Shown: one piece after another, positions 1 through 64,000 of the stretch
How the letters are laid out: each line of letters begins with the position of its first letter
How positions within the stretch are numbered: the first letter of the stretch is position 1
From: Kitasatospora phosalacinea
Lineage (GTDB): Bacteria > Actinomycetota > Actinomycetes > Streptomycetales > Streptomycetaceae
Assembly: GCF_000716545.1 (NCBI RefSeq)
Contig: NZ_JNWZ01000031.1
Location: 1-64,000 of the forward strand
Length of the DNA: 64,000 nt
Direction: 5' to 3'
Notes under the pieces: model-generated
Told to the model about the DNA's origin: nothing
What the model saw: only the letters and a program-made list of their open reading frames with translations
Database searches by the model: none
Translations under genes and position numbers: made by a program

Positions 1-84
1 GTGCTAGGCGGGTTGGAGAGGGGCGAATCGGCCCGCCGGGGGGTCAGGCGGGGGCAGGCAGGGGGGCGGGCGGGGCGGGCGAGG

Positions 85-1623
85 TCAGGCGGCCGGGAAG
101 CCGTACGCCGCCCAGTCGTTCAGCACCCGCTGCCGCAACTCCGCCGGGAACGAGGCGGCGAAGGACGCGGTGCGCCCCCGGAACCCCCGCGGCAGCAGGC
201 AGTTGGTGACCGACTTGCCACCGCGGGCCGCCTCCGCCTCGGCGGCCGTCAGGTACGGGACCATCGGGATGCCCGGGACGTCCGGGTAGAGCCGGGTGCC
301 GGTCTGCGGGTGGTGGCGGGTGGCCAGCGCCCAGACCACCTGGGAGACGTCCGTGATGTCGACGTCGTCGTCCACCACGATCACCTTCGGCACCAGCCAC
401 CCCGCGTGCGAGGCGAACAGCGTCTCCGCGATCATTCCTGTCAACTCATCGTCCGACATGGCGAGTTCGCCGCGTCCGGCCCGCTCCACGGACACCACGA
501 TCCAGCAGGTCGCCGCCTCGTACGAGCACCACGCGAAGTCCACCGGCAGCCCGGCCCGGCGCAGCACGTCCAGCGCGGCCGCCGAGATCATCGTCCCCCA
601 GACGGTGTGGTTCTCCTCCGGCGGCAGACCGGCCGCGCACACCGGGAGGATCGGCTCGTCCCGGAAGGTCACCGCCTCGACGTGGAAGACCGGCTGCAAC
701 CTGCCCTCCGGGAAGGCGTACCCGTGGTACTCGCCCATCGGCCCCTCCGGGGCGAGTTCCTCGGCCTCCACCCAACCCTCCAGCACGATCTCCGAGTTGG
801 CGGGCACCAGCAGGTCGTTGGTCTCCGCCCGCACCACCTCCACCGGCGCCCCGGCCAGCGCCCCCACGTAGCCGTCCTCGCTCACCCCTGCCGGCAGCGG
901 CATCCCCGCCGCGGCCAGCGCGGCCGGCGGCGCGCCCAGCACCATCGCCCACGGCATCCGTTCGCCGCGCCGCAGCCACTGCTCGCGCACCATGCCGAGG
1001 TGCTGCTGCGGCATGGCCGGACCGACCAGGCTGGTGGCGTCCCGCAGCATCGTCCGGGCCGCCGACCAGCTGGTCCAACCGCCGTCCGGGGTGCGGACGA
1101 CGTGGAACCCGTAGGTGCCGAAGTAGCGGCCGCCGTCCTCCTGGTGCAGCAGCGGCACCGGGAAGCGCTCCAGGTCCACCCGCGCGCCCGTCAGCACGTT
1201 CTGCTTGCACGGCCCGGTCGCCACTACCCGGGGCGGCACCGGCTCCGCGTGCATCGCCGAGACCAGCCGCTCCACGATCTCCCGCGCCCCCGCGTCCCGG
1301 CCCAGGCCGACGTGCGCCGCGAGCCGGCCGTAGCGCCCGCTCGGGTCGCCGCTCAGGCCGGCGGGCGCGCCGAGGATCCGGCAGCCCGGCGCGCCCGACG
1401 TCAGGGAGGTGAACAGCGGTGCGGGCGCGGCGGTTTCGTACACCCGGCGGGTGACCGCGCCGACCTCCAGGTGCGGGTCGACCGGGCGGTCCACGGTGAT
1501 CACGTCGCCGTCGGCGAGCAGGCGGGCGACGAAGGCCCGGAAGTCCAGGGCGGATTCGGCGTGGGCGGGTTCGACGTGGGCGGGTTCGGTGCGCGCGGAT
1601 GCGGTGCGTGCGGGTGCGAACAA
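85..1623 (-). CDS. UbiD-family prenylated-FMN decarboxylase
   Basis: A 512-residue UbiD-type non-oxidative decarboxylase, expected to act on an aromatic or alpha,beta-unsaturated acid with prenylated FMN. Family signatures visible include the segments GGRYFGTYGFHVVRTPDGGW and GPMGEYHGYAF, the latter carrying the conserved catalytic Glu region, and the PPEENHTVWGTMISAAAL stretch near residue 330. The start is TTG at 1621-1623, supported by AGGAGA six bases upstream; the first 30 residues are a repetitive Ala/Glu/His tail absent from most relatives. It lies 45 bp downstream of the ubiX-like gene on the same strand, so the flavin prenyltransferase that makes its cofactor is co-transcribed. The pair resembles the vdcB-vdcC vanillate/hydroxybenzoate decarboxylase arrangement but lacks the small vdcD gene. 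Family call is firm; the substrate is not known. Confidence 0.9.
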   Translation of the reverse strand: MFAPARTASARTEPAHVEPAHAESALDFRAFVARLLADGDVITVDRPVDPHLEVGAVTRRVYETAAPAPLFTSLTSGAPGCRILGAPAGLSGDPSGRYGRLAAHVGLGRDAGAREIVERLVSAMHAEPVPPRVVATGPCKQNVLTGARVDLERFPVPLLHQEDGGRYFGTYGFHVVRTPDGGWTSWSAARTMLRDATSLVGPAMPQQHLGMVREQWLRRGERMPWAMVLGAPPAALAAAGMPLPAGVSEDGYVGALAGAPVEVVRAETNDLLVPANSEIVLEGWVEAEELAPEGPMGEYHGYAFPEGRLQPVFHVEAVTFRDEPILPVCAAGLPPEENHTVWGTMISAAALDVLRRAGLPVDFAWCSYEAATCWIVVSVERAGRGELAMSDDELTGMIAETLFASHAGWLVPKVIVVDDDVDITDVSQVVWALATRHHPQTGTRLYPDVPGIPMVPYLTAAEAEAARGGKSVTNCLLPRGFRGRTASFAASFPAELRQRVLNDWAAYGFPAA

Positions 1624-1668
1624 GGCGGTCTCCTGTGAGTCGGGTCGGGGGTCCGGGCGGAGGGGTGT

Positions 1669-2259
1669 TCAGGGGGCCTGGCGCGGGGCGCGGGCCGCCC
1701 GCATGCCGGACCAGCGGCGGGCGTCCGGGACGGGCAGGTCCAGTTGGTCGAGGATGCGGGCCACCAGGTGGTCGACCAACTCCTCGACGGTGGAGGGGCG
1801 GTGGTAGAACGCGGGCATCGGCGGAACGATCCGCACGCCCATCCGGGCCAGCGCCAGCATGTTCTCCAGGTGGATCTCGCTGAGCGGCGTCTCCCGGGGC
1901 ACCAGCACCAGCGGACGGCGCTCCTTGAGCACCACGTCCGCCGCCCGGCCCACCAGGCCCTCCGCCCACCCCGCGCGGATCCCCGCCAGGGTCTTCATGC
2001 TGCACGGCACCACCACCATGCCGTCCGTCCGGAACGACCCGGAGGAGATCGCCGCCCCCTGGTCGTCCGGCCCGTGCACCACTTCGGCGAGCGCCGACAG
2101 CTCCCGCGCCGTCCGCCCGGTCTCCAGCTCGACGGTGGCCCGGGCCCAGCGGCTCAGCACCAGGTGGGTCTCCACCTCAGGGTTCGCCGCCAGGTGTTCG
2201 AGCAGCCGCACCCCGAGGACGGCGCCGGTCGCCCCGGTCATCCCCACGATCAGTCGCAT
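1669..2259 (-). CDS. UbiX-like flavin prenyltransferase
   Basis: A 196-residue UbiX/Pad1-type enzyme that attaches dimethylallyl phosphate to FMN, producing the prFMN cofactor used by UbiD decarboxylases. The N-terminal FMN-binding motif VGMTGATGAVLGVRLL, the central VVPCSMKTLAGI motif (conserved Ser/Met/Lys) and the RRPLVLVPRETPLSEIHLEN block are all diagnostic, and length matches the family. The start is ATG at 2257-2259 with a weak GAGG nine bases upstream. It is first in a two-gene unit with the UbiD gene and is divergent from an AraC-type regulator 116 bp away, the likely controller (inference). Confidence 0.93.
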   Translation of the reverse strand: MRLIVGMTGATGAVLGVRLLEHLAANPEVETHLVLSRWARATVELETGRTARELSALAEVVHGPDDQGAAISSGSFRTDGMVVVPCSMKTLAGIRAGWAEGLVGRAADVVLKERRPLVLVPRETPLSEIHLENMLALARMGVRIVPPMPAFYHRPSTVEELVDHLVARILDQLDLPVPDARRWSGMRAARAPRQAP

Positions 2260-2375
2260 GCGTGCCAGCCTCTCGATGTGCAGTTCCGGTCAGTTCCGGC
2301 GCGGACGAACGGCGGCCGGTGGCGACCACGCTAGGCGCGGGAAGGCGGGGCGCGACGGCTAGACTCGGGCAGGAG

Positions 2376-3302
2376 ATGAGCAGAAACGGACAGCTTGCCG
2401 GGCGGGCGCCCCTGGTCGCCGACTTCCCGTTCCCCACCACCCCCGGCGGCCCGCCCGGCATCGAGGTCACCGACCCGCCCGGCTGGTCCGCCCGCCTGGC
2501 CCGGCTCGGCGTCCCGTCCGCCGACACCCCGGTCCGCCCGTCCTTCCACCTGCTCGTCACCGTCCGGGAGGGTGTCCTGCGCTGCCTGGTCGACCTCACC
2601 GAGTGCCGGATCACCCCCGGCCACTGGCTCTGGATCCGCCCCGGCCAAGTGCTCCGCACCCTGGACGGGGACGGCCCCGCGCCGCCGGACGCCGTACTCG
2701 TGCTCTTCCAGGCCGGCTTCCTCGACCCGGCCACCGTCGCCGCTGCCCGCCTCGACCGCCGGGCCTGGCGCCTGCCGCTCCTCCCCGCCCCCTCGGCCCG
2801 CCCGGCGGTGGAACGCACGCTGGAACTCCTGGAGGACGAGTACCGCCAACTCCGCGGCCTCCCCCTGGAAGTGCACGTCGAAGTCGTCCGCCACCTCCTC
2901 GCCGTCCTGGTCCTGCGGCTCTCCCACCTGCCCGGCGGCGAACGCCGGCGGACGGCCGGTGACGAGACCTTCCGCCGCTTCCAGCAGGCCGTCGAGGCCG
3001 ACTTCACCCGCACCCACCGGGTGGAGGACTACGCCGCCAGCCTCGGCTACAGCCCCCGCACCCTCACCCGCGCGACCCTCGCCGCCACCGGCCGCGGCGC
3101 CAAGTCCTTCATCGACGAACGCCTCGTCCTCGAGGCCAAGCGCCTCCTCCTGCACAGCGACTCCACCACCTCGACGATCGGCGACCGCCTCGGCTTCCCG
3201 GCCACCACCGTCTTCACCCGCTTCTTCCGCCACCGCACCGGCGAGACCCCGGCCGGCTTCCGCGCCCGGGCCCGGATCACCCCGGCGGGAGGGGGCGGCT
3301 GA
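2376..3302 (+). CDS. AraC-family transcriptional regulator
   Basis: A 308-residue protein with an N-terminal cupin-like ligand-binding region (about 30-150) and a C-terminal double helix-turn-helix of the AraC/XylS type from about residue 205. The second HTH is clear in STIGDRLGFPATTVFTRFFR. The start chosen is ATG 2376: an AGGAG abuts it directly, and a TAGACT -10-like hexamer sits at 2360-2365, so the transcript may start only a few bases before the codon. Upstream in-frame codons exist but would run into the ubiX promoter. Divergent placement suggests it controls ubiX-ubiD in response to the aromatic acid substrate (inference). Confidence 0.88.
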   Translation: MSRNGQLAGRAPLVADFPFPTTPGGPPGIEVTDPPGWSARLARLGVPSADTPVRPSFHLLVTVREGVLRCLVDLTECRITPGHWLWIRPGQVLRTLDGDGPAPPDAVLVLFQAGFLDPATVAAARLDRRAWRLPLLPAPSARPAVERTLELLEDEYRQLRGLPLEVHVEVVRHLLAVLVLRLSHLPGGERRRTAGDETFRRFQQAVEADFTRTHRVEDYAASLGYSPRTLTRATLAATGRGAKSFIDERLVLEAKRLLLHSDSTTSTIGDRLGFPATTVFTRFFRHRTGETPAGFRARARITPAGGGG

Positions 3303-3376
3303 GCGGGGCGGGAGGAGCTGGCGGGCCCGGCGGCGGCGTCCCGGACGCCGCCGCCACCGATCGGCTCGCCGTCACC

Positions 3377-3506
3377 GACCGGCTTGGTGACGCCGACCGG
3401 CTTGGTGACGCCGGATCGGCCCGGTGATGCCGGATCGGCCCGCCCTCACCGACCGGCCTGGTGGCGCCGGATCGGCCCGGTGACGCCGGATCAGCCCAGT
3501 GAGGCG
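3377..3506. repeat. Seven 18-19 bp degenerate direct repeats
   Basis: Units begin at about 3377, 3395, 3413, 3432, 3451, 3469 and 3488. They follow two interleaved forms: GACCGGCTTGGTGACGCC and GGATCGGCCCGGTGACGCC. The array fills the gap between two convergent genes, and the last unit supplies the stop codon and final codons of the TetR gene. No function is evident. It could act as a bidirectional termination zone or be a slippage product. Confidence 0.7.
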
Positions 3507-4069
3507 GTCGCCGCGCGCAGGTCCGCCAGGGCCGCCAGCGCGTGGGGCGCGAGACCCTCCTCGTCATCGCGGTCGCCTTCGGACCACTGGGCGTAGCCCC
3601 GCTTGAAGGCCAGGACCCCCAGTTCGCCCGCGAGGTGCGCGGTCGGCTCGGGGACGCCGCGGGCGACGAGCGCGGCCGTCATGGCGGCCGCGAGGCCGAC
3701 GCTCTTGAGGGCGTCGCGCTCCTGGAGTTCGGTGCTGGCCGCCACGGCCGCCCTGAGCCGGGGGCCGATTTCGCGGTTCGCCGGCCCCATGGCGCTCGAC
3801 GCGCGTTCGAGACCGGCGGCCACCGCCTGGAGCGGGGTGGCGTCCGCCGGTGCCTCGGTGATGCCGTCCGCGAGCAGCTTGCCGAGCGTCTCCTGCCCGG
3901 CGACCAGCAGTTCGCGCTTGTCGGAGAAGTGCCGGAAGAAGGTGCTCTTGGTGACGCCGGCGCGCTCGGCGATCTGCGTCACCGTCGTGGCGTCGTACCC
4001 CTGCTCGGTGAAGAGGTCGACGGCCGCGACGACGAGTCGCTGGGCCGCTCCTGGTTGCCATCTAGCCAT
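3491..4069 (-). CDS. TetR-family repressor
   Basis: A 192-residue TetR/AcrR-type regulator. The N-terminal HTH lies within residues 10-58 (DLFTEQGYDATTVTQIAER, then AGVTKSTFFRHFSDKRELL); the remainder is a helical ligand-binding domain with no family-specific signature I recognise. It is divergent from an NAD(P)-binding oxidoreductase 87 bp away, and the gap holds a perfect 19-bp inverted repeat, so autorepression plus control of the oxidoreductase is the simplest model. The stop codon sits inside the last unit of a repeat array. Confidence 0.9.
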   Translation of the reverse strand: MARWQPGAAQRLVVAAVDLFTEQGYDATTVTQIAERAGVTKSTFFRHFSDKRELLVAGQETLGKLLADGITEAPADATPLQAVAAGLERASSAMGPANREIGPRLRAAVAASTELQERDALKSVGLAAAMTAALVARGVPEPTAHLAGELGVLAFKRGYAQWSEGDRDDEEGLAPHALAALADLRAATASLG

Positions 4070-4087
4070 GGCACCAGGATAGGCGAC

Positions 4088-4137
4088 GGGACTGTTGTCC
4101 CGTCACGGTGTATCGTCAGTGACGGGACAACAGTCCC
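4088..4137. promoter_or_regulatory. Paired operator for the divergent TetR gene
   Basis: GGGACTGTTGTCCCGTCAC (4088-4106) is matched exactly in inverted orientation at 4119-4137, with a 12-bp spacer. Each arm also contains its own dyad GGGAC-N4-GTCCC, so two TetR dimer sites are likely, covering both divergent promoters. The outer copy ends 19 bp before the oxidoreductase start codon. Confidence 0.85.
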
Positions 4138-4156
4138 ATCACTTTCGGGAGGACTC

Positions 4157-5038
4157 GTGCACGTCTTCGTCACCGGCGGTACCGGAACCATCGGCTCCGC
4201 CGTCGTCGCCGAACTGCTCGGCAATGGCCACACCGTTCTCGCCCTGGCCCGCTCGGACGGCTCCGCGCAGGCGCTGGAGGGTGTCGGCGCCAAGGTGTTG
4301 CGGGGCGACCTCGCCCAACTCGACGTCCTGCGGGCCGGCGCCGCGCAGTGCGACGGCGTGATCAGCCTGGCGTTCGGGCGCGACTACGGCAGCGCGGACG
4401 CGCTCGAACGGGCCGTCGCCGAGGAGGGCGCCGCCCTCGCGGCACTGGGGCGGGAACTCGTCGGGAGCGACCGCCCGATCGTCACGGTCTCGGGCACGCC
4501 CTGGGTGCCGGGACGCGCCAGCACCGAGGCCGACCCGCTGCCGACCGACGGGCCGGTGGGCGGCCGGGGCCGCTCGGTCAACGCGCTGCTGGAGCTCGCC
4601 GCGCACGGCGTGCGCAGCACGGCCGTCCGGATGCCCCGCACGGTCCACAACCGGGGCGAGGGCGGCTTCGCCGGCCTGCTGGCCGAACAGGCGCGCCGCA
4701 CCGGGGTGGCCGGCTACCCGGGCGACGGCACCCAGCGCTGGCCGGCCGTGCACGCGCTCGACGCGGCGGTCCTGTTCCGGCTGGCCCTCGAGTCGGCGCC
4801 GGCCGGGACGGCCTGGCACGCCGTCGCCGACGAGGGCGACGCGGTCCTCGACATCGCGACGGTCATCGGCCGACGGCTGGGCCTGCCGGTCGAGGAGGTC
4901 CCGCAGGAGAGCTTCGGCCCGTTCGGCCCGATCTTCGCCATGGACCAGCCCGCGTCCAGCGCCCGCACCCGCGAAGCCCTCGGCTGGCAGCCCACGCACA
5001 CCGGCCTCCTGGCGGACCTGGAGAACCTCCGGCCCTGA
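4157..5038 (+). CDS. NAD(P)-binding oxidoreductase (SDR/NmrA-like)
   Basis: A 293-residue atypical short-chain dehydrogenase or NmrA-like protein. The Rossmann motif VTGGTGTIGSAVVAELL opens the protein. The chain ends with an epimerase-like C-terminal segment (ARTREALGWQPTHTGLLADL) typical of extended SDRs. GTG 4157 is chosen because GGGAGGA lies four to ten bases upstream and the Rossmann strand begins at residue 2. It is controlled, by inference, by the adjacent TetR repressor through the paired operator that precedes it. Substrate unknown; relatives are often annotated as NAD-dependent epimerases or quinone reductase-like proteins. Confidence 0.85.
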   Translation: MHVFVTGGTGTIGSAVVAELLGNGHTVLALARSDGSAQALEGVGAKVLRGDLAQLDVLRAGAAQCDGVISLAFGRDYGSADALERAVAEEGAALAALGRELVGSDRPIVTVSGTPWVPGRASTEADPLPTDGPVGGRGRSVNALLELAAHGVRSTAVRMPRTVHNRGEGGFAGLLAEQARRTGVAGYPGDGTQRWPAVHALDAAVLFRLALESAPAGTAWHAVADEGDAVLDIATVIGRRLGLPVEEVPQESFGPFGPIFAMDQPASSARTREALGWQPTHTGLLADLENLRP

Positions 5039-5071
5039 CCATCCGCGCGGGATGCCGGCCTCTTCCCCGAT

Positions 5072-5114
5072 CGGCCCGGGGGCCCGCCGCACCGGCGGGG
5101 GAGCCCCGGGGCCG
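5072..5114 (+). terminator. GC-rich hairpin after the oxidoreductase gene
   Basis: A 12-bp outer stem with one mismatch (5072-5083 with 5103-5114) and an inner CCGCCG/CGGCGG stem around a CAC loop. It begins 34 bp after the stop codon. There is no U tract, as is usual in high-GC actinomycetes. Confidence 0.5.
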
Positions 5115-5290
5115 GCACTCGACCAGGAGCCGTCCGGTCGATCACCGGCCGCCCCGGCAGGTGATCGGCCGGGAGCCTGCCCGGGGTGCGGAGACGGCTC
5201 GATGGCCCGTTGGGGTGGTCAGGCGGTGTGGTATCCAGATATCCGCGTGATCGAGCCCCGCACTGCGGGGCTGAACCAGGGGGAAGATTC

Positions 5291-5941
5291 GTGACCGTAC
5301 CGCCGCCGGGACAGCAACCCGCACCGACCCGTGTCCCGCCGCAGCCCGACCGGCCGCCGGCGGTGGGCGTCCGCGACGCGCAGCGCCGCTCGTTGGACTT
5401 GCAGGGCTGGGGCACGATGATCACCGCGTTGGTCGGGTTGGCGACGGCCGGTGCGGGCTTCGCGGGAGGGTTCTTCACGCAGTCCCAGGTCGGCGGGGCG
5501 CAGGCGCAGCCGGCGGCGACCGTCACGGTGACCGCCCCCGGGCCCACCATCACGGTGACCGCCCCGGCTCCGGTCGTGGCCCCGGGCGCGGGGCCGTCGC
5601 CGAAGGCCCTGCCCTCGGGGGTCGCTCCGAGTGCGTCGGCCGGCGGCCGCCGCGTGCTGGCCGCGACCCCGGATGCCGGGAAGGGCGGCACGAAGACGGT
5701 GCTGACCGGTAGCGGCTTCACCCCGGGTGACGTCGTGCGGGTCTCGTTCGTGGTGAAGGGCGATCCGGTCGGCGACCTGGAGGTCCGCGACCTGCGAGAC
5801 ACCATGCCGGACGGCAACGGCTCCTTCTCGCTGGAGGTGCTGATCCCGACGGACCTGGACACGTTCGCCAACCACAACACCTACTTGCGGGCCAAGAGCT
5901 CCACCGCGCAGAGCGAGACGGTGTTCGACCTGACGCGTTGA
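5291..5941 (+). CDS. Membrane-anchored protein with IPT/Ig-like ectodomain
   Basis: A 216-residue protein I do not recognise by name. It has a Pro-rich cytosolic N-terminus (1-35), one membrane span (about 41-62, ending GFAGGFF), a Thr/Val/Pro-rich spacer, and an extracytoplasmic domain from about residue 115. The spacing of ATPDAGKGGTKTVLTGSGF followed by GDVVRVSF resembles IPT/TIG or Ig-like beta folds that often follow such a GSGF turn. The start is GTG 5291, preceded by a purine-rich GGGGGAAG. It stands alone between the oxidoreductase and a block of decayed genes. A surface-associated role is inference. Confidence 0.7.
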   Translation: MTVPPPGQQPAPTRVPPQPDRPPAVGVRDAQRRSLDLQGWGTMITALVGLATAGAGFAGGFFTQSQVGGAQAQPAATVTVTAPGPTITVTAPAPVVAPGAGPSPKALPSGVAPSASAGGRRVLAATPDAGKGGTKTVLTGSGFTPGDVVRVSFVVKGDPVGDLEVRDLRDTMPDGNGSFSLEVLIPTDLDTFANHNTYLRAKSSTAQSETVFDLTR

Positions 5942-6017
5942 GGTGACGGGAGAGGGTTCGGCGTCCCGGGGAGGGCCAGGACGGGAGCATGGCGAGGCGT
6001 CCCGGGGCGGCGGAGGA

Positions 6018-6215
6018 CTGCATGGTCATTCCGCCGTCCACGACGAGGAGTTGGCCGGTGAGGCAGCGGGACTCCTCGGAGGCGGGGAACACCACGGTGT
6101 GGGCGATGTCCTCGGGCTCGCCGAGGTGGGGGAGGGCGTTGCCCGCCAGTCAGGCGAAGTCGGGGCATTCGGCGACGTGGCCCTCGGCGACCGGCTGCCG
6201 GAAGCCCCGGGGCAG
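6018..6215 (-). pseudogene. C-terminal remnant of a short-chain dehydrogenase
   Basis: The minus strand reads the hallmark end of a classical [16 protein letters not shown] followed by [18 protein letters not shown]. An in-frame TGA at 6150-6152 stands where relatives commonly carry Trp. Only about 65 residues remain, the N-terminal Rossmann half is missing, and there is no stop soon after the motif, so it is a broken relic. It lies head to head with a broken pstB. Confidence 0.75.
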
Positions 6216-6380
6216 GTCCGTCTTCATCCGGGCCACCTCCTCGGTTGCGGCGGTGAGTTGGCCGGTGGTCAGGTGGGCGGCGGCCGCGTACGCCCGGCCG
6301 GTGCGGCGGCAGGTGAGTGCGGGCGGAGCGTCGGCGGACGCGCCGTCGTCCCCGCGGCACTCGGGTTCCGGTCCGGCGCC

Positions 6381-6837
6381 GCCCTGGCCGGCGAGGTCCT
6401 GCTGGAGGGCGAGGACGTGTACGCGCCCGGCCGCCGCCCCGCCGAGGTGCGCCGCCGGATCGGCGTGGTCCTCCGGCGCCCCAACCCGTTCCCCGCCGTG
6501 TCGCTGTACGACAACCTGGTCAGCGGGCTCAAGCTGTCCGGCATCAGGGCGGGCCGCGAGGAGCGCGACCACCTGGTCGAGTCCAGCCTGCGCCGGGCCG
6601 GCCTGTGGAACGAGGTCGGCAACCGGCTCGGCGCCCCGCCACCGGGTCACCACCGTCATCGTCACCCACAACGTGCAGCAGGCCCAACGCGTCTCCCGGT
6701 CCTGCGCGTTCTTCCCCGCCACCCACGGCGCCCCCGGCCGGATCGTCGAATCCGGCCCCGCCGAACGCCTCTTCACCGACCCGGCCGACCAGCGCACCGC
6801 CGACTACGCCAACGGCCGCTTCGGCCGACCCTCCTGA
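6381..6837 (+). pseudogene. Decayed phosphate ABC transporter ATPase (pstB-like)
   Basis: Residues [34 protein letters not shown] and [12 protein letters not shown] (6381 to about 6645) match the middle of PstB. After a frame change at about 6645 the sequence continues with [20 protein letters not shown] and a PstB-type end, [13 protein letters not shown] to ANGRFG. The Walker A region upstream, and the signature and Walker B region at the junction, are absent, so no functional ATPase is possible. The other pst genes are not in the window. Confidence 0.85.
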
Positions 6838-6939
6838 CCGCGTGTCACGGCGGACGCACGGGAGCGCAGCGCCTAGCGTGGGCGGGGGAGCACCCACCGG
6901 CCCCCGCACCCGCACCGCCACGAGGAGAGAGCGCAGACC

Positions 6940-7491
6940 ATGACCGTCAGCCTGCCCGAGCTCACCGGGGACTACGTCCTCGACCCGACCCACACCCGGA
7001 TCGGGTTCGTCGCCCGCCACGCCATGGTCACCAAGGTGCGCGGCGCCTTCCACCAGTTCGAGGGCACCGCGCACCTGGACGGCGCCGACCCGGCCAGGTC
7101 CAGCGGCCAGGTGGTGATCAAGACCCAGAGCATCGACACCGGCGTCGAGCAGCGCGACCAGCACCTGCGCACCAACGACTTCCTGGACGCGCCGAACTTC
7201 CCCGACATCACCTTCCGCACCACCGGGGTCGAGAAGAAGTCCGACACCGAGTACCGGGTCACCGGCGACCTCACCGTCAAGGACACCACCAAGCCGGTCA
7301 CCATCGACTTCGAGTACACCGGCAACGCCGTCGACCCCTACGGCAACCTGCGGGTCGGCCTGGAGGGCTCGGTCACCATCAGCCGCAAGGAGTTCGGCGT
7401 CACCTGGAACGCCGCCCTGGAGGGCGGCGGTGTGCTGGTCGGCGACAAGGTGGTGCTGGAGTTCGACGTCTCGGCGATCAAGCAGGGCTGA
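6940..7491 (+). CDS. YceI-family lipocalin-like protein
   Basis: A 183-residue YceI-domain protein, a beta-barrel lipocalin-like fold that binds isoprenoid or other hydrophobic ligands in characterised members. The family signature YVLDPTHTRIGFVARHAMVT is near the N-terminus and FPDITFRTTGVE is central. There is no signal peptide, so it is a cytosolic version, as is common in actinomycetes. ATG 6940 has GAGGAGAG about 13 bases upstream. Convergent with the next gene; single transcription unit. Confidence 0.93.
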   Translation: MTVSLPELTGDYVLDPTHTRIGFVARHAMVTKVRGAFHQFEGTAHLDGADPARSSGQVVIKTQSIDTGVEQRDQHLRTNDFLDAPNFPDITFRTTGVEKKSDTEYRVTGDLTVKDTTKPVTIDFEYTGNAVDPYGNLRVGLEGSVTISRKEFGVTWNAALEGGGVLVGDKVVLEFDVSAIKQG

Positions 7492-7542
7492 CGGCGCTCT
7501 TGCAGGCCGCGCCGATCACCGTGCCCGGGCCGGGGCGGCGGG

Positions 7543-7968
7543 TCAGTCCCCGGAGTGGTCCGGGCCGCGGAAGCGGACGGTGATCAGCTTGCCGGAGCCG
7601 TCCTGGTGGACCTGCCAGTCGTCGGAGAGCAGTTCCACCAGGGCCATGCCGCGGCCGGAGACGGCGTTGGAGGTGGCCCGGCGCGGGCGCGGCGGGGTCG
7701 GGCAGTTGTCGTGCACGCTGACGTACAGGTAGCTGCCGTCCCAGGTGAGCAGCAGGTCGGCGTTGCTGTGGGCGTGGATGTGGGCGTTGGTGATCAGTTC
7801 GGAGACGACGAGCACCACGGCGTCGGCGGTGTCCGGGGCCTCGGTGTTCCAGCCGAGTCCGTCCAGGTGTTCACGGGCCCAGCGGCGGCCGGCCCGCACA
7901 CCGCCGGAGACCGGCATGCGGCGGGCCCAGCCGAGGGCCTTCACGCTGTTGCTGTCGGGCTGCGCCAT
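7543..7968 (-). CDS. RsbW-like anti-sigma/serine kinase (HATPase)
   Basis: A 141-residue HATPase_c-fold protein of the RsbW/SpoIIAB-like class that is abundant in Streptomyces. Visible motifs are the N box VVSELITNAHIHAHS, the D box VHDNCPTPP and a short SGRGMALVELLSDDW lid. ATG 7966-7968 follows a strong GGGGAGGAG. It is the last of a three-gene same-strand signalling set, 92 bp downstream of a response regulator-PP2C phosphatase, which is the classical opposing partner in a partner switch. The partner STAS antagonist or sigma factor is not next door. Confidence 0.88.
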   Translation of the reverse strand: MAQPDSNSVKALGWARRMPVSGGVRAGRRWAREHLDGLGWNTEAPDTADAVVLVVSELITNAHIHAHSNADLLLTWDGSYLYVSVHDNCPTPPRPRRATSNAVSGRGMALVELLSDDWQVHQDGSGKLITVRFRGPDHSGD

Positions 7969-8060
7969 CGCTCCTCCCCGAGTCGGTTCGTGCCTCGCCG
8001 ACCGGCTACCCCGTCCTTCCGGGGGCATGCCGGACGGGGTGTCCGGCGGGCGTCCGGGGT

Positions 8061-9263
8061 TCAGGGCCAGCGGATCTGGAGCAGCGCCATGTCGTCGGAG
8101 TGCCGGCCCGCGTTGAGGGTGCGGGCGCGGTCCACCAGGTGGGTGAGCAGCCGGTCGCCGGTGGCGCCGCCGGCCGCTTCGATCAGGGCGATCAGACCGG
8201 CGGTGCCGAGGCGTTGGGCGTCCGGCGCGCTGCCCGCGTGGCCCTCGATCAGGCCGTCGGTGTAGAGCAGCAGGCCGGAGTCGGCGGGCACGGCGTGCCG
8301 GGTGGGCTGCCAGTCGCCGAGGCCGGGGGCGATGCCGAGGGCCAGGCCGTACGCGCCGGGCAGTTCCCGGGCGGTGCCGCCGGTGAGCAGCAGCGGCGGG
8401 TGGTGGCCGGCCAGGTGGACGGTCAACTCGCGCTGGTCGGGCCGCAGTTCCAGGGTGGTGCAGGTGGCGAAGTTGTCGGCGGGGGCGCGTTCGGCGACCA
8501 GCACCTCCTCCAGCAGGTGCAGCAGGTCGGCGCCGCGGTGGCCGCCGAGGGTGAGGGCGCGCCAGGTGATGCGCAGGCACACGCCGAGCGCGGCCTCGTC
8601 CGGGCCGTGGCCGCTGACGTCCCCTATCACCGCGTGCACGGTGCCGTCGGGGGTGCGCACCACGTCGAGGAAGTCGCCGCCGAGCAGGGCGCGTTCGCGG
8701 CCGGGCAGGTAGCGGGTGGCGGCGGTGACGGGGGAGCCGTGCAGCAGCGGGGTGGGCAGCAGGCCGCGCTCCAGCCGGGTGTTCTCGTGCGCCCGCAACC
8801 GGTTCTCGCGCAGTTCGGCGGCGGCCTGCTCGGCCTGCTTGCGGTGCACGGCGTAGCGGATCACCCGGGTCAGCAGGTCGGGGCTGACCTGGCCCTTGAC
8901 CAGGTAGTCCTGGGCGCCGTTGGCCACCGCGAGGGCGCCGGTGCGGGACTCGTCGAGGCCGGTGAGCACGATGATCGCGGTCTCCGGGCGGACGGTCTGC
9001 AGGGTGCGCAGCGCGCTGATCCCGGTGGCGTCGGGCAGGTTGAGGTCGAGCAGGACGCAGTCGGCGCCGTGCGCGGACAACTGCTGGACGGCGGCGCCGA
9101 GGGACTGCTGCCAGACGAGCGAGTGCTCCAGGCCGGTGTCCAGCAGGAGTTCCTCGACCAGCAGCGCGTCCCCGGCGTCGTCCTCGACCAGCAGCACCCG
9201 GTAGGCGGGGTCGAGCGGCGGCGCGGTCGCCAGCGGCTGGGTGGTGGCGGTGGTGGGATTCAT
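8061..9263 (-). CDS. Response regulator with PP2C (SpoIIE-type) phosphatase output
   Basis: A 400-residue RsbU-like protein. The receiver domain (about 22-145) has the acidic pair VEDDAGDA, the phospho-acceptor in CVLLDLNLPD and the Lys in YLVKGQ. A short coiled linker follows, then a SpoIIE/PP2C phosphatase domain (about 190-400) with the metal-binding motifs LGGDFLDVV, IGDVSGHGPDEA, LLLYTDGLIE and SDDMALLQ. It should dephosphorylate a STAS anti-anti-sigma protein when its receiver is phosphorylated. Its ATG overlaps the TGA of the histidine kinase gene by four bases, so the two are translationally coupled cognate partners. Confidence 0.92.
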   Translation of the reverse strand: MNPTTATTQPLATAPPLDPAYRVLLVEDDAGDALLVEELLLDTGLEHSLVWQQSLGAAVQQLSAHGADCVLLDLNLPDATGISALRTLQTVRPETAIIVLTGLDESRTGALAVANGAQDYLVKGQVSPDLLTRVIRYAVHRKQAEQAAAELRENRLRAHENTRLERGLLPTPLLHGSPVTAATRYLPGRERALLGGDFLDVVRTPDGTVHAVIGDVSGHGPDEAALGVCLRITWRALTLGGHRGADLLHLLEEVLVAERAPADNFATCTTLELRPDQRELTVHLAGHHPPLLLTGGTARELPGAYGLALGIAPGLGDWQPTRHAVPADSGLLLYTDGLIEGHAGSAPDAQRLGTAGLIALIEAAGGATGDRLLTHLVDRARTLNAGRHSDDMALLQIRWP

Positions 9264-10945
9264 CCGGCGGTCCCAGCCGTTCCGGCGGGCACGGCGGCCT
9301 CGGCGGGCGCGGCCGGCCCGGGGGCGGGCTGGGCGGGCTGGGCGGGCTGGGCGGACGGTACGGCCTCGGCGGGCGGTACGGGCCCGGCCTCGGCTTCCTC
9401 GGCGGCAAGGGTCAGCACGACGCGGGTGCCGCCGGTGTGCGCGGTGTCCACGCGGATGGTGCCGCCGTGGAACTCGGTGATCTTCTTGCACATGGCCAGG
9501 CCGATGCCGTTGCCGGGGTACTCCTCGCGGGTGTGCAGCCGCTGGAAGATGACGAAGATCCGCTCGGCGAACTCCGGATTGATGCCGATGCCGTTGTCGG
9601 TGACGGCCAGCTCCCAGTGCTCGCCGGTGCGCCGGGCGGTGAGGGCGATCCGCGGCGGCCGGTCGGGGGCGCGGAACTTGAGCGCGTTGCTGACGAGGTT
9701 CTGCAGCAGCATGCCGAGCTGGGTGGCGTCCCCGGGCAGGGTGGGCAGCGGGTCGGCGGTGATCTCGGCGCCGGTCTCCTCGATGGCGATGGCGAGCGCG
9801 TCGCGGGTCGCGGCGAACACCTTCTCCAGGTCCACCGGCACGTACTGGCGGTGCAGCCGGCCGACCCGGGAGAACGCCAGCAGGTCGTTGATCAGGGTCT
9901 GCATCCGGTTGGCGCCGTCGACCGCGAACCCGATGTACTGGTTGGCCCGGTCGTCGAGCTGCGCGGCGTAGCGGCGCTGCAGCAGTTGGCAGAAGCTGGC
10001 GACCTTGCGCAGCGGCTCCTGGAGGTCGTGCGAGGCGACGTAGGCGAACTGCTCCAGTTCGGTGTTGGAGCGGCGCAGGTCGGCGGCCTGCTCGTCGAGC
10101 TGTTCGCGGGTCAGGTCGGCGAGGGCGAGCTGCTCGGCCAGCCGGCGGCGCATCCCCTCGACGTCGGCGGCCAGCTGGGCCAGGTCGGCGGGGCCGGAAC
10201 GGGTGTCGACGGGGTGGTCGAACTCGCCCGCGGCGACCCGCCGGACGTCCCGGGAGAGGGCGTCCAGCGGCAGGGTGATGCCGCGCAGCCCGACGAAGAC
10301 GGCGCCGGACAGCAGCAGCAGGGTGACGCCGATGGTGCCGAACACCCAGTGGCTGAACGTCTCGGCGTCGGTCAGCTCGGCCGCCGCCCGGTTGCGCGAG
10401 TCCTCCAGCCGGTCGCGCAGGGTGGTGCCCGCGTCCCGGATCGCGTCGAACTCGGCCTTGCCGACCTCGGCGTTGACGGTGGCGAGCGGCACGGGCGCGC
10501 CGGCCGGCGAGGCCGCCACCGGTTCGGCGACGTCCCGCTGCCAGGTGGAGACCCGGGCGAGCAGCGCGTCGAGGTCGGCGAGCGCCGCGCCGTCCCCGGC
10601 GAGCAGGGTGCGCAGCTTCTCGACGTCGGCCGCGGCGTCGGCCCGGCCCTGGGTGTACGGCTGCAGGAAGTCGGGTCTGCCGGTGATGCCGTAGCCCCGG
10701 ATGCCGGTCTCCTGGCCGACCAGCGCGCCGTCCAACCGGACCGAGGTGATCAGGGCGGGGGAGGAGCGCCGGGTGAGCCGGTCGGTGGCGTCGGAGGCGC
10801 GGTTCAGCGCCCAGCCGCCGAGGGCGCCGAGCACCACCAGGACGGCGAGGGCGGCGAGCACGCTGGCCCCCAGCCACTGCCGGGTCGTCCAAGCGGCCCA
10901 GGGCCGCCCGTTCAGCCCGGACCGATCCGTCACCGCGCCAGCCAC
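9260..10945 (-). CDS. CHASE3-HAMP sensor histidine kinase
   Basis: A 561-residue membrane kinase. TM1 is at about 24-46. An extracytoplasmic CHASE3 domain follows (GALVGQETGIRGYGITGRPD at about 73-92), then TM2 at about 201-220, HAMP at 221-275, and a coiled coil. A phytochrome-like HisKA follows, with H306 in YVASHDLQEPLRKV, and then an HATPase with NLVSNALKF, DNGIGI and GNGIGLAMCKKI. The C-terminal 50 residues are an Ala/Pro-rich tail. It overlaps the start of the RR-PP2C gene (ATGA). Signal unknown; CHASE3 senses small extracellular cues in relatives. A palindrome lies in the divergent region upstream. Confidence 0.93.
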   Translation of the reverse strand: MAGAVTDRSGLNGRPWAAWTTRQWLGASVLAALAVLVVLGALGGWALNRASDATDRLTRRSSPALITSVRLDGALVGQETGIRGYGITGRPDFLQPYTQGRADAAADVEKLRTLLAGDGAALADLDALLARVSTWQRDVAEPVAASPAGAPVPLATVNAEVGKAEFDAIRDAGTTLRDRLEDSRNRAAAELTDAETFSHWVFGTIGVTLLLLSGAVFVGLRGITLPLDALSRDVRRVAAGEFDHPVDTRSGPADLAQLAADVEGMRRRLAEQLALADLTREQLDEQAADLRRSNTELEQFAYVASHDLQEPLRKVASFCQLLQRRYAAQLDDRANQYIGFAVDGANRMQTLINDLLAFSRVGRLHRQYVPVDLEKVFAATRDALAIAIEETGAEITADPLPTLPGDATQLGMLLQNLVSNALKFRAPDRPPRIALTARRTGEHWELAVTDNGIGINPEFAERIFVIFQRLHTREEYPGNGIGLAMCKKITEFHGGTIRVDTAHTGGTRVVLTLAAEEAEAGPVPPAEAVPSAQPAQPAQPAPGPAAPAEAAVPAGTAGTAG

Positions 10946-11021
10946 CGTGCACCCCTCGTCGGTCCCGTCCGTCCGGCGGTCCGAGGTCCGGAGCCGGTCG
11001 AGCAGCGGTACTGTACACCGC

Positions 11022-11045
11022 TTCCGACAACAGATGTTGTCGGAA
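11022..11045. promoter_or_regulatory. Palindromic operator between kinase and HTH gene
   Basis: TTCCGACAACA, two bases, then its exact inverse. The right arm contains TTGTCG (11037-11042), which is 18 bp from TAGGAT (11061-11066), so the site covers the -35 of the rightward promoter. That promoter would initiate at the A of the ATG at 11073. Confidence 0.75.
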
Positions 11046-11072
11046 AACCGGGGGCGGCCCTAGGATGCCCGC

Positions 11073-11429
11073 ATGCCAGCGGACCCGACACGACACCGGA
11101 TGCCCGATGAGGAGCTGTCCATGCTCTGCACCGCGGCGATTTCCGAGATCACCGGGCAGCTGGTCCACCGGCTGTCCGGCGCCGACCCGCAGACGGAGCA
11201 GCTGGCGCGGCTGCGCGTGCTGACGTACCTGCAGCTCGCCGTCGCCCAGCAGTGCGACCAGACGGCGGCCCGGGCCGCCAGTTCCGGCGCCGGCTACCCC
11301 CAGCTCGGCCAGGCCGCCGGCCTCACCCGCCAGGGTGCCCGGCGCCGCTGGCCCGGCCTGGTCACGGTACGGGTCGACCGCGCGGCCCGAGCAGTACGAC
11401 CTTCTTCTTCTACGGACCGGAGCCGGTAA
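11073..11429 (+). CDS. Small helix-turn-helix protein
   Basis: A 118-residue protein, mostly helical, with a C-terminal HTH-like stretch GYPQLGQAAGLTRQGARRRW. This resembles the Q-A-A-x-x-x-W type HTH of small actinomycete DNA-binding proteins. TAGGAT lies exactly seven bases before the ATG, so the mRNA is probably leaderless. Its stop codon shares one base with the next gene's ATG (TAATG). It may recognise the palindrome just upstream and control the divergent kinase operon (inference). Confidence 0.7.
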   Translation: MPADPTRHRMPDEELSMLCTAAISEITGQLVHRLSGADPQTEQLARLRVLTYLQLAVAQQCDQTAARAASSGAGYPQLGQAAGLTRQGARRRWPGLVTVRVDRAARAVRPSSSTDRSR

Positions 11430-11863
11430 TGGCCACCCCCCCCAGCAACCGCCTCTTCGACATCCTGCTGGTCGAGGACGACCCCGCCGACGCCCTGCTG
11501 ATCGAGGAGGCCCTGCTCGACCGGGGCGACACCCGCTCCATCACCCAGGTCTCCGACGGCCTGGCCGCCCTGGAGCGCCTGCGCGACCCCTCGCTGGCCC
11601 GCCCGGACCTGATCGTGCTGGACCTCAACATGCCCCGGATGAACGGCCGCGAACTGCTCGGCGTGCTCAAGAGCGACGAGGAGCTGAAGGTCATCCCGAC
11701 GGTGGTGCTGACCACCTCCGGCGCGCCCGACGACATCTCGGCGGCCTACCGCAACCACAGCAACGCCTACATCACCAAGCCGGTCAACCTGGACGACTTC
11801 GTCCGGGCCGTCCGGCAGATCGACACCTTCTTCCTGGACACCGCCACCCCGCCGGCCCGTTGA
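11429..11863 (+). CDS. Single-domain response regulator (Rcp1/CheY-like)
   Basis: A 144-residue receiver with no output domain. The acidic pair is in ILLVEDDPADALLI, the phospho-Asp in LIVLDLNMPRMNG, the Thr in VVLTTSG and the Lys in ITKPVN. The EDDPAD and MPRMNGRELL segments are typical of receivers paired with phytochrome-type kinases. It shares a TAATG junction with the small HTH gene and sits 0.5 kb from the histidine kinase, which may phosphorylate both receivers. Confidence 0.9.
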   Translation: MATPPSNRLFDILLVEDDPADALLIEEALLDRGDTRSITQVSDGLAALERLRDPSLARPDLIVLDLNMPRMNGRELLGVLKSDEELKVIPTVVLTTSGAPDDISAAYRNHSNAYITKPVNLDDFVRAVRQIDTFFLDTATPPAR

Positions 11864-11948
11864 ACCGCCGGGCGCCCCGCCTGGTGCACGATGGGTCGGA
11901 CGGGCCGCCGAGGTGCGGCGGGCGGACGGAAGAGGAGGGTGGACGCGG

Positions 11949-13382
11949 ATGGGTACCCAGGACAGCGACTACGACCTGGTGGTGATCGGCGGCGGCCCCA
12001 CCGGCGAGAACCTCGCCGACCGGGCGCGGGCCGGCGGGCTGAGCGTGGCGCTGGTCGAGCGCGAACTCGTCGGCGGCGAGTGCTCGTACTGGGCGTGCAT
12101 GCCCAGCAAGGCGCTGCTGCGCCCGGCCGCCGCGCTCGCCGACGCCCGCCGGGTGGCCGGCAGCCGGGAGGCCGTCACCGGGGCGCTGGACGCGGCCGCC
12201 GTGCTGGAGCGCCGCGACGGGTTCGCCTCGCACTGGCACGACGGCGGGCAGGTCGAGTGGCTGGCCTCGGCCGGCATCGACCTGGTCCGCGGGCACGGCC
12301 GGCTGGACGGCGAGCGGCGGGTCGCCGTCGAGACCCCCGACGGCGGGCGGCGCACCCTCACCGCCCGGCACGCCGTCGCCGTGTGCACCGGCACCCGGGC
12401 CGCCCTCCCCGACCTGCCCGGCCTCGCCGACGCCCGGGTGTGGACCAGCCGGGAGGCCACCTCGGCGAAGGCCGTGCCCGGCCGGCTCGCGGTGGTCGGC
12501 GGCGGCGTCGTCGCGGTCGAGATGGCCACCGCCTGGCGGGCCCTGGGCAGCGAGGTCACCCTGCTGGTGCGCGGCGGCCGACTGCTGGAGCGCACCGAGG
12601 AGTTCGCCGGTCAGCTGGTCGCCGACGGCCTGCGCGCCGCCGGCGTCGACGTCCGGCTCGGCGTCTCGGTCACCGCCCTGCGCCGCGAGCCGGACGGCGC
12701 CCTCCGGCTCGACCTGACCGACGGCACCCGACTGCCCGCCGACGAGGCCCTGTTCGCCACCGGCCGCCGCCCCGCCACCGCCGACCTCGGCCTGGAGAGC
12801 GTCGGACTCGAACCCGGCGGCTGGATCGACACCGACGACACCGGCCGCGCCACCGCCGTCCCGGCCGGCTGGCTGTACGCCGCGGGCGACGTCAACCACC
12901 GCGCGCTCCTCACCCACCAGGGCAAGTACCAGGGCCGGATCTTCGGCGCCGCCATCGCCGACCGGGCCGCCGGCCGCCCGCTCGACCTCGCCCCCTGGGG
13001 CCGCTCGGTGGCCACCGCCGACCACGCCGCCGTCCCGCAGGTCGTCTTCACCGACCCCGAGGTCGCCGCCGTCGGCCGCACCCTGCGCGAGGCCGAGGAC
13101 GCCGGACTGCGGGTGCGCGCCGTCGACTACGACCTCGGCGGCGTCTCCGGCGCGGCCCTGTACGGCGACGGCTACCGGGGCCGGGCCCGCGCCGTCGTCG
13201 ACCTCGACCGCGAGGTCCTGGTCGGCGTCACCTTCACCGGCCCCGGCGTCGCCGAACTCCTGCACTCCGCCACCGTCGCCGTCGCCGGCGAAGTCCCGCT
13301 CTCCCGGCTCTGGCACGCCGTCCCCGCCTACCCCACCATCAGCGAGGTCTGGCTCCGACTGCTGGAGACCTACCGGGGCTGA
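11949..13382 (+). CDS. FAD-dependent disulfide reductase (mercuric/lipoamide dehydrogenase family)
   Basis: A 477-residue class I pyridine nucleotide-disulfide oxidoreductase. The FAD motif is VVIGGGPTGENLADRA, the redox disulfide CSYWACMPSK (Cys-X4-Cys), the NAD(P) Rossmann motif VVGGGVVAVEMAT and the second FAD motif YAAGDVNHRALL. The C-terminal active-site His-Glu pair is HAVPAYPTISE. ATG 11949 follows GAGGAGG. There is no N-terminal HMA domain and no C-terminal vicinal Cys pair, so it is unlikely to be a true mercuric reductase; substrate unknown. Confidence 0.88.
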   Translation: MGTQDSDYDLVVIGGGPTGENLADRARAGGLSVALVERELVGGECSYWACMPSKALLRPAAALADARRVAGSREAVTGALDAAAVLERRDGFASHWHDGGQVEWLASAGIDLVRGHGRLDGERRVAVETPDGGRRTLTARHAVAVCTGTRAALPDLPGLADARVWTSREATSAKAVPGRLAVVGGGVVAVEMATAWRALGSEVTLLVRGGRLLERTEEFAGQLVADGLRAAGVDVRLGVSVTALRREPDGALRLDLTDGTRLPADEALFATGRRPATADLGLESVGLEPGGWIDTDDTGRATAVPAGWLYAAGDVNHRALLTHQGKYQGRIFGAAIADRAAGRPLDLAPWGRSVATADHAAVPQVVFTDPEVAAVGRTLREAEDAGLRVRAVDYDLGGVSGAALYGDGYRGRARAVVDLDREVLVGVTFTGPGVAELLHSATVAVAGEVPLSRLWHAVPAYPTISEVWLRLLETYRG

Positions 13383-13390
13383 CCCGCCGC

Positions 13391-13456
13391 GGGGGCGGTG
13401 CGGTGGCCGTCCCGGGGCGGTGCGGGGGCGGTCCGGGGCGGTGCGGCGGCGGTCCC
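13391..13456. repeat. Three G-rich direct repeats
   Basis: The core GCGGTGCGG begins at 13395, 13417 and 13438 within longer G-rich units spaced 22 and 21 bp apart. They lie just after the reductase stop codon and before the leader promoter. Confidence 0.55.
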
Positions 13457-13476
13457 GGCGGCGGGCGGAAAATCCG

Positions 13477-13506
13477 TTGCGCGGTCGTGCGGCCGGGTCC
13501 TACCCT
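13477..13506 (+). promoter_or_regulatory. Promoter for leader peptide and GNAT gene
   Basis: TTGCGC at 13477-13482 and TACCCT at 13501-13506 with an 18-bp spacer. The predicted start of transcription is about 70 bases before the leader ORF. Confidence 0.5.
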
Positions 13507-13584
13507 GGCGGCGCCGGTCGGCAGACCGGCGCCCCGGTCGGGTCCGCGCGGTCGCGCGCGGCCCTGCGCAGGAAGGAGGCCGCG

Positions 13585-13647
13585 ATGTCCACCACGCACC
13601 CGGCGCTCCCGGTCTCCCCCGCCGCCCCCGCCGCACCCGTGCGGTAG
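13585..13647 (+). CDS. Short leader peptide (20 aa)
   Basis: A 20-codon ORF beginning MSTTHPAL and ending APAAPVR, rich in Pro and Ala. Its Shine-Dalgarno sequence, GGAAGGAGG at 13571-13579, is stronger than that of the GNAT gene that follows 61 bp later. One hairpin (CCGCAC/GTGCGG) covers the final codons, and a second (CGGCCCG-N6-CGGGCCG, 13651-13670) follows the stop. The arrangement is that of a translational attenuator. That it is translated is inference. Confidence 0.55.
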   Translation: MSTTHPALPVSPAAPAAPVR

Positions 13648-13708
13648 GGACGGCCCGCCCGATCGGGCCGCGCCTCCGGCTCCACCCCTCACCGCCCCCG
13701 GAGGCACC

Positions 13709-14659
13709 GTGCTCTTCCGCCCCACCGTCGAGGCCGACCTCGACGGCTTCCTTCCGCTGCTCGTGCCCGACCCCGCCGGCGCCCTGACGGCCGACACCTA
13801 CCTGGCCCGGCTCGCCACCGGCGAGTACCGCCCGGGGCGGACGTGGATCGCCCAGGACGCGCCGGGCGCCGCACCGCTCGCGCTCGCCGTCTGGTGGAGC
13901 GGCCCGGGTGCCGACCGGCCGGGCGCGCTGGACGCCGTGCTCGTCCGCGACAGCGTCCGGTCCGTCGCCGAACGCACCGCGCTGGCCGCCGAGTTGCTCA
14001 CCGCCGCGCACGCGGCGTACGGGCACGCCCCCGCCCACCACCTCTTCCTCCCCGAGGACTGGCACGACCGACCCGACGTCCTCGCCGCGGTGGCCTGGCG
14101 GCGGGAGGCGGCCGGCCGGGCCGGCCTCACCGACGCCCTGGAGCGGCTGCGCCACGAGTGGACGCCGGGCGCGGGCCTGCCCGCCCCGAGCGGTCGGCTG
14201 CGCTTCCGCCCCGAACCCGACGACGAGGTCTTCGTCGACCTGTTCCGCCGCGTCCTGTCCGACACCCTCGACGCCACCTCCCGCACCGCCGCCGCCCACC
14301 TCGGCACCGAGGCCCAGGCCCGGGCCGACGTCGCCTTCTACCGGGACGGCATGCCCGGCGACCGCGGCTGGTGGCGCACCGCCCACACCCCCGACGGCGA
14401 GCCGGTCGGCTTCACCGTCCCCTCCCGCAACTCCGCCTCCCCGGTGGTCGGCTACCTCGGCGTGCTGCCCGAGCACCGCGGTCGCGGCCACGCCGAGGAG
14501 ATACTCGCCGAAACCACCCGGATCCTGGCCGCCGAGGCCGCCGCCGAGCACGTCCGCGCCGACACCGACCTGGCCAACACCCCGATGGCCGCCGCCTTCG
14601 GACGGCTCGGCTACCGCACCACCGCCCGCCGCCTGGTCCTCTCCGCCCCTCCGGGGTGA
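13709..14659 (+). CDS. GNAT-family N-acetyltransferase (two-domain)
   Basis: A 316-residue protein. The C-terminal half is a canonical GNAT domain: VVGYLGVLPEHRGRGHAEEI provides the acetyl-CoA pyrophosphate loop, followed by ADTDLANTPMAAAFGRLGY. The N-terminal half (1-160) resembles a second, degenerate acetyltransferase fold with no clear CoA loop. GTG 13709 is preceded by GGAGG. It lies downstream of a short leader ORF and two hairpins, which suggests inducible expression, as seen for some antibiotic-modifying enzymes. The acceptor substrate is unknown. Confidence 0.85.
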   Translation: MLFRPTVEADLDGFLPLLVPDPAGALTADTYLARLATGEYRPGRTWIAQDAPGAAPLALAVWWSGPGADRPGALDAVLVRDSVRSVAERTALAAELLTAAHAAYGHAPAHHLFLPEDWHDRPDVLAAVAWRREAAGRAGLTDALERLRHEWTPGAGLPAPSGRLRFRPEPDDEVFVDLFRRVLSDTLDATSRTAAAHLGTEAQARADVAFYRDGMPGDRGWWRTAHTPDGEPVGFTVPSRNSASPVVGYLGVLPEHRGRGHAEEILAETTRILAAEAAAEHVRADTDLANTPMAAAFGRLGYRTTARRLVLSAPPG

Positions 14660-14808
14660 GAGCGGGCCCGGGGCACCGGGCCGGTGCGCGGGGCCGTGTT
14701 GCGAGAGCATGACGCCGCGTCACAATCCCGGCCGGCGGTTGATCACCGCCGCCCCGGTGTGTGAGCGTGGCGGCAGGACGGAGACCGAACGGACCGAGGA
14801 GGAACCCG

Positions 14809-15828
14809 GTGCCCACCCCCGACCGGCCGCTGCGCTCGCTGGGATTCCTGACCATCGGGCTGTTCGACGAGCACGACCCGGCGGGCGGCCACGAAGCCAC
14901 CCTGCGGCTGATCGAACTCGGCGAGCGGCTCGGCTTCGACACCGCCTGGCTGCGCCACCGGCACCTGCAGTACGGCATCTCCTCCCCGCTGACGGTGCTC
15001 GCCGCCGCCAGCCAGCGCACCAGCCGGATCGGCCTGGGCACCGCCGTCACCCCGCTCGGCTGGGAGAACCCGCTGCGCTACGCGGAAGACCTGGCCACCG
15101 TCGACGTGCTCTCCGGCGGGCGGCTCAACCCCGGCGTCAGCGTCGGCGTGCCGGTCCACTTCGAGGACGTCAAGGGCGCGCTGTACCCGGACACCGCCGA
15201 CCGGGAGGACTTCGGCTACGGGCGGGTCGAGCGCCTGCTCAACCTGCTGCGCGGACAGCGGGCCAGCGGCTTCCGGGGCACCGAGGGCATCGAGGCGTAC
15301 TCCGAGCGCGTCCAGCCGCACGTGCCCGGCCTGGCCGCCCGGCTCTGGTACGGCGGCGGCAGCCTGCGCTCGGTGCGCTGGGCCGGCGAGCACGGGCTGA
15401 ACCTGCTCACCAGCAGCGTGGTGCGGGCCGAGCGGGACGGAGACTTCGAGGCCCACCAGCTGGCCCTGATCCGGGAGTTCCGGGCCGCCCACCCCGCGGG
15501 CGGGCGGGCCCGGGTCTCGCACGGCCTGGTGGTCGTCCCCACCGACAGCGCCACCCCCGAGCAGGCCGCCAAGTACCAGGCGTACGCGGAGTCCAGGTAC
15601 GCCCGCACGCTCGCCCCGCAGGGCCCCGGCCGACTGCTGTTCGCCCCCGACCTGGTCGGCACCAGCGAGCAGCTCGCCGAACGGCTGTACGCGCACGCCG
15701 GGTTCCGGGAGGCCGACGAGGTGGCCTTCGCCCTCCCGTTCACCTTCGCGCCGGAGGACTACGCGCAGATCCTCACCGACCTGGCCACCCGGCTCGGCCC
15801 GCTGCTCGGCTGGCGCCCGGCCGACTGA
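14809..15828 (+). CDS. Luciferase-like (LLM) flavin-dependent oxidoreductase
   Basis: A 339-residue bacterial-luciferase-fold monooxygenase. It opens with the beta strand SLGFLTIGLFDEHDP. The family's VLAAASQRTSRIGLGTAVTP and RYAEDLATVDVLSGGRLNPG blocks follow, then LWYGGGSLRSVRWAGEHGLN. GTG 14809 follows GAGGAGG. The FMN- versus F420-dependence and substrate cannot be told. It stands alone between a GNAT gene and a convergent LysR regulator. Confidence 0.9.
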   Translation: MPTPDRPLRSLGFLTIGLFDEHDPAGGHEATLRLIELGERLGFDTAWLRHRHLQYGISSPLTVLAAASQRTSRIGLGTAVTPLGWENPLRYAEDLATVDVLSGGRLNPGVSVGVPVHFEDVKGALYPDTADREDFGYGRVERLLNLLRGQRASGFRGTEGIEAYSERVQPHVPGLAARLWYGGGSLRSVRWAGEHGLNLLTSSVVRAERDGDFEAHQLALIREFRAAHPAGGRARVSHGLVVVPTDSATPEQAAKYQAYAESRYARTLAPQGPGRLLFAPDLVGTSEQLAERLYAHAGFREADEVAFALPFTFAPEDYAQILTDLATRLGPLLGWRPAD

Positions 15829-15899
15829 CGTCCCGTCCGGTCGGCTGACGTCGCGCGCCGTCGGCGTCCCGTCCCGTCGGCCGGACGTGCGGGCGCGGC

Positions 15900-16775
15900 T
15901 CAGGCCGCCAGCCGCTCGCGGATGGCGCGCTGGAAGCCGAGCAGGTTCGGGTTGGCCGAGTTGCGCTCCAGCCAGGTCATGGTGATCGCCGTCCGCAGGT
16001 CGGTGCCGCCGACCTCCACCAGGGCGACCTCGCCCCGGTCGGCCTGGGCGCGGACCGACACCAGCGGCAGCAGCGCGCAGCCCATCCCGGCCGCGACGCA
16101 GGCGCCCAGGGTGCCGATGCCGTCCACCTCGGCGACCGGCTCCTCGCCGGACACCGCCCCGAAGGCGCCGTCGTACATCTCCCGGAACCCGCACCCCGGC
16201 TGGGTGACCAGGAACGGTTCGGCGGCCAGTTCCGCCAGGTCGGCCCGGCCCCGGGCGGCCAGCGGGTGCCCCGGCGGCACGATGACCACCAGCGGCTCCT
16301 CGGCCAGCGTCTCCGCGCGCAGCGCGGCGTCGGCCGGCGGGGCGCCGAAGGTCAGGCAGAGGTCGAGGTCGCCCCGGCGCACCGACCGGTACAGCTCGCC
16401 CCGGTTGTGCTGGGAGACCCGGACCCTGGTCCGCGGGTGCAGCTCCCGGTAGTACGGGAGCACCGCGGGCAGCAGGTGGCGGCCCAGCGTCTCCAGGGCG
16501 CCGAGGGCCAGCTCGGCGGCGGGCCGGGAGACCGCGGAGCGGGCCTCCTCCAGCAGGGTGAGGATCCGCCCGGTGTACGAGGACAGCACCTCGCCCTGGG
16601 CGGTCAGCCGGATCCGGCGCCGCGAGCGGTCGACCAGCTCGACGCCCAACTCGCGTTCCAGCGCCTGGACCTGGTCGCTGACACTGGACTGCGCGTAGTG
16701 GAGCTCGCGGGCCGCCCGAGTCATGCTCAGAGTCCGGGCGACCGCCTCGAACGTGCGCAGGTGCCGCAACTCCAC
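15900..16775 (-). CDS. LysR-family transcriptional regulator
   Basis: A 291-residue LTTR. The N-terminal winged HTH is RTFEAVARTLSMTRAARELH followed by YAQSSVSDQVQALERELG; the C-terminal periplasmic-binding-like effector domain spans about 90-291. It is divergent from an MFS exporter. A dyad in the gap (ATCGG-N5-CCGAT) fits a T-N11-A LysR box, so effector-dependent control of the exporter is likely (inference). Confidence 0.92.
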   Translation of the reverse strand: MELRHLRTFEAVARTLSMTRAARELHYAQSSVSDQVQALERELGVELVDRSRRRIRLTAQGEVLSSYTGRILTLLEEARSAVSRPAAELALGALETLGRHLLPAVLPYYRELHPRTRVRVSQHNRGELYRSVRRGDLDLCLTFGAPPADAALRAETLAEEPLVVIVPPGHPLAARGRADLAELAAEPFLVTQPGCGFREMYDGAFGAVSGEEPVAEVDGIGTLGACVAAGMGCALLPLVSVRAQADRGEVALVEVGGTDLRTAITMTWLERNSANPNLLGFQRAIRERLAA

Positions 16776-16800
16776 GGCGGTGGACCTCCCCTGGCGATCT

Positions 16801-16815
16801 ATCGGCTGAACCGAT
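16801..16815. promoter_or_regulatory. LysR-type operator
   Basis: ATCGGCTGAACCGAT is a 5-5-5 dyad lying 26 bp upstream of the LysR start and 180 bp from the divergent MFS start. Confidence 0.6.
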
Positions 16816-16995
16816 TGTAGCCATCGGCCGTTCCCGTCGTCGGTGCCGCCAACTCCCGTGCCACGTCCGGGAGAATGGACTCACCGCCCCCCGACGGACC
16901 GACGGACCTCCCCGTCGGCGGATCCGCACGTCCGCACGTCCGCGCGTCCGCGACCCGGGTGGTGCGGCACGCCGTCTCTCGAACGAGGAGCACTC

Positions 16996-18411
16996 ATGGC
17001 TACGCAGGCCGGCGTCCAGCCCGCCGTCACCCCGACCGGGTCCGGAGGCCCCCCGCGCGCCCTGCTGATCGGGCTCTCGCTCGGCTACTTCATGGTGCTG
17101 CTGGACATGACCGTCGTCTCGGTCGCCCTCCCGGCGATGGCCGACCACCTCGACGTCGGCCTCAGCGGCCTCCAGTGGGTCACCAACGGCTACACCGTCA
17201 CCTTCGCCGCCCTGCTGCTCACCGCCGGCTGGCTCTCGGACCGCTTCGGCGGCCGCCGGGTCTTCCTCTGGGGCCTGGCCGCGTTCGGGGCGCTGTCCGG
17301 CGTCTCCGCGCTGGCGACCACCCTGCCGGTGCTGGTCGCGCTGCGGCTGGCGCTGGGCGCGGCGGGGGCGCTGCTGCTCCCGTCCTCGCTCGCGGTGATC
17401 ACCAACGCGTACCCCGACCCCGCGCCGCGGGCCCGCGCGGTGGGCTCCTGGGCGGCCATCACCGGCGCCGCGCTGGCGGCCGGGCCGGTGGTCGGCGGCG
17501 TGCTGACCGACACCGTCGGCTGGCGCGCGATCTTCCTGATCAACGTCCCGCCGGCGCTGGCCGGCCTGCTGATCACCGCCAGACTGGCTCCCGAGACCGC
17601 CCGCAAGCAGCGCGGCGGACTCGACCTGGCCGGCCAGCTCAGCTCCGTCCTCGCGCTCGCCGCCCTGGTGTACGCGCTGATCGAGGGCCCGGACCTCGGC
17701 TGGGGCGCCGCCGAGGTCCTGACCGCCCTCGTGCTCGCCGCACTCGCTTCGGCCGCCTTCCTGGTGGCCGAGGCGCGGGCCGGCGACGCGGCGATGGTCC
17801 CGCTGCGGATGTTCCGCAGCCCCGGCTTCTCCCCGGCGGTCGGCGCGGGCCTGCTCGCCAACTTCGGCCTCTCCGGCCTGCTGTTCGTCCTGTCGCTGTT
17901 CTTCCAGGAGGGCCGGGACTACTCGCCGGCCGTCACCGGCCTGGTCTTCCTGGCGCTGACCCTGCCCACCGCGTTCAACCCGGTCTACACCGGCCGCCTG
18001 GTCGGCCGGACCGGACCGCGCGGGCCCGCCACCCTCGGCTTCCTCCTGATGGGCACCGGCGCGCTGGTCCAGGCGCCGTTCACCGGCGGCTCGGCGCTCG
18101 CCCTGGCCGCGACCCTGACCGGCCTGCTGGCCTTCGGCTTCGGCGTCTCCTTCACCCTGCCCGCGCTGGTCGCCGGCACGGCGGGCGCCGTTCCCGCCGA
18201 GTTCGCCGGTACGGGCGCCGGCGTCCTCAACTCGGCCCGCCAGGTCGGCGCCTCGCTCGGCGTCGCCGTCCTCGGCCTCGTCCTCGACCTGTCCCCGTCC
18301 AGCGCCGAGGGCACCCGCTGGGCGCTGGTCACGAGCGGAGCGGTCCTGCTGCTGGGGGCCGTGGTCACCTCCACCGGACTGCGCGGGAAGGCACCCGCCG
18401 CCGGGTCCTGA
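16996..18411 (+). CDS. MFS drug-resistance transporter (EmrB/QacA, DHA2-like)
   Basis: A 471-residue proton-driven exporter with about 14 predicted membrane spans. Motif D1 is LLDMTVVSVALPAM, motif A is GWLSDRFGGRRVFL, and motif C is AAITGAALAAGPVVGGVL. ATG 16996 has GAGGAG six bases upstream. It is divergent from the LysR gene, its likely regulator. Efflux of small toxic compounds is the family role; the substrate is unknown. Confidence 0.93.
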   Translation: MATQAGVQPAVTPTGSGGPPRALLIGLSLGYFMVLLDMTVVSVALPAMADHLDVGLSGLQWVTNGYTVTFAALLLTAGWLSDRFGGRRVFLWGLAAFGALSGVSALATTLPVLVALRLALGAAGALLLPSSLAVITNAYPDPAPRARAVGSWAAITGAALAAGPVVGGVLTDTVGWRAIFLINVPPALAGLLITARLAPETARKQRGGLDLAGQLSSVLALAALVYALIEGPDLGWGAAEVLTALVLAALASAAFLVAEARAGDAAMVPLRMFRSPGFSPAVGAGLLANFGLSGLLFVLSLFFQEGRDYSPAVTGLVFLALTLPTAFNPVYTGRLVGRTGPRGPATLGFLLMGTGALVQAPFTGGSALALAATLTGLLAFGFGVSFTLPALVAGTAGAVPAEFAGTGAGVLNSARQVGASLGVAVLGLVLDLSPSSAEGTRWALVTSGAVLLLGAVVTSTGLRGKAPAAGS

Positions 18412-18436
18412 CCATCCCCCCGCCCGGGGCGGCCAC

Positions 18437-18771
18437 GCGCTGGACGGCTTCGACTCCGTCCTGATCGCGCTCGTGCTCACCGAGGTCGGGGCCGAGTTCG
18501 CCCCCGACGCCGTGCGGGCCGCCTCACCGGTCCCCGCTGCGTCCGTCAGCCGCCGGCTCGGCGGCGTGCTGCTCGGCGCGCTCGGCGACCGCCACGGCCA
18601 CCGGACCGCGATGACCGCCGGCACCCTGCTGTTCTCCCTCGGCACCCCGGCCCGCGGCCCCGCCCGGGGCTACGGCACGCTGCACGCCGCCCGGCTGGTG
18701 GCCGGCCTCGGCACGGCGGGGGAGTGCAGCGCCAGCGCCACCTACGCGATGGAGCGCCGGCCGGAGCGGGC
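18437..18771 (+). pseudogene. N-terminal remnant of an MFS sugar/organic-acid transporter
   Basis: The reading frame carries LDGFDSVLIALVLTEV, SRRLGGVLLGALGDRHGHR, then ARLVAGLGTAGECSASATYA. These are the first four spans and motif A of a sialate/lactate-type major facilitator. The protein breaks off after about 110 residues, with no start codon in good context, and the frame then changes into an unrelated fragment. Confidence 0.8.
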
Positions 18772-18861
18772 GCGCTGCGGGTCTACGAGTTCAACGGCCA
18801 CGAGGGCGGCGGCGAAGTCCACCTGGCGGCGAAGCCGGCCTGGCTGCGCGAGCGGATCGGC
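18772..18861 (+). pseudogene. C-terminal remnant of an acetylxylan esterase-like gene
   Basis: After a frame change at about 18772 the text ALRVYEFNGHEGGGEVHL then KPAWLRERI matches the end of AXE1/cephalosporin-C deacetylase enzymes, including the catalytic His in the NGHEGG motif. Only about 30 residues remain. It is fused by deletion to the MFS remnant. Confidence 0.65.
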
Positions 18862-19127
18862 CGACCGGGGCGCACCGGCCGGCGGGAGAGCCCTTCGCGC
18901 GAAACCGCCCGCACCCGTGGGACCGGTGGGCTACGTTGGGTGGCCATGACGACCGGGACGGCCTCGCGCCACGCACGAATCGGTGACCCGGCGCTCCGCT
19001 GAGCGCCGGACGGGTCCTTGCCGACCCGCTGTCCGGGGCGGGGCCGCGCACCGCGGCGCGGGCCCCTCCTCCGTCGTGTCCGACCCCAGGAGCCAGGAAC
19101 AGGTCAGACCGACGACAGGAGACACCC

Positions 19128-19859
19128 TTGCCCATCGAGACCCTGCACGTCCCCACCCCGGACGGCCCGGCCGACGCGATCGCCGCCTTCCCCGACGGCG
19201 GCGGACGGCACCCCGGCGTGCTGATGTACCCGGACGGGTTCGGCATCCGGCCCGCGCTGCGGGAGCTGGCCGCCGAACTGGCCGGGCACGGCTACAGCGT
19301 GCTGGTGCCGAACGTCTTCCACCGGCACGGCCCGACCCCGCTGCTCGACCTGCCCGAGCGCATCGACCAGGAGTCCCGGACCGCGATCTTCGCCCGGCTG
19401 ATGCCGATGATCGAGGCGCACACCACCGCGCTCGTCCGGCGCGACGCCGTGGCCTACCTCGACTTCCTCACCGCCCGGCCGGAGACCGCCCCGGGACCGG
19501 TCGGAGTGACCGGCTACTGCATCGGCGGCCTGTACGCGGTGCACACCGCCGCGGCCCACCCCGGCCGGGTGACCGCCCTCGCCGCGTTCCACGCCCCGGT
19601 GGGCGCCGCCGGCCCGGAGAGCTTCCGCCGGATCACCGCCCGGGCCCACTTCGGCCACGCCGCCAGCGACCTGACGCCCGGGCAGTTCGAGGAGCTCGGC
19701 CGGGAACTGGACGCCGCCGGGGTCGACCACGAGTCCGAGATCTACCCCGGCACCGTCCACGGCTTCACCATGCCCGACACCGACGCCTTCGCCCCCGCCG
19801 GGCTCCGCCGCCACTGGGACCGCCTGCTCCCGCTGCTCGGCACCACCCTCACCGGCTGA
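19128..19859 (+). CDS. Dienelactone hydrolase family protein
   Basis: A 243-residue alpha/beta hydrolase of the DLH family. The nucleophile Cys lies in GVTGYCIGGLYA and the catalytic His in YPGTVHGFTMPD; the oxyanion region is PGVLMYPDGFGIRP. The start is TTG 19128, chosen because AGGAG lies seven bases upstream and the conserved N-terminus follows. Family members open dienelactones or cleave small esters. Its 3' end overlaps a convergent gene by 11 bp. Confidence 0.9.
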   Translation: MPIETLHVPTPDGPADAIAAFPDGGGRHPGVLMYPDGFGIRPALRELAAELAGHGYSVLVPNVFHRHGPTPLLDLPERIDQESRTAIFARLMPMIEAHTTALVRRDAVAYLDFLTARPETAPGPVGVTGYCIGGLYAVHTAAAHPGRVTALAAFHAPVGAAGPESFRRITARAHFGHAASDLTPGQFEELGRELDAAGVDHESEIYPGTVHGFTMPDTDAFAPAGLRRHWDRLLPLLGTTLTG

Positions 19860-20574
19860 GCACGGCGTTCCCCGGGGCGGGCCGCCGCTGCCAGCGGGCC
19901 CGGTGGAAGATCGGGTCGGCGGCGACCACGCACAGCGCGTGCATCGGGTCGTCGGTGCGCTCCGGGTCGAAGAAGCCGACCCAGTCGTTCCGGTGGCTCT
20001 CGCCGCGGCGGTGGATCTCGCGGTCGCCGGCGACGGACTCCCCGGCCTCGGTGAGCAAGTCGCCCATCCAGAAGAGGATTTCGGGCCGGGCCAGGACGAA
20101 GGACGTTCCGGCGTGTTCGGCGAACCGGGCCGGGTGGCGGTCGGCGCGGCGCCGGACCGCGTCGGGGCGCTCGGTCGGACGCGGCGCCGGGGCGGTCACC
20201 GTCAGCGGGGTGCCGCCCCGGTACGGGCCGCGGCGCAGGGCGGTCCAGTCGGAGGGGCGCAGGCCGGTGTCCGCACGGGCCACCAGCAGCGGCGTCGTGC
20301 GGGCGTCCACCGGCCCGGGGCCCGGCGGGGCCGGGACGTGCAGGGCGCTGTGCGGGCTGGTCGCGGCCAGCCGGAACAGGGCGCCCAGGCGCAGCAGGTC
20401 GGCCCGGCTCGCGTACAGGAACGCCACCCGGTGGTCGGGCGGGTGGAAGAAGGTGTCGCGGAGCATCGGCCCGGTGTCCAGCACCCGGCTCAGCCGCGCC
20501 CCGGCGGCCACCGGCCGGCTGGTCACCCGCAGCCGCATCCGCCTGTGGTCACCCGTGCCGCCGCCGTCCGTCAT
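19849..20574 (-). CDS. Hypothetical protein
   Basis: A 241-residue soluble protein I do not recognise. It has ordinary hydrophobic core segments (HRVAFLYASRADLLRLGALF, FVLARPEILFWMGDLLTE) and a charged C-terminus ending in a GFFDPERTDD-containing region. The start is uncertain: ATG 20572-20574 is chosen, and ATG at 20536-20538 is an alternative with an AGGCGG upstream. It overlaps the convergent dienelactone hydrolase by 11 bp. Confidence 0.6.
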   Translation of the reverse strand: MTDGGGTGDHRRMRLRVTSRPVAAGARLSRVLDTGPMLRDTFFHPPDHRVAFLYASRADLLRLGALFRLAATSPHSALHVPAPPGPGPVDARTTPLLVARADTGLRPSDWTALRRGPYRGGTPLTVTAPAPRPTERPDAVRRRADRHPARFAEHAGTSFVLARPEILFWMGDLLTEAGESVAGDREIHRRGESHRNDWVGFFDPERTDDPMHALCVVAADPIFHRARWQRRPAPGNAVLSR

Positions 20575-20633
20575 GCGCCGAGTACAGCACGCGCACCCCC
20601 GCCCTTCCACCCGGTTCCGGAGGCGGACGCGAC

Positions 20634-20678
20634 GGAGCCCGGGCCGCCTCCCCACGAGACACGGGCGGCCCGGGCTCC
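20634..20678 (-). terminator. Strong hairpin downstream of the GH74 gene
   Basis: A perfect 15-bp stem, GGAGCCCGGGCCGCC at 20634-20648 with its inverse at 20664-20678, around a 15-base loop. It is 68 bp beyond the GH74 stop codon. Confidence 0.8.
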
Positions 20679-20745
20679 GCTGGTGCCGCCGCCCCCGACC
20701 GGCCCCGGACGGAATCCGGGCGGGGGCGGCGGGTCCGTCACCGCG

Positions 20746-23574
20746 TCAGCCGGTCTTCACGCTGCACGCGGTGCCGTTCAGGGTGAACGCGGTCGGGGCG
20801 GTGTTCGCGCCGCTCCACGTGCCGTTGAAGCCGAAGGAGACCGAACTCCCGGCGGCGATGGTCTTGTTGTAGCCCACGTCGGTGACGGTGACCTGCGAGC
20901 CGCTCTGGGTGACGTTGCCGTTCCACAGCGAGGTGACGGTCTGTCCGCTCGGGAAGGCCCACTTCACCGTCCAGCCGTTGACCGCCGTGGTGCCCTTGTT
21001 GGCCACCGTCACGTTGGCGCCGAAGCCGCCGCCCCACTGGCTGGACACCGCGTAGGTGACCTCGCAGGAGGAAGAGGTGCCGCCGCTCGGGGAGGACGAG
21101 GGGGAGGACGAGGCGGAGGGGGAGGGCGAGGACGAGGCGGACGCCGACGGGGACGGGGAGGAGGACGGCGAGGCCGAGGTGGAGGTGGAGGCGCTCGGGG
21201 AGGGCGAGACGCCGCCCGCCGTGTCGCCGTACACGATGCCGCGGCCGTTGGTGCCGACGTAGACCCGGCCGTAGATCCGCGGGTCGCCGGTGATCGCGCC
21301 GCCGGTCCAACCCCACTGGTGGGCATCGTCGTTGATCCGGACCCAGCTGGCGCCCGCGTCGTCCGAGCGGTACAGGCCGCGCACGCCGCCGATCTTCGCC
21401 GAGGTGTACATCGCCGGGTAGGTCTTGCCGGGGGCGGCCTTGCCGAAGCCGATGTTGTCGGCCTGGTCGACGCCGCTCCGCTTGGTGAAGGTCGCGCCGC
21501 CGTCGGTGGAGTGCCACAGGCCGTAGCTGGTGGTGGCGGTGCCGCCGGCCAGCCAGACGTCGCCCTTGGCGCCGGGGACGGCCTTGAAGCGCACCGACTC
21601 GGTGGGCAGGCCGCTCGCCTTGGCGGTGAAGGTGGCGCCCGCGTCGGTGGAGACGTAGAAGGTGCCGCCGGACCAACCGTAGAAGGTCTTCGGGTCGACC
21701 CGGTCGGCCTGGACGCTCGCGCCCGCCGGGATGCCGGCGGCCGCCGTCCAGGAGTTGCCCGTCCCGGAGGAGCGGTACACGCCGGCGCCCTTCGGGCTCC
21801 ACACCGTGGCCGAGCCGTCGGCGGAGATCGCGACCTGCCCGCCGCCGGTCACCCCGCTCGGCTCGGCGGAGGCGGCGAACCAGTTGGCGCCGCCGTCCGT
21901 CGAGTAGCCGATGTGCTTCTCGGTGGAACCGGACGCCGTGTCACCGACCCGCACCATGGTGGACGGCGCGGACTCCGCGAAGTCCATCGAGGTGCCGGAG
22001 GTCAGGTTCGGCTGGGAGAAGATCTTCGCCGGGACCTTCGTCAGGTCGTCGTGCCTGAACCCGCCGAGGTCGCCCAGCGAACTGAGCAGCGGCGCGCCGG
22101 TGGAGGGCGAGATCAGGTCGTTGACCGCGGTCTCCTCCAGGCCCTTGACCACCGGGGTGATGGTGGGCTTGGCGCCCTTGTCGAAGTTGGTCAGGTTCGA
22201 GGAGCCGTACAGCGTCGCGCCGGTGCCGTACATCATCCGGTCCGAGTCGAACGGGTCGATCTCCAGCGACTCGGTCATCCAGCCGAGCTTCGGGGACTCC
22301 TCGGGCGCGGAGACGTTCGCGTTGAAGGTCAGCCACGGCACCGAGGAGATGTCCAGGCTGTACTGGTCGGCCCGGGTCGGGTACCCGTTGTACGACCAGA
22401 ACGGCTTCCAGGTCGCGCCCGAGTCGGTCGAGCGCCAGATCTGGGTGTCCGGCCACCACGAGCTGTAGCCCGTCACCATCAGCACGTTCGGGTGCCGGCG
22501 GTCGATGGTCAGGCCCGAGTAGCCGAAGAAGTTGTTGGCGCTGTCCGAGGACGGCACCGGGCTGACGTTCGTCCAACCGCCGGTGCCGGTCGCGTACTTC
22601 CACACGTCGCCGTGCGCGCCGTCGTACGGGCCGCCGGTGTCCGAGTACGAGACGAACAGGTTGCCGGACGCGTCCAGGACGGCCTTGTGCGGGATGAAAC
22701 CGGTCGGCTGGCCGCCGATCCTGGTCCAGGTCGAGCCGCCGTCGTCCGAGCGGTAGACGCTGTTCTGCTTGTCCGCGACGCCGACGAACACCGTCTTGGT
22801 GACGCCGTTGACGGTGCCGCTGCCCTGGTCGAACACCTCCCACAGCACGCCCAGCGGGTCGCTCTGGTAGCCGGAGCTGTCGGACGGGTCCGGCGCGTAC
22901 GTGCCGGTCACCGGGAACGCCGTCACCTGCGACCAGGTCACGCCGTAGTCCGTGCTGCGCCACAGGCCCTTGCCGCTCGGGGCGCCGAACCAGAGCACCG
23001 CGCTGTTGTTCGGGTCGATGGTCAGCCGCTCGCCCATGCCGCGGCCCGGCATGTTGCCGCCGACCTTGAACGGCAGGGTGGTGCGCTGCCAGGTCCTGCC
23101 CTGGTCGGTGGAGCGCAGGATGGCGCCGTTCGCCGGGTCCCAGCCGTTGGTGTAGGTGCCCGCCGCGAGGTACACCCGGTTCGGGTTCCTGGCGTCGGTG
23201 GCGATGCTGGCCACGCCGGTCAGGCCCCAGTCGTCCCAGCCCAGCGAGTCCAGCAGCGGGATCCACTGCTTGGTGGCCGGGTCCTGCCGGTACGCGCCGC
23301 CGATGTCGGTGCGGGCGTACACCAGGCCCTGCTGCCCCTGGTTGAAGACGATGCCCGGGATGAACCCGCCGCCGCCGATCTGCACGTTGTTCCAGGTGTA
23401 CGGCTGGCTGGCCGCGGTGGCCGACTCGGCGGCGCTGGCGGACAGCTGGGGCAGCGCCGCGGTCGCCACGCAGGCGGCGAGGGCGGCCGCGGCGGCCACC
23501 GTCGCCAGCACCGGCCGGCGTCCGCGCGCCGGGGGCCGCGAGGCGGCCCGGCGCTCCAGGGGCACAGGGGTCAT
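20746..23574 (-). CDS. Secreted GH74 xyloglucanase with CBM2
   Basis: A 942-residue exported glycoside hydrolase. The signal peptide is about 1-48 (RRP, a long Ala/Val core, ASA cleavage). The GH74 tandem seven-bladed propeller runs from about 55 to 780. Its first catalytic Asp is D90 in YARTDIGGAYRQ, and the second acid lies in the LEIDPFDSDRMMYGTGA block near residue 450. A Ser/Pro/Thr linker of about 50 residues leads to a CBM2 cellulose-binding module (CEVTYAVSSQWGGGFGANVT, then NGWTVKWAF, ending in a paired Cys). Expected activity: endo-xyloglucanase or oligoxyloglucan hydrolase. ATG 23574 has AGGAGA upstream. Four phased TTCGACAG boxes lie in its promoter, and a LacI regulator is 2.5 kb away. 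Confidence 0.95.
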   Translation of the reverse strand: MTPVPLERRAASRPPARGRRPVLATVAAAAALAACVATAALPQLSASAAESATAASQPYTWNNVQIGGGGFIPGIVFNQGQQGLVYARTDIGGAYRQDPATKQWIPLLDSLGWDDWGLTGVASIATDARNPNRVYLAAGTYTNGWDPANGAILRSTDQGRTWQRTTLPFKVGGNMPGRGMGERLTIDPNNSAVLWFGAPSGKGLWRSTDYGVTWSQVTAFPVTGTYAPDPSDSSGYQSDPLGVLWEVFDQGSGTVNGVTKTVFVGVADKQNSVYRSDDGGSTWTRIGGQPTGFIPHKAVLDASGNLFVSYSDTGGPYDGAHGDVWKYATGTGGWTNVSPVPSSDSANNFFGYSGLTIDRRHPNVLMVTGYSSWWPDTQIWRSTDSGATWKPFWSYNGYPTRADQYSLDISSVPWLTFNANVSAPEESPKLGWMTESLEIDPFDSDRMMYGTGATLYGSSNLTNFDKGAKPTITPVVKGLEETAVNDLISPSTGAPLLSSLGDLGGFRHDDLTKVPAKIFSQPNLTSGTSMDFAESAPSTMVRVGDTASGSTEKHIGYSTDGGANWFAASAEPSGVTGGGQVAISADGSATVWSPKGAGVYRSSGTGNSWTAAAGIPAGASVQADRVDPKTFYGWSGGTFYVSTDAGATFTAKASGLPTESVRFKAVPGAKGDVWLAGGTATTSYGLWHSTDGGATFTKRSGVDQADNIGFGKAAPGKTYPAMYTSAKIGGVRGLYRSDDAGASWVRINDDAHQWGWTGGAITGDPRIYGRVYVGTNGRGIVYGDTAGGVSPSPSASTSTSASPSSSPSPSASASSSPSPSASSSPSSSPSGGTSSSCEVTYAVSSQWGGGFGANVTVANKGTTAVNGWTVKWAFPSGQTVTSLWNGNVTQSGSQVTVTDVGYNKTIAAGSSVSFGFNGTWSGANTAPTAFTLNGTACSVKTG

Positions 23575-23938
23575 GGGGAAGTCTCCTAGGTCACGGGTGG
23601 GTGACCAGAAAACCGGCCCGGTCCACCCGTCCGACAACGACCCCGTTCCGGACGTGCGCAAAGTCGCAGGTCAGTGACGCGTCCCCGGCGAAACTTACAT
23701 CGCCGGACGGCCCGGACGGCGCTCCCGCCACGGTTCCCGACGCCCCGTCGGAGCACCCCCGCGGCCCGCGTTCGACAGATATTCGACAGCTCTTTCGCCT
23801 GCGTGCGACCCGCGCGGCGGCCCGGTCCGACGCCCCGCCGGGGCCTGTTCGACAGTCGTTCGACAGTCTTGTACCAGTGGCCGCCGCCCGGTGCGAACCG
23901 GCCCGGACGGCGGTGTCCGGCCCGGCCCGGCCCGGTGG
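23575..23938 (-). promoter_or_regulatory. GH74 promoter region with phased TTCGACAG boxes
   Basis: This 364-bp gap has no gene. TTCGACAG occurs at 23771, 23782, 23848 and 23859. Each pair is spaced exactly 11 bp start to start, and the pairs are 77 bp apart, so all four lie on the same helical face. Read toward the gene the unit is CTGTCGAA-N3-CTGTCGAA. The stretch CGAAACTTAC near 23689 resembles half of the CGAAA-N-TTTCG element described upstream of actinomycete xylanase genes. Confidence 0.6.
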
Positions 23939-25903
23939 TCAGCCGAACCGGCGACCGGTGAAGCGGCGGACCAGCTCCGGCAGCAGCACCACGTTGGGGA
24001 GGTCCAGCGACGCCATCAGGGTGGACCGTTCGCTCCCGGCCCGGTACAGCGACACGTAGCCGCCCGTCGTCCGCATCCCGCGCACGTCGTCCCACGCCAG
24101 CGACAACCCGTACTCCCCTTCGCCGCGGGCCCCCTCCCGGTCCAGCCGCAGCCCGCCGATCAGCACTTCCTCCCCGGCCCCGACCCGCTCCGTGACGTCG
24201 GCCAGCAGCCTCGGCTCCACGTACTGCCGCGCCAGCTCGACCAGGGTCCGCCACTCCTCCGGCGGTTCGGCCATCTTCCCGCGCGCGGTGAACACCAACC
24301 GGCCCGGGGACTCCGGCCCCTCCCACCCGTACGGATCGAAGACCGGCCCGCGCGGGTCCGCCGTCCCGAGCCCGAACCCGTACATGGTGCTGTGCACGTC
24401 CGGCAGGAAGCGGCGCGGGGCGACGTCCCGGCGCATCAGGTAGCGCACCCAGTCGACCTCGTCGAAGGCCAGCACGTTCCCGCCGAGGACGAGGTGCCGG
24501 GTGTCCGCGTACAGCCGCCGTCCGGCGTGCGTGGACTCCAGGACGGGCGGCGAAGGCGCGGGCGGCGAAGGCGCGGGCGCGGACACCGGCTTCGGCGCGG
24601 GCGCGGGCGCGGGCGCGGGCCTCGGGGCGGGCGCGGGCGCGGGCCTCGGGGCGGGCGCGGGCTTCGGGGCGGGCGCGGGCTTCGGGGCGGGCGCGGGCTT
24701 CGGGGCGGGCGCGGGTGCGCGCTCCGGGGCGTTCCCGAGGTCGGCGGCGTCGGGCAGGTGGAGGGTCAGCCAGGCCGGGACGGTGGGGCGCGGGTAGGCG
24801 AGCAGGTCCTCGCGGTAGTACGCGGCGGGCAGCAACTGGTCGGCGGGCAGCGGGTCGTCCGCGTAGTCGTAGTCGGTCAGCACGCCGGCGCCGCCCGGCC
24901 TGGTGTCGGCCGCCACGACCAGCCGGTACCAGGGCCCGGCGGGCATCCGGGCGGCCAGGTGGCGCTGGCGGCGCACCAGGACGGCCAGGCTCTCCGGGAC
25001 GCGCACGGCCGTCTCCCGCCCGCCGTGCCGGAAGCTCACCTGCGCGACCTCGGCGCCGACGGTGCAGGAGAAGACCGCGGTGAAGCCGTCCCAGCCCTGC
25101 GGCCCGAGCAGGGACAGCTGCTGCACGATCGGGTCGACCAGCCCGGCGGCCCGGGCGGCGACCACCTCCGGGGGCGTGTCGTCCACGACGGTGAAGGAGG
25201 CGACGGGAGGCGTCCCGCCGGCCCGCGCGGCCCGGTCGAAGGCGGCGGCGAAGTCGGCCGTGAACGCCTCCCCGGCCGGCCGCCGGCGGACGAACACCTC
25301 CTCGGCGCGGAAGCGCTCGCGCAGCACGTCCGGCGGCAGCGCGGTGGTGGCCTCCCGGACCCGCCCCAGGTCGCCGACCAGGAACACCGGGGCGCCCACC
25401 GTCAGGGACCCCAGGAACGCCGTCGGGTCGCTGTCGTCCGCCTCCACCGGCGCGTACACGTACCAGCCGCCGGGGAAGCGCTCCGCCGCCAGGGCGTCCA
25501 CCGGCAGGTCCGCGCCGCTCGCCGCGACCCGCTCGGCCACCAGCCGCAGCGCCTCGGCCCGGCCCAGCTCCCCGCGCGGGCCCGGCGCCGGGGCCCCGGC
25601 CAGCGGGTGGTCCGGGTCGTCCCGCCCCGGACCGGGGTAGTGGTGCAGCAGCTCGAACCAGAGCACCGTCTCGTACGCGGCCTCCTCGGTGGCCCCGTCG
25701 CACAGGACGTGCCAGCGGTCCCCGCCGTCGCGGCCGAACGCCGTGTGCCCCCGCTCGTGGCGCACCAGCACGTACCCGGCCCGGTGCCCGTCGCCGAACG
25801 CGCCGATCCGGGCCAGGTCGGGCGGGACGGTGTCGACCCGGCGGCCGTGCTCCGCGCCCTTGACGTCCATCGCGGTCAACTCGTAGCGGGCCACCGGCGG
25901 CAC
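23939..25903 (-). CDS. Multidomain protein with Imm35-like and YezG-like immunity regions
   Basis: A 654-residue soluble protein with no family name I can assign with certainty. An N-terminal region (1-110) is followed by a segment (113-200) that looks like the YrhB/Imm35 immunity fold: GGWYVYAP, then LTVGAPVFLVGDLGRV and a PPDVL end. Residues 255-385 resemble the YezG/DUF600 immunity family: GWDGFTAVF, then VLTDYDYADDPL, YYREDLLAYPRPTVPAWL. A long Ala-Pro-Lys/Arg linker (394-453) leads to a C-terminal domain (455-654) whose GLSLAWDDVRGMRT segment looks PH-like. No toxin is adjacent. If the domain readings hold, this is a polyimmunity-type protein; otherwise it is an uncharacterised actinomycete protein. 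Confidence 0.55.
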   Translation of the reverse strand: MPPVARYELTAMDVKGAEHGRRVDTVPPDLARIGAFGDGHRAGYVLVRHERGHTAFGRDGGDRWHVLCDGATEEAAYETVLWFELLHHYPGPGRDDPDHPLAGAPAPGPRGELGRAEALRLVAERVAASGADLPVDALAAERFPGGWYVYAPVEADDSDPTAFLGSLTVGAPVFLVGDLGRVREATTALPPDVLRERFRAEEVFVRRRPAGEAFTADFAAAFDRAARAGGTPPVASFTVVDDTPPEVVAARAAGLVDPIVQQLSLLGPQGWDGFTAVFSCTVGAEVAQVSFRHGGRETAVRVPESLAVLVRRQRHLAARMPAGPWYRLVVAADTRPGGAGVLTDYDYADDPLPADQLLPAAYYREDLLAYPRPTVPAWLTLHLPDAADLGNAPERAPAPAPKPAPAPKPAPAPKPAPAPRPAPAPAPRPAPAPAPAPKPVSAPAPSPPAPSPPVLESTHAGRRLYADTRHLVLGGNVLAFDEVDWVRYLMRRDVAPRRFLPDVHSTMYGFGLGTADPRGPVFDPYGWEGPESPGRLVFTARGKMAEPPEEWRTLVELARQYVEPRLLADVTERVGAGEEVLIGGLRLDREGARGEGEYGLSLAWDDVRGMRTTGGYVSLYRAGSERSTLMASLDLPNVVLLPELVRRFTGRRFG

Positions 25904-26041
25904 TCCCTCCGACCAGCCCCGCCCGCTCCGGCGCGAACGGGGGCAGTGGCCAACGACCCTAACCGATCACCGGACCGTCCGGGCGGCCTCCACCGAACCT
26001 CCAACCGGCTGCCCGGAAAAGCGAGTTGGCGCCGCATCGCA

Positions 26042-26089
26042 CCCCGCCCCCGCCCCGCGGTCGACATCGGCCGCGGGGCGGGGGCGGGG
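26042..26089 (-). terminator. 19-bp perfect hairpin after the LacI gene
   Basis: CCCCGCCCCCGCCCCGCGG at 26042-26060 pairs perfectly with 26071-26089 around a 10-base loop, 11 bp past the LacI stop codon. Confidence 0.85.
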
Positions 26090-26099
26090 CGCGGGCCCG

Positions 26100-27191
26100 T
26101 CAGCAGGACTGGCGCACCACCAGGTGGGTGGGCAGCACCACCGAGCGGCCCGGCGCCGGGTCCTGGAGCAGTTCCACCGCCCGGGCGCCCAGGTCCTCGA
26201 CCGGCTGGCGGACGGTGGTCAGGCCGGGTCGGGCCGTCGCGGCGGCCGGGGAGTCGTCGAAGCCGATCACCGCGACGTCGTCCGGCACCCGTCGCCCGAG
26301 CCGGTGCAGCGCCCGCAGCGCGCCCATCGCCATCGCGTCCGAGGCGGCGAACACCGCGTCCACGTCCGGGTACTGGTCGAGCAGCCGGAGCATCGCGTGC
26401 TCGCCGGAGCGCGACCCGAAGTCGCCGTACGCCACCGCGCAGCGGGCCGGGTCGCCCTGGTCGGCCAGCGCCCGCCGGTAGCCGGCCAGCCGGTCGGCGC
26501 CCGCGGCGGTGTCCGGCGGCCCGGCGATGGTGGCGATCCGCCGCCGCCCGGCCCGGTGCAGCAGGTTCACGGCGGCGCGGGCGCCGCTCAGGTTGTCGGC
26601 GTCCACGTGCGCCAGCCGCTGCGACTGCGGGGGCCGGCCCAGCGACACCACCGGCACGCCCGCGGCCTGCAGCAGCCCGGGCAGCGCGGGGTCGCCCCAC
26701 CGCCCGACCAGCAGCACGCCGTCCACGTGCCCGCCGCACAGGTAGCGCACCAGCGAGGGCCTGGCCGGCCCGGGGCCCGCCGTCAGCACCACCAACTCCC
26801 TTTCGGGTACGACGCGTTGCGCACCGGCGAGCAGCCGCACCGGGAACGGGTCGGCGTGGAAGCGCAGCACGTCCGCGAACGCCACCACGGCGATCGCCCC
26901 GGTGTCCCGGGCGGTCGCGGCGGGGGCCCGGCGGCGGACGTAGTTCAATTCGCGGGCCGCGCACTCGACGCGCGCCGCGATCTCGGCGGACACCGGTGCG
27001 GACCGGTTCAGCACCCGGGACGCGGTGGCGCTCGACACGCCCGCGCGGGCCGCGACCTGGGCCAGCGTCGGCCCGGGCGACGCGCTCGGCGTGCCGTCCG
27101 GCGTGTCCTCGGAGCAGGGGGTCGGGAACGGGAGGGCGCCGCCCGGCTGGCGGGGGGCGCTCGTCGGGTGGGGGAGCGGGTGCACGGGCAA
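26100..27191 (-). CDS. LacI-family transcriptional regulator
   Basis: A regulator of about 363 residues. The HTH is TLAQVAARAGVSSATASRVL followed by the hinge region. The effector domain is of periplasmic sugar-binding type (VDGVLLVGRWGD, DAVFAASDAMAMGAL, VAVIGFDDSPAAAT, ending PVEDLGARAVELL). The HTH lies about 40 residues into the protein. The start chosen is TTG 27189-27191, because AGGAAGGG lies eight bases upstream; GTG 27185 is an alternative. More upstream codons are less likely because a promoter (27261-27290) would give them almost no leader. Such regulators respond to sugars and repress polysaccharide-use genes; the GH74 gene is a candidate target (inference). Confidence 0.85.
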   Translation of the reverse strand: MPVHPLPHPTSAPRQPGGALPFPTPCSEDTPDGTPSASPGPTLAQVAARAGVSSATASRVLNRSAPVSAEIAARVECAARELNYVRRRAPAATARDTGAIAVVAFADVLRFHADPFPVRLLAGAQRVVPERELVVLTAGPGPARPSLVRYLCGGHVDGVLLVGRWGDPALPGLLQAAGVPVVSLGRPPQSQRLAHVDADNLSGARAAVNLLHRAGRRRIATIAGPPDTAAGADRLAGYRRALADQGDPARCAVAYGDFGSRSGEHAMLRLLDQYPDVDAVFAASDAMAMGALRALHRLGRRVPDDVAVIGFDDSPAAATARPGLTTVRQPVEDLGARAVELLQDPAPGRSVVLPTHLVVRQSC

Positions 27192-27667
27192 CGCGGTCGC
27201 CCTTCCTGGCGCGGGGTGGGGGGTACCGCTGGCCACCCGCCCGGGGCCATCGGTGACCGCACCGTAGGTGTCTGGTCGGTGGACCGTCAAGGCTTGTGAC
27301 ACGACCATCTCGCCCACTCCGCCCGGCCGCCGCCCCCGTCCCGCCGGTCATGATCGCCAGACCCGCGCCGCCCCACGGGAGTTGTCCCGTCCGGATCATG
27401 ACGCCCCGTCGGAAACGCGCCGCCCGCCCCGGAGGCCCGCCCGCACCCCGTGGCGGGACGGCCGTCTCGGCATGTGGATGGGCGGGGCGCAGGACGAACG
27501 GGCCGGGCCCGGCCGGGACGTGACGGGCCGTCGTACATCGGCGCCGTCCGGTGCCTACGGCGGGAGCGAGAGCGGGAGCGGGAGTCCGAGTGCCCGCGAC
27601 GCGCAGTGCCGGGACCGCGCCGACAGCCGGGGCCGTCCCGCTCGTTCCCGTCCCGCTCGGCGCGTCG
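27192..27667. other. Gap between the LacI gene and the integrase remnant
   Basis: Apart from the LacI promoter this stretch shows no convincing gene. Reading frames here lack actinomycete third-position GC bias in any one frame. Confidence 0.5.
27261..27290 (-). promoter_or_regulatory. Promoter for the LacI-family gene
   Basis: On the minus strand TTGACG (27285-27290) and TACGGT (27261-27266) are separated by 18 bp, giving a leader of about 60 bases before the chosen TTG start. Confidence 0.55.
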
Positions 27668-27841
27668 GAGAGCTTGCGGCTGCAGCGCCCGGACCGGGGC
27701 GAGCCCCTGGCGCTCCTGGGTCGCGACGACATCGTCGCCTACCTGAACCGCATGGCCTTCCTGGAACGGCAGAGGAAAGTCACGCTCAAGACGCGGCGGG
27801 AGCAGTGCCTGGACCTGCAGCCCGTACGTTTCTTGCCATAA
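27668..27841 (+). pseudogene. Truncated tyrosine recombinase/integrase fragment
   Basis: The frame carries GRDDIVAYLNRMAFLERQRK followed by a basic stretch and a stop after about 55 residues. This matches the core-binding (SAM-like) start of actinomycete integrases, where RDDIVAFLNRL-type segments precede the catalytic domain. The catalytic Arg-His-Arg-Tyr part is missing. It sits at the left edge of an accessory-looking block and may mark a former integration event. Confidence 0.55.
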
Positions 27842-27867
27842 CTGGTTTGTAATGCAAAGCTGATGGC

Positions 27868-28611
27868 GTGACAGACGCATCCATGCCCTCGTCGGGCACG
27901 CCCCGTGAAGTCCTGGCAGGCCTCGGCGACCTGACCCGCAAGGTCCGGGCCGCGCAGCGCGGCACCTGGTTCCCCCTCCTGCTGCTGGGGGTGCTCACGC
28001 TGGGCGGGATCCTGGTCGGCCGCTTCACCTTCAAGATCGAGGCAGTGGCCTGCCCGGCGGGTGAGGCCGCAGTCGGCGGCTGCACCCTGGTCACGCAGGG
28101 CTCGGCGCTCTACTGGCCCCTCGGGCTCGCCCTCGCCTACGCCGCGACGGCGTTCTTCTACATCCGCCGCTCCCGCAACCGCGGTGTCGGGAGCCGGGTG
28201 CGGCCCTACGTCCTGACGGGGATCGTCCTGGTCGCCCTGGCGAGTGCCACCGCGCTCTGGAGCCTGCGGCACGGGGTGGCGCAGCTCGGCGAACCGCTCG
28301 ACTTCTGGGGCCTGCACCTCGACCCCGCTTCCGGGTTGACGAGGTTCCTCGAACGGCTCGCCGGGAACGCCATGGCCGTCGGGTTGCCGCTGCTGGTGCT
28401 GGCCCGGGTGGAGCGCAGCCGCGCTCTGCTGCTGCTCGCGGTGGTGTACCTGGCCGTCGAGCTGGTGCCGCTGTCCACCGGCTGGGCGGGGATCCCGTTC
28501 ACCTCCCCGTGGTCCGCTCTGCCCACCTTCGGCGTCCCCGGCGTGCTTCTCCTGCTCGGTGCGCTGGGCTTCGGCCTGGCCGAGCTGTCCGGCCGGCGTA
28601 ACGCGTCATGA
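27868..28611 (+). CDS. Multipass membrane protein
   Basis: A 247-residue integral membrane protein with about six hydrophobic spans, for example FPLLLLGVLTLGGILVG near residue 35 and YWPLGLALAYAATAFFYI near 82. A pair of Cys residues (ACPAGEAAVGGCTLV) sits in an extracytoplasmic loop. I do not recognise a family function. The GTG 27868 start lacks a Shine-Dalgarno sequence, consistent with a near-leaderless transcript. Its stop overlaps the following winged-helix gene (ATGA), a coupled pair often seen for a small transporter or sensor and its regulator. Confidence 0.75.
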   Translation: MTDASMPSSGTPREVLAGLGDLTRKVRAAQRGTWFPLLLLGVLTLGGILVGRFTFKIEAVACPAGEAAVGGCTLVTQGSALYWPLGLALAYAATAFFYIRRSRNRGVGSRVRPYVLTGIVLVALASATALWSLRHGVAQLGEPLDFWGLHLDPASGLTRFLERLAGNAMAVGLPLLVLARVERSRALLLLAVVYLAVELVPLSTGWAGIPFTSPWSALPTFGVPGVLLLLGALGFGLAELSGRRNAS

Positions 28612-28946
28612 CCGATCAGCCCGAGCAGCACCCCATCACCGGCCTGGACGACGTGGTCCACCAGCGCGTGCGCCTTGGCATCCTCACCGTTGCCCACCAA
28701 GCGGGCCGGGTCGAGTTCGGCTTTCTGCGCACGGCGCTCGGCCTCACCGCAGGAAACCTCAGCCAGCACCTGTCCGTGCTGGAGAAGGCCGGGCTGGTGG
28801 AGATCGAGAAGGGCTATGAGGGCAAACGCGCCCGCACCTGGCTCTCCCTCACCCCTGCGGGCAACCGCGCCCTGCGCGAGGAGGTCGCCCAGCTCAAGCG
28901 ACTCATCCACCAGATCGAGCACGGCAGCTCAGCCCCGGAGTCCTGA
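28608..28946 (+). CDS. Winged-helix transcriptional regulator
   Basis: A 112-residue wHTH protein of the MarR/ArsR-like stand-alone type (HTH_27-like). HQRVRLGILTVAHQAGRVEF leads to the recognition region LGLTAGNLSQHLSVLEKAGL and a wing, KGYEGKRARTWLSLT. It overlaps the membrane protein gene by four bases and is translationally coupled to it. A hairpin follows three bases after the stop. It probably regulates its own operon. Confidence 0.88.
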   Translation: MTDQPEQHPITGLDDVVHQRVRLGILTVAHQAGRVEFGFLRTALGLTAGNLSQHLSVLEKAGLVEIEKGYEGKRARTWLSLTPAGNRALREEVAQLKRLIHQIEHGSSAPES

Positions 28947-28948
28947 TC

Positions 28949-28972
28949 CCGCTCACGGCGAGCCGTGAGCGG
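28949..28972 (+). terminator. Hairpin after the winged-helix gene
   Basis: CCGCTCACGGC and its exact inverse flank only two bases, giving an 11-bp dyad directly after the stop codon and 66 bp before the next start. It could also be an operator for the downstream gene. Confidence 0.65.
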
Positions 28973-29038
28973 TTCCCACCGATGTCCGGCGGCCCGGACA
29001 TCACACCGAACACCGTCCAGGAAACCCAGGGAGGACGC

Positions 29039-30244
29039 GTGACCATCACACCGGTCACCACGACGGACGTGACGCGCCGTCGCCTGCTCGCAGCCGCGCT
29101 GATGACGGGGCTCGGGGCCGCCGTGCCGATCAGCGCAGCACGCCAGGCGTGGGCGGCTCCCACCGCCCCCGGAGCATTACGGCTCACGCTGCCGGCACCC
29201 ACCGGGCCGCACCCGGTGGGCACGGTGCCGCTCCACCTCGTCGACACCTCGCGTCCGGATCCTGTGGCCGGCCCGGGCCATCACCGAGAGCTGATGGCCG
29301 GCGTCTGGTACCCCGCTCGCAAAACGGACGGCCTGCCGCGTGCTCCCTGGATGACCCAGGGCGCGCTGCAGGCGTTCCTGGCGGACGTCGGCTTCCCCCT
29401 CGATCCCGCCCTCGGCCCCCTCACCGCCGCACACACGGGCGCACCCGTGCACCGTACGGGCCGCCGCCTGCCCGTCCTCGTGTACTCGCACGGCGCGGGC
29501 AGCCACCGCGGCGACCACACGATCATGGTCCAGGAACTCGCCAGCCACGGTTATGCCGTGGTCACCCTCGACCACACGTACGACGCGTTCAGCGAGTTCC
29601 CCGACGGCCGACTCACCGTCCCGGCAGAGGTTCCGCCGTTCCCGGGGCCCCGTGACTTCGCCACGGACATCCGGTTCGTGCTCGACGCCGTCGAGGCCAT
29701 GGCCGCCGGGCACAACCCCGACGCCGACGGCAGGCCGCTGCCCCAGGGACTGCTCGGCGCCCTCGACCCGAGGTGCATCGGCGCGTTCGGCTGGTCGAAG
29801 GGCGGCACCGCCACCGCGCTCACCATGCTCGCCGACCAGCGCATCGGCGCGGGGCTCAGCATCGACGGCCCGATGCAGCCGACCATCACCACCGACCTGG
29901 ACCGGCCGTTCATGATGATGACCGCCGACTTCACCCGGGCCGCCATGCCGGACGTCGCCGAGTTCTGGACGCACCTTCGCGGCTGGCGCCTGAACATCCA
30001 GGCCGACGGGGCCATCCACAAGACGTACGGCGACTACGCGGCACTGGTCCCGCAAGCGGGCACGATCCTCGGCATGACGGACCAGCAGATCCAGGACATG
30101 ATCGGCACCCTCGATCCGACCAGGGCGGTCCGGATCCAGCAGGCCTACCCGCTCGCGTTCTTCGACCAGCACCTGCGACACCGCCATGGACATCTGCTCG
30201 ACGGCCCGAGTACGGCCTTCCCCGAAGTGAGGTTCATCGCGTGA
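29039..30244 (+). CDS. Tat-exported alpha/beta hydrolase (PAF acetylhydrolase-like)
   Basis: A 401-residue secreted hydrolase. A twin-arginine signal (TRRRLLAAALMTGLGAAVP) is followed by a GPHPVGTVPLHLVD segment. Next comes an oxyanion motif LPVLVYSHGAGSHRGDHT and the nucleophile serine in GAFGWSKGGTATALTML. The order and the MAGVWYP and THTYDAFSEFP-like blocks (here LDHTYDAFSEFPDG) fit platelet-activating-factor acetylhydrolase isoform II relatives and actinomycete lipases. GTG 29039 follows GGGAGG. It is the last intact gene of the accessory-looking block. Confidence 0.85.
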   Translation: MTITPVTTTDVTRRRLLAAALMTGLGAAVPISAARQAWAAPTAPGALRLTLPAPTGPHPVGTVPLHLVDTSRPDPVAGPGHHRELMAGVWYPARKTDGLPRAPWMTQGALQAFLADVGFPLDPALGPLTAAHTGAPVHRTGRRLPVLVYSHGAGSHRGDHTIMVQELASHGYAVVTLDHTYDAFSEFPDGRLTVPAEVPPFPGPRDFATDIRFVLDAVEAMAAGHNPDADGRPLPQGLLGALDPRCIGAFGWSKGGTATALTMLADQRIGAGLSIDGPMQPTITTDLDRPFMMMTADFTRAAMPDVAEFWTHLRGWRLNIQADGAIHKTYGDYAALVPQAGTILGMTDQQIQDMIGTLDPTRAVRIQQAYPLAFFDQHLRHRHGHLLDGPSTAFPEVRFIA

Positions 30245-30249
30245 GAAGC

Positions 30250-30276
30250 GGCGGACCGCGCAACGCGCGGTCCGCC
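30250..30276 (+). terminator. Strong hairpin after the exported hydrolase gene
   Basis: A 12-bp perfect stem, GGCGGACCGCGC, with a three-base AAC loop, five bases beyond the stop codon. Confidence 0.88.
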
Positions 30277-30295
30277 CAATACGCCGGGAATGCCG

Positions 30296-30436
30296 TCACC
30301 ATCGGACGCGGTTGCCGATCATGAGGCGGTAGCAGTCGTCGGAGACGGACTCCAACTGGTCCAGGATTTCGAAAATTCGCCCGTCGTAGGCGAACGCATC
30401 ATTCAGACCGGTCGGGTAGCCGTCACGGCGCAGCAT
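30296..30436 (-). pseudogene. C-terminal tail of an unidentified gene
   Basis: The minus strand encodes MLRRDGYPTGLNDAFAYDGR, continuing with FEILDQLESVSDDCYRL and stopping after 46 residues. The composition is protein-like and less GC-biased than the neighbourhood. An in-frame TAG stands four codons upstream of the Met (followed by Glu-Ala-Arg-Ser), so this is more likely the end of a disrupted gene than a complete one. I do not recognise the family. Confidence 0.45.
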
Positions 30437-30874
30437 GCTGCGGGCTTCCTATCGGAAGGCCGGCATCAGAGGGACAGGCCGAAGCAAGTACCGGCCGTCC
30501 GACAATGGTGAGGCGGCTGCCCTGAAACGCTGGCCCGGACGATGCCGGCCCAACACCGGACTTCCCGGGCGCTCGGCAGGGGCTCGTCATCGAGGCGCCG
30601 TGGGCCAGGCAGTCAGGCAGCCATCCCCTCTCCGGCGCTCCCGGAAGCCACGGAAGGGTGAAGCCGGCCGGAGTGCCTTGCGACACACCTGTTGTGATCA
30701 ACAGCCTTCCCAACCATAGCCGTTGAGCTGCGAGGACTCCGTCGTGAAGTCCGCCTCAGGATCGGCGGCCACCCGAGAACCGCCCACCTGCAGGAACAGG
30801 AACGGCGGCAGGCCGGTGCGCTGCGGCTGCCGCTCCGCCCTCCCGCCGGTGGACGGCGTCCTCCTGCCGGGGCG
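30437..30874. other. Gene-free stretch with lower GC
   Basis: No frame shows sustained coding bias. A small dyad CTGTTG-N4-CAACAG lies at 30689-30704. The composition is less GC-rich than the flanks, consistent with a scar at the right edge of an inserted block. Confidence 0.45.
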
Positions 30875-31756
30875 TCAGCGAGCCAGCAGGTCCCGGACGA
30901 CCGCGGTGATCTCGTCGGGGGCCTCCTCGGCCATGAAGTGCCCCGCGCGGGTGAGCCGGTGGTCCAGGTCGGGGGCCCAGGCCCGCCAGACCCCGGCGGC
31001 GTCGTAGCCCAGCCGCGCGCCCCAGTCCTGCTGGACGACGGTGACCGGCATGGCCAGCCGCGAGCCGGCGTCCAGGTCGGCCCGGTCGTGCAGCACGTCG
31101 ACGCCCGCCGAGGCGCGGTAGTCCGCGACGATCGACGGGACGGCCGCCGCGCTCGCCCGCAGGTACTCCGCGCGGACCTCGGGGGGCAGGGCGGCCGGGT
31201 CGTTCGCCCAGGCGTCGAGGAAGGACCCGAAGAACGCGTCCGCGCTGTTGGCGATCATGGTCTCCGGCAGGCCGGGCGGCTGCGCCATCAGGTAGAGGTG
31301 GTAGCCGACCGCCGCCGAGGTGCCGTGCAGGACGTCCCACATGTCCAGCGTCGGCACCACGTCGAGGATGCCCAGGCGGGTGACCGCCCCGGGGTGGTCC
31401 AGCCCGGCGCGGAAGGCGACCAGCGCACCCCGGTCGTGCCCCACCAGTGCGAAGCGCTCGTGGCCGAGCGCCGCCGCCAGGGCGACCACGTCGGCGGCCA
31501 TCGCGCGCTTGGAGTACACCTCGGGGGCGGTGGCCGCCGGCTTGTCGCTGGCACCGTAGCCGCGCAGGTCGGGGCAGATCACCGTGTGCTCGGCGGCCAG
31601 CCGCGCGGCGACGTGCCGCCACATCAGGCGGGTCTGCGGGAAACCGTGCAGCAGCACCACCGGGCTGCCGCTGCCGCCCACCGACGCGGCCACCTCCACC
31701 CCGTCCGCACCGGGCAGCCGGACGTCTTCGAAACCGGGGACGTCGAACGTCTTCAC
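30875..31756 (-). CDS. Alpha/beta hydrolase (haloacetate dehalogenase/epoxide hydrolase type)
   Basis: A 293-residue hydrolase with an Asp nucleophile (LVGHDRGALVAFRAG), oxyanion HG motif (VVLLHGFPQTRLMWRH), the CPDLRGYGASDKP signature and a catalytic His in RAGHFMAEEAPDE. This combination is typical of fluoroacetate/haloacetate dehalogenase-like and soluble epoxide hydrolase-like enzymes. GTG 31756 follows AAGGAGGAG. It is divergent from a SARP regulator 118 bp away, which may control it. Confidence 0.88.
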   Translation of the reverse strand: MKTFDVPGFEDVRLPGADGVEVAASVGGSGSPVVLLHGFPQTRLMWRHVAARLAAEHTVICPDLRGYGASDKPAATAPEVYSKRAMAADVVALAAALGHERFALVGHDRGALVAFRAGLDHPGAVTRLGILDVVPTLDMWDVLHGTSAAVGYHLYLMAQPPGLPETMIANSADAFFGSFLDAWANDPAALPPEVRAEYLRASAAAVPSIVADYRASAGVDVLHDRADLDAGSRLAMPVTVVQQDWGARLGYDAAGVWRAWAPDLDHRLTRAGHFMAEEAPDEITAVVRDLLAR

Positions 31757-31874
31757 GGAACTCCTCCTTCGATCGGGAACCGACCGCACCAGCCTCGGCG
31801 ACGCCGATCAGCAACCGATCAGCGCACGCGCCGCCCCTGCCGCCCGCCCGGCGCCCCGGAGGGAGGATGGGGGC

Positions 31875-33941
31875 ATGCGAATCGACGTGCTCGGTTCCGT
31901 CCGGGCCCGGCGCGACGACGGGACCCCGGTGGAACTGGGCGGCCCCCGCCACCGCGAAGTGCTGGCCCGACTGGTCGCCGCCGGAGGGCGGATGGTCCCC
32001 ACCGACACCCTCGTCGACGACCTGTGGGCCGACCACCCGCCGCCCCGCGCCGTCGGCGCCCTGCGCACCTTCGTCGGCGCGCTGCGCCGGGCCCTGGAAC
32101 CCGACCGGCCGCCCCGCACCCCGCCCCGCCTGCTGGTCACCGAGGGCCCCGGCTACGCCCTGCGCCTGCCCCGCGCGGACGTCGACGCCCACCGCTTCGA
32201 GGACACCCTGGCCCGCGCCCGGCACGACCCCGCGGCCGCCCCCGACCTCACCGCCGCCCTCGCCGACTGGCGCGGCCCCGCCTACGCCGACCTGCCCGAC
32301 CGGCCCTGGGCCCGGCGCGAGCGGACCAGACTGGAGGAACTGCGCCTGGACGGACTCGAGTTGCGCGCCCGCCTGCTCCTCGACGCGGCCGGCGCCCGGG
32401 AGCGCACCGGCCCGGCCGCCGGGCGGGCGGCCGAACTGGCGGCCGGGCGGGCGGCCGAACTGGCGGCCGGGCGGGCGGCCGGGCGGGCGGCCGAACTGGC
32501 GGCCGAACTGGGCGCCCACGTCGACGAGCACCCGTGGCGCGAACCGGCCTGGGCCCTGCTCGCCCGCGCCCTGCACCTGGCCGGCCGGCAGGCCGACGCG
32601 CTGGCCGCCCTGCGCCGCGCCCGCACTCTGCTCGGCGAACGGCTCGGCCTGGACCCGGGCGCGGAACTCCAACGCCTGGAGGCGGACATCCTCACCGGCG
32701 CCACCCCGTACGGGCAGCCGCCCGCCGCCTGGAGCGTGCCCGGCGGCCGGCTCGGCCCGCGCACCACCGTCGACCTCGCCCGCACCCTCTCGCTCGCGGG
32801 CGGCGACGCCCTGCTACAGGCCCGGCGCGACCGCCTCGCCGCGATCCACGCCGCCGAGCGTGCCGGCGACCCCGCCCTGACCGCCCGGGTCATCGGCGCC
32901 TACGACGTCCCCGCGCTGTGGAGCCGCGCCGACGACGCCGAGCAGTCCCGGGCCGTGGTCGAGGCCGCCGAACGGACCCTCGCCACGCTCGGCCCCGACG
33001 CCCCCGACGCCCTGGCCGCCCGGCTGCTGGCCACCGTCGCCGTCGAGAGCCGCAGCGCCGACCAGACGCCGCAGCGGCTGCGCCGCGCCGGGCGGGCGGC
33101 CCGCCGGGCCGAGGAACTGGCCCGGCGGCTGGGCGACCCCGCGCTGCTGGCGTTCGCCCTCAACGGGGTCTTCCTGCAGTCCTTCGGCCGCCCCGGTCTG
33201 GCCCCCGAGCGGGACCGCACCGGCGCCGAGATCCTCGACCTGGCCACTCGGCACGACCTGCCGCAGTTCGCCGTCCTCGGCCGGCTCGTCCGCCTGCAGT
33301 CCGCCTCCGCGCTCGGCGACCTGGAGGCCGCCGCCGCGCACGCGCGGGCCGCCGAACGGCTCGCCACCACCGTCGAGGCGCCCCTGGTCGGCGTCCTGAC
33401 CGGATGGTTCCGGGCCCGGGCCGCCGCCGAACTCAGCACCCGCCCCGGCGGGCCGACCGCCGCCGAGGCCGCCGCCCGCTACCGGGAGGCCGACGCCGCG
33501 CTGCGCACCGCCGGGATGCCCGGCCTGCGGCGCGGCCTGCTCCCGCTCGCCCTGCTCGGCCTGCGCCTGCTGCACGGGCGGCCCGCCCCCGTCGACCCGC
33601 GCCTGGACTGGGGCCCCTACCTGCCCTGGGCGCGCCCGCACGTGCTGCTCGCGCAGGGGCGCCGGGCGGAGGCGGCCGACGCGCTCGCCGCCCTGCCCGA
33701 CCCCCCGCCCGACCACCTCCAGGAAGCCCTGTGGTGCCTGACCGTCCGCGCCGCCGCCCGGCTGGAACGGCCCGCCGCCGCGGCCCGGGCCGCCGGGGCC
33801 CTGCGCGGCGCCCGGGCCGAGCACGCCGGGGCGGCCGGCGGGCTGCTGACCCTGGGCCCGGTGGCCGGCTACCTGGACGAGGCGGACGAGGCGGCGGAGG
33901 CCGCAGCGTCCGGCGGGATCGGTCCTCGTCGTGGTCGTTGA
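31875..33941 (+). CDS. SARP/BTAD-family regulator with TPR-like C-terminus
   Basis: A 688-residue regulator. An N-terminal OmpR-like winged helix (1-95: HREVLARLVAAGGRMVPTDT, DDLWADHPP) is followed by a bacterial transcriptional activation domain (about 100-270) and a long helical TPR-like region (300-670). No NB-ARC Walker motif is visible, so it is smaller than AfsR. The BTAD contains an Ala-rich insertion made of repeated GRAAELAA units (about 180-212). ATG 31875 has GGGAGG upstream. Divergent from the hydrolase gene. SARPs often activate secondary-metabolite or catabolic genes; no biosynthetic cluster is seen here. Confidence 0.85.
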   Translation: MRIDVLGSVRARRDDGTPVELGGPRHREVLARLVAAGGRMVPTDTLVDDLWADHPPPRAVGALRTFVGALRRALEPDRPPRTPPRLLVTEGPGYALRLPRADVDAHRFEDTLARARHDPAAAPDLTAALADWRGPAYADLPDRPWARRERTRLEELRLDGLELRARLLLDAAGARERTGPAAGRAAELAAGRAAELAAGRAAGRAAELAAELGAHVDEHPWREPAWALLARALHLAGRQADALAALRRARTLLGERLGLDPGAELQRLEADILTGATPYGQPPAAWSVPGGRLGPRTTVDLARTLSLAGGDALLQARRDRLAAIHAAERAGDPALTARVIGAYDVPALWSRADDAEQSRAVVEAAERTLATLGPDAPDALAARLLATVAVESRSADQTPQRLRRAGRAARRAEELARRLGDPALLAFALNGVFLQSFGRPGLAPERDRTGAEILDLATRHDLPQFAVLGRLVRLQSASALGDLEAAAAHARAAERLATTVEAPLVGVLTGWFRARAAAELSTRPGGPTAAEAAARYREADAALRTAGMPGLRRGLLPLALLGLRLLHGRPAPVDPRLDWGPYLPWARPHVLLAQGRRAEAADALAALPDPPPDHLQEALWCLTVRAAARLERPAAAARAAGALRGARAEHAGAAGGLLTLGPVAGYLDEADEAAEAAASGGIGPRRGR
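32415..32510 (+). repeat. 24-bp in-frame tandem repeat inside the SARP gene
   Basis: The unit GCGGCCGGGCGGGCGGCCGA plus ACTG is repeated about four times, one copy partial. It encodes GRAAELAA repeats. Its length is a multiple of three, so the frame is kept. Confidence 0.85.
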
Positions 33942-34384
33942 CCACCGTGTCGGGCGCGTCGTCGTCGAAGGCCCCGTACAGCGGGGCGCCGCCGACCAGG
34001 CCCGCCGCGCCCGCGCTGACCCATCACGCCGGTGCCGAAGCGGCGGCCGCCGCCCCCCTGGTGCTGCGTCGGGGGCGTACCCGTACGGTGGCGGGCCGGC
34101 CTGGGCGGGCGGGTAGCCGGCCGCGACGGGGTCGGTGCAGTACGGCGGCGGGGTGGTGCGCACGCGCCGGGCGCCGACCGGGCAGCAGCCGATCCGGCGC
34201 GGCGAGGACGGGCGGCGCGCCCGCCGGAACGGCTCACTGTCCGGCCCGCCGGAACGGCTCGCCGCCCGGCCCGCCGGAACGGCTCACCCGTCCGGTCCGC
34301 CGGGGTCGCCGCCGGGCCGGGCGGCCGGAAAAGTGGCGGAGAACGCCGAGCGGGGCAGCGCCGAGCGGAGTGAGAGGGGCGGGC
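33942..34384. other. Long gap upstream of the PAS-PP2C gene with 25-bp repeats
   Basis: No convincing gene. Three exact-period repeats with the core CGCCGGAACGGCTC begin at 34221, 34246 and 34271. Each contains a small CCGGAACGG dyad. They lie about 110 bp upstream of the phosphatase start and could be part of its leader. Confidence 0.5.
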
Positions 34385-36070
34385 GTGTACGGGCGACCGG
34401 AGCAGGCCGACCACGGCGCGTCCCTGCGCCGCACCGTCGAGCGGCTGCGCGCGGAGCACCGCCTGGCCCGGCCCGCCGAGCCGGCCGGGCCGCCGCCGCT
34501 CGTCCCGGAGGCCGACCTCGACCCGGCCCTGGCCCGGCCGCCCGACCTCGACCTGCACCACCTGCTCGACGCCCTTCCGCAGGCCGCGGTGCTGGCCGAG
34601 CCGGTGCTCGACGAGTCCGGAGCCGTCCGCGACCTGGCCGCGGTGATCGTCAACGACGCGGCCGTCCGCGACCCGCACCACCCCGGCCAGGTGCACCGCG
34701 ACACCCCCGAGGGGCGCGGCGTCTCGCTGCGCGAGGCGTACCCGGGCCTGTGGACGGCGGCGTTCGCGGACACCGTCGGCGAGGTGCTGCGCACCGGGTA
34801 CGCGGCCCGCGCGGTGCCGGCGCGCTGGCAGCACCCGGTGCCCGACGGCAGCACCCGCACCCGGCGCGAGAGGGTCACCGTGCACCGGCTGGGGCGGCGG
34901 CTGCTGCTGGTGTGGCCGGACGCCCGCACCGAGGAGATCGCCCGTGCCGCGCAGCGCATCGCCCGGGTCGGCTGGGCCGAGTGGAGCCTGCCCGACGACC
35001 GGCTCGACATCTCGCCGGGCCTCGCCGTACTGCTGGGCCTCGCCCCCGAGACGGACGCCGTCCCGGTGGGCCTGGTGCTGCGCCGGGTCACCGAGACCGC
35101 CCGCCCCGCCCTGTACCGGGACCTCGACCGGCTGCTGTCCACCGGCGAGGACATCGACGTGCTGACCGAGCTGTACGGGGTCGGCCGGCCGCGCCGGGTC
35201 CGGCTGGTGGCGGAGGCGCTGCGCGAGGAGGGCGGCCCGGTCGAGGGCTTGCGGGCGGTGCTGCAGGACGTCACCGAACTGTCGGACAGCCGGCGGCGGC
35301 TGCGCGAGCAGGAGGAGGAGACCGAGCGGCAGGCCCGCCGCGCCGACGCCGAGCACCACGTCGTCCAGCGCCTCCAGGACGCCCTGCAGCCGCACTCCGG
35401 GCTGCTGTCCGGGCTCGGTGTCAGCACCGCCGTCGCCTACCGCCCGGCCGAGGGCGGGGTCGGCGGCGACTGGTTCAAGGTCCGTCAACTCCCGGACGGA
35501 CGGGCGCTGCTGGCGGTCGGCGACGCGCGCGGGCACGGCCTGGACGCGGTCGCCCTGATGTCGATGCTGCGGCACGCGCTGGCCGGCCTGGCGTTCACCG
35601 GCGCGCTGGTGGAGTCGCTCGGCGGCTGGCTCAACCGGGTCGCCTGGGACGAGGGCGACGAGGCCACCGCCACCGCGGTGGTCTCCCGCTACTACCCGGA
35701 CCGTCGGCTGCTGCGCTGGATCTGCGCCGGCCACCCCCCGCCCGTCCTGCTGCGCGAGGGCGAGGCCGCCCCGATGGAGCCGGCGACCGGCCCGCCGCTG
35801 GGCGTGCTGCCCGACGCCGCCTACCGGGCGGTGGAGACGCGCGTCCGCCCCGGCGACACCGTGCTGCTGTACACCGACGGCCTGATCGAGCGCCGCGACC
35901 AGGACATCGACGTCCGGCTGACGGCCCTGTGCGGGGCCGTCCGCACGCACGCCGCCGACCGGGCGGGCGACTCCGACCTGCAGGGGCTGGTGGACGCGGT
36001 GGTGCGCGAGATGTCCGGCCCGCTGTCGGAGGACGACGCCACGCTGCTGGCCTGCCGCTTCGAGCGCTGA
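34385..36070 (+). CDS. PAS-PP2C (SpoIIE-type) serine phosphatase
   Basis: A 561-residue RsbU-like phosphatase. Two PAS-like regions (about 55-180 and 195-300; the second carries RVGWAEWSLPDDRLDISPGL) precede a short coiled coil. The SpoIIE domain (330-561) has the metal ligands GGVGGDWFKV, VGDARGHGLDA, LLYTDGLIERRDQD and SEDDATLLACR. GTG 34385 is used; an AGGGG lies eight bases upstream. It likely dephosphorylates a STAS antagonist and so releases a sigma factor. The second PP2C protein and the RsbW-like kinase are 23 kb away. Confidence 0.88.
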   Translation: MYGRPEQADHGASLRRTVERLRAEHRLARPAEPAGPPPLVPEADLDPALARPPDLDLHHLLDALPQAAVLAEPVLDESGAVRDLAAVIVNDAAVRDPHHPGQVHRDTPEGRGVSLREAYPGLWTAAFADTVGEVLRTGYAARAVPARWQHPVPDGSTRTRRERVTVHRLGRRLLLVWPDARTEEIARAAQRIARVGWAEWSLPDDRLDISPGLAVLLGLAPETDAVPVGLVLRRVTETARPALYRDLDRLLSTGEDIDVLTELYGVGRPRRVRLVAEALREEGGPVEGLRAVLQDVTELSDSRRRLREQEEETERQARRADAEHHVVQRLQDALQPHSGLLSGLGVSTAVAYRPAEGGVGGDWFKVRQLPDGRALLAVGDARGHGLDAVALMSMLRHALAGLAFTGALVESLGGWLNRVAWDEGDEATATAVVSRYYPDRRLLRWICAGHPPPVLLREGEAAPMEPATGPPLGVLPDAAYRAVETRVRPGDTVLLYTDGLIERRDQDIDVRLTALCGAVRTHAADRAGDSDLQGLVDAVVREMSGPLSEDDATLLACRFER

Positions 36071-36090
36071 GCGACCGGGCGCCGGACGGG

Positions 36091-36118
36091 CCCGGCCCGG
36101 CCCGACCGCCGGGCCGGG
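36091..36118. terminator. Bidirectional hairpin between convergent genes
   Basis: CCCGGCCCGGC at 36091-36101 pairs exactly with 36108-36118 around a six-base loop, between the PP2C stop and the convergent universal stress gene stop. Confidence 0.7.
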
Positions 36119-36141
36119 CGGGGGCCGGGCGGGGGACGGGC

Positions 36142-37005
36142 TCAGTCGTGCGGGACGACCGCGACCGGCGCCTGCGAGTGGTGGATCACCGCGTGGGCGA
36201 CCGAGCCGAGCTTGCTGCCCAGGCCCAGGGCGCGTCGGCGGCGGCCGACCACCACCAGGTCGGCCTGCTCGGACGCCTCGACCAGCGCGGCCGCGCCGCC
36301 GCCGGTGCGCACGTCCTCCAGGACCAGGGTGCGCGGGTACTTCTCCCGCCACGGGGCGACCGCCTCGGCGACCATGCCGACCGCCAGCGCGCCCAGCTCC
36401 TGCTGCTCGGTCTCGAGCGGGATCCACCCGGCGTACCCGTACGCCGGCGGCAGCTCCCAGCCGTGCACCACCCGCACCCGGGCGCCGCGCAGCCGGGCCG
36501 CCTCGAAGGCGAACCCCAGGACGGCGCCGTCCGGCTCCAGCGCGTCCAGGCCGACCGCCACCTCGGGCTCGTGCGAGACCGGGTCGGGGCGGCCCTCGTG
36601 GACCAGCACCACCGGCTCCGTCGAACGGCCCGCCACGCCGAGGCTGACCGAGCCGACCAGCAGCCCCCGGAAGCCGCCCAGGCCGCGGGTGCCGATCACC
36701 AGCAGCTGCCCCTGTCCGGCGGCCTCGGTCAGCCCGTCGATCGCCGCGTCCGGCACCAGCTCGCCGGTCACCTCCAGGCCCGGGTAGGCGGCCGTCAGCT
36801 CCCGAGCGACGTCGGCCAGCATGTTCCGGGCGCCGCTCTCCAGGTCGTCGGCCTTCACCAGGTCGTTCGCCTTCCGCCCCAGGTACGGCCAGGCGTGCAG
36901 CAGCCGCAGCGGGGCGCCCCGGCGGCCCGCCTCCTGGGCGGCCCAGTGCGCGGCGGCCCGGCTGCGGACGGAGGCGTCTACGGCGGCGAGAACGGGACGA
37001 GTCAT
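36142..37005 (-). CDS. Tandem universal stress protein
   Basis: A 287-residue protein with two UspA domains. Domain 1 (about 1-140) keeps the nucleotide loop in VIGTRGLGGFRGLLVGSVS, and domain 2 (145-287) keeps VVGRRRRALGLGSKLGSVAH. Both match the G-2x-G-9x-G-S ATP-binding pattern. ATG 37005 is preceded by GGGAAGG. Such tandem Usp proteins are often induced on growth arrest or hypoxia in actinobacteria. It is divergent from an HTH-flavin-binding gene. Confidence 0.93.
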   Translation of the reverse strand: MTRPVLAAVDASVRSRAAAHWAAQEAGRRGAPLRLLHAWPYLGRKANDLVKADDLESGARNMLADVARELTAAYPGLEVTGELVPDAAIDGLTEAAGQGQLLVIGTRGLGGFRGLLVGSVSLGVAGRSTEPVVLVHEGRPDPVSHEPEVAVGLDALEPDGAVLGFAFEAARLRGARVRVVHGWELPPAYGYAGWIPLETEQQELGALAVGMVAEAVAPWREKYPRTLVLEDVRTGGGAAALVEASEQADLVVVGRRRRALGLGSKLGSVAHAVIHHSQAPVAVVPHD

Positions 37006-37289
37006 GGCAGTGCCTTCCCTGTACGAGTCCCGGCGGGCCCCCATCGCCCGGCGTCGGATCCGGGGCCCACTCTGCTCCCGTCCGCGCGGGCCCGCCAGGG
37101 CCGGCGGGCCCGGCGGGCGGGGGCCGTTGGTCCCGGCCCGGCTCCGGAACGGCACCCGGTGCTCCGTCCAGGGTCCAAGGCCCCTGCCGCGCCGGGCCCC
37201 AATCGCGCACCATGGGGGTACCGACCGGACGAATCCGGAGGAACCGCCCCCGGGCCGGCCGGAGCGACGATTCACGGGAGGTGACCGGC

Positions 37290-37943
37290 GTGACCACCGA
37301 ACACGACCCCGCGCCCGCGGCCGCGCTCGCCCGACGCTTCGCCGACCGCCTCGCCGACCTCGGGATCACCGAGGCGCAGGCAGCGGCCAGGGCGGGCATG
37401 TCGACCGTCTACCTGCGCCGCGTCCTGGAGCTCGGACCCGGCTTCGACCCGCCCGCGCTGCTGCGGCTGTCCGCCGTCCTCGGCCTGGAGTACGAGGAAC
37501 TGGTGGCGGGCCGGCCCGTCGAACGGGCCGCCCGCGCCGACGGCCCCGCCCTCGTCGGCCCGCCCGTCCTCGGCGAGCTCGACGTCGCCGAGTGCTGGCG
37601 GCGCCTGGGGAGCAACGGCCTCGGCCGGATCGCCCGCACCGGGCCCGACGGCCCCGTGGTGCGCCCCGTCGGCTACCTGGTGCACGGGCGGGCCGTCCTG
37701 TACCGCACCACCGAGGGCGGGGCGCTGGCGCCCGGGCCGGGCGGCGACGCCGCGTTCGAGGCGGACCGCGCCGACCGGGGCCTGCGCGAGGGCTGGAGCG
37801 TGCTGGTGACCGGCCCGCTGGAGTACGTCACCGAGCCGGCCCTGCTCGCCGAACTGCCCGAGCCGCCCGCCGACGGTCGCTGGGTCCGGCTCACCCCGAC
37901 CACCGTCACCGGGCGCAGTATCCGGGCCCCTCGGAAGGGCTGA
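37290..37943 (+). CDS. HTH-pyridoxamine-oxidase-like flavin-binding protein
   Basis: A 217-residue fusion. The N-terminal XRE-type HTH (about 15-75: GITEAQAAARAGMSTVYLRRVLELGP) is joined to a split-barrel FMN-binding domain (about 95-210: GRIARTGPDGPVVRPVGYLVHGRAVLYRT). GTG 37290 is chosen because GGGAGG lies eight bases upstream; an in-frame start further upstream is less well supported. This architecture is a frequent neighbour of universal stress proteins in actinomycetes and may be a redox-responsive regulator (inference). Confidence 0.82.
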   Translation: MTTEHDPAPAAALARRFADRLADLGITEAQAAARAGMSTVYLRRVLELGPGFDPPALLRLSAVLGLEYEELVAGRPVERAARADGPALVGPPVLGELDVAECWRRLGSNGLGRIARTGPDGPVVRPVGYLVHGRAVLYRTTEGGALAPGPGGDAAFEADRADRGLREGWSVLVTGPLEYVTEPALLAELPEPPADGRWVRLTPTTVTGRSIRAPRKG

Positions 37944-38118
37944 ACCGGGCCGGCCCCTTCGCGGAGCGCGGTGTCCCTCTGGACGGCACTCACCGTAGCC
38001 GCGCTCCCGCGCGCCGGACCGGTGCCGCGTCCGCACCCGCTTGGCGCTCCGTCCACGGGAGGCGGAGGCTGGACGGGGAGAGACGGGGGAAGACGGGGAC
38101 AGAACGGGAGACGGCGAC

Positions 38119-39588
38119 GTGCGATGTCTGGTGACCGGTGCGACCGGGTACCTCGGCGGGCGACTGGTGCCCGAACTGCTGGCCGACGGGGCGAAGGTGC
38201 GCTGCCTGGTGCGCGACCCGGCCCGGCTGCGCGACCACCCCTGGCGGGCCGCCGTGGAGACCGCCACCGGTGACGTGACCAGACCGCCCACCCTGGACGG
38301 GGCCTTCGACGGCGTCGACGTCGCCTACTACCTGGTGCACTCGCTCGGCAGCGGCCCCGACTTCGAGCGCGTCGACCGGGACGCCGCCCGCGCCTTCGGC
38401 CTCGCCGCCGCCCGGGCCGGCGTGCGGCGGATCGTCTACCTCGGCGGCCTCGTCCCGCCCGACCTGCCCGAGGGGCGGCTCTCCCCGCACCTGCGCTCCC
38501 GGGTCGCCACCGGGCGGGCCCTGCGCGAGGGCGGCACGCCCGTCACCGAACTGCGCGCCGCCGTGGTGATCGGCTCCGGCTCGGCCTCCTTCGAGATGCT
38601 CCGCCACCTCACCGAGCGGCTCCCCGTGATGGTCACCCCGCGCTGGGTGGACACCCGGATCCAGCCGATCGCCGTCCGCGACGTGCTGCGCCTGCTGCTC
38701 GGCGCCGCCCACCTGCCCGACGACCCCGCCACCGACCGGGTCTTCGACGTCGGCGGCCCCGAGGTGCTCACCTACCGCGCGATGATGCAGCGCTACGCCC
38801 GCATCGCGGGCCTGCGGCGCCGGGTGATCGTCTCCGTGCCCGTCCTCACCCCCAGCCTGTCCTCGCACTGGGTCGGCCTGGTCACCCCCGTCCCCAGCGG
38901 CCTGGCCCGGCCGCTGGTCGAGTCGCTGCGCCACGAGGTGGTCCGCTCCGAACGGGACCTGGAGCGCTGGATCCCCGACCCGCCCGGCGGCCCGATCGGC
39001 TTCGACCGCGCCGTCTCGCTGGCCCTGCGCCGGATCCGCGACGACGAGGTGGACACCCGCTGGTCCTCCGCCTCGCTGCCCGGCGCCCCCAGCGACCCGC
39101 TGCCCACCGACCCGGACTGGGCCGGCGGCAGCCTCTACCAGGACGTCCGCGAACGGCTGGTGGCCGCCCCGCCCGAGGCGCTGTGGCGGGTGGTCGAGGG
39201 CATCGGCGGCGAACACGGCTGGTACTCCTTCCCGCTCGCCTGGACGGTGCGCGGCGCGCTCGACCGGCTGGTCGGCGGCGTCGGACTGCGCCGCGGTCGG
39301 CGCTCACCCGGACGGCTGAGGGTCGGCGACTCGCTCGACTTCTGGCGCGTCGAGGAGATCGACCCCGGCCGGCTGCTGCGGCTGCGCGCCGAGATGCGGC
39401 TGCCCGGCCTGGCCTGGCTGGAACTCACCGTCACCCCCGACGGGGACGGCGCCCGCTACCGCCAGCGCGCCCTGTTCCACCCGCACGGCCTGGCCGGACA
39501 GGCCTACTGGTGGTCGGTGGCCCCGTTCCACGCCGTGGTCTTCGGCGGAATGGCCCGCAACATCGCCGCCCGCGCCGAGGCCGGATGA
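38119..39588 (+). CDS. NAD(P)-binding SDR-like protein with DUF2867 domain
   Basis: A 489-residue protein. The N-terminal Rossmann/NmrA-like domain starts at once with CLVTGATGYLGGRLVPELLA and includes AYYLVHSLGSGPDF and RRIVYLGGLVPPDL. A DUF2867 domain follows from about residue 330 (VVEGIGGEHGWYSFPLAW, then GDSLDFWRVEEIDPGRLLRL). GTG 38119 follows GGGAG. This two-domain layout is widespread in actinobacteria and unassigned in function. It precedes icd on the same strand, but icd has its own promoter-like palindrome. Confidence 0.85.
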   Translation: MRCLVTGATGYLGGRLVPELLADGAKVRCLVRDPARLRDHPWRAAVETATGDVTRPPTLDGAFDGVDVAYYLVHSLGSGPDFERVDRDAARAFGLAAARAGVRRIVYLGGLVPPDLPEGRLSPHLRSRVATGRALREGGTPVTELRAAVVIGSGSASFEMLRHLTERLPVMVTPRWVDTRIQPIAVRDVLRLLLGAAHLPDDPATDRVFDVGGPEVLTYRAMMQRYARIAGLRRRVIVSVPVLTPSLSSHWVGLVTPVPSGLARPLVESLRHEVVRSERDLERWIPDPPGGPIGFDRAVSLALRRIRDDEVDTRWSSASLPGAPSDPLPTDPDWAGGSLYQDVRERLVAAPPEALWRVVEGIGGEHGWYSFPLAWTVRGALDRLVGGVGLRRGRRSPGRLRVGDSLDFWRVEEIDPGRLLRLRAEMRLPGLAWLELTVTPDGDGARYRQRALFHPHGLAGQAYWWSVAPFHAVVFGGMARNIAARAEAG

Positions 39589-39634
39589 CCGCCGCCCGGG
39601 GGGTTGGTTGCGGAGACACCCCCGGGACGAGATA

Positions 39635-41896
<2,262 letters not shown>

Positions 41897-41913
41897 CCGC
41901 CCGGCACGGCCCG

Positions 41914-41955
41914 ACGCCGCCGCGGACCGCCCCCAGGGGCGGGACGCGGCGGCGT
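41914..41955 (+). terminator. Two-tier hairpin after icd
   Basis: Outer stem ACGCCGCCGCG/CGCGGCGGCGT (11 bp) and inner stem CCGCCCC/GGGGCGG (7 bp), separated by a GA/GA internal loop, with a CA apex. It begins 17 bp after the stop. Confidence 0.8.
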
Positions 41956-42148
41956 TCCGCGTTCCCCGGCGCTCCCGGCGGGTCGAACGCCGTACTACTA
42001 CTTCTCGACCCAGGAGTTCCTGATCCAGGGCCCCCGGCCGCAGGAGCGGACGGTGACCGGGCGGCGGTGGGCCGCACCCGTACCCGGCGGGGGCGCGTGC
42101 GGTCAAGTCCGCGCGTGCGCAGCGTGGCCATGCTGCTACGTTCCGTGC

Positions 42149-42535
42149 ATGGCAGACTTCAGCGACATCGCCCAGTCGTTCGCGCAGCACTACTTCACCA
42201 CCTTCGACAGCTACGACTCGCGGGACGGCCTCGCGGGCCTCTACCGGCCGGAGTCGATGCTCACCTGGGAGGGCCGGCAGAGCCAGGGGGCGACCGCCAT
42301 CCTCGACCAGTTCAAGAAGCCCGAACTGAAGGTCGTCAAGCACCGGATCGCCTCGGTCGACTCGCAGCCCGGCGCGAACAGCGGCATCGCGGTCCTCGTG
42401 GCCGGCGCCCTCGCCGTCGACAACGCCTTCGACCAGCCGCTGCAGTTCACCGAGGCGTTCAACCTGGCCCCGGTCCCCGGCCAGCCCGGCGGCTTCTTCG
42501 TCTTCAACCAGATCTTCCGCCTCGTCCGCGCCTGA
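42149..42535 (+). CDS. NTF2-like protein
   Basis: A 128-residue single-domain protein strikingly like eukaryotic nuclear transport factor 2: [38 protein letters not shown], then [20 protein letters not shown] and NQIFRLV. Actinomycetes have such NTF2-fold proteins without any nuclear role; function is unknown. TACGTT ends seven bases before the ATG, so the transcript is likely leaderless. Confidence 0.88.
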
Positions 42536-42646
42536 TGCCGCATCGGGCCCGGGTGCCAGCGCGACCGGCGCGGCACCCGGCCCCGCGCCACCACCCCGGG
42601 GCGGGCCGACCACGGGAACGGACGGGTGCGCACTACAGTGCACGGC

Positions 42647-43117
42647 ATGCCCACACCGCAATTCATCCTGGATCTGCGCGAACACGTCGGCCACGGCCCG
42701 CTGTGGCTGTCCGGCATCACCGCCGTGGTGGTCGAGGACGGCCGGATCCTGCTCAACCGCCGCTCCGACACCGGCCGTTGGGCCCTGCTGCACGGCATCG
42801 TGGAGCCCGGCGAGCAGCCCGCCGACACCGTGGTGCGCGAGGTGCGGGAGGAGACCGGCGTCACCGTGGCGCCCGAGCGGATCACCAGCGTGCACACCCT
42901 GCCCGCCTTCGCCTGCGCCAACGGCGACCAGGTGCAGTACCTGGACATCGCCTTCCGCTGCCGCCCGCTGGCCGGCGAGGCGGTGGTCAACGACGACGAG
43001 TCGCTCGCGGTCGCCTGGTTCCCGCTGGACGCCCTCCCGCCGCTGGCCCCCAACGACACCCTGCTGCTGGAGAAGGCGCTCGCCGACCACCCCTCGCCCT
43101 GGTTCACCCTGAGCTGA
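42647..43117 (+). CDS. NUDIX hydrolase
   Basis: A 156-residue pyrophosphohydrolase. The complete Nudix box reads [14 protein letters not shown] followed by REVREETGV, with all catalytic Glu residues present. The strand [20 protein letters not shown] precedes it. TACAGT lies eight bases before the ATG and there is no Shine-Dalgarno, so it is probably leaderless. It stands alone between the NTF2-like gene and a decayed PHP gene. Confidence 0.92.
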
Positions 43118-43173
43118 CACGCCACCGGAACTCCCCTCCGGCGCAAGGCCGGTGGGGGATGCGGGAGGCGATC

Positions 43174-43350
43174 ATGGACTACCCGCCGACCCGGCTGCCC
43201 GGGCGCGGCCCCGGCTGGTACCGGGGCGACCTGCACGTGCACCCGGTGCACTCCGGCGGCGGACTCACCCCCGCCGGACGGACCGCCTTCGTCCGAGTCG
43301 AGGTGCGCCGCCCGGACGGGCGGCCGGGGGCAGCGGTGCGGGGCCCGTCG
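43174..43350 (+). pseudogene. PHP-domain metallohydrolase remnant
   Basis: The frame opens [20 protein letters not shown], which is the His-X-His start of CehA/McbA-type PHP phosphoesterases. It then jumps to [14 protein letters not shown], which looks like the very end of the same family. About 400 residues of the catalytic core appear deleted. No functional product is expected. Confidence 0.75.
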
Positions 43351-43426
43351 AGGGCTCGGTCACGCCCGCCAACGTACCGTGCACGTCCGACGCCCCGTCA
43401 GGGGGCGGCCGGATCGCGGCGCCGGG

Positions 43427-43864
43427 TCACGGCGTCAGGTCGCGGCTCCAGGCCACCTCGCCGGCCAGCGAGCCGTCCGCGAGGTACTGGCGGACCTGCG
43501 GGGAGGCGGCGAGCGCGGCCGCCGCCTCCGGAACGGGCACCTCGCGGAAGCCCAGGCGTCGCCAGAACGCGCCCGCGTCGGTGGAGAACAGGTAGACGCG
43601 GCGGATGCCGCCCGCCGCGGCCTCGGCCAGCACGTCCTCGACCAGGCGGCGGGCGGTGCCGTGCCCGCGCCGGTCGGGGCGGACCGCGACGCTGCGCAGC
43701 AGGCCGACCGGCCCGGCGAGCTCCAGGGCCGCGCTGGCGGTCGGCCCGGCGGCGTCCCTGGTGGTCCACAGCAGGGTGCCGGGCTCGTCCAGGCCGTGCG
43801 GGTCCAGGCCCTGGGCGCGCAGGAAGGCGGCGAGGTCGTCGAGGTCGGCGGTGGCGGCGGTCAT
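43427..43864 (-). CDS. GNAT N-acetyltransferase (ArsN-like)
   Basis: A 145-residue acetyltransferase. The CoA loop is [20 protein letters not shown], and the following [19 protein letters not shown] segment is the pattern of ArsN-type arsinothricin or phosphinothricin acetyltransferase relatives. ATG 43864 has GGAAGG upstream. No ars genes are next to it, so the substrate is open. Confidence 0.85.
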
Positions 43865-43978
43865 CGGTCGGGATCCTTCCGGGGGAACGGGGCGGCGGTC
43901 GGACGATATCCGGCCGCTGTTACGCGCGGTGGTCTGACGCCGTGTCAGGCCGGTGAACCGTGCCGCGCCGGAGGGGCG

Positions 43979-45730
43979 TCAGGCCGGGCCGAGGACGATC
44001 CGCTCGGTGACCTGGCCGGGGTGGACGGACACGCCGTCGAGCGTCGCGGGGTGCAGGTGGCCGGCCCGGTCGAGGGTGAACAGCAGGTCGTGGCCGGGCG
44101 GCAGGTTGCCGTCGGCGGGGCGGCGCAGCACCCGGGCGCCGGCGGCGTGCCGGCGGGCCAGCTCGGGGCCGGTCAGGGCGGCCGGGAGGACCGTCGCGGT
44201 GGGGGCGTCGCCCACCACGCCGGGCCCGGGCGCGGCGGCGGGCAGCCGGAACACCGGCAGGTCGGACCCGTCGCGCAGGACGGCCGCCGCGAGCGCGTTG
44301 AACTCGTCCTCGGCGGTCAGCAGGTACACCGCGGTGACGCCCTCCGCCTCGGCGCCCTCGCCGCTCGCGGTGGCCAGCAGCTCGCCGTCGGCGAGTTCGA
44401 GCCCGGCCGCGGCGATCCGCTCCCGCTGCTCGTCGCGCCCGGCCCACAGCAGCACGTCCAGGCCCGCCGAACGCAGCACGGAGGCCAGTTCGACCGTCCA
44501 GGGCTCGCCGCCCACCAGCAGCGGGCGCGAACGGGCCGGGCGGGTCACCCGCAGCAGCCGGGCCACCGGGACGGCGGTCAGGCCGTACAGCGTCACGGTG
44601 AACACGATCACCAGGAAGGTGGTCGGCAGGATCCGGTCCGCGCCGCCGACGCCCGCCGCGGCCAGGCCGGCGGAGAAGGTCGCGGCGGTGGACGCGGCGA
44701 CGATGCCGCGCGGCGCCATCCAGCCCAGGAACGCCCGCTCGCCCTCGCCCAGGTCGGTGCGCAGGGTGGACAGCGACGCCACCACCGGCCGCACCACGAC
44801 CACCAGCAGCGCGGTCAGGGCCAGCGCGGGCAGCACCACCGGGCGCACCGAGGCCCAGGTGACGGTCGAGGAGATCGACACGAACAGCACGCCGACGATC
44901 AGCGCCACCAGCGTCTCCAGGAAGGTCTGCCGGGCGGGCAGGTCGAAGGCGGGGGCGGTGGCGGCCACCACGCCCATCACGATCGCCGCGATCAGCCCGG
45001 TGTCGTCGCGCAGCGCGTCGCAGACCGCGGCGATGCCCACCACCGCCGCCAACTGGGCGTTGGTGCCCATGACTTCGTTCAGCCGGGCGCGGACCAGCAA
45101 CAGCCACAGCAGCGCCGCACCGACCGCGCCGCCGAGCAGGCCCAGGCCCACGTTGGCGGCGAACCGCAGTAGGCCCTGACCGATCCCCCGGTGCTGCTCG
45201 CTCACCAGCGCGTGGAAGACCAGCGCGCCGAGGATGCCGCCGATCGGGTCGATCAACGAGCCCTCCCACACCAGGATCCGCTGCACCCGCTCGTTCGGCC
45301 GGACGAAGTTCAGCAGCGGCCCCACCACGGTCGGCCCGGACACCACCAGCACCGCGCCGAGCATCGCCGCCGCCCGGCCCGAGACGCCGAGCAGCGGGGC
45401 GGCCGCGAACGCGGTGGCCGGGACGGTCACCACGATGCCGACCCACACCAGCCGCACCACCACCCGCCGGGCGTGGCCGGTCAGTCTGCGCAGGTCCAGG
45501 CCGAGCCCGGCCTCGTACAGGATGACCGCGACGGCGAGCGAGACCAGCGGGGAGAACGCCGGGCCCAGCAGCTGGTCCGGGTGGATGTCGTCGGTGACCG
45601 CGCCGGCCGCGAAGCCCACCGGCAGCAGCACGATGATCGCCGGGATGCGCAGCCGGGCGGCCAGCAGCTGGGAGGCGACGGCGAGCACCAGGGTCAGGCC
45701 GGCCCCGATCAGGATCTGCTCAGAGGTCAT
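43979..45730 (-). CDS. Cation/proton antiporter (CPA family) with C-terminal nucleotide-binding-like domain
   Basis: A 583-residue transporter with about 12 membrane spans (1-395). The family segments are VILYEAGLGLDLRRL, WEGSLIDPIGGILGALVF and FLGWMAPRGIVAASTAATF; the last carries the conserved Arg. The C-terminal cytosolic 190 residues resemble a TrkA-N-like Rossmann fold (RPLLVGGEPWTVELASVLRS) that could sense a nucleotide. It should exchange Na+ or K+ for H+ in pH or salt homeostasis. Confidence 0.92.
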   Translation of the reverse strand: MTSEQILIGAGLTLVLAVASQLLAARLRIPAIIVLLPVGFAAGAVTDDIHPDQLLGPAFSPLVSLAVAVILYEAGLGLDLRRLTGHARRVVVRLVWVGIVVTVPATAFAAAPLLGVSGRAAAMLGAVLVVSGPTVVGPLLNFVRPNERVQRILVWEGSLIDPIGGILGALVFHALVSEQHRGIGQGLLRFAANVGLGLLGGAVGAALLWLLLVRARLNEVMGTNAQLAAVVGIAAVCDALRDDTGLIAAIVMGVVAATAPAFDLPARQTFLETLVALIVGVLFVSISSTVTWASVRPVVLPALALTALLVVVVRPVVASLSTLRTDLGEGERAFLGWMAPRGIVAASTAATFSAGLAAAGVGGADRILPTTFLVIVFTVTLYGLTAVPVARLLRVTRPARSRPLLVGGEPWTVELASVLRSAGLDVLLWAGRDEQRERIAAAGLELADGELLATASGEGAEAEGVTAVYLLTAEDEFNALAAAVLRDGSDLPVFRLPAAAPGPGVVGDAPTATVLPAALTGPELARRHAAGARVLRRPADGNLPPGHDLLFTLDRAGHLHPATLDGVSVHPGQVTERIVLGPA

Positions 45731-45973
45731 CCCGCCATCCCACGACGCGCACCGGGCCCCCGGCGCGCCACGCGCCCGGCAGGTCCCCCGTCCGGCCCAG
45801 TCGGCCCGGCGGAGGTCCTGCGGCAGTCCGGTGGCGACCCGGTGGCGGCCTCGTGGCGGCCCGGCCCGTCGGCCCCGGGGCGAATCGGGCCGTACTGGTC
45901 ACAAGCGGGGAAAACCCCACCCGCACAAGGAAGTTGCCAGGTCGAAGAAGTGCGGCCGAAACGCGACCCCCCG

Positions 45974-46002
45974 GTGACTGTCAGCGCGGCGTCCCTTACT
46001 GT
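45974..46002 (+). promoter_or_regulatory. Promoter for leaderless monooxygenase gene
   Basis: GTGACT (45974-45979) and TACTGT (45997-46002) with a 17-bp spacer. The predicted +1 is the A of the ATG at 46009. Confidence 0.65.
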
Positions 46003-46008
46003 ACGGGC

Positions 46009-47349
46009 ATGAGTCCTAGGGGGAGCGCGGCCGGCGACCGCGGCACGGCAGTGGTGATCGGCGGCGGACTGGCCGGATGCCTGGCCGCCTGGGCGCTGCA
46101 CGGCGTCGCGGACCGGGTCGTGGTGGTCGAACGCGACCGCTACCCGGAGGGGGCCGACTTCCGCCCCGGCGTCCCGCAGGCCAAGCACAGCCACCTGCTG
46201 CTGGAGGCCGGTCAGCGCACCATCGACGACCTGCTGCCCGGCGCCCTCGCCGAACTCGTCGCGGCCGGCGCCAACCGCGTCCCGCTCTCCGGCGGCCTGC
46301 GCTGGCTCACCGCCGCCGGCTGGCTCGCCCCGTACGAGAGCGACCTCGCGGTGCTCGGCTGCAGCCGCCCGCTGATCGACCGGGTGGTGCTGGACCGCGT
46401 CCGCACCGCGCCGAACATCGAGTTCCGCACCGGCACCGAGGTGACCGGCCTGCTCGGCGACCGGCACGCCGTCACCGGCGTCCGGACCGCCGGCCGGGGC
46501 AGGGACGGCGGACGGGACGCGGAGATATCCGCCGAACTGGTCGTCGACGCCGCCGGACGCTCCACCCGGGCCGCCAAGTGGCTCTCGCTGCTCGGCGCGT
46601 CCGTCGTCCCCCGGGAACGCGTCGACGCCGGCGTCTCCTACGCCACCCGCTTCTACCACCGCCCCGCCGAGGCCCCCGCCGACTCCGCCCTCTACCTGCA
46701 GAGCCACGCCCCCGACCAGGGCCGCTTCGGCGTCCTGCTGCCCGTCGAGGGCCAGCGCTGGATCGTCGGCATCGGCGGCATGCGCGGCTTCGAACCCTCC
46801 ATCCAGCCCGAGGAGTTCGAGAAGCAGCTCGGCCTGCTGCGCGACCCCGGCATCGCCGAGGCGATCACCGGCGCCAAGCCCGCCGGGCCCGCCCGCGGCT
46901 TCGTCCCCGGGCCCAGCGTGTGGCGGCACTACGAGCGCTCCGCCCCGCACGGCTTCCTCGCCCTCGGCGACGCCTCCTGCACCTTCAACCCGGTCTACGG
47001 CCAGGGCATGACGGTGGCCGCCCTCGGCGCCCGCGCCCTGCGCGAGGCCGTCCGCAAGCACGGCGACCTCGGCCACGCGGCGGCCCGCGAGACCCGCGAC
47101 GCCATCGCCTCGGTCACCAGGAACCCCTGGCAGATGGCCGCCGGCGAGGACGTCCGCTTCGCCGGCACCACCGGCGGTCCCTCCGGCCTCCAGGTCAAGG
47201 TCCAACAGCGGCTGCTGGACCGGGTGCTGGCCCGCGCCGTCACCGACGTCCGGGTCGCCGCCGCGTTCCACCAGGTCGCCGCCATGGTGGAACCGCCCAC
47301 CCTGCTGTTCCGTCCCTCCGTGCTGGGACCGGTCCTGTTCGGCGGCTGA
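46009..47349 (+). CDS. FAD-dependent monooxygenase/oxidoreductase
   Basis: A 446-residue flavoprotein of the PHBH-like class. The dinucleotide motif is VVIGGGLAGCLAAWALHG, the DG-like central motif AELVVDAAGRSTRAAKWL, and the second FAD motif GFLALGDASCTFNPVYGQGM. PQAKHSHLLLEAGQRTIDDL is typical of squalene epoxidase-like/geranylgeranyl reductase-like tailoring enzymes. ATG 46009 lies exactly at the predicted +1 of a clear promoter, so it is leaderless. Substrate unknown; no cluster partners. Confidence 0.9.
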   Translation: MSPRGSAAGDRGTAVVIGGGLAGCLAAWALHGVADRVVVVERDRYPEGADFRPGVPQAKHSHLLLEAGQRTIDDLLPGALAELVAAGANRVPLSGGLRWLTAAGWLAPYESDLAVLGCSRPLIDRVVLDRVRTAPNIEFRTGTEVTGLLGDRHAVTGVRTAGRGRDGGRDAEISAELVVDAAGRSTRAAKWLSLLGASVVPRERVDAGVSYATRFYHRPAEAPADSALYLQSHAPDQGRFGVLLPVEGQRWIVGIGGMRGFEPSIQPEEFEKQLGLLRDPGIAEAITGAKPAGPARGFVPGPSVWRHYERSAPHGFLALGDASCTFNPVYGQGMTVAALGARALREAVRKHGDLGHAAARETRDAIASVTRNPWQMAAGEDVRFAGTTGGPSGLQVKVQQRLLDRVLARAVTDVRVAAAFHQVAAMVEPPTLLFRPSVLGPVLFGG

Positions 47350-47401
47350 CCGCACGGCCTCCGCACCGCGCTCCGGGCCCGTACCGGCGCGACACCCCGG
47401 T

Positions 47402-47513
47402 GTGTCGGCCTGGGCGACGACTCCGGACAGCGCGGGCTTCCGGTTCGAGTTCTCCTGCTCGCGCTGCTACGGCACCTGGCGCTCCGAGTTCGAGCCCTTC
47501 CGCACCGGCCGGG
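47402..47513 (+). pseudogene. Zinc-ribbon protein remnant
   Basis: The plus strand encodes GFRFEFSCSRCYGTWRSEFE followed by PFRTG, a Cys-X2-Cys zinc-ribbon opening of the kind found in small SPFH- or TerD-associated proteins. No valid gene continues it, so it is a fragment. Confidence 0.5.
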
Positions 47514-47599
47514 CTCCGGCAGGGACTCGTACTCGCCCTCCCCGTTCGCGGGGTGGGGCGCCGGGCGCCCGGTGACGGCGGCTCAGGCCCCGGATCCGG

Positions 47600-47851
47600 T
47601 CAGATCCCGTGGGTGGGCAGCAGCAGGATCCGCTCGGGGTCGTAGCGCCGCCAGGCGGGGGCCGCGGTGGCGCCGATCAGGCGCAGGCGGCACCAGGGCT
47701 CGCCCTCGGGGGAGTGCCACCAGGCGTTGATCCGGCCCAGGGCCCACGTCCCGGAGCCGTCGAGCAGGACTTCCACGGGCTGGTAGGCGGGATGGACGTC
47801 CTGTTCCGGCGGGGACCAGGCGGGGTCGGTCTGCAGCTGCGGAGGGTGCAC
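47600..47851 (-). CDS. Small conserved-looking hypothetical protein
   Basis: An 83-residue protein starting at GTG 47851 behind a strong AAGGAGG. It carries VEVLLDGSGTWALGRINAWW followed by a Trp/Arg-rich stretch and a RRYDPERILLL end. The size and Trp content are those of a small beta-sheet protein. Function unknown. A palindrome lies 83 bp upstream of its start. Confidence 0.75.
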   Translation of the reverse strand: MHPPQLQTDPAWSPPEQDVHPAYQPVEVLLDGSGTWALGRINAWWHSPEGEPWCRLRLIGATAAPAWRRYDPERILLLPTHGI

Positions 47852-47933
47852 TGCGGGCCTCCTTCGAGTCCGGTCGGCGGGGGTGACGGGTGCGGGGTGC
47901 CCGAACGGCCCGGCTGGTGGCGGTCGGGAACAC

Positions 47934-47949
47934 TCTACAGAGGTGTAGA
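47934..47949. promoter_or_regulatory. Palindrome upstream of the 83-aa gene
   Basis: TCTACAGAGGTGTAGA, a 6-4-6 dyad in an AT-richer patch. It may be an operator or overlap a TAGAGT -10 on the minus strand. Confidence 0.5.
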
Positions 47950-48072
47950 AACCGATGGCGGGCAATCCGGACAGCGTGGCGCGACGGCGCCGCCCGGGTG
48001 GCGGGTTCACGCCGGATCCGGCCGCGTCGCGGGCGCCGTCCGGCCGCGCCGCGGGCCCCTTCCGGCCGGTCA

Positions 48073-48078
48073 TAGACT
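48073..48078 (+). promoter_or_regulatory. -10 element of the leaderless ArsR-like gene
   Basis: TAGACT ends seven bases before the ATG at 48085, so transcription is expected to start at the first base of the start codon. Confidence 0.55.
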
Positions 48079-48084
48079 CGACGG

Positions 48085-48717
48085 ATGACAGCTGAGGACT
48101 CCTCGATCGAGGCGCTGGGCGCCCTCGCCGACCCGGTGCGGCGCGCCCTCTACCGGCACGTGGCCGCGGCCCCGCAGGAGGTCGGCCGGGACGCGGCGGC
48201 CGAGGCGGCGGGCGTCTCCCGCTCCCTGGCCGCCTTCCACCTGGACAAGCTGGTCGACGCCGGCCTGCTGACGGCCTCCTACCGCCGCCCCGCCGGGCGC
48301 GGCGGCCCCGGCGCCGGCCGCCCCGCCAAGTTCTACCGCCGGGCCGACACCGAGATCGCGGTCACCCTCCCGCCCCGGGCCTACGGCGCGGTCGGCCGGC
48401 TGCTCGCCGAGGTGGTCGAACGGGCGGGCCTGGACCGGGAGTTGCAGGCGGCGGCCCGCACGGAGGGCGAGGCGGGGGAGTGCGCGTCCGACGACCTGCC
48501 GGACGCCCTGCGCGAACGCGGCTACGCGCCGTTCCTGGACGGGGAGGTGCTGCGGCTGGGCAACTGCCCCTTCCACGCGCTGGCGGACGAGTTCCCCGCG
48601 CTGGTGTGCGGAATGAACCTGGCCCTGCTGGAGGGGCTGGCCGGGGACGGCTGGACGCCCGCGATGGACCCGTGCGCGGGCGGGTGCTGCGTGTCGCTCT
48701 CCAGGAGCCAGCTCTAA
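48085..48717 (+). CDS. Cys-rich ArsR/SufR-like HTH regulator
   Basis: A 210-residue regulator. The N-terminal winged helix (ALADPVRRALYRHVAAAPQE, VSRSLAAFHLDKLVDAGLL) is of DeoR/ArsR type. The C-terminal domain carries five Cys: GNCPFHALADEF, ALVCGMN and DPCAGGCCVSL (spacing C-X13-C-X20-C-X3-C-C). This resembles the Cys-rich metal or [4Fe-4S] sensor domain of SufR-type repressors. TAGACT lies exactly seven bases before the ATG, so it is leaderless. It probably controls the DUF3291 gene 48 bp downstream (inference). Confidence 0.85.
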   Translation: MTAEDSSIEALGALADPVRRALYRHVAAAPQEVGRDAAAEAAGVSRSLAAFHLDKLVDAGLLTASYRRPAGRGGPGAGRPAKFYRRADTEIAVTLPPRAYGAVGRLLAEVVERAGLDRELQAAARTEGEAGECASDDLPDALRERGYAPFLDGEVLRLGNCPFHALADEFPALVCGMNLALLEGLAGDGWTPAMDPCAGGCCVSLSRSQL

Positions 48718-48720
48718 AAA

Positions 48721-48759
48721 CAATATCCATTGACTATAGAAGCCGAGTCGGGCCATGCT
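48721..48759 (+). promoter_or_regulatory. Promoter and dyad for the DUF3291 gene
   Basis: TTGACT (48730-48735) and CATGCT (48754-48759) are 18 bp apart, with +1 predicted at the ATG. A CAAT-ATCC-ATTG dyad (48721-48732) overlaps the -35 in an AT-rich patch, a plausible site for the upstream ArsR-like protein. Confidence 0.6.
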
Positions 48760-48765
48760 TGCCGC

Positions 48766-49254
48766 ATGACCACCCCTCAGCCCGCCGCCGCCCCGCGCGG
48801 CCACCACCTCGCCCAGGTCAACGTCGGCCGTACCGTCGCCCCGCTGGACAGCCCACAACTCGCCGGATTCATGGCCCAGTTGGCCGAGATCAACGCGCTC
48901 GCCGAACGCAGCCCCGGCTTCGTCTGGCGGATGGTCGACGAGACGGGCGCCGACGCGACCGGCCTGCGGCCCGACCTGGAGGACGACCTGCTCCAGATCA
49001 ACTGCTCGATCTGGGAGTCGGTCGAGGCGCTGCGCGACTACACCTACCGCAGCGACCACCTGCGGGTGCTGGCCCGCCGCCGCGACTGGTTCCAGCCCCC
49101 CACCGCGGCCCACCACGCCATGTGGTGGATCCCGATCGGCCACCGCCCCACCCCCGCCGAAGCGATGGCCCGCATCACCACCCTCCGCACCCACGGGCCG
49201 GGCCCGGACGCCTTCACCTTCCGCGACCCGCATCCGGCACCGGGCGGGGAGTGA
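48766..49254 (+). CDS. DUF3291 protein
   Basis: A 162-residue DUF3291 protein with an ABM-like dimeric ferredoxin-type fold: HHLAQVNVGRTVAPLDSPQL, then PGFVWRMVDETG, SIWESVEALRDYTYRSDHLR and HHAMWWIPIGHRPTPAEAM. Function is unknown; relatives are often near heme- or redox-linked genes. The promoter makes it leaderless. It forms a two-gene locus with the Cys-rich regulator. Confidence 0.9.
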   Translation: MTTPQPAAAPRGHHLAQVNVGRTVAPLDSPQLAGFMAQLAEINALAERSPGFVWRMVDETGADATGLRPDLEDDLLQINCSIWESVEALRDYTYRSDHLRVLARRRDWFQPPTAAHHAMWWIPIGHRPTPAEAMARITTLRTHGPGPDAFTFRDPHPAPGGE

Positions 49255-49321
49255 AGGCCCGGAAGGAGCGGCGGCGGACCTCTCGCGGCCACGGCCCCCC
49301 GCGGTGGTGCTCTCCCGGGTC

Positions 49322-51142
49322 TCAGCCGATCGGCTTCAGGCGGGTGCCGGAGGCCGTGACCGCCTCGACCGCGGTGGGGCCGGCGCCCGGGTTGTCGAGG
49401 GCCAGGGTGCGGGTGGGCGGGGCGGGTTGGTCGAGGCGGCGGGTCGGGGTGGTGACGGCCAGGCGGGTGATCCGGCGGCTGGCGGCCACCAGGAGGTAGG
49501 GGGTGCCGTTCGGGGCGCGCCAGCGGTACTGGGCGACGGTGTCCTGCTCGTAGCGGCTGCAGGCCCGCCCGTCCGCGTGCGCCAGCCGCTCGGCGCGGCC
49601 GCCGCCGGGCGGCAGCACCGCCGCCGCCGCGCTGCCCGAGCCGTCCCAGCGGTCGGCCCGCAGGCAGGCCCAGGCCAGTTCGCCGGCGTTCTGCGGAAGC
49701 CGCTGGTCGGCGAACTCCCACAGGTTCAACTGCCGTACCTCCGGCCCGGCTTCGGGCACCGCGCAGGCGCCCGCCGCCCACCGGCGCAGGGCCTGCGGGC
49801 CGACCGCCTCACGTGGCGGCCGGGCCGGGGAGGAGGCGTCCGGCGGCGGGGTGTACGTCAGGTGGGCGGGGGCGAGGCCGCCGAGGTCGGCGAGCAGGAA
49901 GGCGTGCTGCTCGGCGACCACCGGGTCCGAGCGCAGTTGCAGCACCGGCCCCGGGCAGCCCGGCGCGGCCGCCCCCGGCACCGGCGCGGTGACCCCGGCG
50001 GTGAGGGCCAGCGGGTGTTCCGCCTCGTCCGGCCGGTCCAGCCGCCGGGTCGCCGCGGACGCCACCCAGGGGGCCAGCAGGTACCGCGCGCCGTGGTCGT
50101 CGCGGTGCAGGACGACCGCCGCGCCCGCCGTCACGTCGCTGTCCCCGGCGGGTGCCAGGGCGAGGGCCGGGCCCGATCCGGACGCCGGGTCCTCGGTGTA
50201 CCTGGCCAGGCTCCGGCCGTCCGTCAGCAGCACCACCGCCGCGCCGTCCAGCCGCCCCGCGTACAGGAGCTGGGGCACGGCGACGGGCGGGCCCGCCTGC
50301 CGCCAGGCGGCCGTCGCGCGGCTGACCAGGGCGCCGTCGTCGCGCAGGTCGCCGCGGGCGGGCCAGACCGGGAGGCCGAGCTTCGCGGTCGTCCGCCACA
50401 GGTCGTCGGCCCGGCGCTCGGGAACGGCCGCGCCCGGGGCGGCGGCCGCCGCCGCGTCCGGCCCGCCGGTGCCCGGCCCGGCCGGGAGCAGGGCCGGCAG
50501 GACGCCCGCGGTCAGCGCCACCGCCACCGTCGCGGCCGCCGCCGTCAGCCGGCGGCGGCGCAGCAGGTCGCCCGGCTGCAGGTGCACCGTGCAGGCGTCG
50601 TGGCCGGGCGGGAGGTCGGACCAGGCGGGGCCGCCCAGCGAGCGCAGCAGTTCGGCACCGGCCCGGGCGGCGTCGGCGGGCGCCTCCACCCCGGCCCAGG
50701 CCAGCACCTCGGCGGCCTCGGCCCGGGGCAGTCCGTCCAGCGCCTGGATCGCGAAACCCGCCCGCGCCGGGGCCGGCAACCCGGCCAGCCGGGCGTCGAG
50801 TTCGGCGTCCCCGTCGTCCGGCGGCGTGAACAGCCGCACCCCCCACACCCGGGGGAACGCCGCTCCGGGCCACCGCCGCCGGCGCAGCGCCCCGCGCAGC
50901 ACCCGGATCCGCGCCGCCGGGTACCCGGCCGCCCCGGCCGCCCGTCCGCCGAGCACCGGCAGGGCCCGCTGCACCACCGCGTGCGCCGCCACCACCCGGG
51001 CGTGCCGCCCCCGGTCGGCGGGCAGCGTCAGGTACGCCAGGCACACCAGCCGCCGGTAGTGCCGCACCAGTACGGCCTCCGCGGAACCCGGCCGACCGCC
51101 CGCACCGGTCACCCCGGGCTGCGGCAGCGTCTTGAGATCCAT
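49322..51142 (-). CDS. Sigma-like membrane protein with large ectodomain
   Basis: A 606-residue protein of a kind seen only in actinomycetes as far as I know. The N-terminal cytosolic part (1-190) resembles a degenerate ECF sigma factor: SAEAVLVRHYRRLVCLAYLT looks like region 2, and GFAIQALDGLPRAEAAEVLA like region 4. One membrane span follows (about 199-219), then about 385 extracytoplasmic residues rich in Pro/Ala. The start is ATG 51142 with GGAGGGG upstream. I do not assign a function; a tethered regulator is one possibility. Confidence 0.65.
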   Translation of the reverse strand: MDLKTLPQPGVTGAGGRPGSAEAVLVRHYRRLVCLAYLTLPADRGRHARVVAAHAVVQRALPVLGGRAAGAAGYPAARIRVLRGALRRRRWPGAAFPRVWGVRLFTPPDDGDAELDARLAGLPAPARAGFAIQALDGLPRAEAAEVLAWAGVEAPADAARAGAELLRSLGGPAWSDLPPGHDACTVHLQPGDLLRRRRLTAAAATVAVALTAGVLPALLPAGPGTGGPDAAAAAAPGAAVPERRADDLWRTTAKLGLPVWPARGDLRDDGALVSRATAAWRQAGPPVAVPQLLYAGRLDGAAVVLLTDGRSLARYTEDPASGSGPALALAPAGDSDVTAGAAVVLHRDDHGARYLLAPWVASAATRRLDRPDEAEHPLALTAGVTAPVPGAAAPGCPGPVLQLRSDPVVAEQHAFLLADLGGLAPAHLTYTPPPDASSPARPPREAVGPQALRRWAAGACAVPEAGPEVRQLNLWEFADQRLPQNAGELAWACLRADRWDGSGSAAAAVLPPGGGRAERLAHADGRACSRYEQDTVAQYRWRAPNGTPYLLVAASRRITRLAVTTPTRRLDQPAPPTRTLALDNPGAGPTAVEAVTASGTRLKPIG

Positions 51143-51629
51143 CGGCCCCTCCAAGGCATCGGGACGAGCCCGGCTCTACGTCGGACGGACCAACGAGTGG
51201 ATCATCGGATAGTTGCGCTACGCACCGCCGCGCCACCGCCGCGCCGCTTGCCGCGCTCCCTGCCGACCGGGTGGACCTCGCCGCACCGGGTGGTCGTCCG
51301 GTCGCTCCGTGCTGCTGTCGACGGCGGTGCGCTCGGCTCCGAGCCGCCCACCCCGACGACGGTCCGCCGGCGAAGCCCGCGTGCCCCGCGCGCCCCGCGC
51401 GCCCCATGCGCCCGTCCGCGTGGCCGGAACGGGAACGGAACTCCCGCCCATGGCCACCGCACTCCACCGGACGATCACCCCGGCCGCCCTGGCGCCGGCC
51501 GCCGCGTTCCTGGCCGCCGGGCCGGCACCGGGTGGTCCTCGACCGGCGGATCAGCCTGGCCCACGTCTGATCGGCCCGCAGCGCCCGAACGGCCCGGCCC
51601 CCGCCGTGCGGGGCCGGGCCGCCCAGGCG
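51143..51629. other. Gap between the sigma-like gene and cas3
   Basis: No convincing gene. Near 51450-51570 two plus-strand frames contain protein-like fragments, one ending HRVVLDRRISLAHV and a stop, which might be a frameshifted relic. No CRISPR-like direct repeats occur. Confidence 0.4.
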
Positions 51630-53879
51630 TCAGAGCGGGCCGTCGTGGCGGGCGCTGGAGCGCCAGTCCGCGGTGCGGACCAGGGACTCCAGGTGGGCCA
51701 GGCGGAACGGGCCCAGGCCGGGGTCGGCCAGCAGGGCGGCGACCAGCCCGGCCCAGGCGCCGCCCGGGCGGAACGGGACGGCCGGGTCGAGCGGCCGGGA
51801 CGGGAAGCGCTCGCCGGTGGAGACGGCCACCGGCGGGGTGCGGTCGCCCGCGCGGACACCGAGCAGGGTGTCCGCGTCCTCGCCCGGCCCGGGGCGGACC
51901 GAGACCCGCACCTGCCCGTGGTGCGCCGCGACCAGGTACGTCACCAGGGACGGGTCGGCGCCGGGGGCGTGCCAGTGCTCGCCGTCCAGCAGCAGCAGCG
52001 CGCTGACCAGCTCGTGCCGGAAGTGCGGACGGGCCGAAACCCCGTTGTTCCAGGGGGCCTTGGACTTGGCGAGCAGCCCCGCCGGCGGGTCGCCGCCGTT
52101 GTCGCGCAGCTTCGCCTGGAACACCTCGTGGCACTTGCCGAGGTCGTGCAGCCGGGCGGCCAGCGCCACCGCCTCCCGCTGCGCCCCGCTCAGCCCCGGC
52201 AGTACGGCGGTGAGCGCCCGGGCCTCCTCCTCGGTCTCCCGCAGGTGCTGGTCGAGGCCCACCCACGCGGCGCACCCGGTCCCGGGCGGCGTGCGCCCGG
52301 CGAAGAGCGGCGGCACCGGCACCCGGCTGTCCGGCCGCCAGCCCAGCCCCGGCAGGTGGCCGCCGCCGGCCGCGTCCAGGGTCAGCACCGCCCCCGGGCG
52401 CAGGTCCGCCGTCCCGGCCCGCCGCCACCGGCCGTCGTCGCCGTCCCGCAGCCACGCCCCGCCGCCCGCGCCGCCCGCGCTGCCCCCGCCGCCCCCGCCG
52501 TCCGGGCCCGCCGCCGTCAGCAGGGCCGACACCTCGGCGAGCGGCGCCTCGCACTGCTCGGCCCGGCCGGGCTCCGGCTCGTCCTCCGCCGGACGCCCCT
52601 GCCCGCCCCAGTCGCGCCAGGCCACGAAGACGGTGCGCCGCTCCTCGGCGCAGACCCACGGGGCCGCGTCGACCTGAGCGGCCCCGCGCCCGGTGTCGAA
52701 CAGCGCCGCCAACTCCGCCCCGCCCAGCGCCGGGGCGGCCGGCGCCGGCTGTTCGACCGGGGCCAGGAACAGGTCGGCGGCGGTGACCGCCACCCCCTCG
52801 TGCGCCGCCAGCCACCGCGCCGCCTCCGGCCCGGCCCCGACCCCCTCCGGCGGGACGCACCACAGCAGTTCGCCGCCCTCCGGGTGCTCGCCGTACCGGT
52901 CGCAGCGCCCGGCCCGCTGCACGACGGCGCTCCATGGCGCGAGCTCGGTGAACACGGTGCGGCCGGACAGGTCGGACCCGGCGTCCAGCGCCCGCGTCGC
53001 CACCAGGAACCCGTCCTCCGGCAACTCCCGTACCAGGGCCTGCCGTTCGGCGGAGCGCAGGTACGGGTGCAGCAGCACCACCGGCTGCCGCGGGTGTGCG
53101 GCGCGCAGCGCGGCGTGGACCTCGCGGGCCCGGCCGGGGGAGTCGAGCGCCGCGATGGTCCGGGTGCCGGGGCGGTGCGCCGCGCCGAGCGCCGCCACCA
53201 GCTCCGGCACGTACCGGGCCGGGTCCGGGCGCAGCCGCCGGACGGTGCGCCGCCCCGCCGGGGCGGCGTCCGGCGGGGGAGCGGCGCCGTCGCCGACGGC
53301 GGACATCCAGGTGCTGCCGGTCGGCGCCGTGGTGCCCAGCGCGTCGCGCAGCGCCTGCAGCCGCTCGCCGGTCGCCAGGCCGGGGCCCAGCAGGGGCGCC
53401 TCGTCGAACACCCAGTGGGCGTCGTTGTTGAGCAGCCCGAACGACACCGGCGCCATCGCCCGGGCGTCGGCGAAGCCGCGCATCAGCGCCCGGCTCAGCA
53501 GCACGTCGTGGGTGCCGACCAGGACCGCCGTCCGCTCGGGGTGCCGCCGCCAGGTGCCGTTCTGCCCGTCGGGCCCGGCCAGCAGGTGCAGGTCCACCCG
53601 CCCCGCGAGGCCCGGCCGGTCCAGCCAGCCGCCGATCCGGGCGTGCGTCCAGTCCGCCAGGCCGCCCTGCGGCAGCACGTACACCAGCCGCCGCGCGCCC
53701 GCCCCCGGCGACGCCACCGCCCGCCGGTACAGCCACGCCAGCACGACCCCCGCCGTCTTCCCGCCCCCCGACGGCACCCGCACCCGCTCCGGCAGCCCGT
53801 CCGCCGCGAGCGCCCGCTGGTAGCCGTACGGGCGGTGCCCGGTCGCCGTGCGGAAGAACTCCTCGAACCCCTGCACCAT
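51630..53879 (-). CDS. cas3: Solitary Cas3-like helicase-nuclease (type I-G/I-U layout)
   Basis: A 749-residue DExH helicase followed by a C-terminal HD nuclease, the domain order of type I-G (former I-U) Cas3. Walker A is PSGGGKT (36-42), motif II VFDEAP (157-162), and motif VI QRAGRCDR (321-328). HD ligands are visible as H545, LHDLGK with H578 and D579, FRHE with H622, and AAHHG at 652-656. A Gly-rich insert lies at 460-474. Motif II reads DEAP where relatives often have DEVQ or DEAH. ATG 53879 has GAGGGGG upstream. No cas7, csb, csx17, cas1 or cas2 gene or array is in the window, so it cannot act in standard interference from this locus. Confidence 0.88.
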   Translation of the reverse strand: MVQGFEEFFRTATGHRPYGYQRALAADGLPERVRVPSGGGKTAGVVLAWLYRRAVASPGAGARRLVYVLPQGGLADWTHARIGGWLDRPGLAGRVDLHLLAGPDGQNGTWRRHPERTAVLVGTHDVLLSRALMRGFADARAMAPVSFGLLNNDAHWVFDEAPLLGPGLATGERLQALRDALGTTAPTGSTWMSAVGDGAAPPPDAAPAGRRTVRRLRPDPARYVPELVAALGAAHRPGTRTIAALDSPGRAREVHAALRAAHPRQPVVLLHPYLRSAERQALVRELPEDGFLVATRALDAGSDLSGRTVFTELAPWSAVVQRAGRCDRYGEHPEGGELLWCVPPEGVGAGPEAARWLAAHEGVAVTAADLFLAPVEQPAPAAPALGGAELAALFDTGRGAAQVDAAPWVCAEERRTVFVAWRDWGGQGRPAEDEPEPGRAEQCEAPLAEVSALLTAAGPDGGGGGGSAGGAGGGAWLRDGDDGRWRRAGTADLRPGAVLTLDAAGGGHLPGLGWRPDSRVPVPPLFAGRTPPGTGCAAWVGLDQHLRETEEEARALTAVLPGLSGAQREAVALAARLHDLGKCHEVFQAKLRDNGGDPPAGLLAKSKAPWNNGVSARPHFRHELVSALLLLDGEHWHAPGADPSLVTYLVAAHHGQVRVSVRPGPGEDADTLLGVRAGDRTPPVAVSTGERFPSRPLDPAVPFRPGGAWAGLVAALLADPGLGPFRLAHLESLVRTADWRSSARHDGPL

Positions 53880-54100
53880 CCACGTCCCCCTCGTCGTCTG
53901 CGGACCCCGACTCTAGGCCGCCGCACGGACGGCGCGGGCGACGCCGGGTCAGGCCGCCGCGCGGTCGCACCCATCCGTCCCGCCGCCAGATCCGAAGACG
54001 ACACGGGGACGCCCGTCCCCGCCGCAGACCGCCCGGCGTACGAACATTGACAGATCGTCATGTCGACACCGGGAAGCCTCCCCGCACCGAAAGCAGCACC

Positions 54101-55447
54101 ATGACACTCGCCATCGTCCTGTTCACCCAGGACCTGCGCCTGCACGACAACCCCGCCCTGTACGCCGCCCGGGCCGGCGCCGACCGGGTGGTGCCGCTGT
54201 TCGTCACCGACCCGGCCGTCGCCGCCGCCGGCTTCGCCGCCCCCAACCGGGCCGCGTTCCTGGCCGGCTGCCTCGCCGACCTCGACGCCGGCCTGCGCCG
54301 GATCGGCGGGCGGCTGCTGGTGCGCGAGGGCGACACCGCCGAGCAGACCGCGAGGCTCGCCGCCGAGACCGGCGCGGCGAGCGTCCACGTCGCCGCCGGG
54401 GTCAGCGGGTACGCCCGGCGGCGCGAGCAGCGGCTGCGCCGGGCGCTGGGGGAGCGGCTGCGGGTGCACGAGGGCTCGCTGACGGCCGTCCCGCCCGGCG
54501 CCGTCCGGCCCGCCGGGCGGGACCACTACGCCGTCTTCACCCCCTACCAGCGGGCCTGGCAGCAGACCGCCCGCCGCGCCCCGCTGCCCCGGCCGCGCGC
54601 CCTGGACACCCCCGAGGGCCCGGCCGGCGCGGCCCTGCCCACCGCGACGCCCACCGCCCGCAGCCTGCCCGACCCCGGCGAGAGCGCCGCCCGCCGCGCC
54701 TGGCAGCGCTGGCGCGGCGATCACTACGCCGACCTGCACGACGCCCTCGCCGCCGACGGCACCTCGCACCTCTCCCCGTACCTGCACTTCGGCTGCCTGT
54801 CCGCCAACGAACTCGTCCACCTCGCCGAACGCCGAGGCGGCGACGGCGCCGAGGCCTTCGTCCGGCAACTCGTCTGGCGCGACTTCCACCACCAGGTCCT
54901 GGCCGCCCGCCCCGACGCCGCCCACGCCGACTACCGGACCCGCCACGACGACTGGCGCGCGGACCCGGACGAGTTCGCCGCCTGGTGCGAGGGCCGCACC
55001 GGCTTCCCGATCGTCGACGCCGGCATGCGCCAGCTCGCCGAGACCGGCTGGATGCACAACCGGGCCCGGCTGCTCACCGCCAGCTTCCTCGCCAAGTCCC
55101 TCTACCAGGACTGGCGCCCGGGCGCCGCGCACTTCCTGCACCACCTGGTCGACGGCGACCTCGCCAACAACCAGCTCAACTGGCAGTGGGTCGCCGGGAC
55201 GGGCACCGACACCCGCCCCAACCGCGTCCTCAACCCGCTCGCCCAGGCCGACCGGTACGACCCCGACGGCGCCTACGTCCGCCGCTGGGTGCCCGAACTC
55301 GCCCACCTCCCCGGCCGCGAGATCCACCGCCCCTGGCGGTCCGCCCGCCGCCCCGCCGACTACCCCCCGCCGCTGATCGCCCCCGACACCACCGGCCACC
55401 GCCTGCGCGCCGCCCGCCTCCCGCAGGGCCCGCCGCCGGGCGCCTGA
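54101..55447 (+). CDS. phr: Deoxyribodipyrimidine photolyase (class I CPD)
   Basis: A 448-residue FAD photolyase that repairs UV-induced pyrimidine dimers with blue light. The N-terminal antenna domain starts IVLFTQDLRLHDNPALYAAR. The FAD domain has LSPYLHFGCLSANEL, RQLVWRDFHHQVLA and WMHNRARLLTASFLAKSL. The terminal block DGDLANNQLNWQWVAGTGTD and NPLAQADRYDPDGAYVRRW carry FAD and electron-transfer Trp residues. ATG 54101 is used. A TTGACA lies at 54047-54052. Divergent from cas3, 221 bp apart. Confidence 0.95.
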   Translation: MTLAIVLFTQDLRLHDNPALYAARAGADRVVPLFVTDPAVAAAGFAAPNRAAFLAGCLADLDAGLRRIGGRLLVREGDTAEQTARLAAETGAASVHVAAGVSGYARRREQRLRRALGERLRVHEGSLTAVPPGAVRPAGRDHYAVFTPYQRAWQQTARRAPLPRPRALDTPEGPAGAALPTATPTARSLPDPGESAARRAWQRWRGDHYADLHDALAADGTSHLSPYLHFGCLSANELVHLAERRGGDGAEAFVRQLVWRDFHHQVLAARPDAAHADYRTRHDDWRADPDEFAAWCEGRTGFPIVDAGMRQLAETGWMHNRARLLTASFLAKSLYQDWRPGAAHFLHHLVDGDLANNQLNWQWVAGTGTDTRPNRVLNPLAQADRYDPDGAYVRRWVPELAHLPGREIHRPWRSARRPADYPPPLIAPDTTGHRLRAARLPQGPPPGA

Positions 55448-55481
55448 GCGCCGCGGGGGCCGTCGAGACGGCCGGGCCCGG

Positions 55482-56270
55482 TCAAGGGCCGGGCGTCATC
55501 AGGACGAAGTCCGCGCCGGACGGGTCGGTGCAGACGGCCATCCGCCCGATGCCCGGGGCGGTCTCCGGGCCCATGACGACCAGGCCGCCCCGGGCGCCGA
55601 CGGTGGCGGCCGCCGCGTCGCAGTCGAGGACGGCGAAGACCGGGTGCCAGGCGGGGGTGCCCCGGGAGAGGGTGAGTTCGGCCGGGCCGACCTGGAGGAC
55701 GCCGCCGTGCATCCGCTCGGGGGGCTGCCCGGCGGGGGTGACGATGGTGTACGTGCCGGAGCCGCCCGGCATCGGGGTGTCCTGGTGCCACCAGCCGAAC
55801 ACCGTCTCGTAGAAGGCGAGCGCGCCGGCCGCGTCGGTGGTGTACAGCTCCGTCCAGCACAGGCCGCCGGGGCCGTCGACGGCGGCCAGGCCGCCCGCCC
55901 TCCCCGGCGTCCAGACCGCGAACCGGCCGCCCTGCGGATCGGTGAACTGGGCCAGCGAGGCCCAGCCGGCCACGTCGCGGGGCTCGACCCGGACGGTGCC
56001 GCCCGCGCGCAGGACGGAGGCGGCCGTCTCGTGGACGTCCGGGGTGAAGAAGTGGACCATCCAGGCCGAGCGGGCGCCGCGCTCGGTGAGCGGGCCGATG
56101 CCGCCCGCGACCCGGCCGTCGGCGGTGGCCAGCAGGAAGTCCTCCGCGCCCTCCGGGTGCTCGAACTCCCAGCCCAGCACCGGGCCGTAGAACGCGGACG
56201 CGGCGGCGACGTCGGGCGCGCCCAGATCCAGCCAGCACGGCGAGCCGGGCACGAAATCGGTGGTGATCAC
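55482..56270 (-). CDS. Two-domain VOC-family protein (glyoxalase-like)
   Basis: A 262-residue protein with two vicinal oxygen chelate modules. Module 1 (about 8-120) is PCWLDLGAPDVAAASAFYGP to QFTDPQGGRFAVW; module 2 (about 130-262) is WTELYTTDAAGALAFYETVF to CTDPSGADFVLM. It resembles the mycobacterial CFP30B/27-kDa antigen group. A hydroxylase or metal-dependent lyase role cannot be specified. ATG 56270 is used; convergent with the photolyase. Confidence 0.9.
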   Translation of the reverse strand: MITTDFVPGSPCWLDLGAPDVAAASAFYGPVLGWEFEHPEGAEDFLLATADGRVAGGIGPLTERGARSAWMVHFFTPDVHETAASVLRAGGTVRVEPRDVAGWASLAQFTDPQGGRFAVWTPGRAGGLAAVDGPGGLCWTELYTTDAAGALAFYETVFGWWHQDTPMPGGSGTYTIVTPAGQPPERMHGGVLQVGPAELTLSRGTPAWHPVFAVLDCDAAAATVGARGGLVVMGPETAPGIGRMAVCTDPSGADFVLMTPGP

Positions 56271-56583
56271 GGCGTCCTCCCTTGTCCGGGCACTCCCTCC
56301 CAGCCTGGCACCCGCTCGCGCCGCCCGCGTTCCGGCGGACCGGACCGAGGGAGACCGAGGGGAAGCCGAGAGGAAGGGGCGGCCGGCGGTACCGCCAACC
56401 GGAGTAAATCCTGTGCAGATCGTCGGCCCGGGCAGCGAATTCGGCCGTCGAACGGATCACTGCCATGACATTTCGCGGAAATTCCTCCGCCCAGCCGCTA
56501 AATCGTCACCTGGAACAGGGTTGCCGCCGGAGTAAACGGGCAGGGGCCCGCATACCCCAGCGATCCCGGAGAAAGGCAACAGA
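56271..56583. other. Gap upstream of the STAS gene
   Basis: The 313-bp gap holds both divergent promoters. The last 25 bases contain GGAGAAAGG, the ribosome binding site of the STAS gene. I see no convincing operator. Confidence 0.45.
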
Positions 56584-57003
56584 GTGGCACTGAGCGTGAG
56601 CTACGGGGAGCGATACGGCTGGACAGTGGTCCAGGTGGCCGGCGAGGTGGACATCAGCGGAGTCGCCGCCCTCCGGGAACGCCTCCAGCGACTGGTCACC
56701 GACGGCTGCCTGCGGATGGTGGTCGACATCAGCCGGGTCGACTTCTGCGACTCCACGGGCTTCGCCGTCCTGGTGGCCACCCGTCGCATGCTGTCCTCCC
56801 GCGACGGACAGCTGCGACTGGTCCTGCCAGGACCCGACGTCCACACCCGCAAGATCCTCCAGCTGTTCGGGATCGAGCGGATCTTCGACGTCCACGACTC
56901 GGTGGACGAGGCGCTCGCCGACCTGCGCGAGCCCGTACTGACCGCGGAGGCCGCCGACGCCGTCCCCCGCCCCCGCGAAGGGACCCACGCCACCACCGAC
57001 TGA
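56584..57003 (+). CDS. STAS-domain anti-sigma factor antagonist
   Basis: A 139-residue SpoIIAA/BldG-like protein. The phosphorylatable Ser lies in DFCDSTGFAVLVATRRM, with the conserved strand WTVVQVAGEVDISGVAALRE before it. GTG 56584 follows GGAGAAAGG. Its kinase partner could be the RsbW-like protein at 7.5-8.0 kb and its phosphatases the two PP2C proteins in the window, but these are unlinked, so pairing is only inference. Confidence 0.93.
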   Translation: MALSVSYGERYGWTVVQVAGEVDISGVAALRERLQRLVTDGCLRMVVDISRVDFCDSTGFAVLVATRRMLSSRDGQLRLVLPGPDVHTRKILQLFGIERIFDVHDSVDEALADLREPVLTAEAADAVPRPREGTHATTD

Positions 57004-57068
57004 CCGCGCGGGCGGAGAGCGGCGGGCGGAGCAACCCCGGGCGGACGGCACCGTCGGCGGCGACGGCG

Positions 57069-58715
57069 TCAGCGCGGCGTACCGAAGTCCTGCGTCCACC
57101 AAGGCCCACCGGCGCCCAGGTGGACCCCCACCCCGAGCTCGGTGAACTTGCAGTTCAGGATGTTCGCCCGGTGACCCGGGCTGTTCATCCAACTGTCCAT
57201 CACCGCGGCCGCGTCCTTCTGACCGCGCGCGATGTTCTCACCCCAGCCGCTCCACGCGTACCCGACGGCGTCGATCCGCTGCTGCGGACCGGCGCCGTCC
57301 GGGTTGGTGTGGTCGAAGAAGTTCCGCGCCGCCATGTCCTCGGAGTGCCGCAGCGCCGCCGTCGCCAGCTTCGCGTCCGCCGTCACCGGCCCGCACCCCG
57401 CCTTCGCGCGCTCCGCGTTGACCAGCTCCAGCACCTGCTGCGCCTGGTCCGCCGAACGCTTCGCCGCCGCGGAGGCGGCCGGGGCGGACGACGACGGCGC
57501 CGACGGGACCGCGGGGGCGGCCGGCGCGCTCGCCTCCCGCACCGTCGGCGAGGGCGACCCGCCGGCGGACGCGGACGGCGAGGGGGACGGCGAAGGGGAC
57601 GGGAGGGCGGCGGCCGAGGAGACGGCGGGGGACGCGGCGGGGGCGGGCGCGCCGCCCTCCGTCGGCTCCACCAGCGCCGCCGCGGACGCCGGCGCCGGCT
57701 CGGCCGCGTCCACCGCGGGCGGCGCGTCCGACCCGCCGGCCGCCACCAGCAGCCCCGCCACCACCGCCACCGCGGCCACCACCCCGCCGCCCAGCAGCGC
57801 CGGACGGGGCCCGCGCCGCCGCGCCCGCCGCCGGCCGTGCCGGGAGGCCGCCGCCCGGTGCGAACCACCGCCCCCGGCGGACCCCCGCCGGTGCGCGGCC
57901 CGCCCGGCGCCGCCGGGCGGCGGGGCGTCCGGGTACCCGGCGGCGTCCAGCCGCAGACCGTCCGGCAGCGGCACCATCGCCAGCCCCGCCAGCAGCCCCT
58001 CCGCCGGGACCAGGCCGCGGCGCTGCTGCTCGCACACCGCGCACTCCCGCACATGCCGCCCGATCCGCTTGCGCCACAGCGGGCCGGGCACGCCGTTCCA
58101 GCCCGCCGTCAGCTCCGCCAGCCACGGACAGCCCGGCACCGCGGCCAGCGCCCGGACCACCACCCGGGCCGCCTGCAACTGCCCCTTCATCCGCTGCACC
58201 CGCACCGCCGCGTGCTGCGGCGACACCTCCAGCGCCGCCGCCAGCTCGGCCCGGGACAGCTCGCCCGCCGCCTCCAGCCACCACAGCGACAGCAGCTCGC
58301 GGTCCGTGCCGTCCAGCCAGCGCGTCGCCTCCGCGACCTCGCGGCGCTGCTCCGACAGGCCCAGCCGGACGATCGTCAGGCCCACGAAGTCCGCCGCCGG
58401 ATCGGCCACCGCCGCCGGGTCGGGCAGCGCGTCCACCGCGCCCGCGCCCGCGTCCCGGAACCGCCGCCGCACCTGGTTCAGCGCGATCGCCACCAGCCAG
58501 CTGCGGAACCCCGCCGGATCGCGCAGCGCCCCCAGGCCGTCCACGGCCCGCAGCATCGTCTCCTGCACCACGTCGTCGGTGTCCGGGTGGCCCGAGAGGG
58601 CCCGGCCCACCACGTTGTACACCAGCGGCAGGTGCCCGCCGACCAGCTCCGCCACCGCCTGCCGGTCCCCGCGCTGCGCCCGCCCGACCAGCGCCGCCGC
58701 CCGCCCACTGTCCAC
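57069..58715 (-). CDS. ECF sigma factor fused to zinc finger, membrane span and CAP domain
   Basis: A 548-residue fusion. Residues 1-195 are an ECF sigma factor: region 2 in PLVYNVVGRALSGHPDTDDV, with QETMLRAV, and region 4 in LSRAELAAALEVSPQHAAVR. An H-X3-C-X2-C zinc motif (RHVRECAVCE, about 221-228) marks an anti-sigma-like domain. A single span follows at about 306-327. A Ser/Pro/Ala linker of about 95 residues leads to a secreted SCP/CAP domain (423-548: LELVNAERAKAGCGPV, HSEDMAARNFFDHT, GENIARG, SWMNSPGHRANI). GTG 58715 is the likely start (GAGGA upstream); GTG 58754 is possible. A membrane-tethered sigma factor released by a surface event is the natural hypothesis. Confidence 0.88.
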   Translation of the reverse strand: MDSGRAAALVGRAQRGDRQAVAELVGGHLPLVYNVVGRALSGHPDTDDVVQETMLRAVDGLGALRDPAGFRSWLVAIALNQVRRRFRDAGAGAVDALPDPAAVADPAADFVGLTIVRLGLSEQRREVAEATRWLDGTDRELLSLWWLEAAGELSRAELAAALEVSPQHAAVRVQRMKGQLQAARVVVRALAAVPGCPWLAELTAGWNGVPGPLWRKRIGRHVRECAVCEQQRRGLVPAEGLLAGLAMVPLPDGLRLDAAGYPDAPPPGGAGRAAHRRGSAGGGGSHRAAASRHGRRRARRRGPRPALLGGGVVAAVAVVAGLLVAAGGSDAPPAVDAAEPAPASAAALVEPTEGGAPAPAASPAVSSAAALPSPSPSPSPSASAGGSPSPTVREASAPAAPAVPSAPSSSAPAASAAAKRSADQAQQVLELVNAERAKAGCGPVTADAKLATAALRHSEDMAARNFFDHTNPDGAGPQQRIDAVGYAWSGWGENIARGQKDAAAVMDSWMNSPGHRANILNCKFTELGVGVHLGAGGPWWTQDFGTPR

Positions 58716-58911
58716 TGCCCGGTCCGTCCTCGTGTTCTCGCGTCCTGCCCTCACACCCTCGGAGATCCACCGGCCGCCCGCGGATAACGAGAAGCGGACG
58801 ACGAGAATTCGGACCACCGCGACGCGGACCGCCACGGTGCGGGCCGCCGGGGTGCGGGCCGGACCTCCCGGCAGGGGCGAAGCATAGTGAGCCCGCCCCG
58901 GTGACGACGAA

Positions 58912-58941
58912 GCCCGCGCGTCCGGAGTCGGACGCGCGGGC
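58912..58941 (-). terminator. Perfect hairpin after the SLT gene
   Basis: GCCCGCGCGTCCG pairs exactly with 58929-58941 around GAGT, 22 bp past the stop codon of the SLT-domain gene. Confidence 0.85.
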
Positions 58942-58962
58942 CGGGAACGCCTTCGGCGCCCG

Positions 58963-59685
58963 TCAGTACCAGTGGTGGGACTGCCAGAACGACCAGGCGC
59001 CGCACGGGCTGCCGTAGCGGCTGTTCATGTAGTTCAGGCCCCACTTGATCTGGGTGGCGGGGTTGGTGCGCCAGTCCGCGCCGGCGGTGGCCATCTTGGA
59101 GCCGGGCAGCGCCTGGACCAGGCCGTAGGCGCCGGAGGAGGCGTTGGTGGCGGTGTAGTTCCAGCCGCTCTCCCGGGTGACGATCTGGCTGAAGCACTGG
59201 AACTGGGCGTCGTCGCCGATGATCTGGCGGGCGATTTCCTGGACCGACCCGGACGGGACGGCGGCCAGCGGGCTCTGCGCGGCGGCCTGGTTCGCCTGCT
59301 GCTTGGCGGCCTTGGTCTCGGCCGCCTTGTCCGCCGCGGCCTTGTCCGCCGCCGCCTTGTCCTCGGCGGCCTTGGTGGCCTTGTCCGCGTCGGCCTTGGC
59401 CTGGGCGTCCGCCGCGGCCTTCTGCCGGGCGGCCTCCTCGGCGGCCTTCCTCGCGGCGGTGTCGGCGGAGACCTGCTGGGCGTCGGCCTGGCGGACGATG
59501 CCGTCGCTGACGTTCTGGGCCTGCGCGCCGGTGGGGGCGTCCGCGAGCAGCGTGGCGCTCGCGACGTCGACCGTCTGGACGGCGCCCTTGCCCTCGCTGC
59601 CGGCCGCCGCGCCCACCACGGCACCGACGGCGGTCACCGCGGTGGCGGAGACGACAGCGACGCTCCGGACCGAGATCCGCGTCAC
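58963..59685 (-). CDS. Secreted SLT-like (lytic transglycosylase-type) protein
   Basis: A 240-residue exported protein. A signal peptide (1-32, SVRSVAVVSATAVTAVGAVV) precedes a 90-residue Ala/Lys/Asp coiled coil. The C-terminal SLT-like module runs from about 150 to 240: VTRESGWNYTATNASSGAYG carries the catalytic Glu, then GLVQALPGSKMATAG and QIKWGLNYMNSRYGSPCGAW. It probably cleaves peptidoglycan at the surface, as Rpf- and SLT-type proteins do. GTG 59685 has GGAAGGAAA upstream. A 400-bp 5' region precedes it. Confidence 0.88.
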   Translation of the reverse strand: MTRISVRSVAVVSATAVTAVGAVVGAAAGSEGKGAVQTVDVASATLLADAPTGAQAQNVSDGIVRQADAQQVSADTAARKAAEEAARQKAAADAQAKADADKATKAAEDKAAADKAAADKAAETKAAKQQANQAAAQSPLAAVPSGSVQEIARQIIGDDAQFQCFSQIVTRESGWNYTATNASSGAYGLVQALPGSKMATAGADWRTNPATQIKWGLNYMNSRYGSPCGAWSFWQSHHWY

Positions 59686-60099
59686 ATGCTTTCCTTCCGG
59701 AGTCACCCGGCGCGTGACCGTCCGAGCGGATATCCACCCCGGTCGCTGGCCTCCGTCGAACACCGGTCACGGGGAGGCGCTGGCTCGGCCGCCCCCCGGA
59801 CGTCCGGACGGCGGCAGGACCGAGCGGCGCACGGCTCTGCGGTGGTGCCGGTCGCCCCTCCGACCCCGACCGGGGCCCGTGGACGTGTGCAGGGCCGTAC
59901 GCGGGGCCTGACGCCGATTCACCCTGCCGCACCCGGGTGCGTCCACGCAATCGCCTGCGCCGTGGCACATCTCACAGAAGCGGGACCTTCGGGACGCACG
60001 GTGGGCGGTCCGTGACGCCCCGTCAGCTCGGGAGGGGGAGGAGGAGGCTCCGGGTCCGCGGCCCGGCTCCCGGCTCCCGGCCCCGAACTCCCGTGCCGG
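59686..60099 (-). promoter_or_regulatory. Long leader of the SLT gene, possible degenerate ydaO riboswitch
   Basis: A 414-bp gap without genes. On the minus strand GGGTGAATCGGCGTCAGGCC (starting near 59925) matches the GGUGAAUC element that opens the core of ydaO (c-di-AMP) riboswitches, which often precede such cell-wall hydrolases in actinomycetes. The downstream GACAGCUAACC-type core was not found, so this is a weak candidate. Confidence 0.3.
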
Positions 60100-61356
60100 T
60101 CACGGGAACAGGCGCAGCGAGACCCACAGCGCGAGCACGGCCGCGGTCAGCGTCGCCGGGACGGTCAGCGCCCCCAGCGCGGTGAAGGTCCGCACCCCGC
60201 CGTCGTCCACCGCCCGCTCCCGGGTGATCCGGCGCCACAGCAGGGTCGCCAGCGACCCCGCGTACGTCAGGTTCGGCCCGATGTTGACCCCCAGCAGCAC
60301 CGCCAGCACCGGCCCCGGGCCGGACGGGGCCGCCAGCGGCACCAGCAGCAGCGTCGCCGGCAGGTTGTTGACCAGGTTCGACAGCACCGCCGCCAGCCCC
60401 GCCAGCGCGAACAGCACCGGCAGCCCGTCGCCCGCCGGCACCAGCGCCGCCAGGCGCCCGGCCAGGCCGTTGTCCACCACCGCCTCCACCACCACGCCCA
60501 GCGCCAGCACGAAGGCCAGGAACGGCACCGCCGCCGCCGACACGATCCGCCGCGGCGTAGTGCGCCCGCCCGCCAGCGCCCGCACCGCCAGCACCAGCGC
60601 ACCCGCCGCCGCGGCCCACGCCGGGGACAGGCCCAGCACCGAGGCCAGCGCGAAACCCGCCAGCGTCCCCGCCACCGTGAACAGCGCGAACTTCGGCAGC
60701 CGCACCCCGCCCGCCGGCACCGGGTGCTCGGCCGGCACCGCCAGCTCCGCCCCGAACCAGCGCCGCAGCAGCAGGTACTCCACCCCCACCGCCACCAGCC
60801 ACGGCAGCGCCATCAGCGCCGTGAACCGGCCGAACCCCAGACCGCTGGCCGCGAACGCCAGCAGGTTCGTCAAGTTCGAGACCGGCAGCAGCAGCGAGGC
60901 CGTGTTCGCCAGGTGCCCGCACGCGTACACGTGCGGCCGGGGCCGCACCCCCAGCGCCCCGGCCGTCGACAGCACCACCGGCGTCAGCAGCACCACCGTC
61001 GCGTCCAGGCTCAGCACCGCCGTCACCACCGCCGCCACCACGAACACCTGCCTCAGCAACCGCACCGGCCGCCCGCCCGACGCCCCCGCCATCCAGCGGC
61101 CGCACGCCTCGAACAGCCCCTCGTCGTCGCACAGCTGAGCCAGCACCAGCACCGCCGCCAGGAACCCGACCACCGGCGCCAGCCGTCCGACCTCCGCCCA
61201 CGCCGCGCCCGGCGACACCGCGCCCACCGCCACCAGCAGCCCCGCCGCCGGCACCGCCACCACCGCCTCCGGCCACCCGAACGGCCGCCGCACCGCGCAC
61301 ACCAGCACCGCCGCCAACAGCACCAGCGACAGCACCTCCGCGGACACCCCACTCAC
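60100..61356 (-). CDS. ArsB/NhaD-type permease (SLC13-like)
   Basis: A 418-residue ion-transporter superfamily permease with about 11 spans. Blocks VLSLDATVVLLTPVVLS and LLLPVSNLTNLLAFAASGLG are duplicated by the inverted-repeat halves (LSNLVNNLPATLLLVPLA, GVNIGPNLTYAGSLATLLW), as in arsenite/anion permeases. GTG 61356 has AAGGAG ten bases upstream. No arsenate reductase is adjacent, so the substrate is open (arsenite, citrate or another anion). Confidence 0.88.
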   Translation of the reverse strand: MSGVSAEVLSLVLLAAVLVCAVRRPFGWPEAVVAVPAAGLLVAVGAVSPGAAWAEVGRLAPVVGFLAAVLVLAQLCDDEGLFEACGRWMAGASGGRPVRLLRQVFVVAAVVTAVLSLDATVVLLTPVVLSTAGALGVRPRPHVYACGHLANTASLLLPVSNLTNLLAFAASGLGFGRFTALMALPWLVAVGVEYLLLRRWFGAELAVPAEHPVPAGGVRLPKFALFTVAGTLAGFALASVLGLSPAWAAAAGALVLAVRALAGGRTTPRRIVSAAAVPFLAFVLALGVVVEAVVDNGLAGRLAALVPAGDGLPVLFALAGLAAVLSNLVNNLPATLLLVPLAAPSGPGPVLAVLLGVNIGPNLTYAGSLATLLWRRITRERAVDDGGVRTFTALGALTVPATLTAAVLALWVSLRLFP

Positions 61357-61554
61357 CGAACCCGCTCCTTCCACCGCACCCCGGCCGCCGGACGATCACC
61401 GGACGGCCACTGCCCGCAAACGTCCCATCCAAGCAGCCACCCGGGGACGGGACCCCCTCGGCACCCCCGTCGACCGGCCGCTTTGCGCGGGCCGCGGCGC
61501 GCCGGGAAGCTGGAACGCGCACGGCACCCCGGCACCCCACCGCTTGGAGTCACC

Positions 61555-61839
61555 ATGGAGAAGTCCGACCGCCCGGGCGGCGCGGCCGCGAACGGGTTCT
61601 CGATCGGTTCGGTCGGGTCCTTCCTGTCCATCGGTTCGGTCGGGTCCTTCCTCTCGATCGGCTCCGTCGGCTCGTTCCTGTCCGTCGGCTCGGTCGGCTC
61701 CGCGCTGTCCGTCCTCTCCTTCGGCTCCTGGCGCAGCACCGCCTCCGCGCTGTCCGCCGACTCCGTCCTCTCCCTGCTCTCCCACCGCTCCGTCCGCGCC
61801 GTCCGCGCCGCCCACCGCCGCCGCGGCACGGCCGGCTGA
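61555..61839 (+). CDS. Small Ser-rich nonapeptide-repeat protein
   Basis: A 94-residue protein. Residues 16-80 are seven nine-residue repeats: SIGSVGSFL three times, SVGSVGSAL, then SVLSFGSWR, STASALSAD and SVLSLLSHR. Ser recurs every third residue (S-x-x). The C-terminal 14 residues are basic. The DNA repeats with a 27-bp period. I do not know a named family; the pattern suggests a small beta-solenoid or an amphipathic adhesive surface (inference). TTGGAG lies eight bases before the ATG. Confidence 0.7.
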   Translation: MEKSDRPGGAAANGFSIGSVGSFLSIGSVGSFLSIGSVGSFLSVGSVGSALSVLSFGSWRSTASALSADSVLSLLSHRSVRAVRAAHRRRGTAG

Positions 61840-61894
61840 GGCCCCGTCGGACCGTCCTCCCCGCACTGTCGGCGGCAGGTGCGAACGTGGGCGG

Positions 61895-62551
61895 ATGAAC
61901 ACGCCGCTCGACCCCATCGCCACCTACTGGAACGACGCCGCCCCCGCGTTCGACCGGGAGCCCGACCACGGTCTGCGCGACCGCGCCACCCGGCTGGCCT
62001 GGCAGCGCCGCCTCGCGCAGTGGCTGCCCGGGGACGGGCTCGACGTCCTCGACGTCGGCTGCGGCACCGGCTCGCTCTCGCTGCTCCTCGCCGAGGCCGG
62101 GCACCGGGTGACGGGCGTCGACCTCGCCCCCGCGATGATCGACCGCGCCCGGGAGAAGCTCGCCGCCGCCGGGCTGGAGGGGCACTTCCTGGTCGGCGAC
62201 GCGAGCCGCCCCCCGACCGGCGCCGCCCACTACGACGTCGTCCTCTCCCGCCACCTGGTCTGGACGCTGCCCGACCCGCCCGCCGCGCTGCGCGAATGGA
62301 CCGCCCGCCTGCGCCCCGGCGGCCGCCTGCTGCTGGTCGAGGGCCGCTGGGGCGAGGCCGACGCCCCGGTCGAGCCCTACGCCCCCGGCGCCGAGCACCT
62401 CCCCTGGGCCGGCGGCGTCCCCGCCGCCACCCTCACCGCCGCCCTCCGCCCCCTGGTCCGCGACCTGCGCCTGCACCCCCTCGAGTCCGAGACCGCCCTC
62501 TGGGGCGGCCCGGTCCACGACGAGCGCTACGCGGTCCTGGCCCGCCTCTAG
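61895..62551 (+). CDS. Class I SAM-dependent methyltransferase
   Basis: A 218-residue methyltransferase of the UbiE/Methyltransf_11 type. Motif I is VLDVGCGTGSLSLLLAEAG, motif II DLAPAMIDRAREKL, and motif IV SRHLVWTLPDPPAALREW. The substrate-binding tail is ordinary. The gene lacks a clear Shine-Dalgarno. It follows the repeat protein by 55 bp and may be co-transcribed. Substrate unknown. Confidence 0.92.
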   Translation: MNTPLDPIATYWNDAAPAFDREPDHGLRDRATRLAWQRRLAQWLPGDGLDVLDVGCGTGSLSLLLAEAGHRVTGVDLAPAMIDRAREKLAAAGLEGHFLVGDASRPPTGAAHYDVVLSRHLVWTLPDPPAALREWTARLRPGGRLLLVEGRWGEADAPVEPYAPGAEHLPWAGGVPAATLTAALRPLVRDLRLHPLESETALWGGPVHDERYAVLARL

Positions 62552-62575
62552 GCGTGCTTGTCCCGGGGGCCCCGA

Positions 62576-62833
62576 TCACGCTCCCGCGGTCTCGCCGAGC
62601 CAGACGTGGGCCGCCGTGTCGAGCGGGAGGTCGAGCGCGGCGCAGAGGCCGACGACGGTGCCGAAGCCGGGGCTGGGGAGGCGGCCCATCTCGATCTTGC
62701 GGAGCGTCTCGGGGGAGATCCCGGCCCGGTGCGCGACGGCGGCGGGGTCGCGGCCGGCCCGGGTCTCGCGCAACAGCGCACCCAGGCGGCGGCCGGCCTC
62801 GATCTGCTCGGGGGTCAGGGGGACTCGCACCAT
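62576..62833 (-). CDS. XRE-family DNA-binding protein
   Basis: An 85-residue HTH protein, nearly all DNA-binding domain: LGALLRETRAGRDPAAVAHR and AGISPETLRKIEMGRLPSP form the Cro/C1-type HTH. ATG 62831-62833. Convergent with the methyltransferase; lies downstream of a SnoaL-like gene on the same strand. Its target is unknown. Confidence 0.88.
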   Translation of the reverse strand: MVRVPLTPEQIEAGRRLGALLRETRAGRDPAAVAHRAGISPETLRKIEMGRLPSPGFGTVVGLCAALDLPLDTAAHVWLGETAGA

Positions 62834-62879
62834 GCGGACACGCTACTGAACCGTCCGGCCCCCGCCCAAGTGCCCCGGC

Positions 62880-63344
62880 TCAGCGCAGCGGCTGTTCCGG
62901 GCCGCCGCGCTCCGACTCCGGGCGGGGGCCGTGGATGCGCCGGTCGGCGGCGTCGATCCGGACGTCGTCGATGCTGGCCTCGCGGCGGCGCATCAGGCCG
63001 TGCGCGTCGAACTCCCACAGTTCGTTGCCGTGGCTGCGCCACCACCGGCCGTCCGCGTCGTGCCACTCGTACTGGAAGCGGACGGCGATCCGGTCGTCCG
63101 CGAAGGCCCAGAGGTCCTTGCGCAGGGCGTACTCGTGCTCGCGCCGCCACTTGGCGGTGAGGAAGGCGACGACCTCGGCGCGGCCGGTGAGGAAGACGTC
63201 CCGGTTGCGCCAGCGGGTGTCGGGCGTGTAGGCGAGGGCGACGCGCTCGGGGTCGCGGGTGTTCCAGGCGTCCTCGGCGGCCTGGACCTTGGCGAGCGCG
63301 GTGGCGCGGGTGAACGGGGGGTGGGGCGGGCGGTCCTCGGGCAC
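62880..63344 (-). CDS. DUF1348 SnoaL/NTF2-like protein
   Basis: A 154-residue protein of the DUF1348 group within the NTF2/SnoaL superfamily: [40 protein letters not shown] and [20 protein letters not shown]. The family is often regulated by an adjacent TetR protein and annotated as a stress-related small-molecule binder. Start GTG 63344. It is divergent from a TetR gene with two palindromes between them. Confidence 0.9.
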
Positions 63345-63370
63345 GGTGGGCTCCAGCGGTCCGGCGGAGT

Positions 63371-63388
63371 GGAGAACGATCGTTCTCC
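63371..63388. promoter_or_regulatory. Perfect 18-bp palindromic operator
   Basis: GGAGAACGATCGTTCTCC is an exact palindrome in the divergent promoter region of the DUF1348 and TetR genes. Confidence 0.85.
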
Positions 63389-63408
63389 AGGCGGGCGCGG
63401 TCTACGCT

Positions 63409-63426
63409 AGGGAACGACCGTTCTCC
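63409..63426. promoter_or_regulatory. Second, imperfect copy of the TetR operator
   Basis: AGGGAACGACCGTTCTCC differs from the upstream palindrome at three of 18 positions and is centred 38 bp away. A TACGCT -10-like hexamer (63403-63408) lies between the two copies. Confidence 0.75.
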
Positions 63427-63456
63427 ACGTCAAGGACCACCGGACCGGAGCCGCCG

Positions 63457-64000
63457 ATGCCCGCCCCGCTCACCGACGAGCAGGCCCGCCAGGACGCCGA
63501 GGCGCTGCTCGACGCCGCCGAGGCGCTGTTCTACGAGAAGGGCGTGCGCGCCGTCGGCATGGACGAGGTGCGGGCCGCCTCCGGGCTGCCGCTCAAGCGG
63601 ATCTACCGCCTGCACCCGGCCAAGGACGACCTGGTGGTGGCCGTGCTGCGCCGCCGCGACCGGCGCTGGCGGGGCGAGCTGGCCGCCGCCGCCGAGGCCG
63701 AGACCGAGCCGCGCGCCCGGCTGCTGGCCGCCTTCGACTGGCTGGGCCGCTGGTTCGCCGAACCCGGCTACCGCGGCTGCGCCTGGATCAACGCCTTCGC
63801 CGAGCTGGGCCCGTCCTCCCCGGCCGTCCTCGCCGAGGTCCGCGCCCACAAGGCGGCCTTCCACGCCCAGCTCGCCGCCTGGTCCCGCGCGGCCGGCCTC
63901 CCCGACCCGTCCCCCGTCCCCCTCCTGGCCGAGGGCGCCATCGTCACCTCCGCCCTCACCGCCGACCCCGCCCCGGCCCGCCAGGCCCGCGCCGCCGTGG
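63457..64000 (+). CDS. TetR-family regulator (partial, runs off the window)
   Basis: The frame is open to the window end (181 codons). The HTH reads LLDAAEALFYEKGVRAVGMD then EVRAASGLPLKRIYRLHPAK, followed by a ligand-binding domain (GYRGCAWINAFAELG) of the group that often controls DUF1348 or quinone-related genes. ATG 63457 follows CGGAG. It is divergent from the DUF1348 gene, and the two palindromes in the gap are its likely sites. Confidence 0.88.
   Translation, partial: MPAPLTDEQARQDAEALLDAAEALFYEKGVRAVGMDEVRAASGLPLKRIYRLHPAKDDLVVAVLRRRDRRWRGELAAAAEAETEPRARLLAAFDWLGRWFAEPGYRGCAWINAFAELGPSSPAVLAEVRAHKAAFHAQLAAWSRAAGLPDPSPVPLLAEGAIVTSALTADPAPARQARAAV

Follow-up and report, generated by a model that had tools for sequence, protein, structure and literature searches.

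The reverse strand of a 64,000-nucleotide stretch of Kitasatospora phosalacinea DNA, here called the window, carries a cas3g gene that, as far as searched, stands alone. Together with its nearest relatives it seems to belong to one old, maintained lineage of solitary Cas3g copies that left CRISPR. Alignments, trees and substitution rates show, at the level of sequence, a single clade under purifying selection, in which the HD active site is retained and the constraint on the helicase has loosened. The chances appear about evenly balanced that this is a stand-alone lineage ('solo-Cas3g') which came out of type I-G and acts without Cascade, crRNA or array. On the best reading, its product would be a guide-independent, one-gene DNA nuclease exapted from type I-G and probably serving innate defence.

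The open reading frame (51630..53879, reverse strand) starts with ATG and codes for 749 amino acids, and the contig extends to position 73,294, which is 9.3 kb beyond the window. The product scores 541.5 bits with the NCBIfam model TIGR02621 (Cas3g) against a curated cut-off of 400, and its top PADLOC match is Cas3g with 610.6 bits. The kinship with Cas3 that was proposed in an earlier, sequence-only reading of this DNA is thus upheld. The HD domain is recognised by the NCBIfam model cas3_HD TIGR01596 (55.9 bits; cut-off 43.45) and by Pfam Cas3_HD PF18019 (residues 536-657; 38.2 bits; cut-off 23.1), and Pfam Cas3-like_C_2 matches residues 250-329. The RecA-type helicase part, with a boundary set by hand, takes up residues 1-400 (52680..53879, reverse strand). 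It contains motif I (Walker A) as GGGKT at residues 38-42, motif II as DEAP at residues 159-162, motif III as SAV and not the family-usual SAT, and motif VI as QRAGRCDR at residues 321-328. The C-terminal HD nuclease part covers residues 536-749 (51633..52274, reverse strand), and H545, H578-D579, H622, H653-H654 and D738 are all found in it; these we take to be the metal ligands of Cas3 HD domains. The last residues, WRSSARHDGPL (739-749; 51633..51665, reverse strand), are typical of the clade in the alignment.

Both the profiles and an AlphaFold2 model (mean pLDDT 91.3, pTM 0.93) place the helicase before the C-terminal HD domain. The domain order, the helicase motifs and the HD His/Asp residues had been read from the letters beforehand and were borne out by profiles and alignment; the DEAP of motif II was also confirmed, and it occurs in 6 of 61 solitary rows of the alignment. 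In structure comparisons with the model, a Cas3 entry tops the Foldseek list and 8wtk tops the VIA-align list, each being followed by many unrelated helicases. As the VIA-align rows mostly cover residues 1-515, the HD part is hardly probed by structure. The window frame is a real, full-length Cas3g.

The genome itself (G000) is a 7.62-Mb draft in 226 contigs with 98.7% completeness, in which the window is C31:1-64000. No match to the Csx17/Cas8g profile was found in it, whereas all four type I-G control genomes were positive. Cas1 is likewise absent from this genome with positive controls, yet a true I-G genome (G008) is also without Cas1. The search for Cas7g (GSU0053) returned nothing in the genome and is weak, as no control gave a signal either. 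The window gene is the single Cas3_HD match of the genome, and Cascades of other subtypes were probed there through Cas1 and Cas3_HD. At the loci compared, no Csb2 was recognised beside cas3. Among the repeats found in the 64-kb window there is no CRISPR-like array, as the sequence-only reading had said; the four I-G control loci have arrays of 16 to 36 repeats, found under other settings than those of the window search. An exact 14-mer core of the I-G repeat was taken from the control arrays, so that a diverged repeat would escape detection, and it occurs in 0 of 20 carrier genomes (own included) and in 4 of 4 control genomes. The earlier reading had found no CRISPR partners in the window. 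Carried to the whole genome, this stands for csx17, Cas1 and the I-G repeat core, and the zero count for Cas7g comes with silent controls.

The search was extended to other carriers. csx17 is missing from all nine solitary genomes (own included; controls 4 of 4) and from all 12 other same-genus carrier genomes (controls 2 of 2), which amount to about 20 distinct carriers, as G022 and G001 are very probably the same organism. This absence gives no support to the proposal that the gene is a relic with its partners elsewhere. Within what was searched, the window Cas3g is solitary genome-wide. It belongs to the Cas3g family but lacks the type I-G features that were tested with working controls, namely Cas8g/Csx17 and cas1 in its genome and an array with the I-G repeat in either the genome or the window.

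In a scan of named genomes, 12 relatives turned up. Four of them, at 42-43% identity, come from Streptosporangiaceae (two Acrocarpospora, one Microbispora and one Sinosporangium; L008, L009, L010, L013) and are I-G genes: cas3 is followed by csx17, as recognised by profile, and then by two more genes, which from position and sequence are read as cas7g and csb2. The other eight, at 49-77% identity, are in genomes without csx17 and have no neighbours of csx17, cas7g or csb2 type. In the same genus, 17 of 61 genomes match at E<=0.001. True relatives (best E below 1e-80) are present in 13 of these 61, own included, and the other four matches are weak (6e-7 to 5e-4); the presence of the gene is thus patchy. 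The frame is full length in 12 of the 13 copies, and the thirteenth (G048, locus L058) is frameshifted. Among the best 120 of 271 homologues, P0001-P0047 are near full length with at least 48% identity, and the identity drops to 44% or less from P0049 on. Outside this step are the partial sequences P0048, P0057 and P0088, which align with roughly half of the query at 52-57%. Flanks are known for the L loci only, the solitary state of the P rows of the clade being presumed, and only four comparison genes are known to sit in I-G loci.

In a tree of 140 rows, 65 rows (with eight pairs identical in the kept columns) lie on one side of a branch with an SH-aLRT of 100 and a stem of 0.48. This side holds the context-checked solitary loci that were put in, none of the I-G controls and not the Embleya locus L056; the frameshifted L058 was left out of the tree. 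A selection of 65 rows under a mixture model again placed the solitary loci on one side of a branch. The clade spans three families, Streptomycetaceae, Micromonosporaceae and Catenulisporaceae, with members named as Kitasatospora, Streptomyces, Streptacidiphilus, Yinghuangia, Embleya, Streptodolium, Catellatospora, Virgisporangium, Micromonospora and Catenulispora. All 11 overlapping pairs tested have a dN/dS below 1, at 0.34-0.53 (NG86, with dS squeezed by the high GC). A relic or pseudogene is expected to show a broken frame or neutral evolution; here the frame is open and dN/dS is below 1. The suggestion of a repurposed Cas3-like nuclease gains support in a wider form, as that of a whole lineage, from the single clade, the 12 full-length copies among 13 and the dN/dS values.

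Carriage by phages or mobile elements was also considered, and the scans gave it no support. No match to the window Cas3g was found in the phage database. The scan of viral contigs, weak because it used two short patterns only, gave seven pattern matches, none of them a relative, and the plasmid database gave one match, at 39% identity, on a 5.7-Mb linear record of Embleya. This Embleya protein (L056/P0103) sits on a long branch; its record has no csx17 and its neighbours are ordinary. Its motif III is TAM, not SAT, and its motif II is DEPY, without Gln. Its joining to the solitary clade is neither rejected nor supported (p-AU 0.54), and from its sequence it may be a sister of that clade or a second exit from I-G; P0103 was counted in the comparison set of the residue and identity analysis.

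Residues were counted over 61 distinct of 66 solitary rows (L058 included), among which about three genes are still counted twice with other ends, and over 74 comparison rows; P0048, P0057 and P0088, all under 600 aa, were dropped from this alignment. The SAT of motif III is present in none of the 61 solitary rows and in 73 of the 74 comparison rows. SST is the commonest solitary form, along with SAV, SSV, SSD, SSE and others, and since 28 of the 61 rows retain Thr, many members show only a mild change. Similarly, Gln at position 4 of motif II occurs in 0 of 61 solitary against 71 of 74 comparison rows. Among the solitary rows, 57 of 61 have the C-terminal RHDG (P0013, L058, L060 and L067 do not), compared with 1 of 75 among the others (P0079, last 60 residues). 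No row has lost H545, and losses of the other HD residues are confined to the frameshifted L058 and the truncated P0013. In the helicase, P0045, P0047 and L006 have lost the Walker A Lys, which the short P0046 also lacks; the motif II Glu is lost in five rows from four genes (P0040 and L007, which are one gene, P0045, L006 and L067), and motif VI is lost in P0045 and L006. A few members apparently have a dead-looking helicase beside an intact HD site. Most of the solitary rows are also shorter, with small segments absent after motif III and before the HD part. Compared with the window model, the I-G model has the extra elements H219-222, E234-236 and H245-250 after motif III.

The two domains also evolve at different rates. 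The mean pairwise identity among 54 solitary rows is 70.6% for the HD part and 61.6% for the helicase, as against 52.7% and 60.2% among 32 comparison rows; the solitary set comprises 45 of 47 P rows (without P0013 and P0046, and with P0039, P0044, P0045 and P0047) and 9 of 19 L rows. On a fixed tree whose branch lengths were fitted for each domain separately, the helicase/HD rate ratio came to 1.78 for the crown of the solitary clade, 1.01 for its stem and 0.97 for the rest of the tree. L006, P0045, P0047, P0013, P0046, P0044, P0039 and duplicates had been left out of this fit. As the stem ratio is 1.01 and the odd rows were left out, the shift seems to have come after the exit from I-G, and the broken members do not seem to be its sole cause. 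The dN/dS of the HD part is below that of the helicase in 10 of 11 pairs, the exception being L007-L012. By these sequence measures, the domain constraint is reversed in the solitary clade, with a slow HD part and a fast helicase.

The neighbours of the gene differ between most loci. The site of the window is common to five loci (the window, L002, L057, L058 and L065), and L060 and L067 share another. L004 and L011 have a common ABC-transporter gene cluster downstream of cas3, so that the neighbours are not wholly random; L061 and L064 share a peptidase gene, and a few individual families turn up at two loci. The photolyase that had been noticed beside the gene was confirmed by Pfam at 54047-55447. 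The link to DNA repair that had been built on it was not supported, since a photolyase lies near cas3 in four of the five loci of the window's site (the contig of L002 ends first) and in none of the 15 other loci tested. The adjacency is local synteny restricted to this site, and the photolyase was rejected as a functional partner. The other neighbour, described as a sigma-like membrane protein, is a 610-aa protein (49322-51154) found in all five loci of the site; that description is unconfirmed, as no Pfam, NCBIfam or PADLOC model matches it. No conserved operon partner emerged across the locus set, just occasional recurring pairs. At L059 alone, a 145-aa gene without a PADLOC match overlaps the cas3 start by 4 nt. 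A gene that reads as RNase-H-like from its sequence adjoins the L003 copy.

No consistent defence-island signal surrounds solitary cas3g. A PADLOC search of 55 chosen neighbour proteins gave nine families at E<=1e-5, of which eight occur in one member each and one in two. Six of the nine were placed by scanning 20 of the 55 proteins singly, and the placed matches are mostly shared domains. The mad2 match is a protein of L007 that reads as methyltransferase-like, the CARF-LolE match corresponds to FtsX-like permeases of L004 and L011, a desaturase and two TIR-type models match one protein of L012, and Csa3 matches a regulator in the window (48085-48717). The families mad3, mad8 and AriA were found among the 55 without assignment to a protein.

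A scan for the sigma-70 consensus upstream of the gene returned no promoter, and no RNA family was found near it. A -10-like box, TAGAGT, lies 31-36 nt 5' of the ATG (53910..53915, reverse strand). Of 18 loci, 16 (14 of 15 groups) have the pattern TANNNT within the 45 nt upstream of the start, compared with 10 of 502 control stretches; the test was set up after the flanks had been viewed, so its p-value is descriptive. The box begins 10-12 nt before the gene in nine loci, 34-44 nt before it in six and 6 nt before it in L060, where spacings may err by about a codon in L005, L007, L011 and L012, whose starts are match boundaries. From this we infer that the gene has a promoter of its own, which is often leaderless. 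The 51-89 bp directly upstream are common to copies whose other 1.5-kb flanks differ; three Catellatospora copies (about 91% identical) share 66-72 bp upstream and have no matching stretch in the 1.5 kb downstream. Judged from sequence, cas3g is a one-gene unit that has a -10-like box of its own and neighbours that vary.

Without Cas8g, solo-Cas3g would have to locate DNA on its own. It is predicted to be an autonomous HD-type ssDNA nuclease or nickase, whose RecA part would mainly bind and present DNA and gate the nuclease and would not be a long-range reeling motor. ATP is probably still bound in most members and apparently not in a few. The likely trigger would be exposed ssDNA, replicating foreign DNA (a phage or a conjugating plasmid) or a phage factor; switching on by a phage factor is possible, as in Hna. 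The result would be single-gene innate defence with a logic comparable to that of Hna or Nhi. The latter is said to be an anti-phage helicase and DNA nuclease in one gene. A guide-free ssDNA nuclease or nickase fits best with the retained HD site, the loosened motor and the patchy single-gene spread. In the type I-G system of Tsu, Cas3 joins Cascade via Cas8g and does not bind dsDNA alone, and Walker A/B mutants nick without processive degradation (PMC9638904); a helicase-poor Cas3 can thus still cut. As most members retain Walker A, the D-E of motif II and motif VI, some may still have a working motor. The fuller proposal is more tentative and falls a little short of an even chance: an adaptive effector would have turned into a guide-free innate nuclease, the constraint on its HD part strengthening while its helicase shifts away from a motor and closer to a sensor or gate, and the promoter-plus-gene unit would be spreading in actinomycetes.

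Other explanations were weighed against this one. The protein could be a housekeeping or stress nuclease for DNA repair, acting on ssDNA at stalled forks or lesions and not in defence. Five loci at one site, the want of relatives among phages and viral contigs, the inconsistent company of defence genes and the RNase-H-like reading of the gene beside the L003 copy would all suit such a role, which we nevertheless consider unlikely: a gene present in 13 of 61 same-genus genomes and at many different sites does not behave like a housekeeping gene, and the photolyase adjacency is local synteny. Toxin-like abortive infection, in which the HD part cuts host DNA and the helicase is both inhibitor and sensor, would suit the relaxed helicase and conserved HD part, as a sensor plus an effector. 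It has a parallel in the helicase-nuclease Hna, described as autoinhibited and freed by phage SSB (PMC13381803). However, no antitoxin-like partner recurs near cas3, and this role appears distinctly improbable.

A Cas3 acting in trans for co-resident Cascades of other subtypes is a still weaker candidate. Some carriers do have other CRISPR systems, as Cas1 matches in three of nine solitary genomes (G001, G003 and, weakly, G005) indicate, and six of the 13 same-genus carriers have other Cas3_HD matches. Yet eight of these ten matches, in frames of 952-1610 aa and with 124-196 bits, fit the own Cas3 of those systems (of the remaining two, the one in G035 is a frame of 336 aa and the one in G024 is weak). 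The solitary gene is the sole Cas3_HD match in seven carriers (G000, G021, G023, G031, G048, G060 and G069), and the genome of the window is without Cas1 and csx17. Slightest of all is the chance that the gene is a relic in decay, left over from a type I-G locus that has been lost. The broken helicase motifs of some members, the frameshifted copy (L058/G048) and the truncated one (P0013) would agree with decay, but they stand against one deep clade across three families, full length in 12 of 13 same-genus copies, dN/dS below 1 in every one of 11 pairs, a kept HD site and a -10-like box retained at different sites.

The I-G Cas3g of the four Streptosporangiaceae loci is of the same family as the solo-Cas3g of the window and has the same helicase-HD order and HD residues, at an identity of 42-43%. 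Those loci, however, have csx17, putative cas7g and csb2, and arrays, none of which was found for the solitary clade in the searches made; the clade is without SAT and the motif II position-4 Gln (0 of 61 each), is mostly shorter and has the domain constraint reversed. The closest precedent found for a Cas nuclease outside CRISPR is, by analogy, solo-Cas4, which is patchy in bacteria, lies outside CRISPR loci and has a proposed role in defence or repair (PMC5704561). It belongs to another nuclease family, and the main text of that paper has no mention of Cas3 (PMC5704561). Hna shares the one-gene logic of a helicase with a DNA nuclease, but it is described as a 3'-5' ssDNA exonuclease (PMC13381803), whereas the nuclease activity of solo-Cas3g is predicted. 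Hna and Nhi were compared with the window protein via PADLOC only, where Cas3g is the top match. In the 2025 classification of CRISPR systems, abundant Cas3 and CARF homologues outside CRISPR-Cas were noted during profile building, in passages that describe no solo-Cas3g lineage (PMC12669027). One paper set aside an 'orphan Cas3' of Mycobacterium as a false positive (PMC10333696); the window protein, in contrast, is a Cas3g of full length whose scores exceed the curated cut-offs. In the open PMC literature, subscription papers and preprints being outside this scope, no report of solo-Cas3g was found.

Many members of the clade are annotated as CRISPR-associated Cas3, and CRISPR typing by cas3 alone would thus mislead. 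Solo-Cas3g is a concrete candidate for a single-gene defence or repair nuclease, and its natural helicase-poor variants offer a means to separate the roles of the HD and helicase domains. Accounts of Cas3 present it as an executor that Cascade loads; to judge from a maintained lineage free of CRISPR, it may also exist by itself.

At the site that the window shares with four other loci, a protein of 610 aa (window 49322-51154) is encoded in all five, and none of Pfam, NCBIfam or PADLOC gave a match for it. The gap from cas3 to the photolyase gene is only 167 bp in the window. Two other loci of this synteny group carry genes of a single family between cas3 and photolyase (L065 7187-8134; L058 10479-11420), and this family, with one PALP match, is read as a PLP-dependent enzyme. 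Read from its sequence, the product of another window gene (57069-58835) has a sigma-factor-like front fused to a C-terminal stretch resembling a CAP/SCP domain.

Among the other cas3 loci, two from distant genomes each have a cluster of FtsX-type ABC-transporter genes downstream of cas3 (L004 8810-12053; L011 13729-16693). In L059 alone, a 145-aa gene (10464-10901) on the same strand as cas3 overlaps its start by 4 nt; a PADLOC search gave no match for the protein. Near the cas3 of L012, a protein (13679-15649) has an oxidoreductase-like front, and TIR-type PADLOC models match its C-terminal part with E-values of 1e-6 and 4.4e-6.

The helicase itself is altered in some copies. The Walker A Lys is missing from the solitary Cas3 of Catenulispora pinisilvae (L006, 590-2677) and from two database homologues, P0045 and P0047, while the HD residues are intact in all three; motif VI is also gone from L006 and P0045. 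These are apparently natural helicase-poor Cas3 proteins. In the same-genus genome G048, the L058 cas3 copy (7777-10188) has its helicase and HD parts in separate frames, a split reflecting either a pseudogene or a sequencing error.

The Cas3g of Embleya sp. NBC_00888 (L056, 8001-10469) has 39% identity, a long branch and the motifs DEPY and TAM. Nitrilase and agmatinase genes lie nearby. csx17 was not found in the record carrying it, NZ_CP108785.1. This Cas3g possibly represents a second exit from type I-G.
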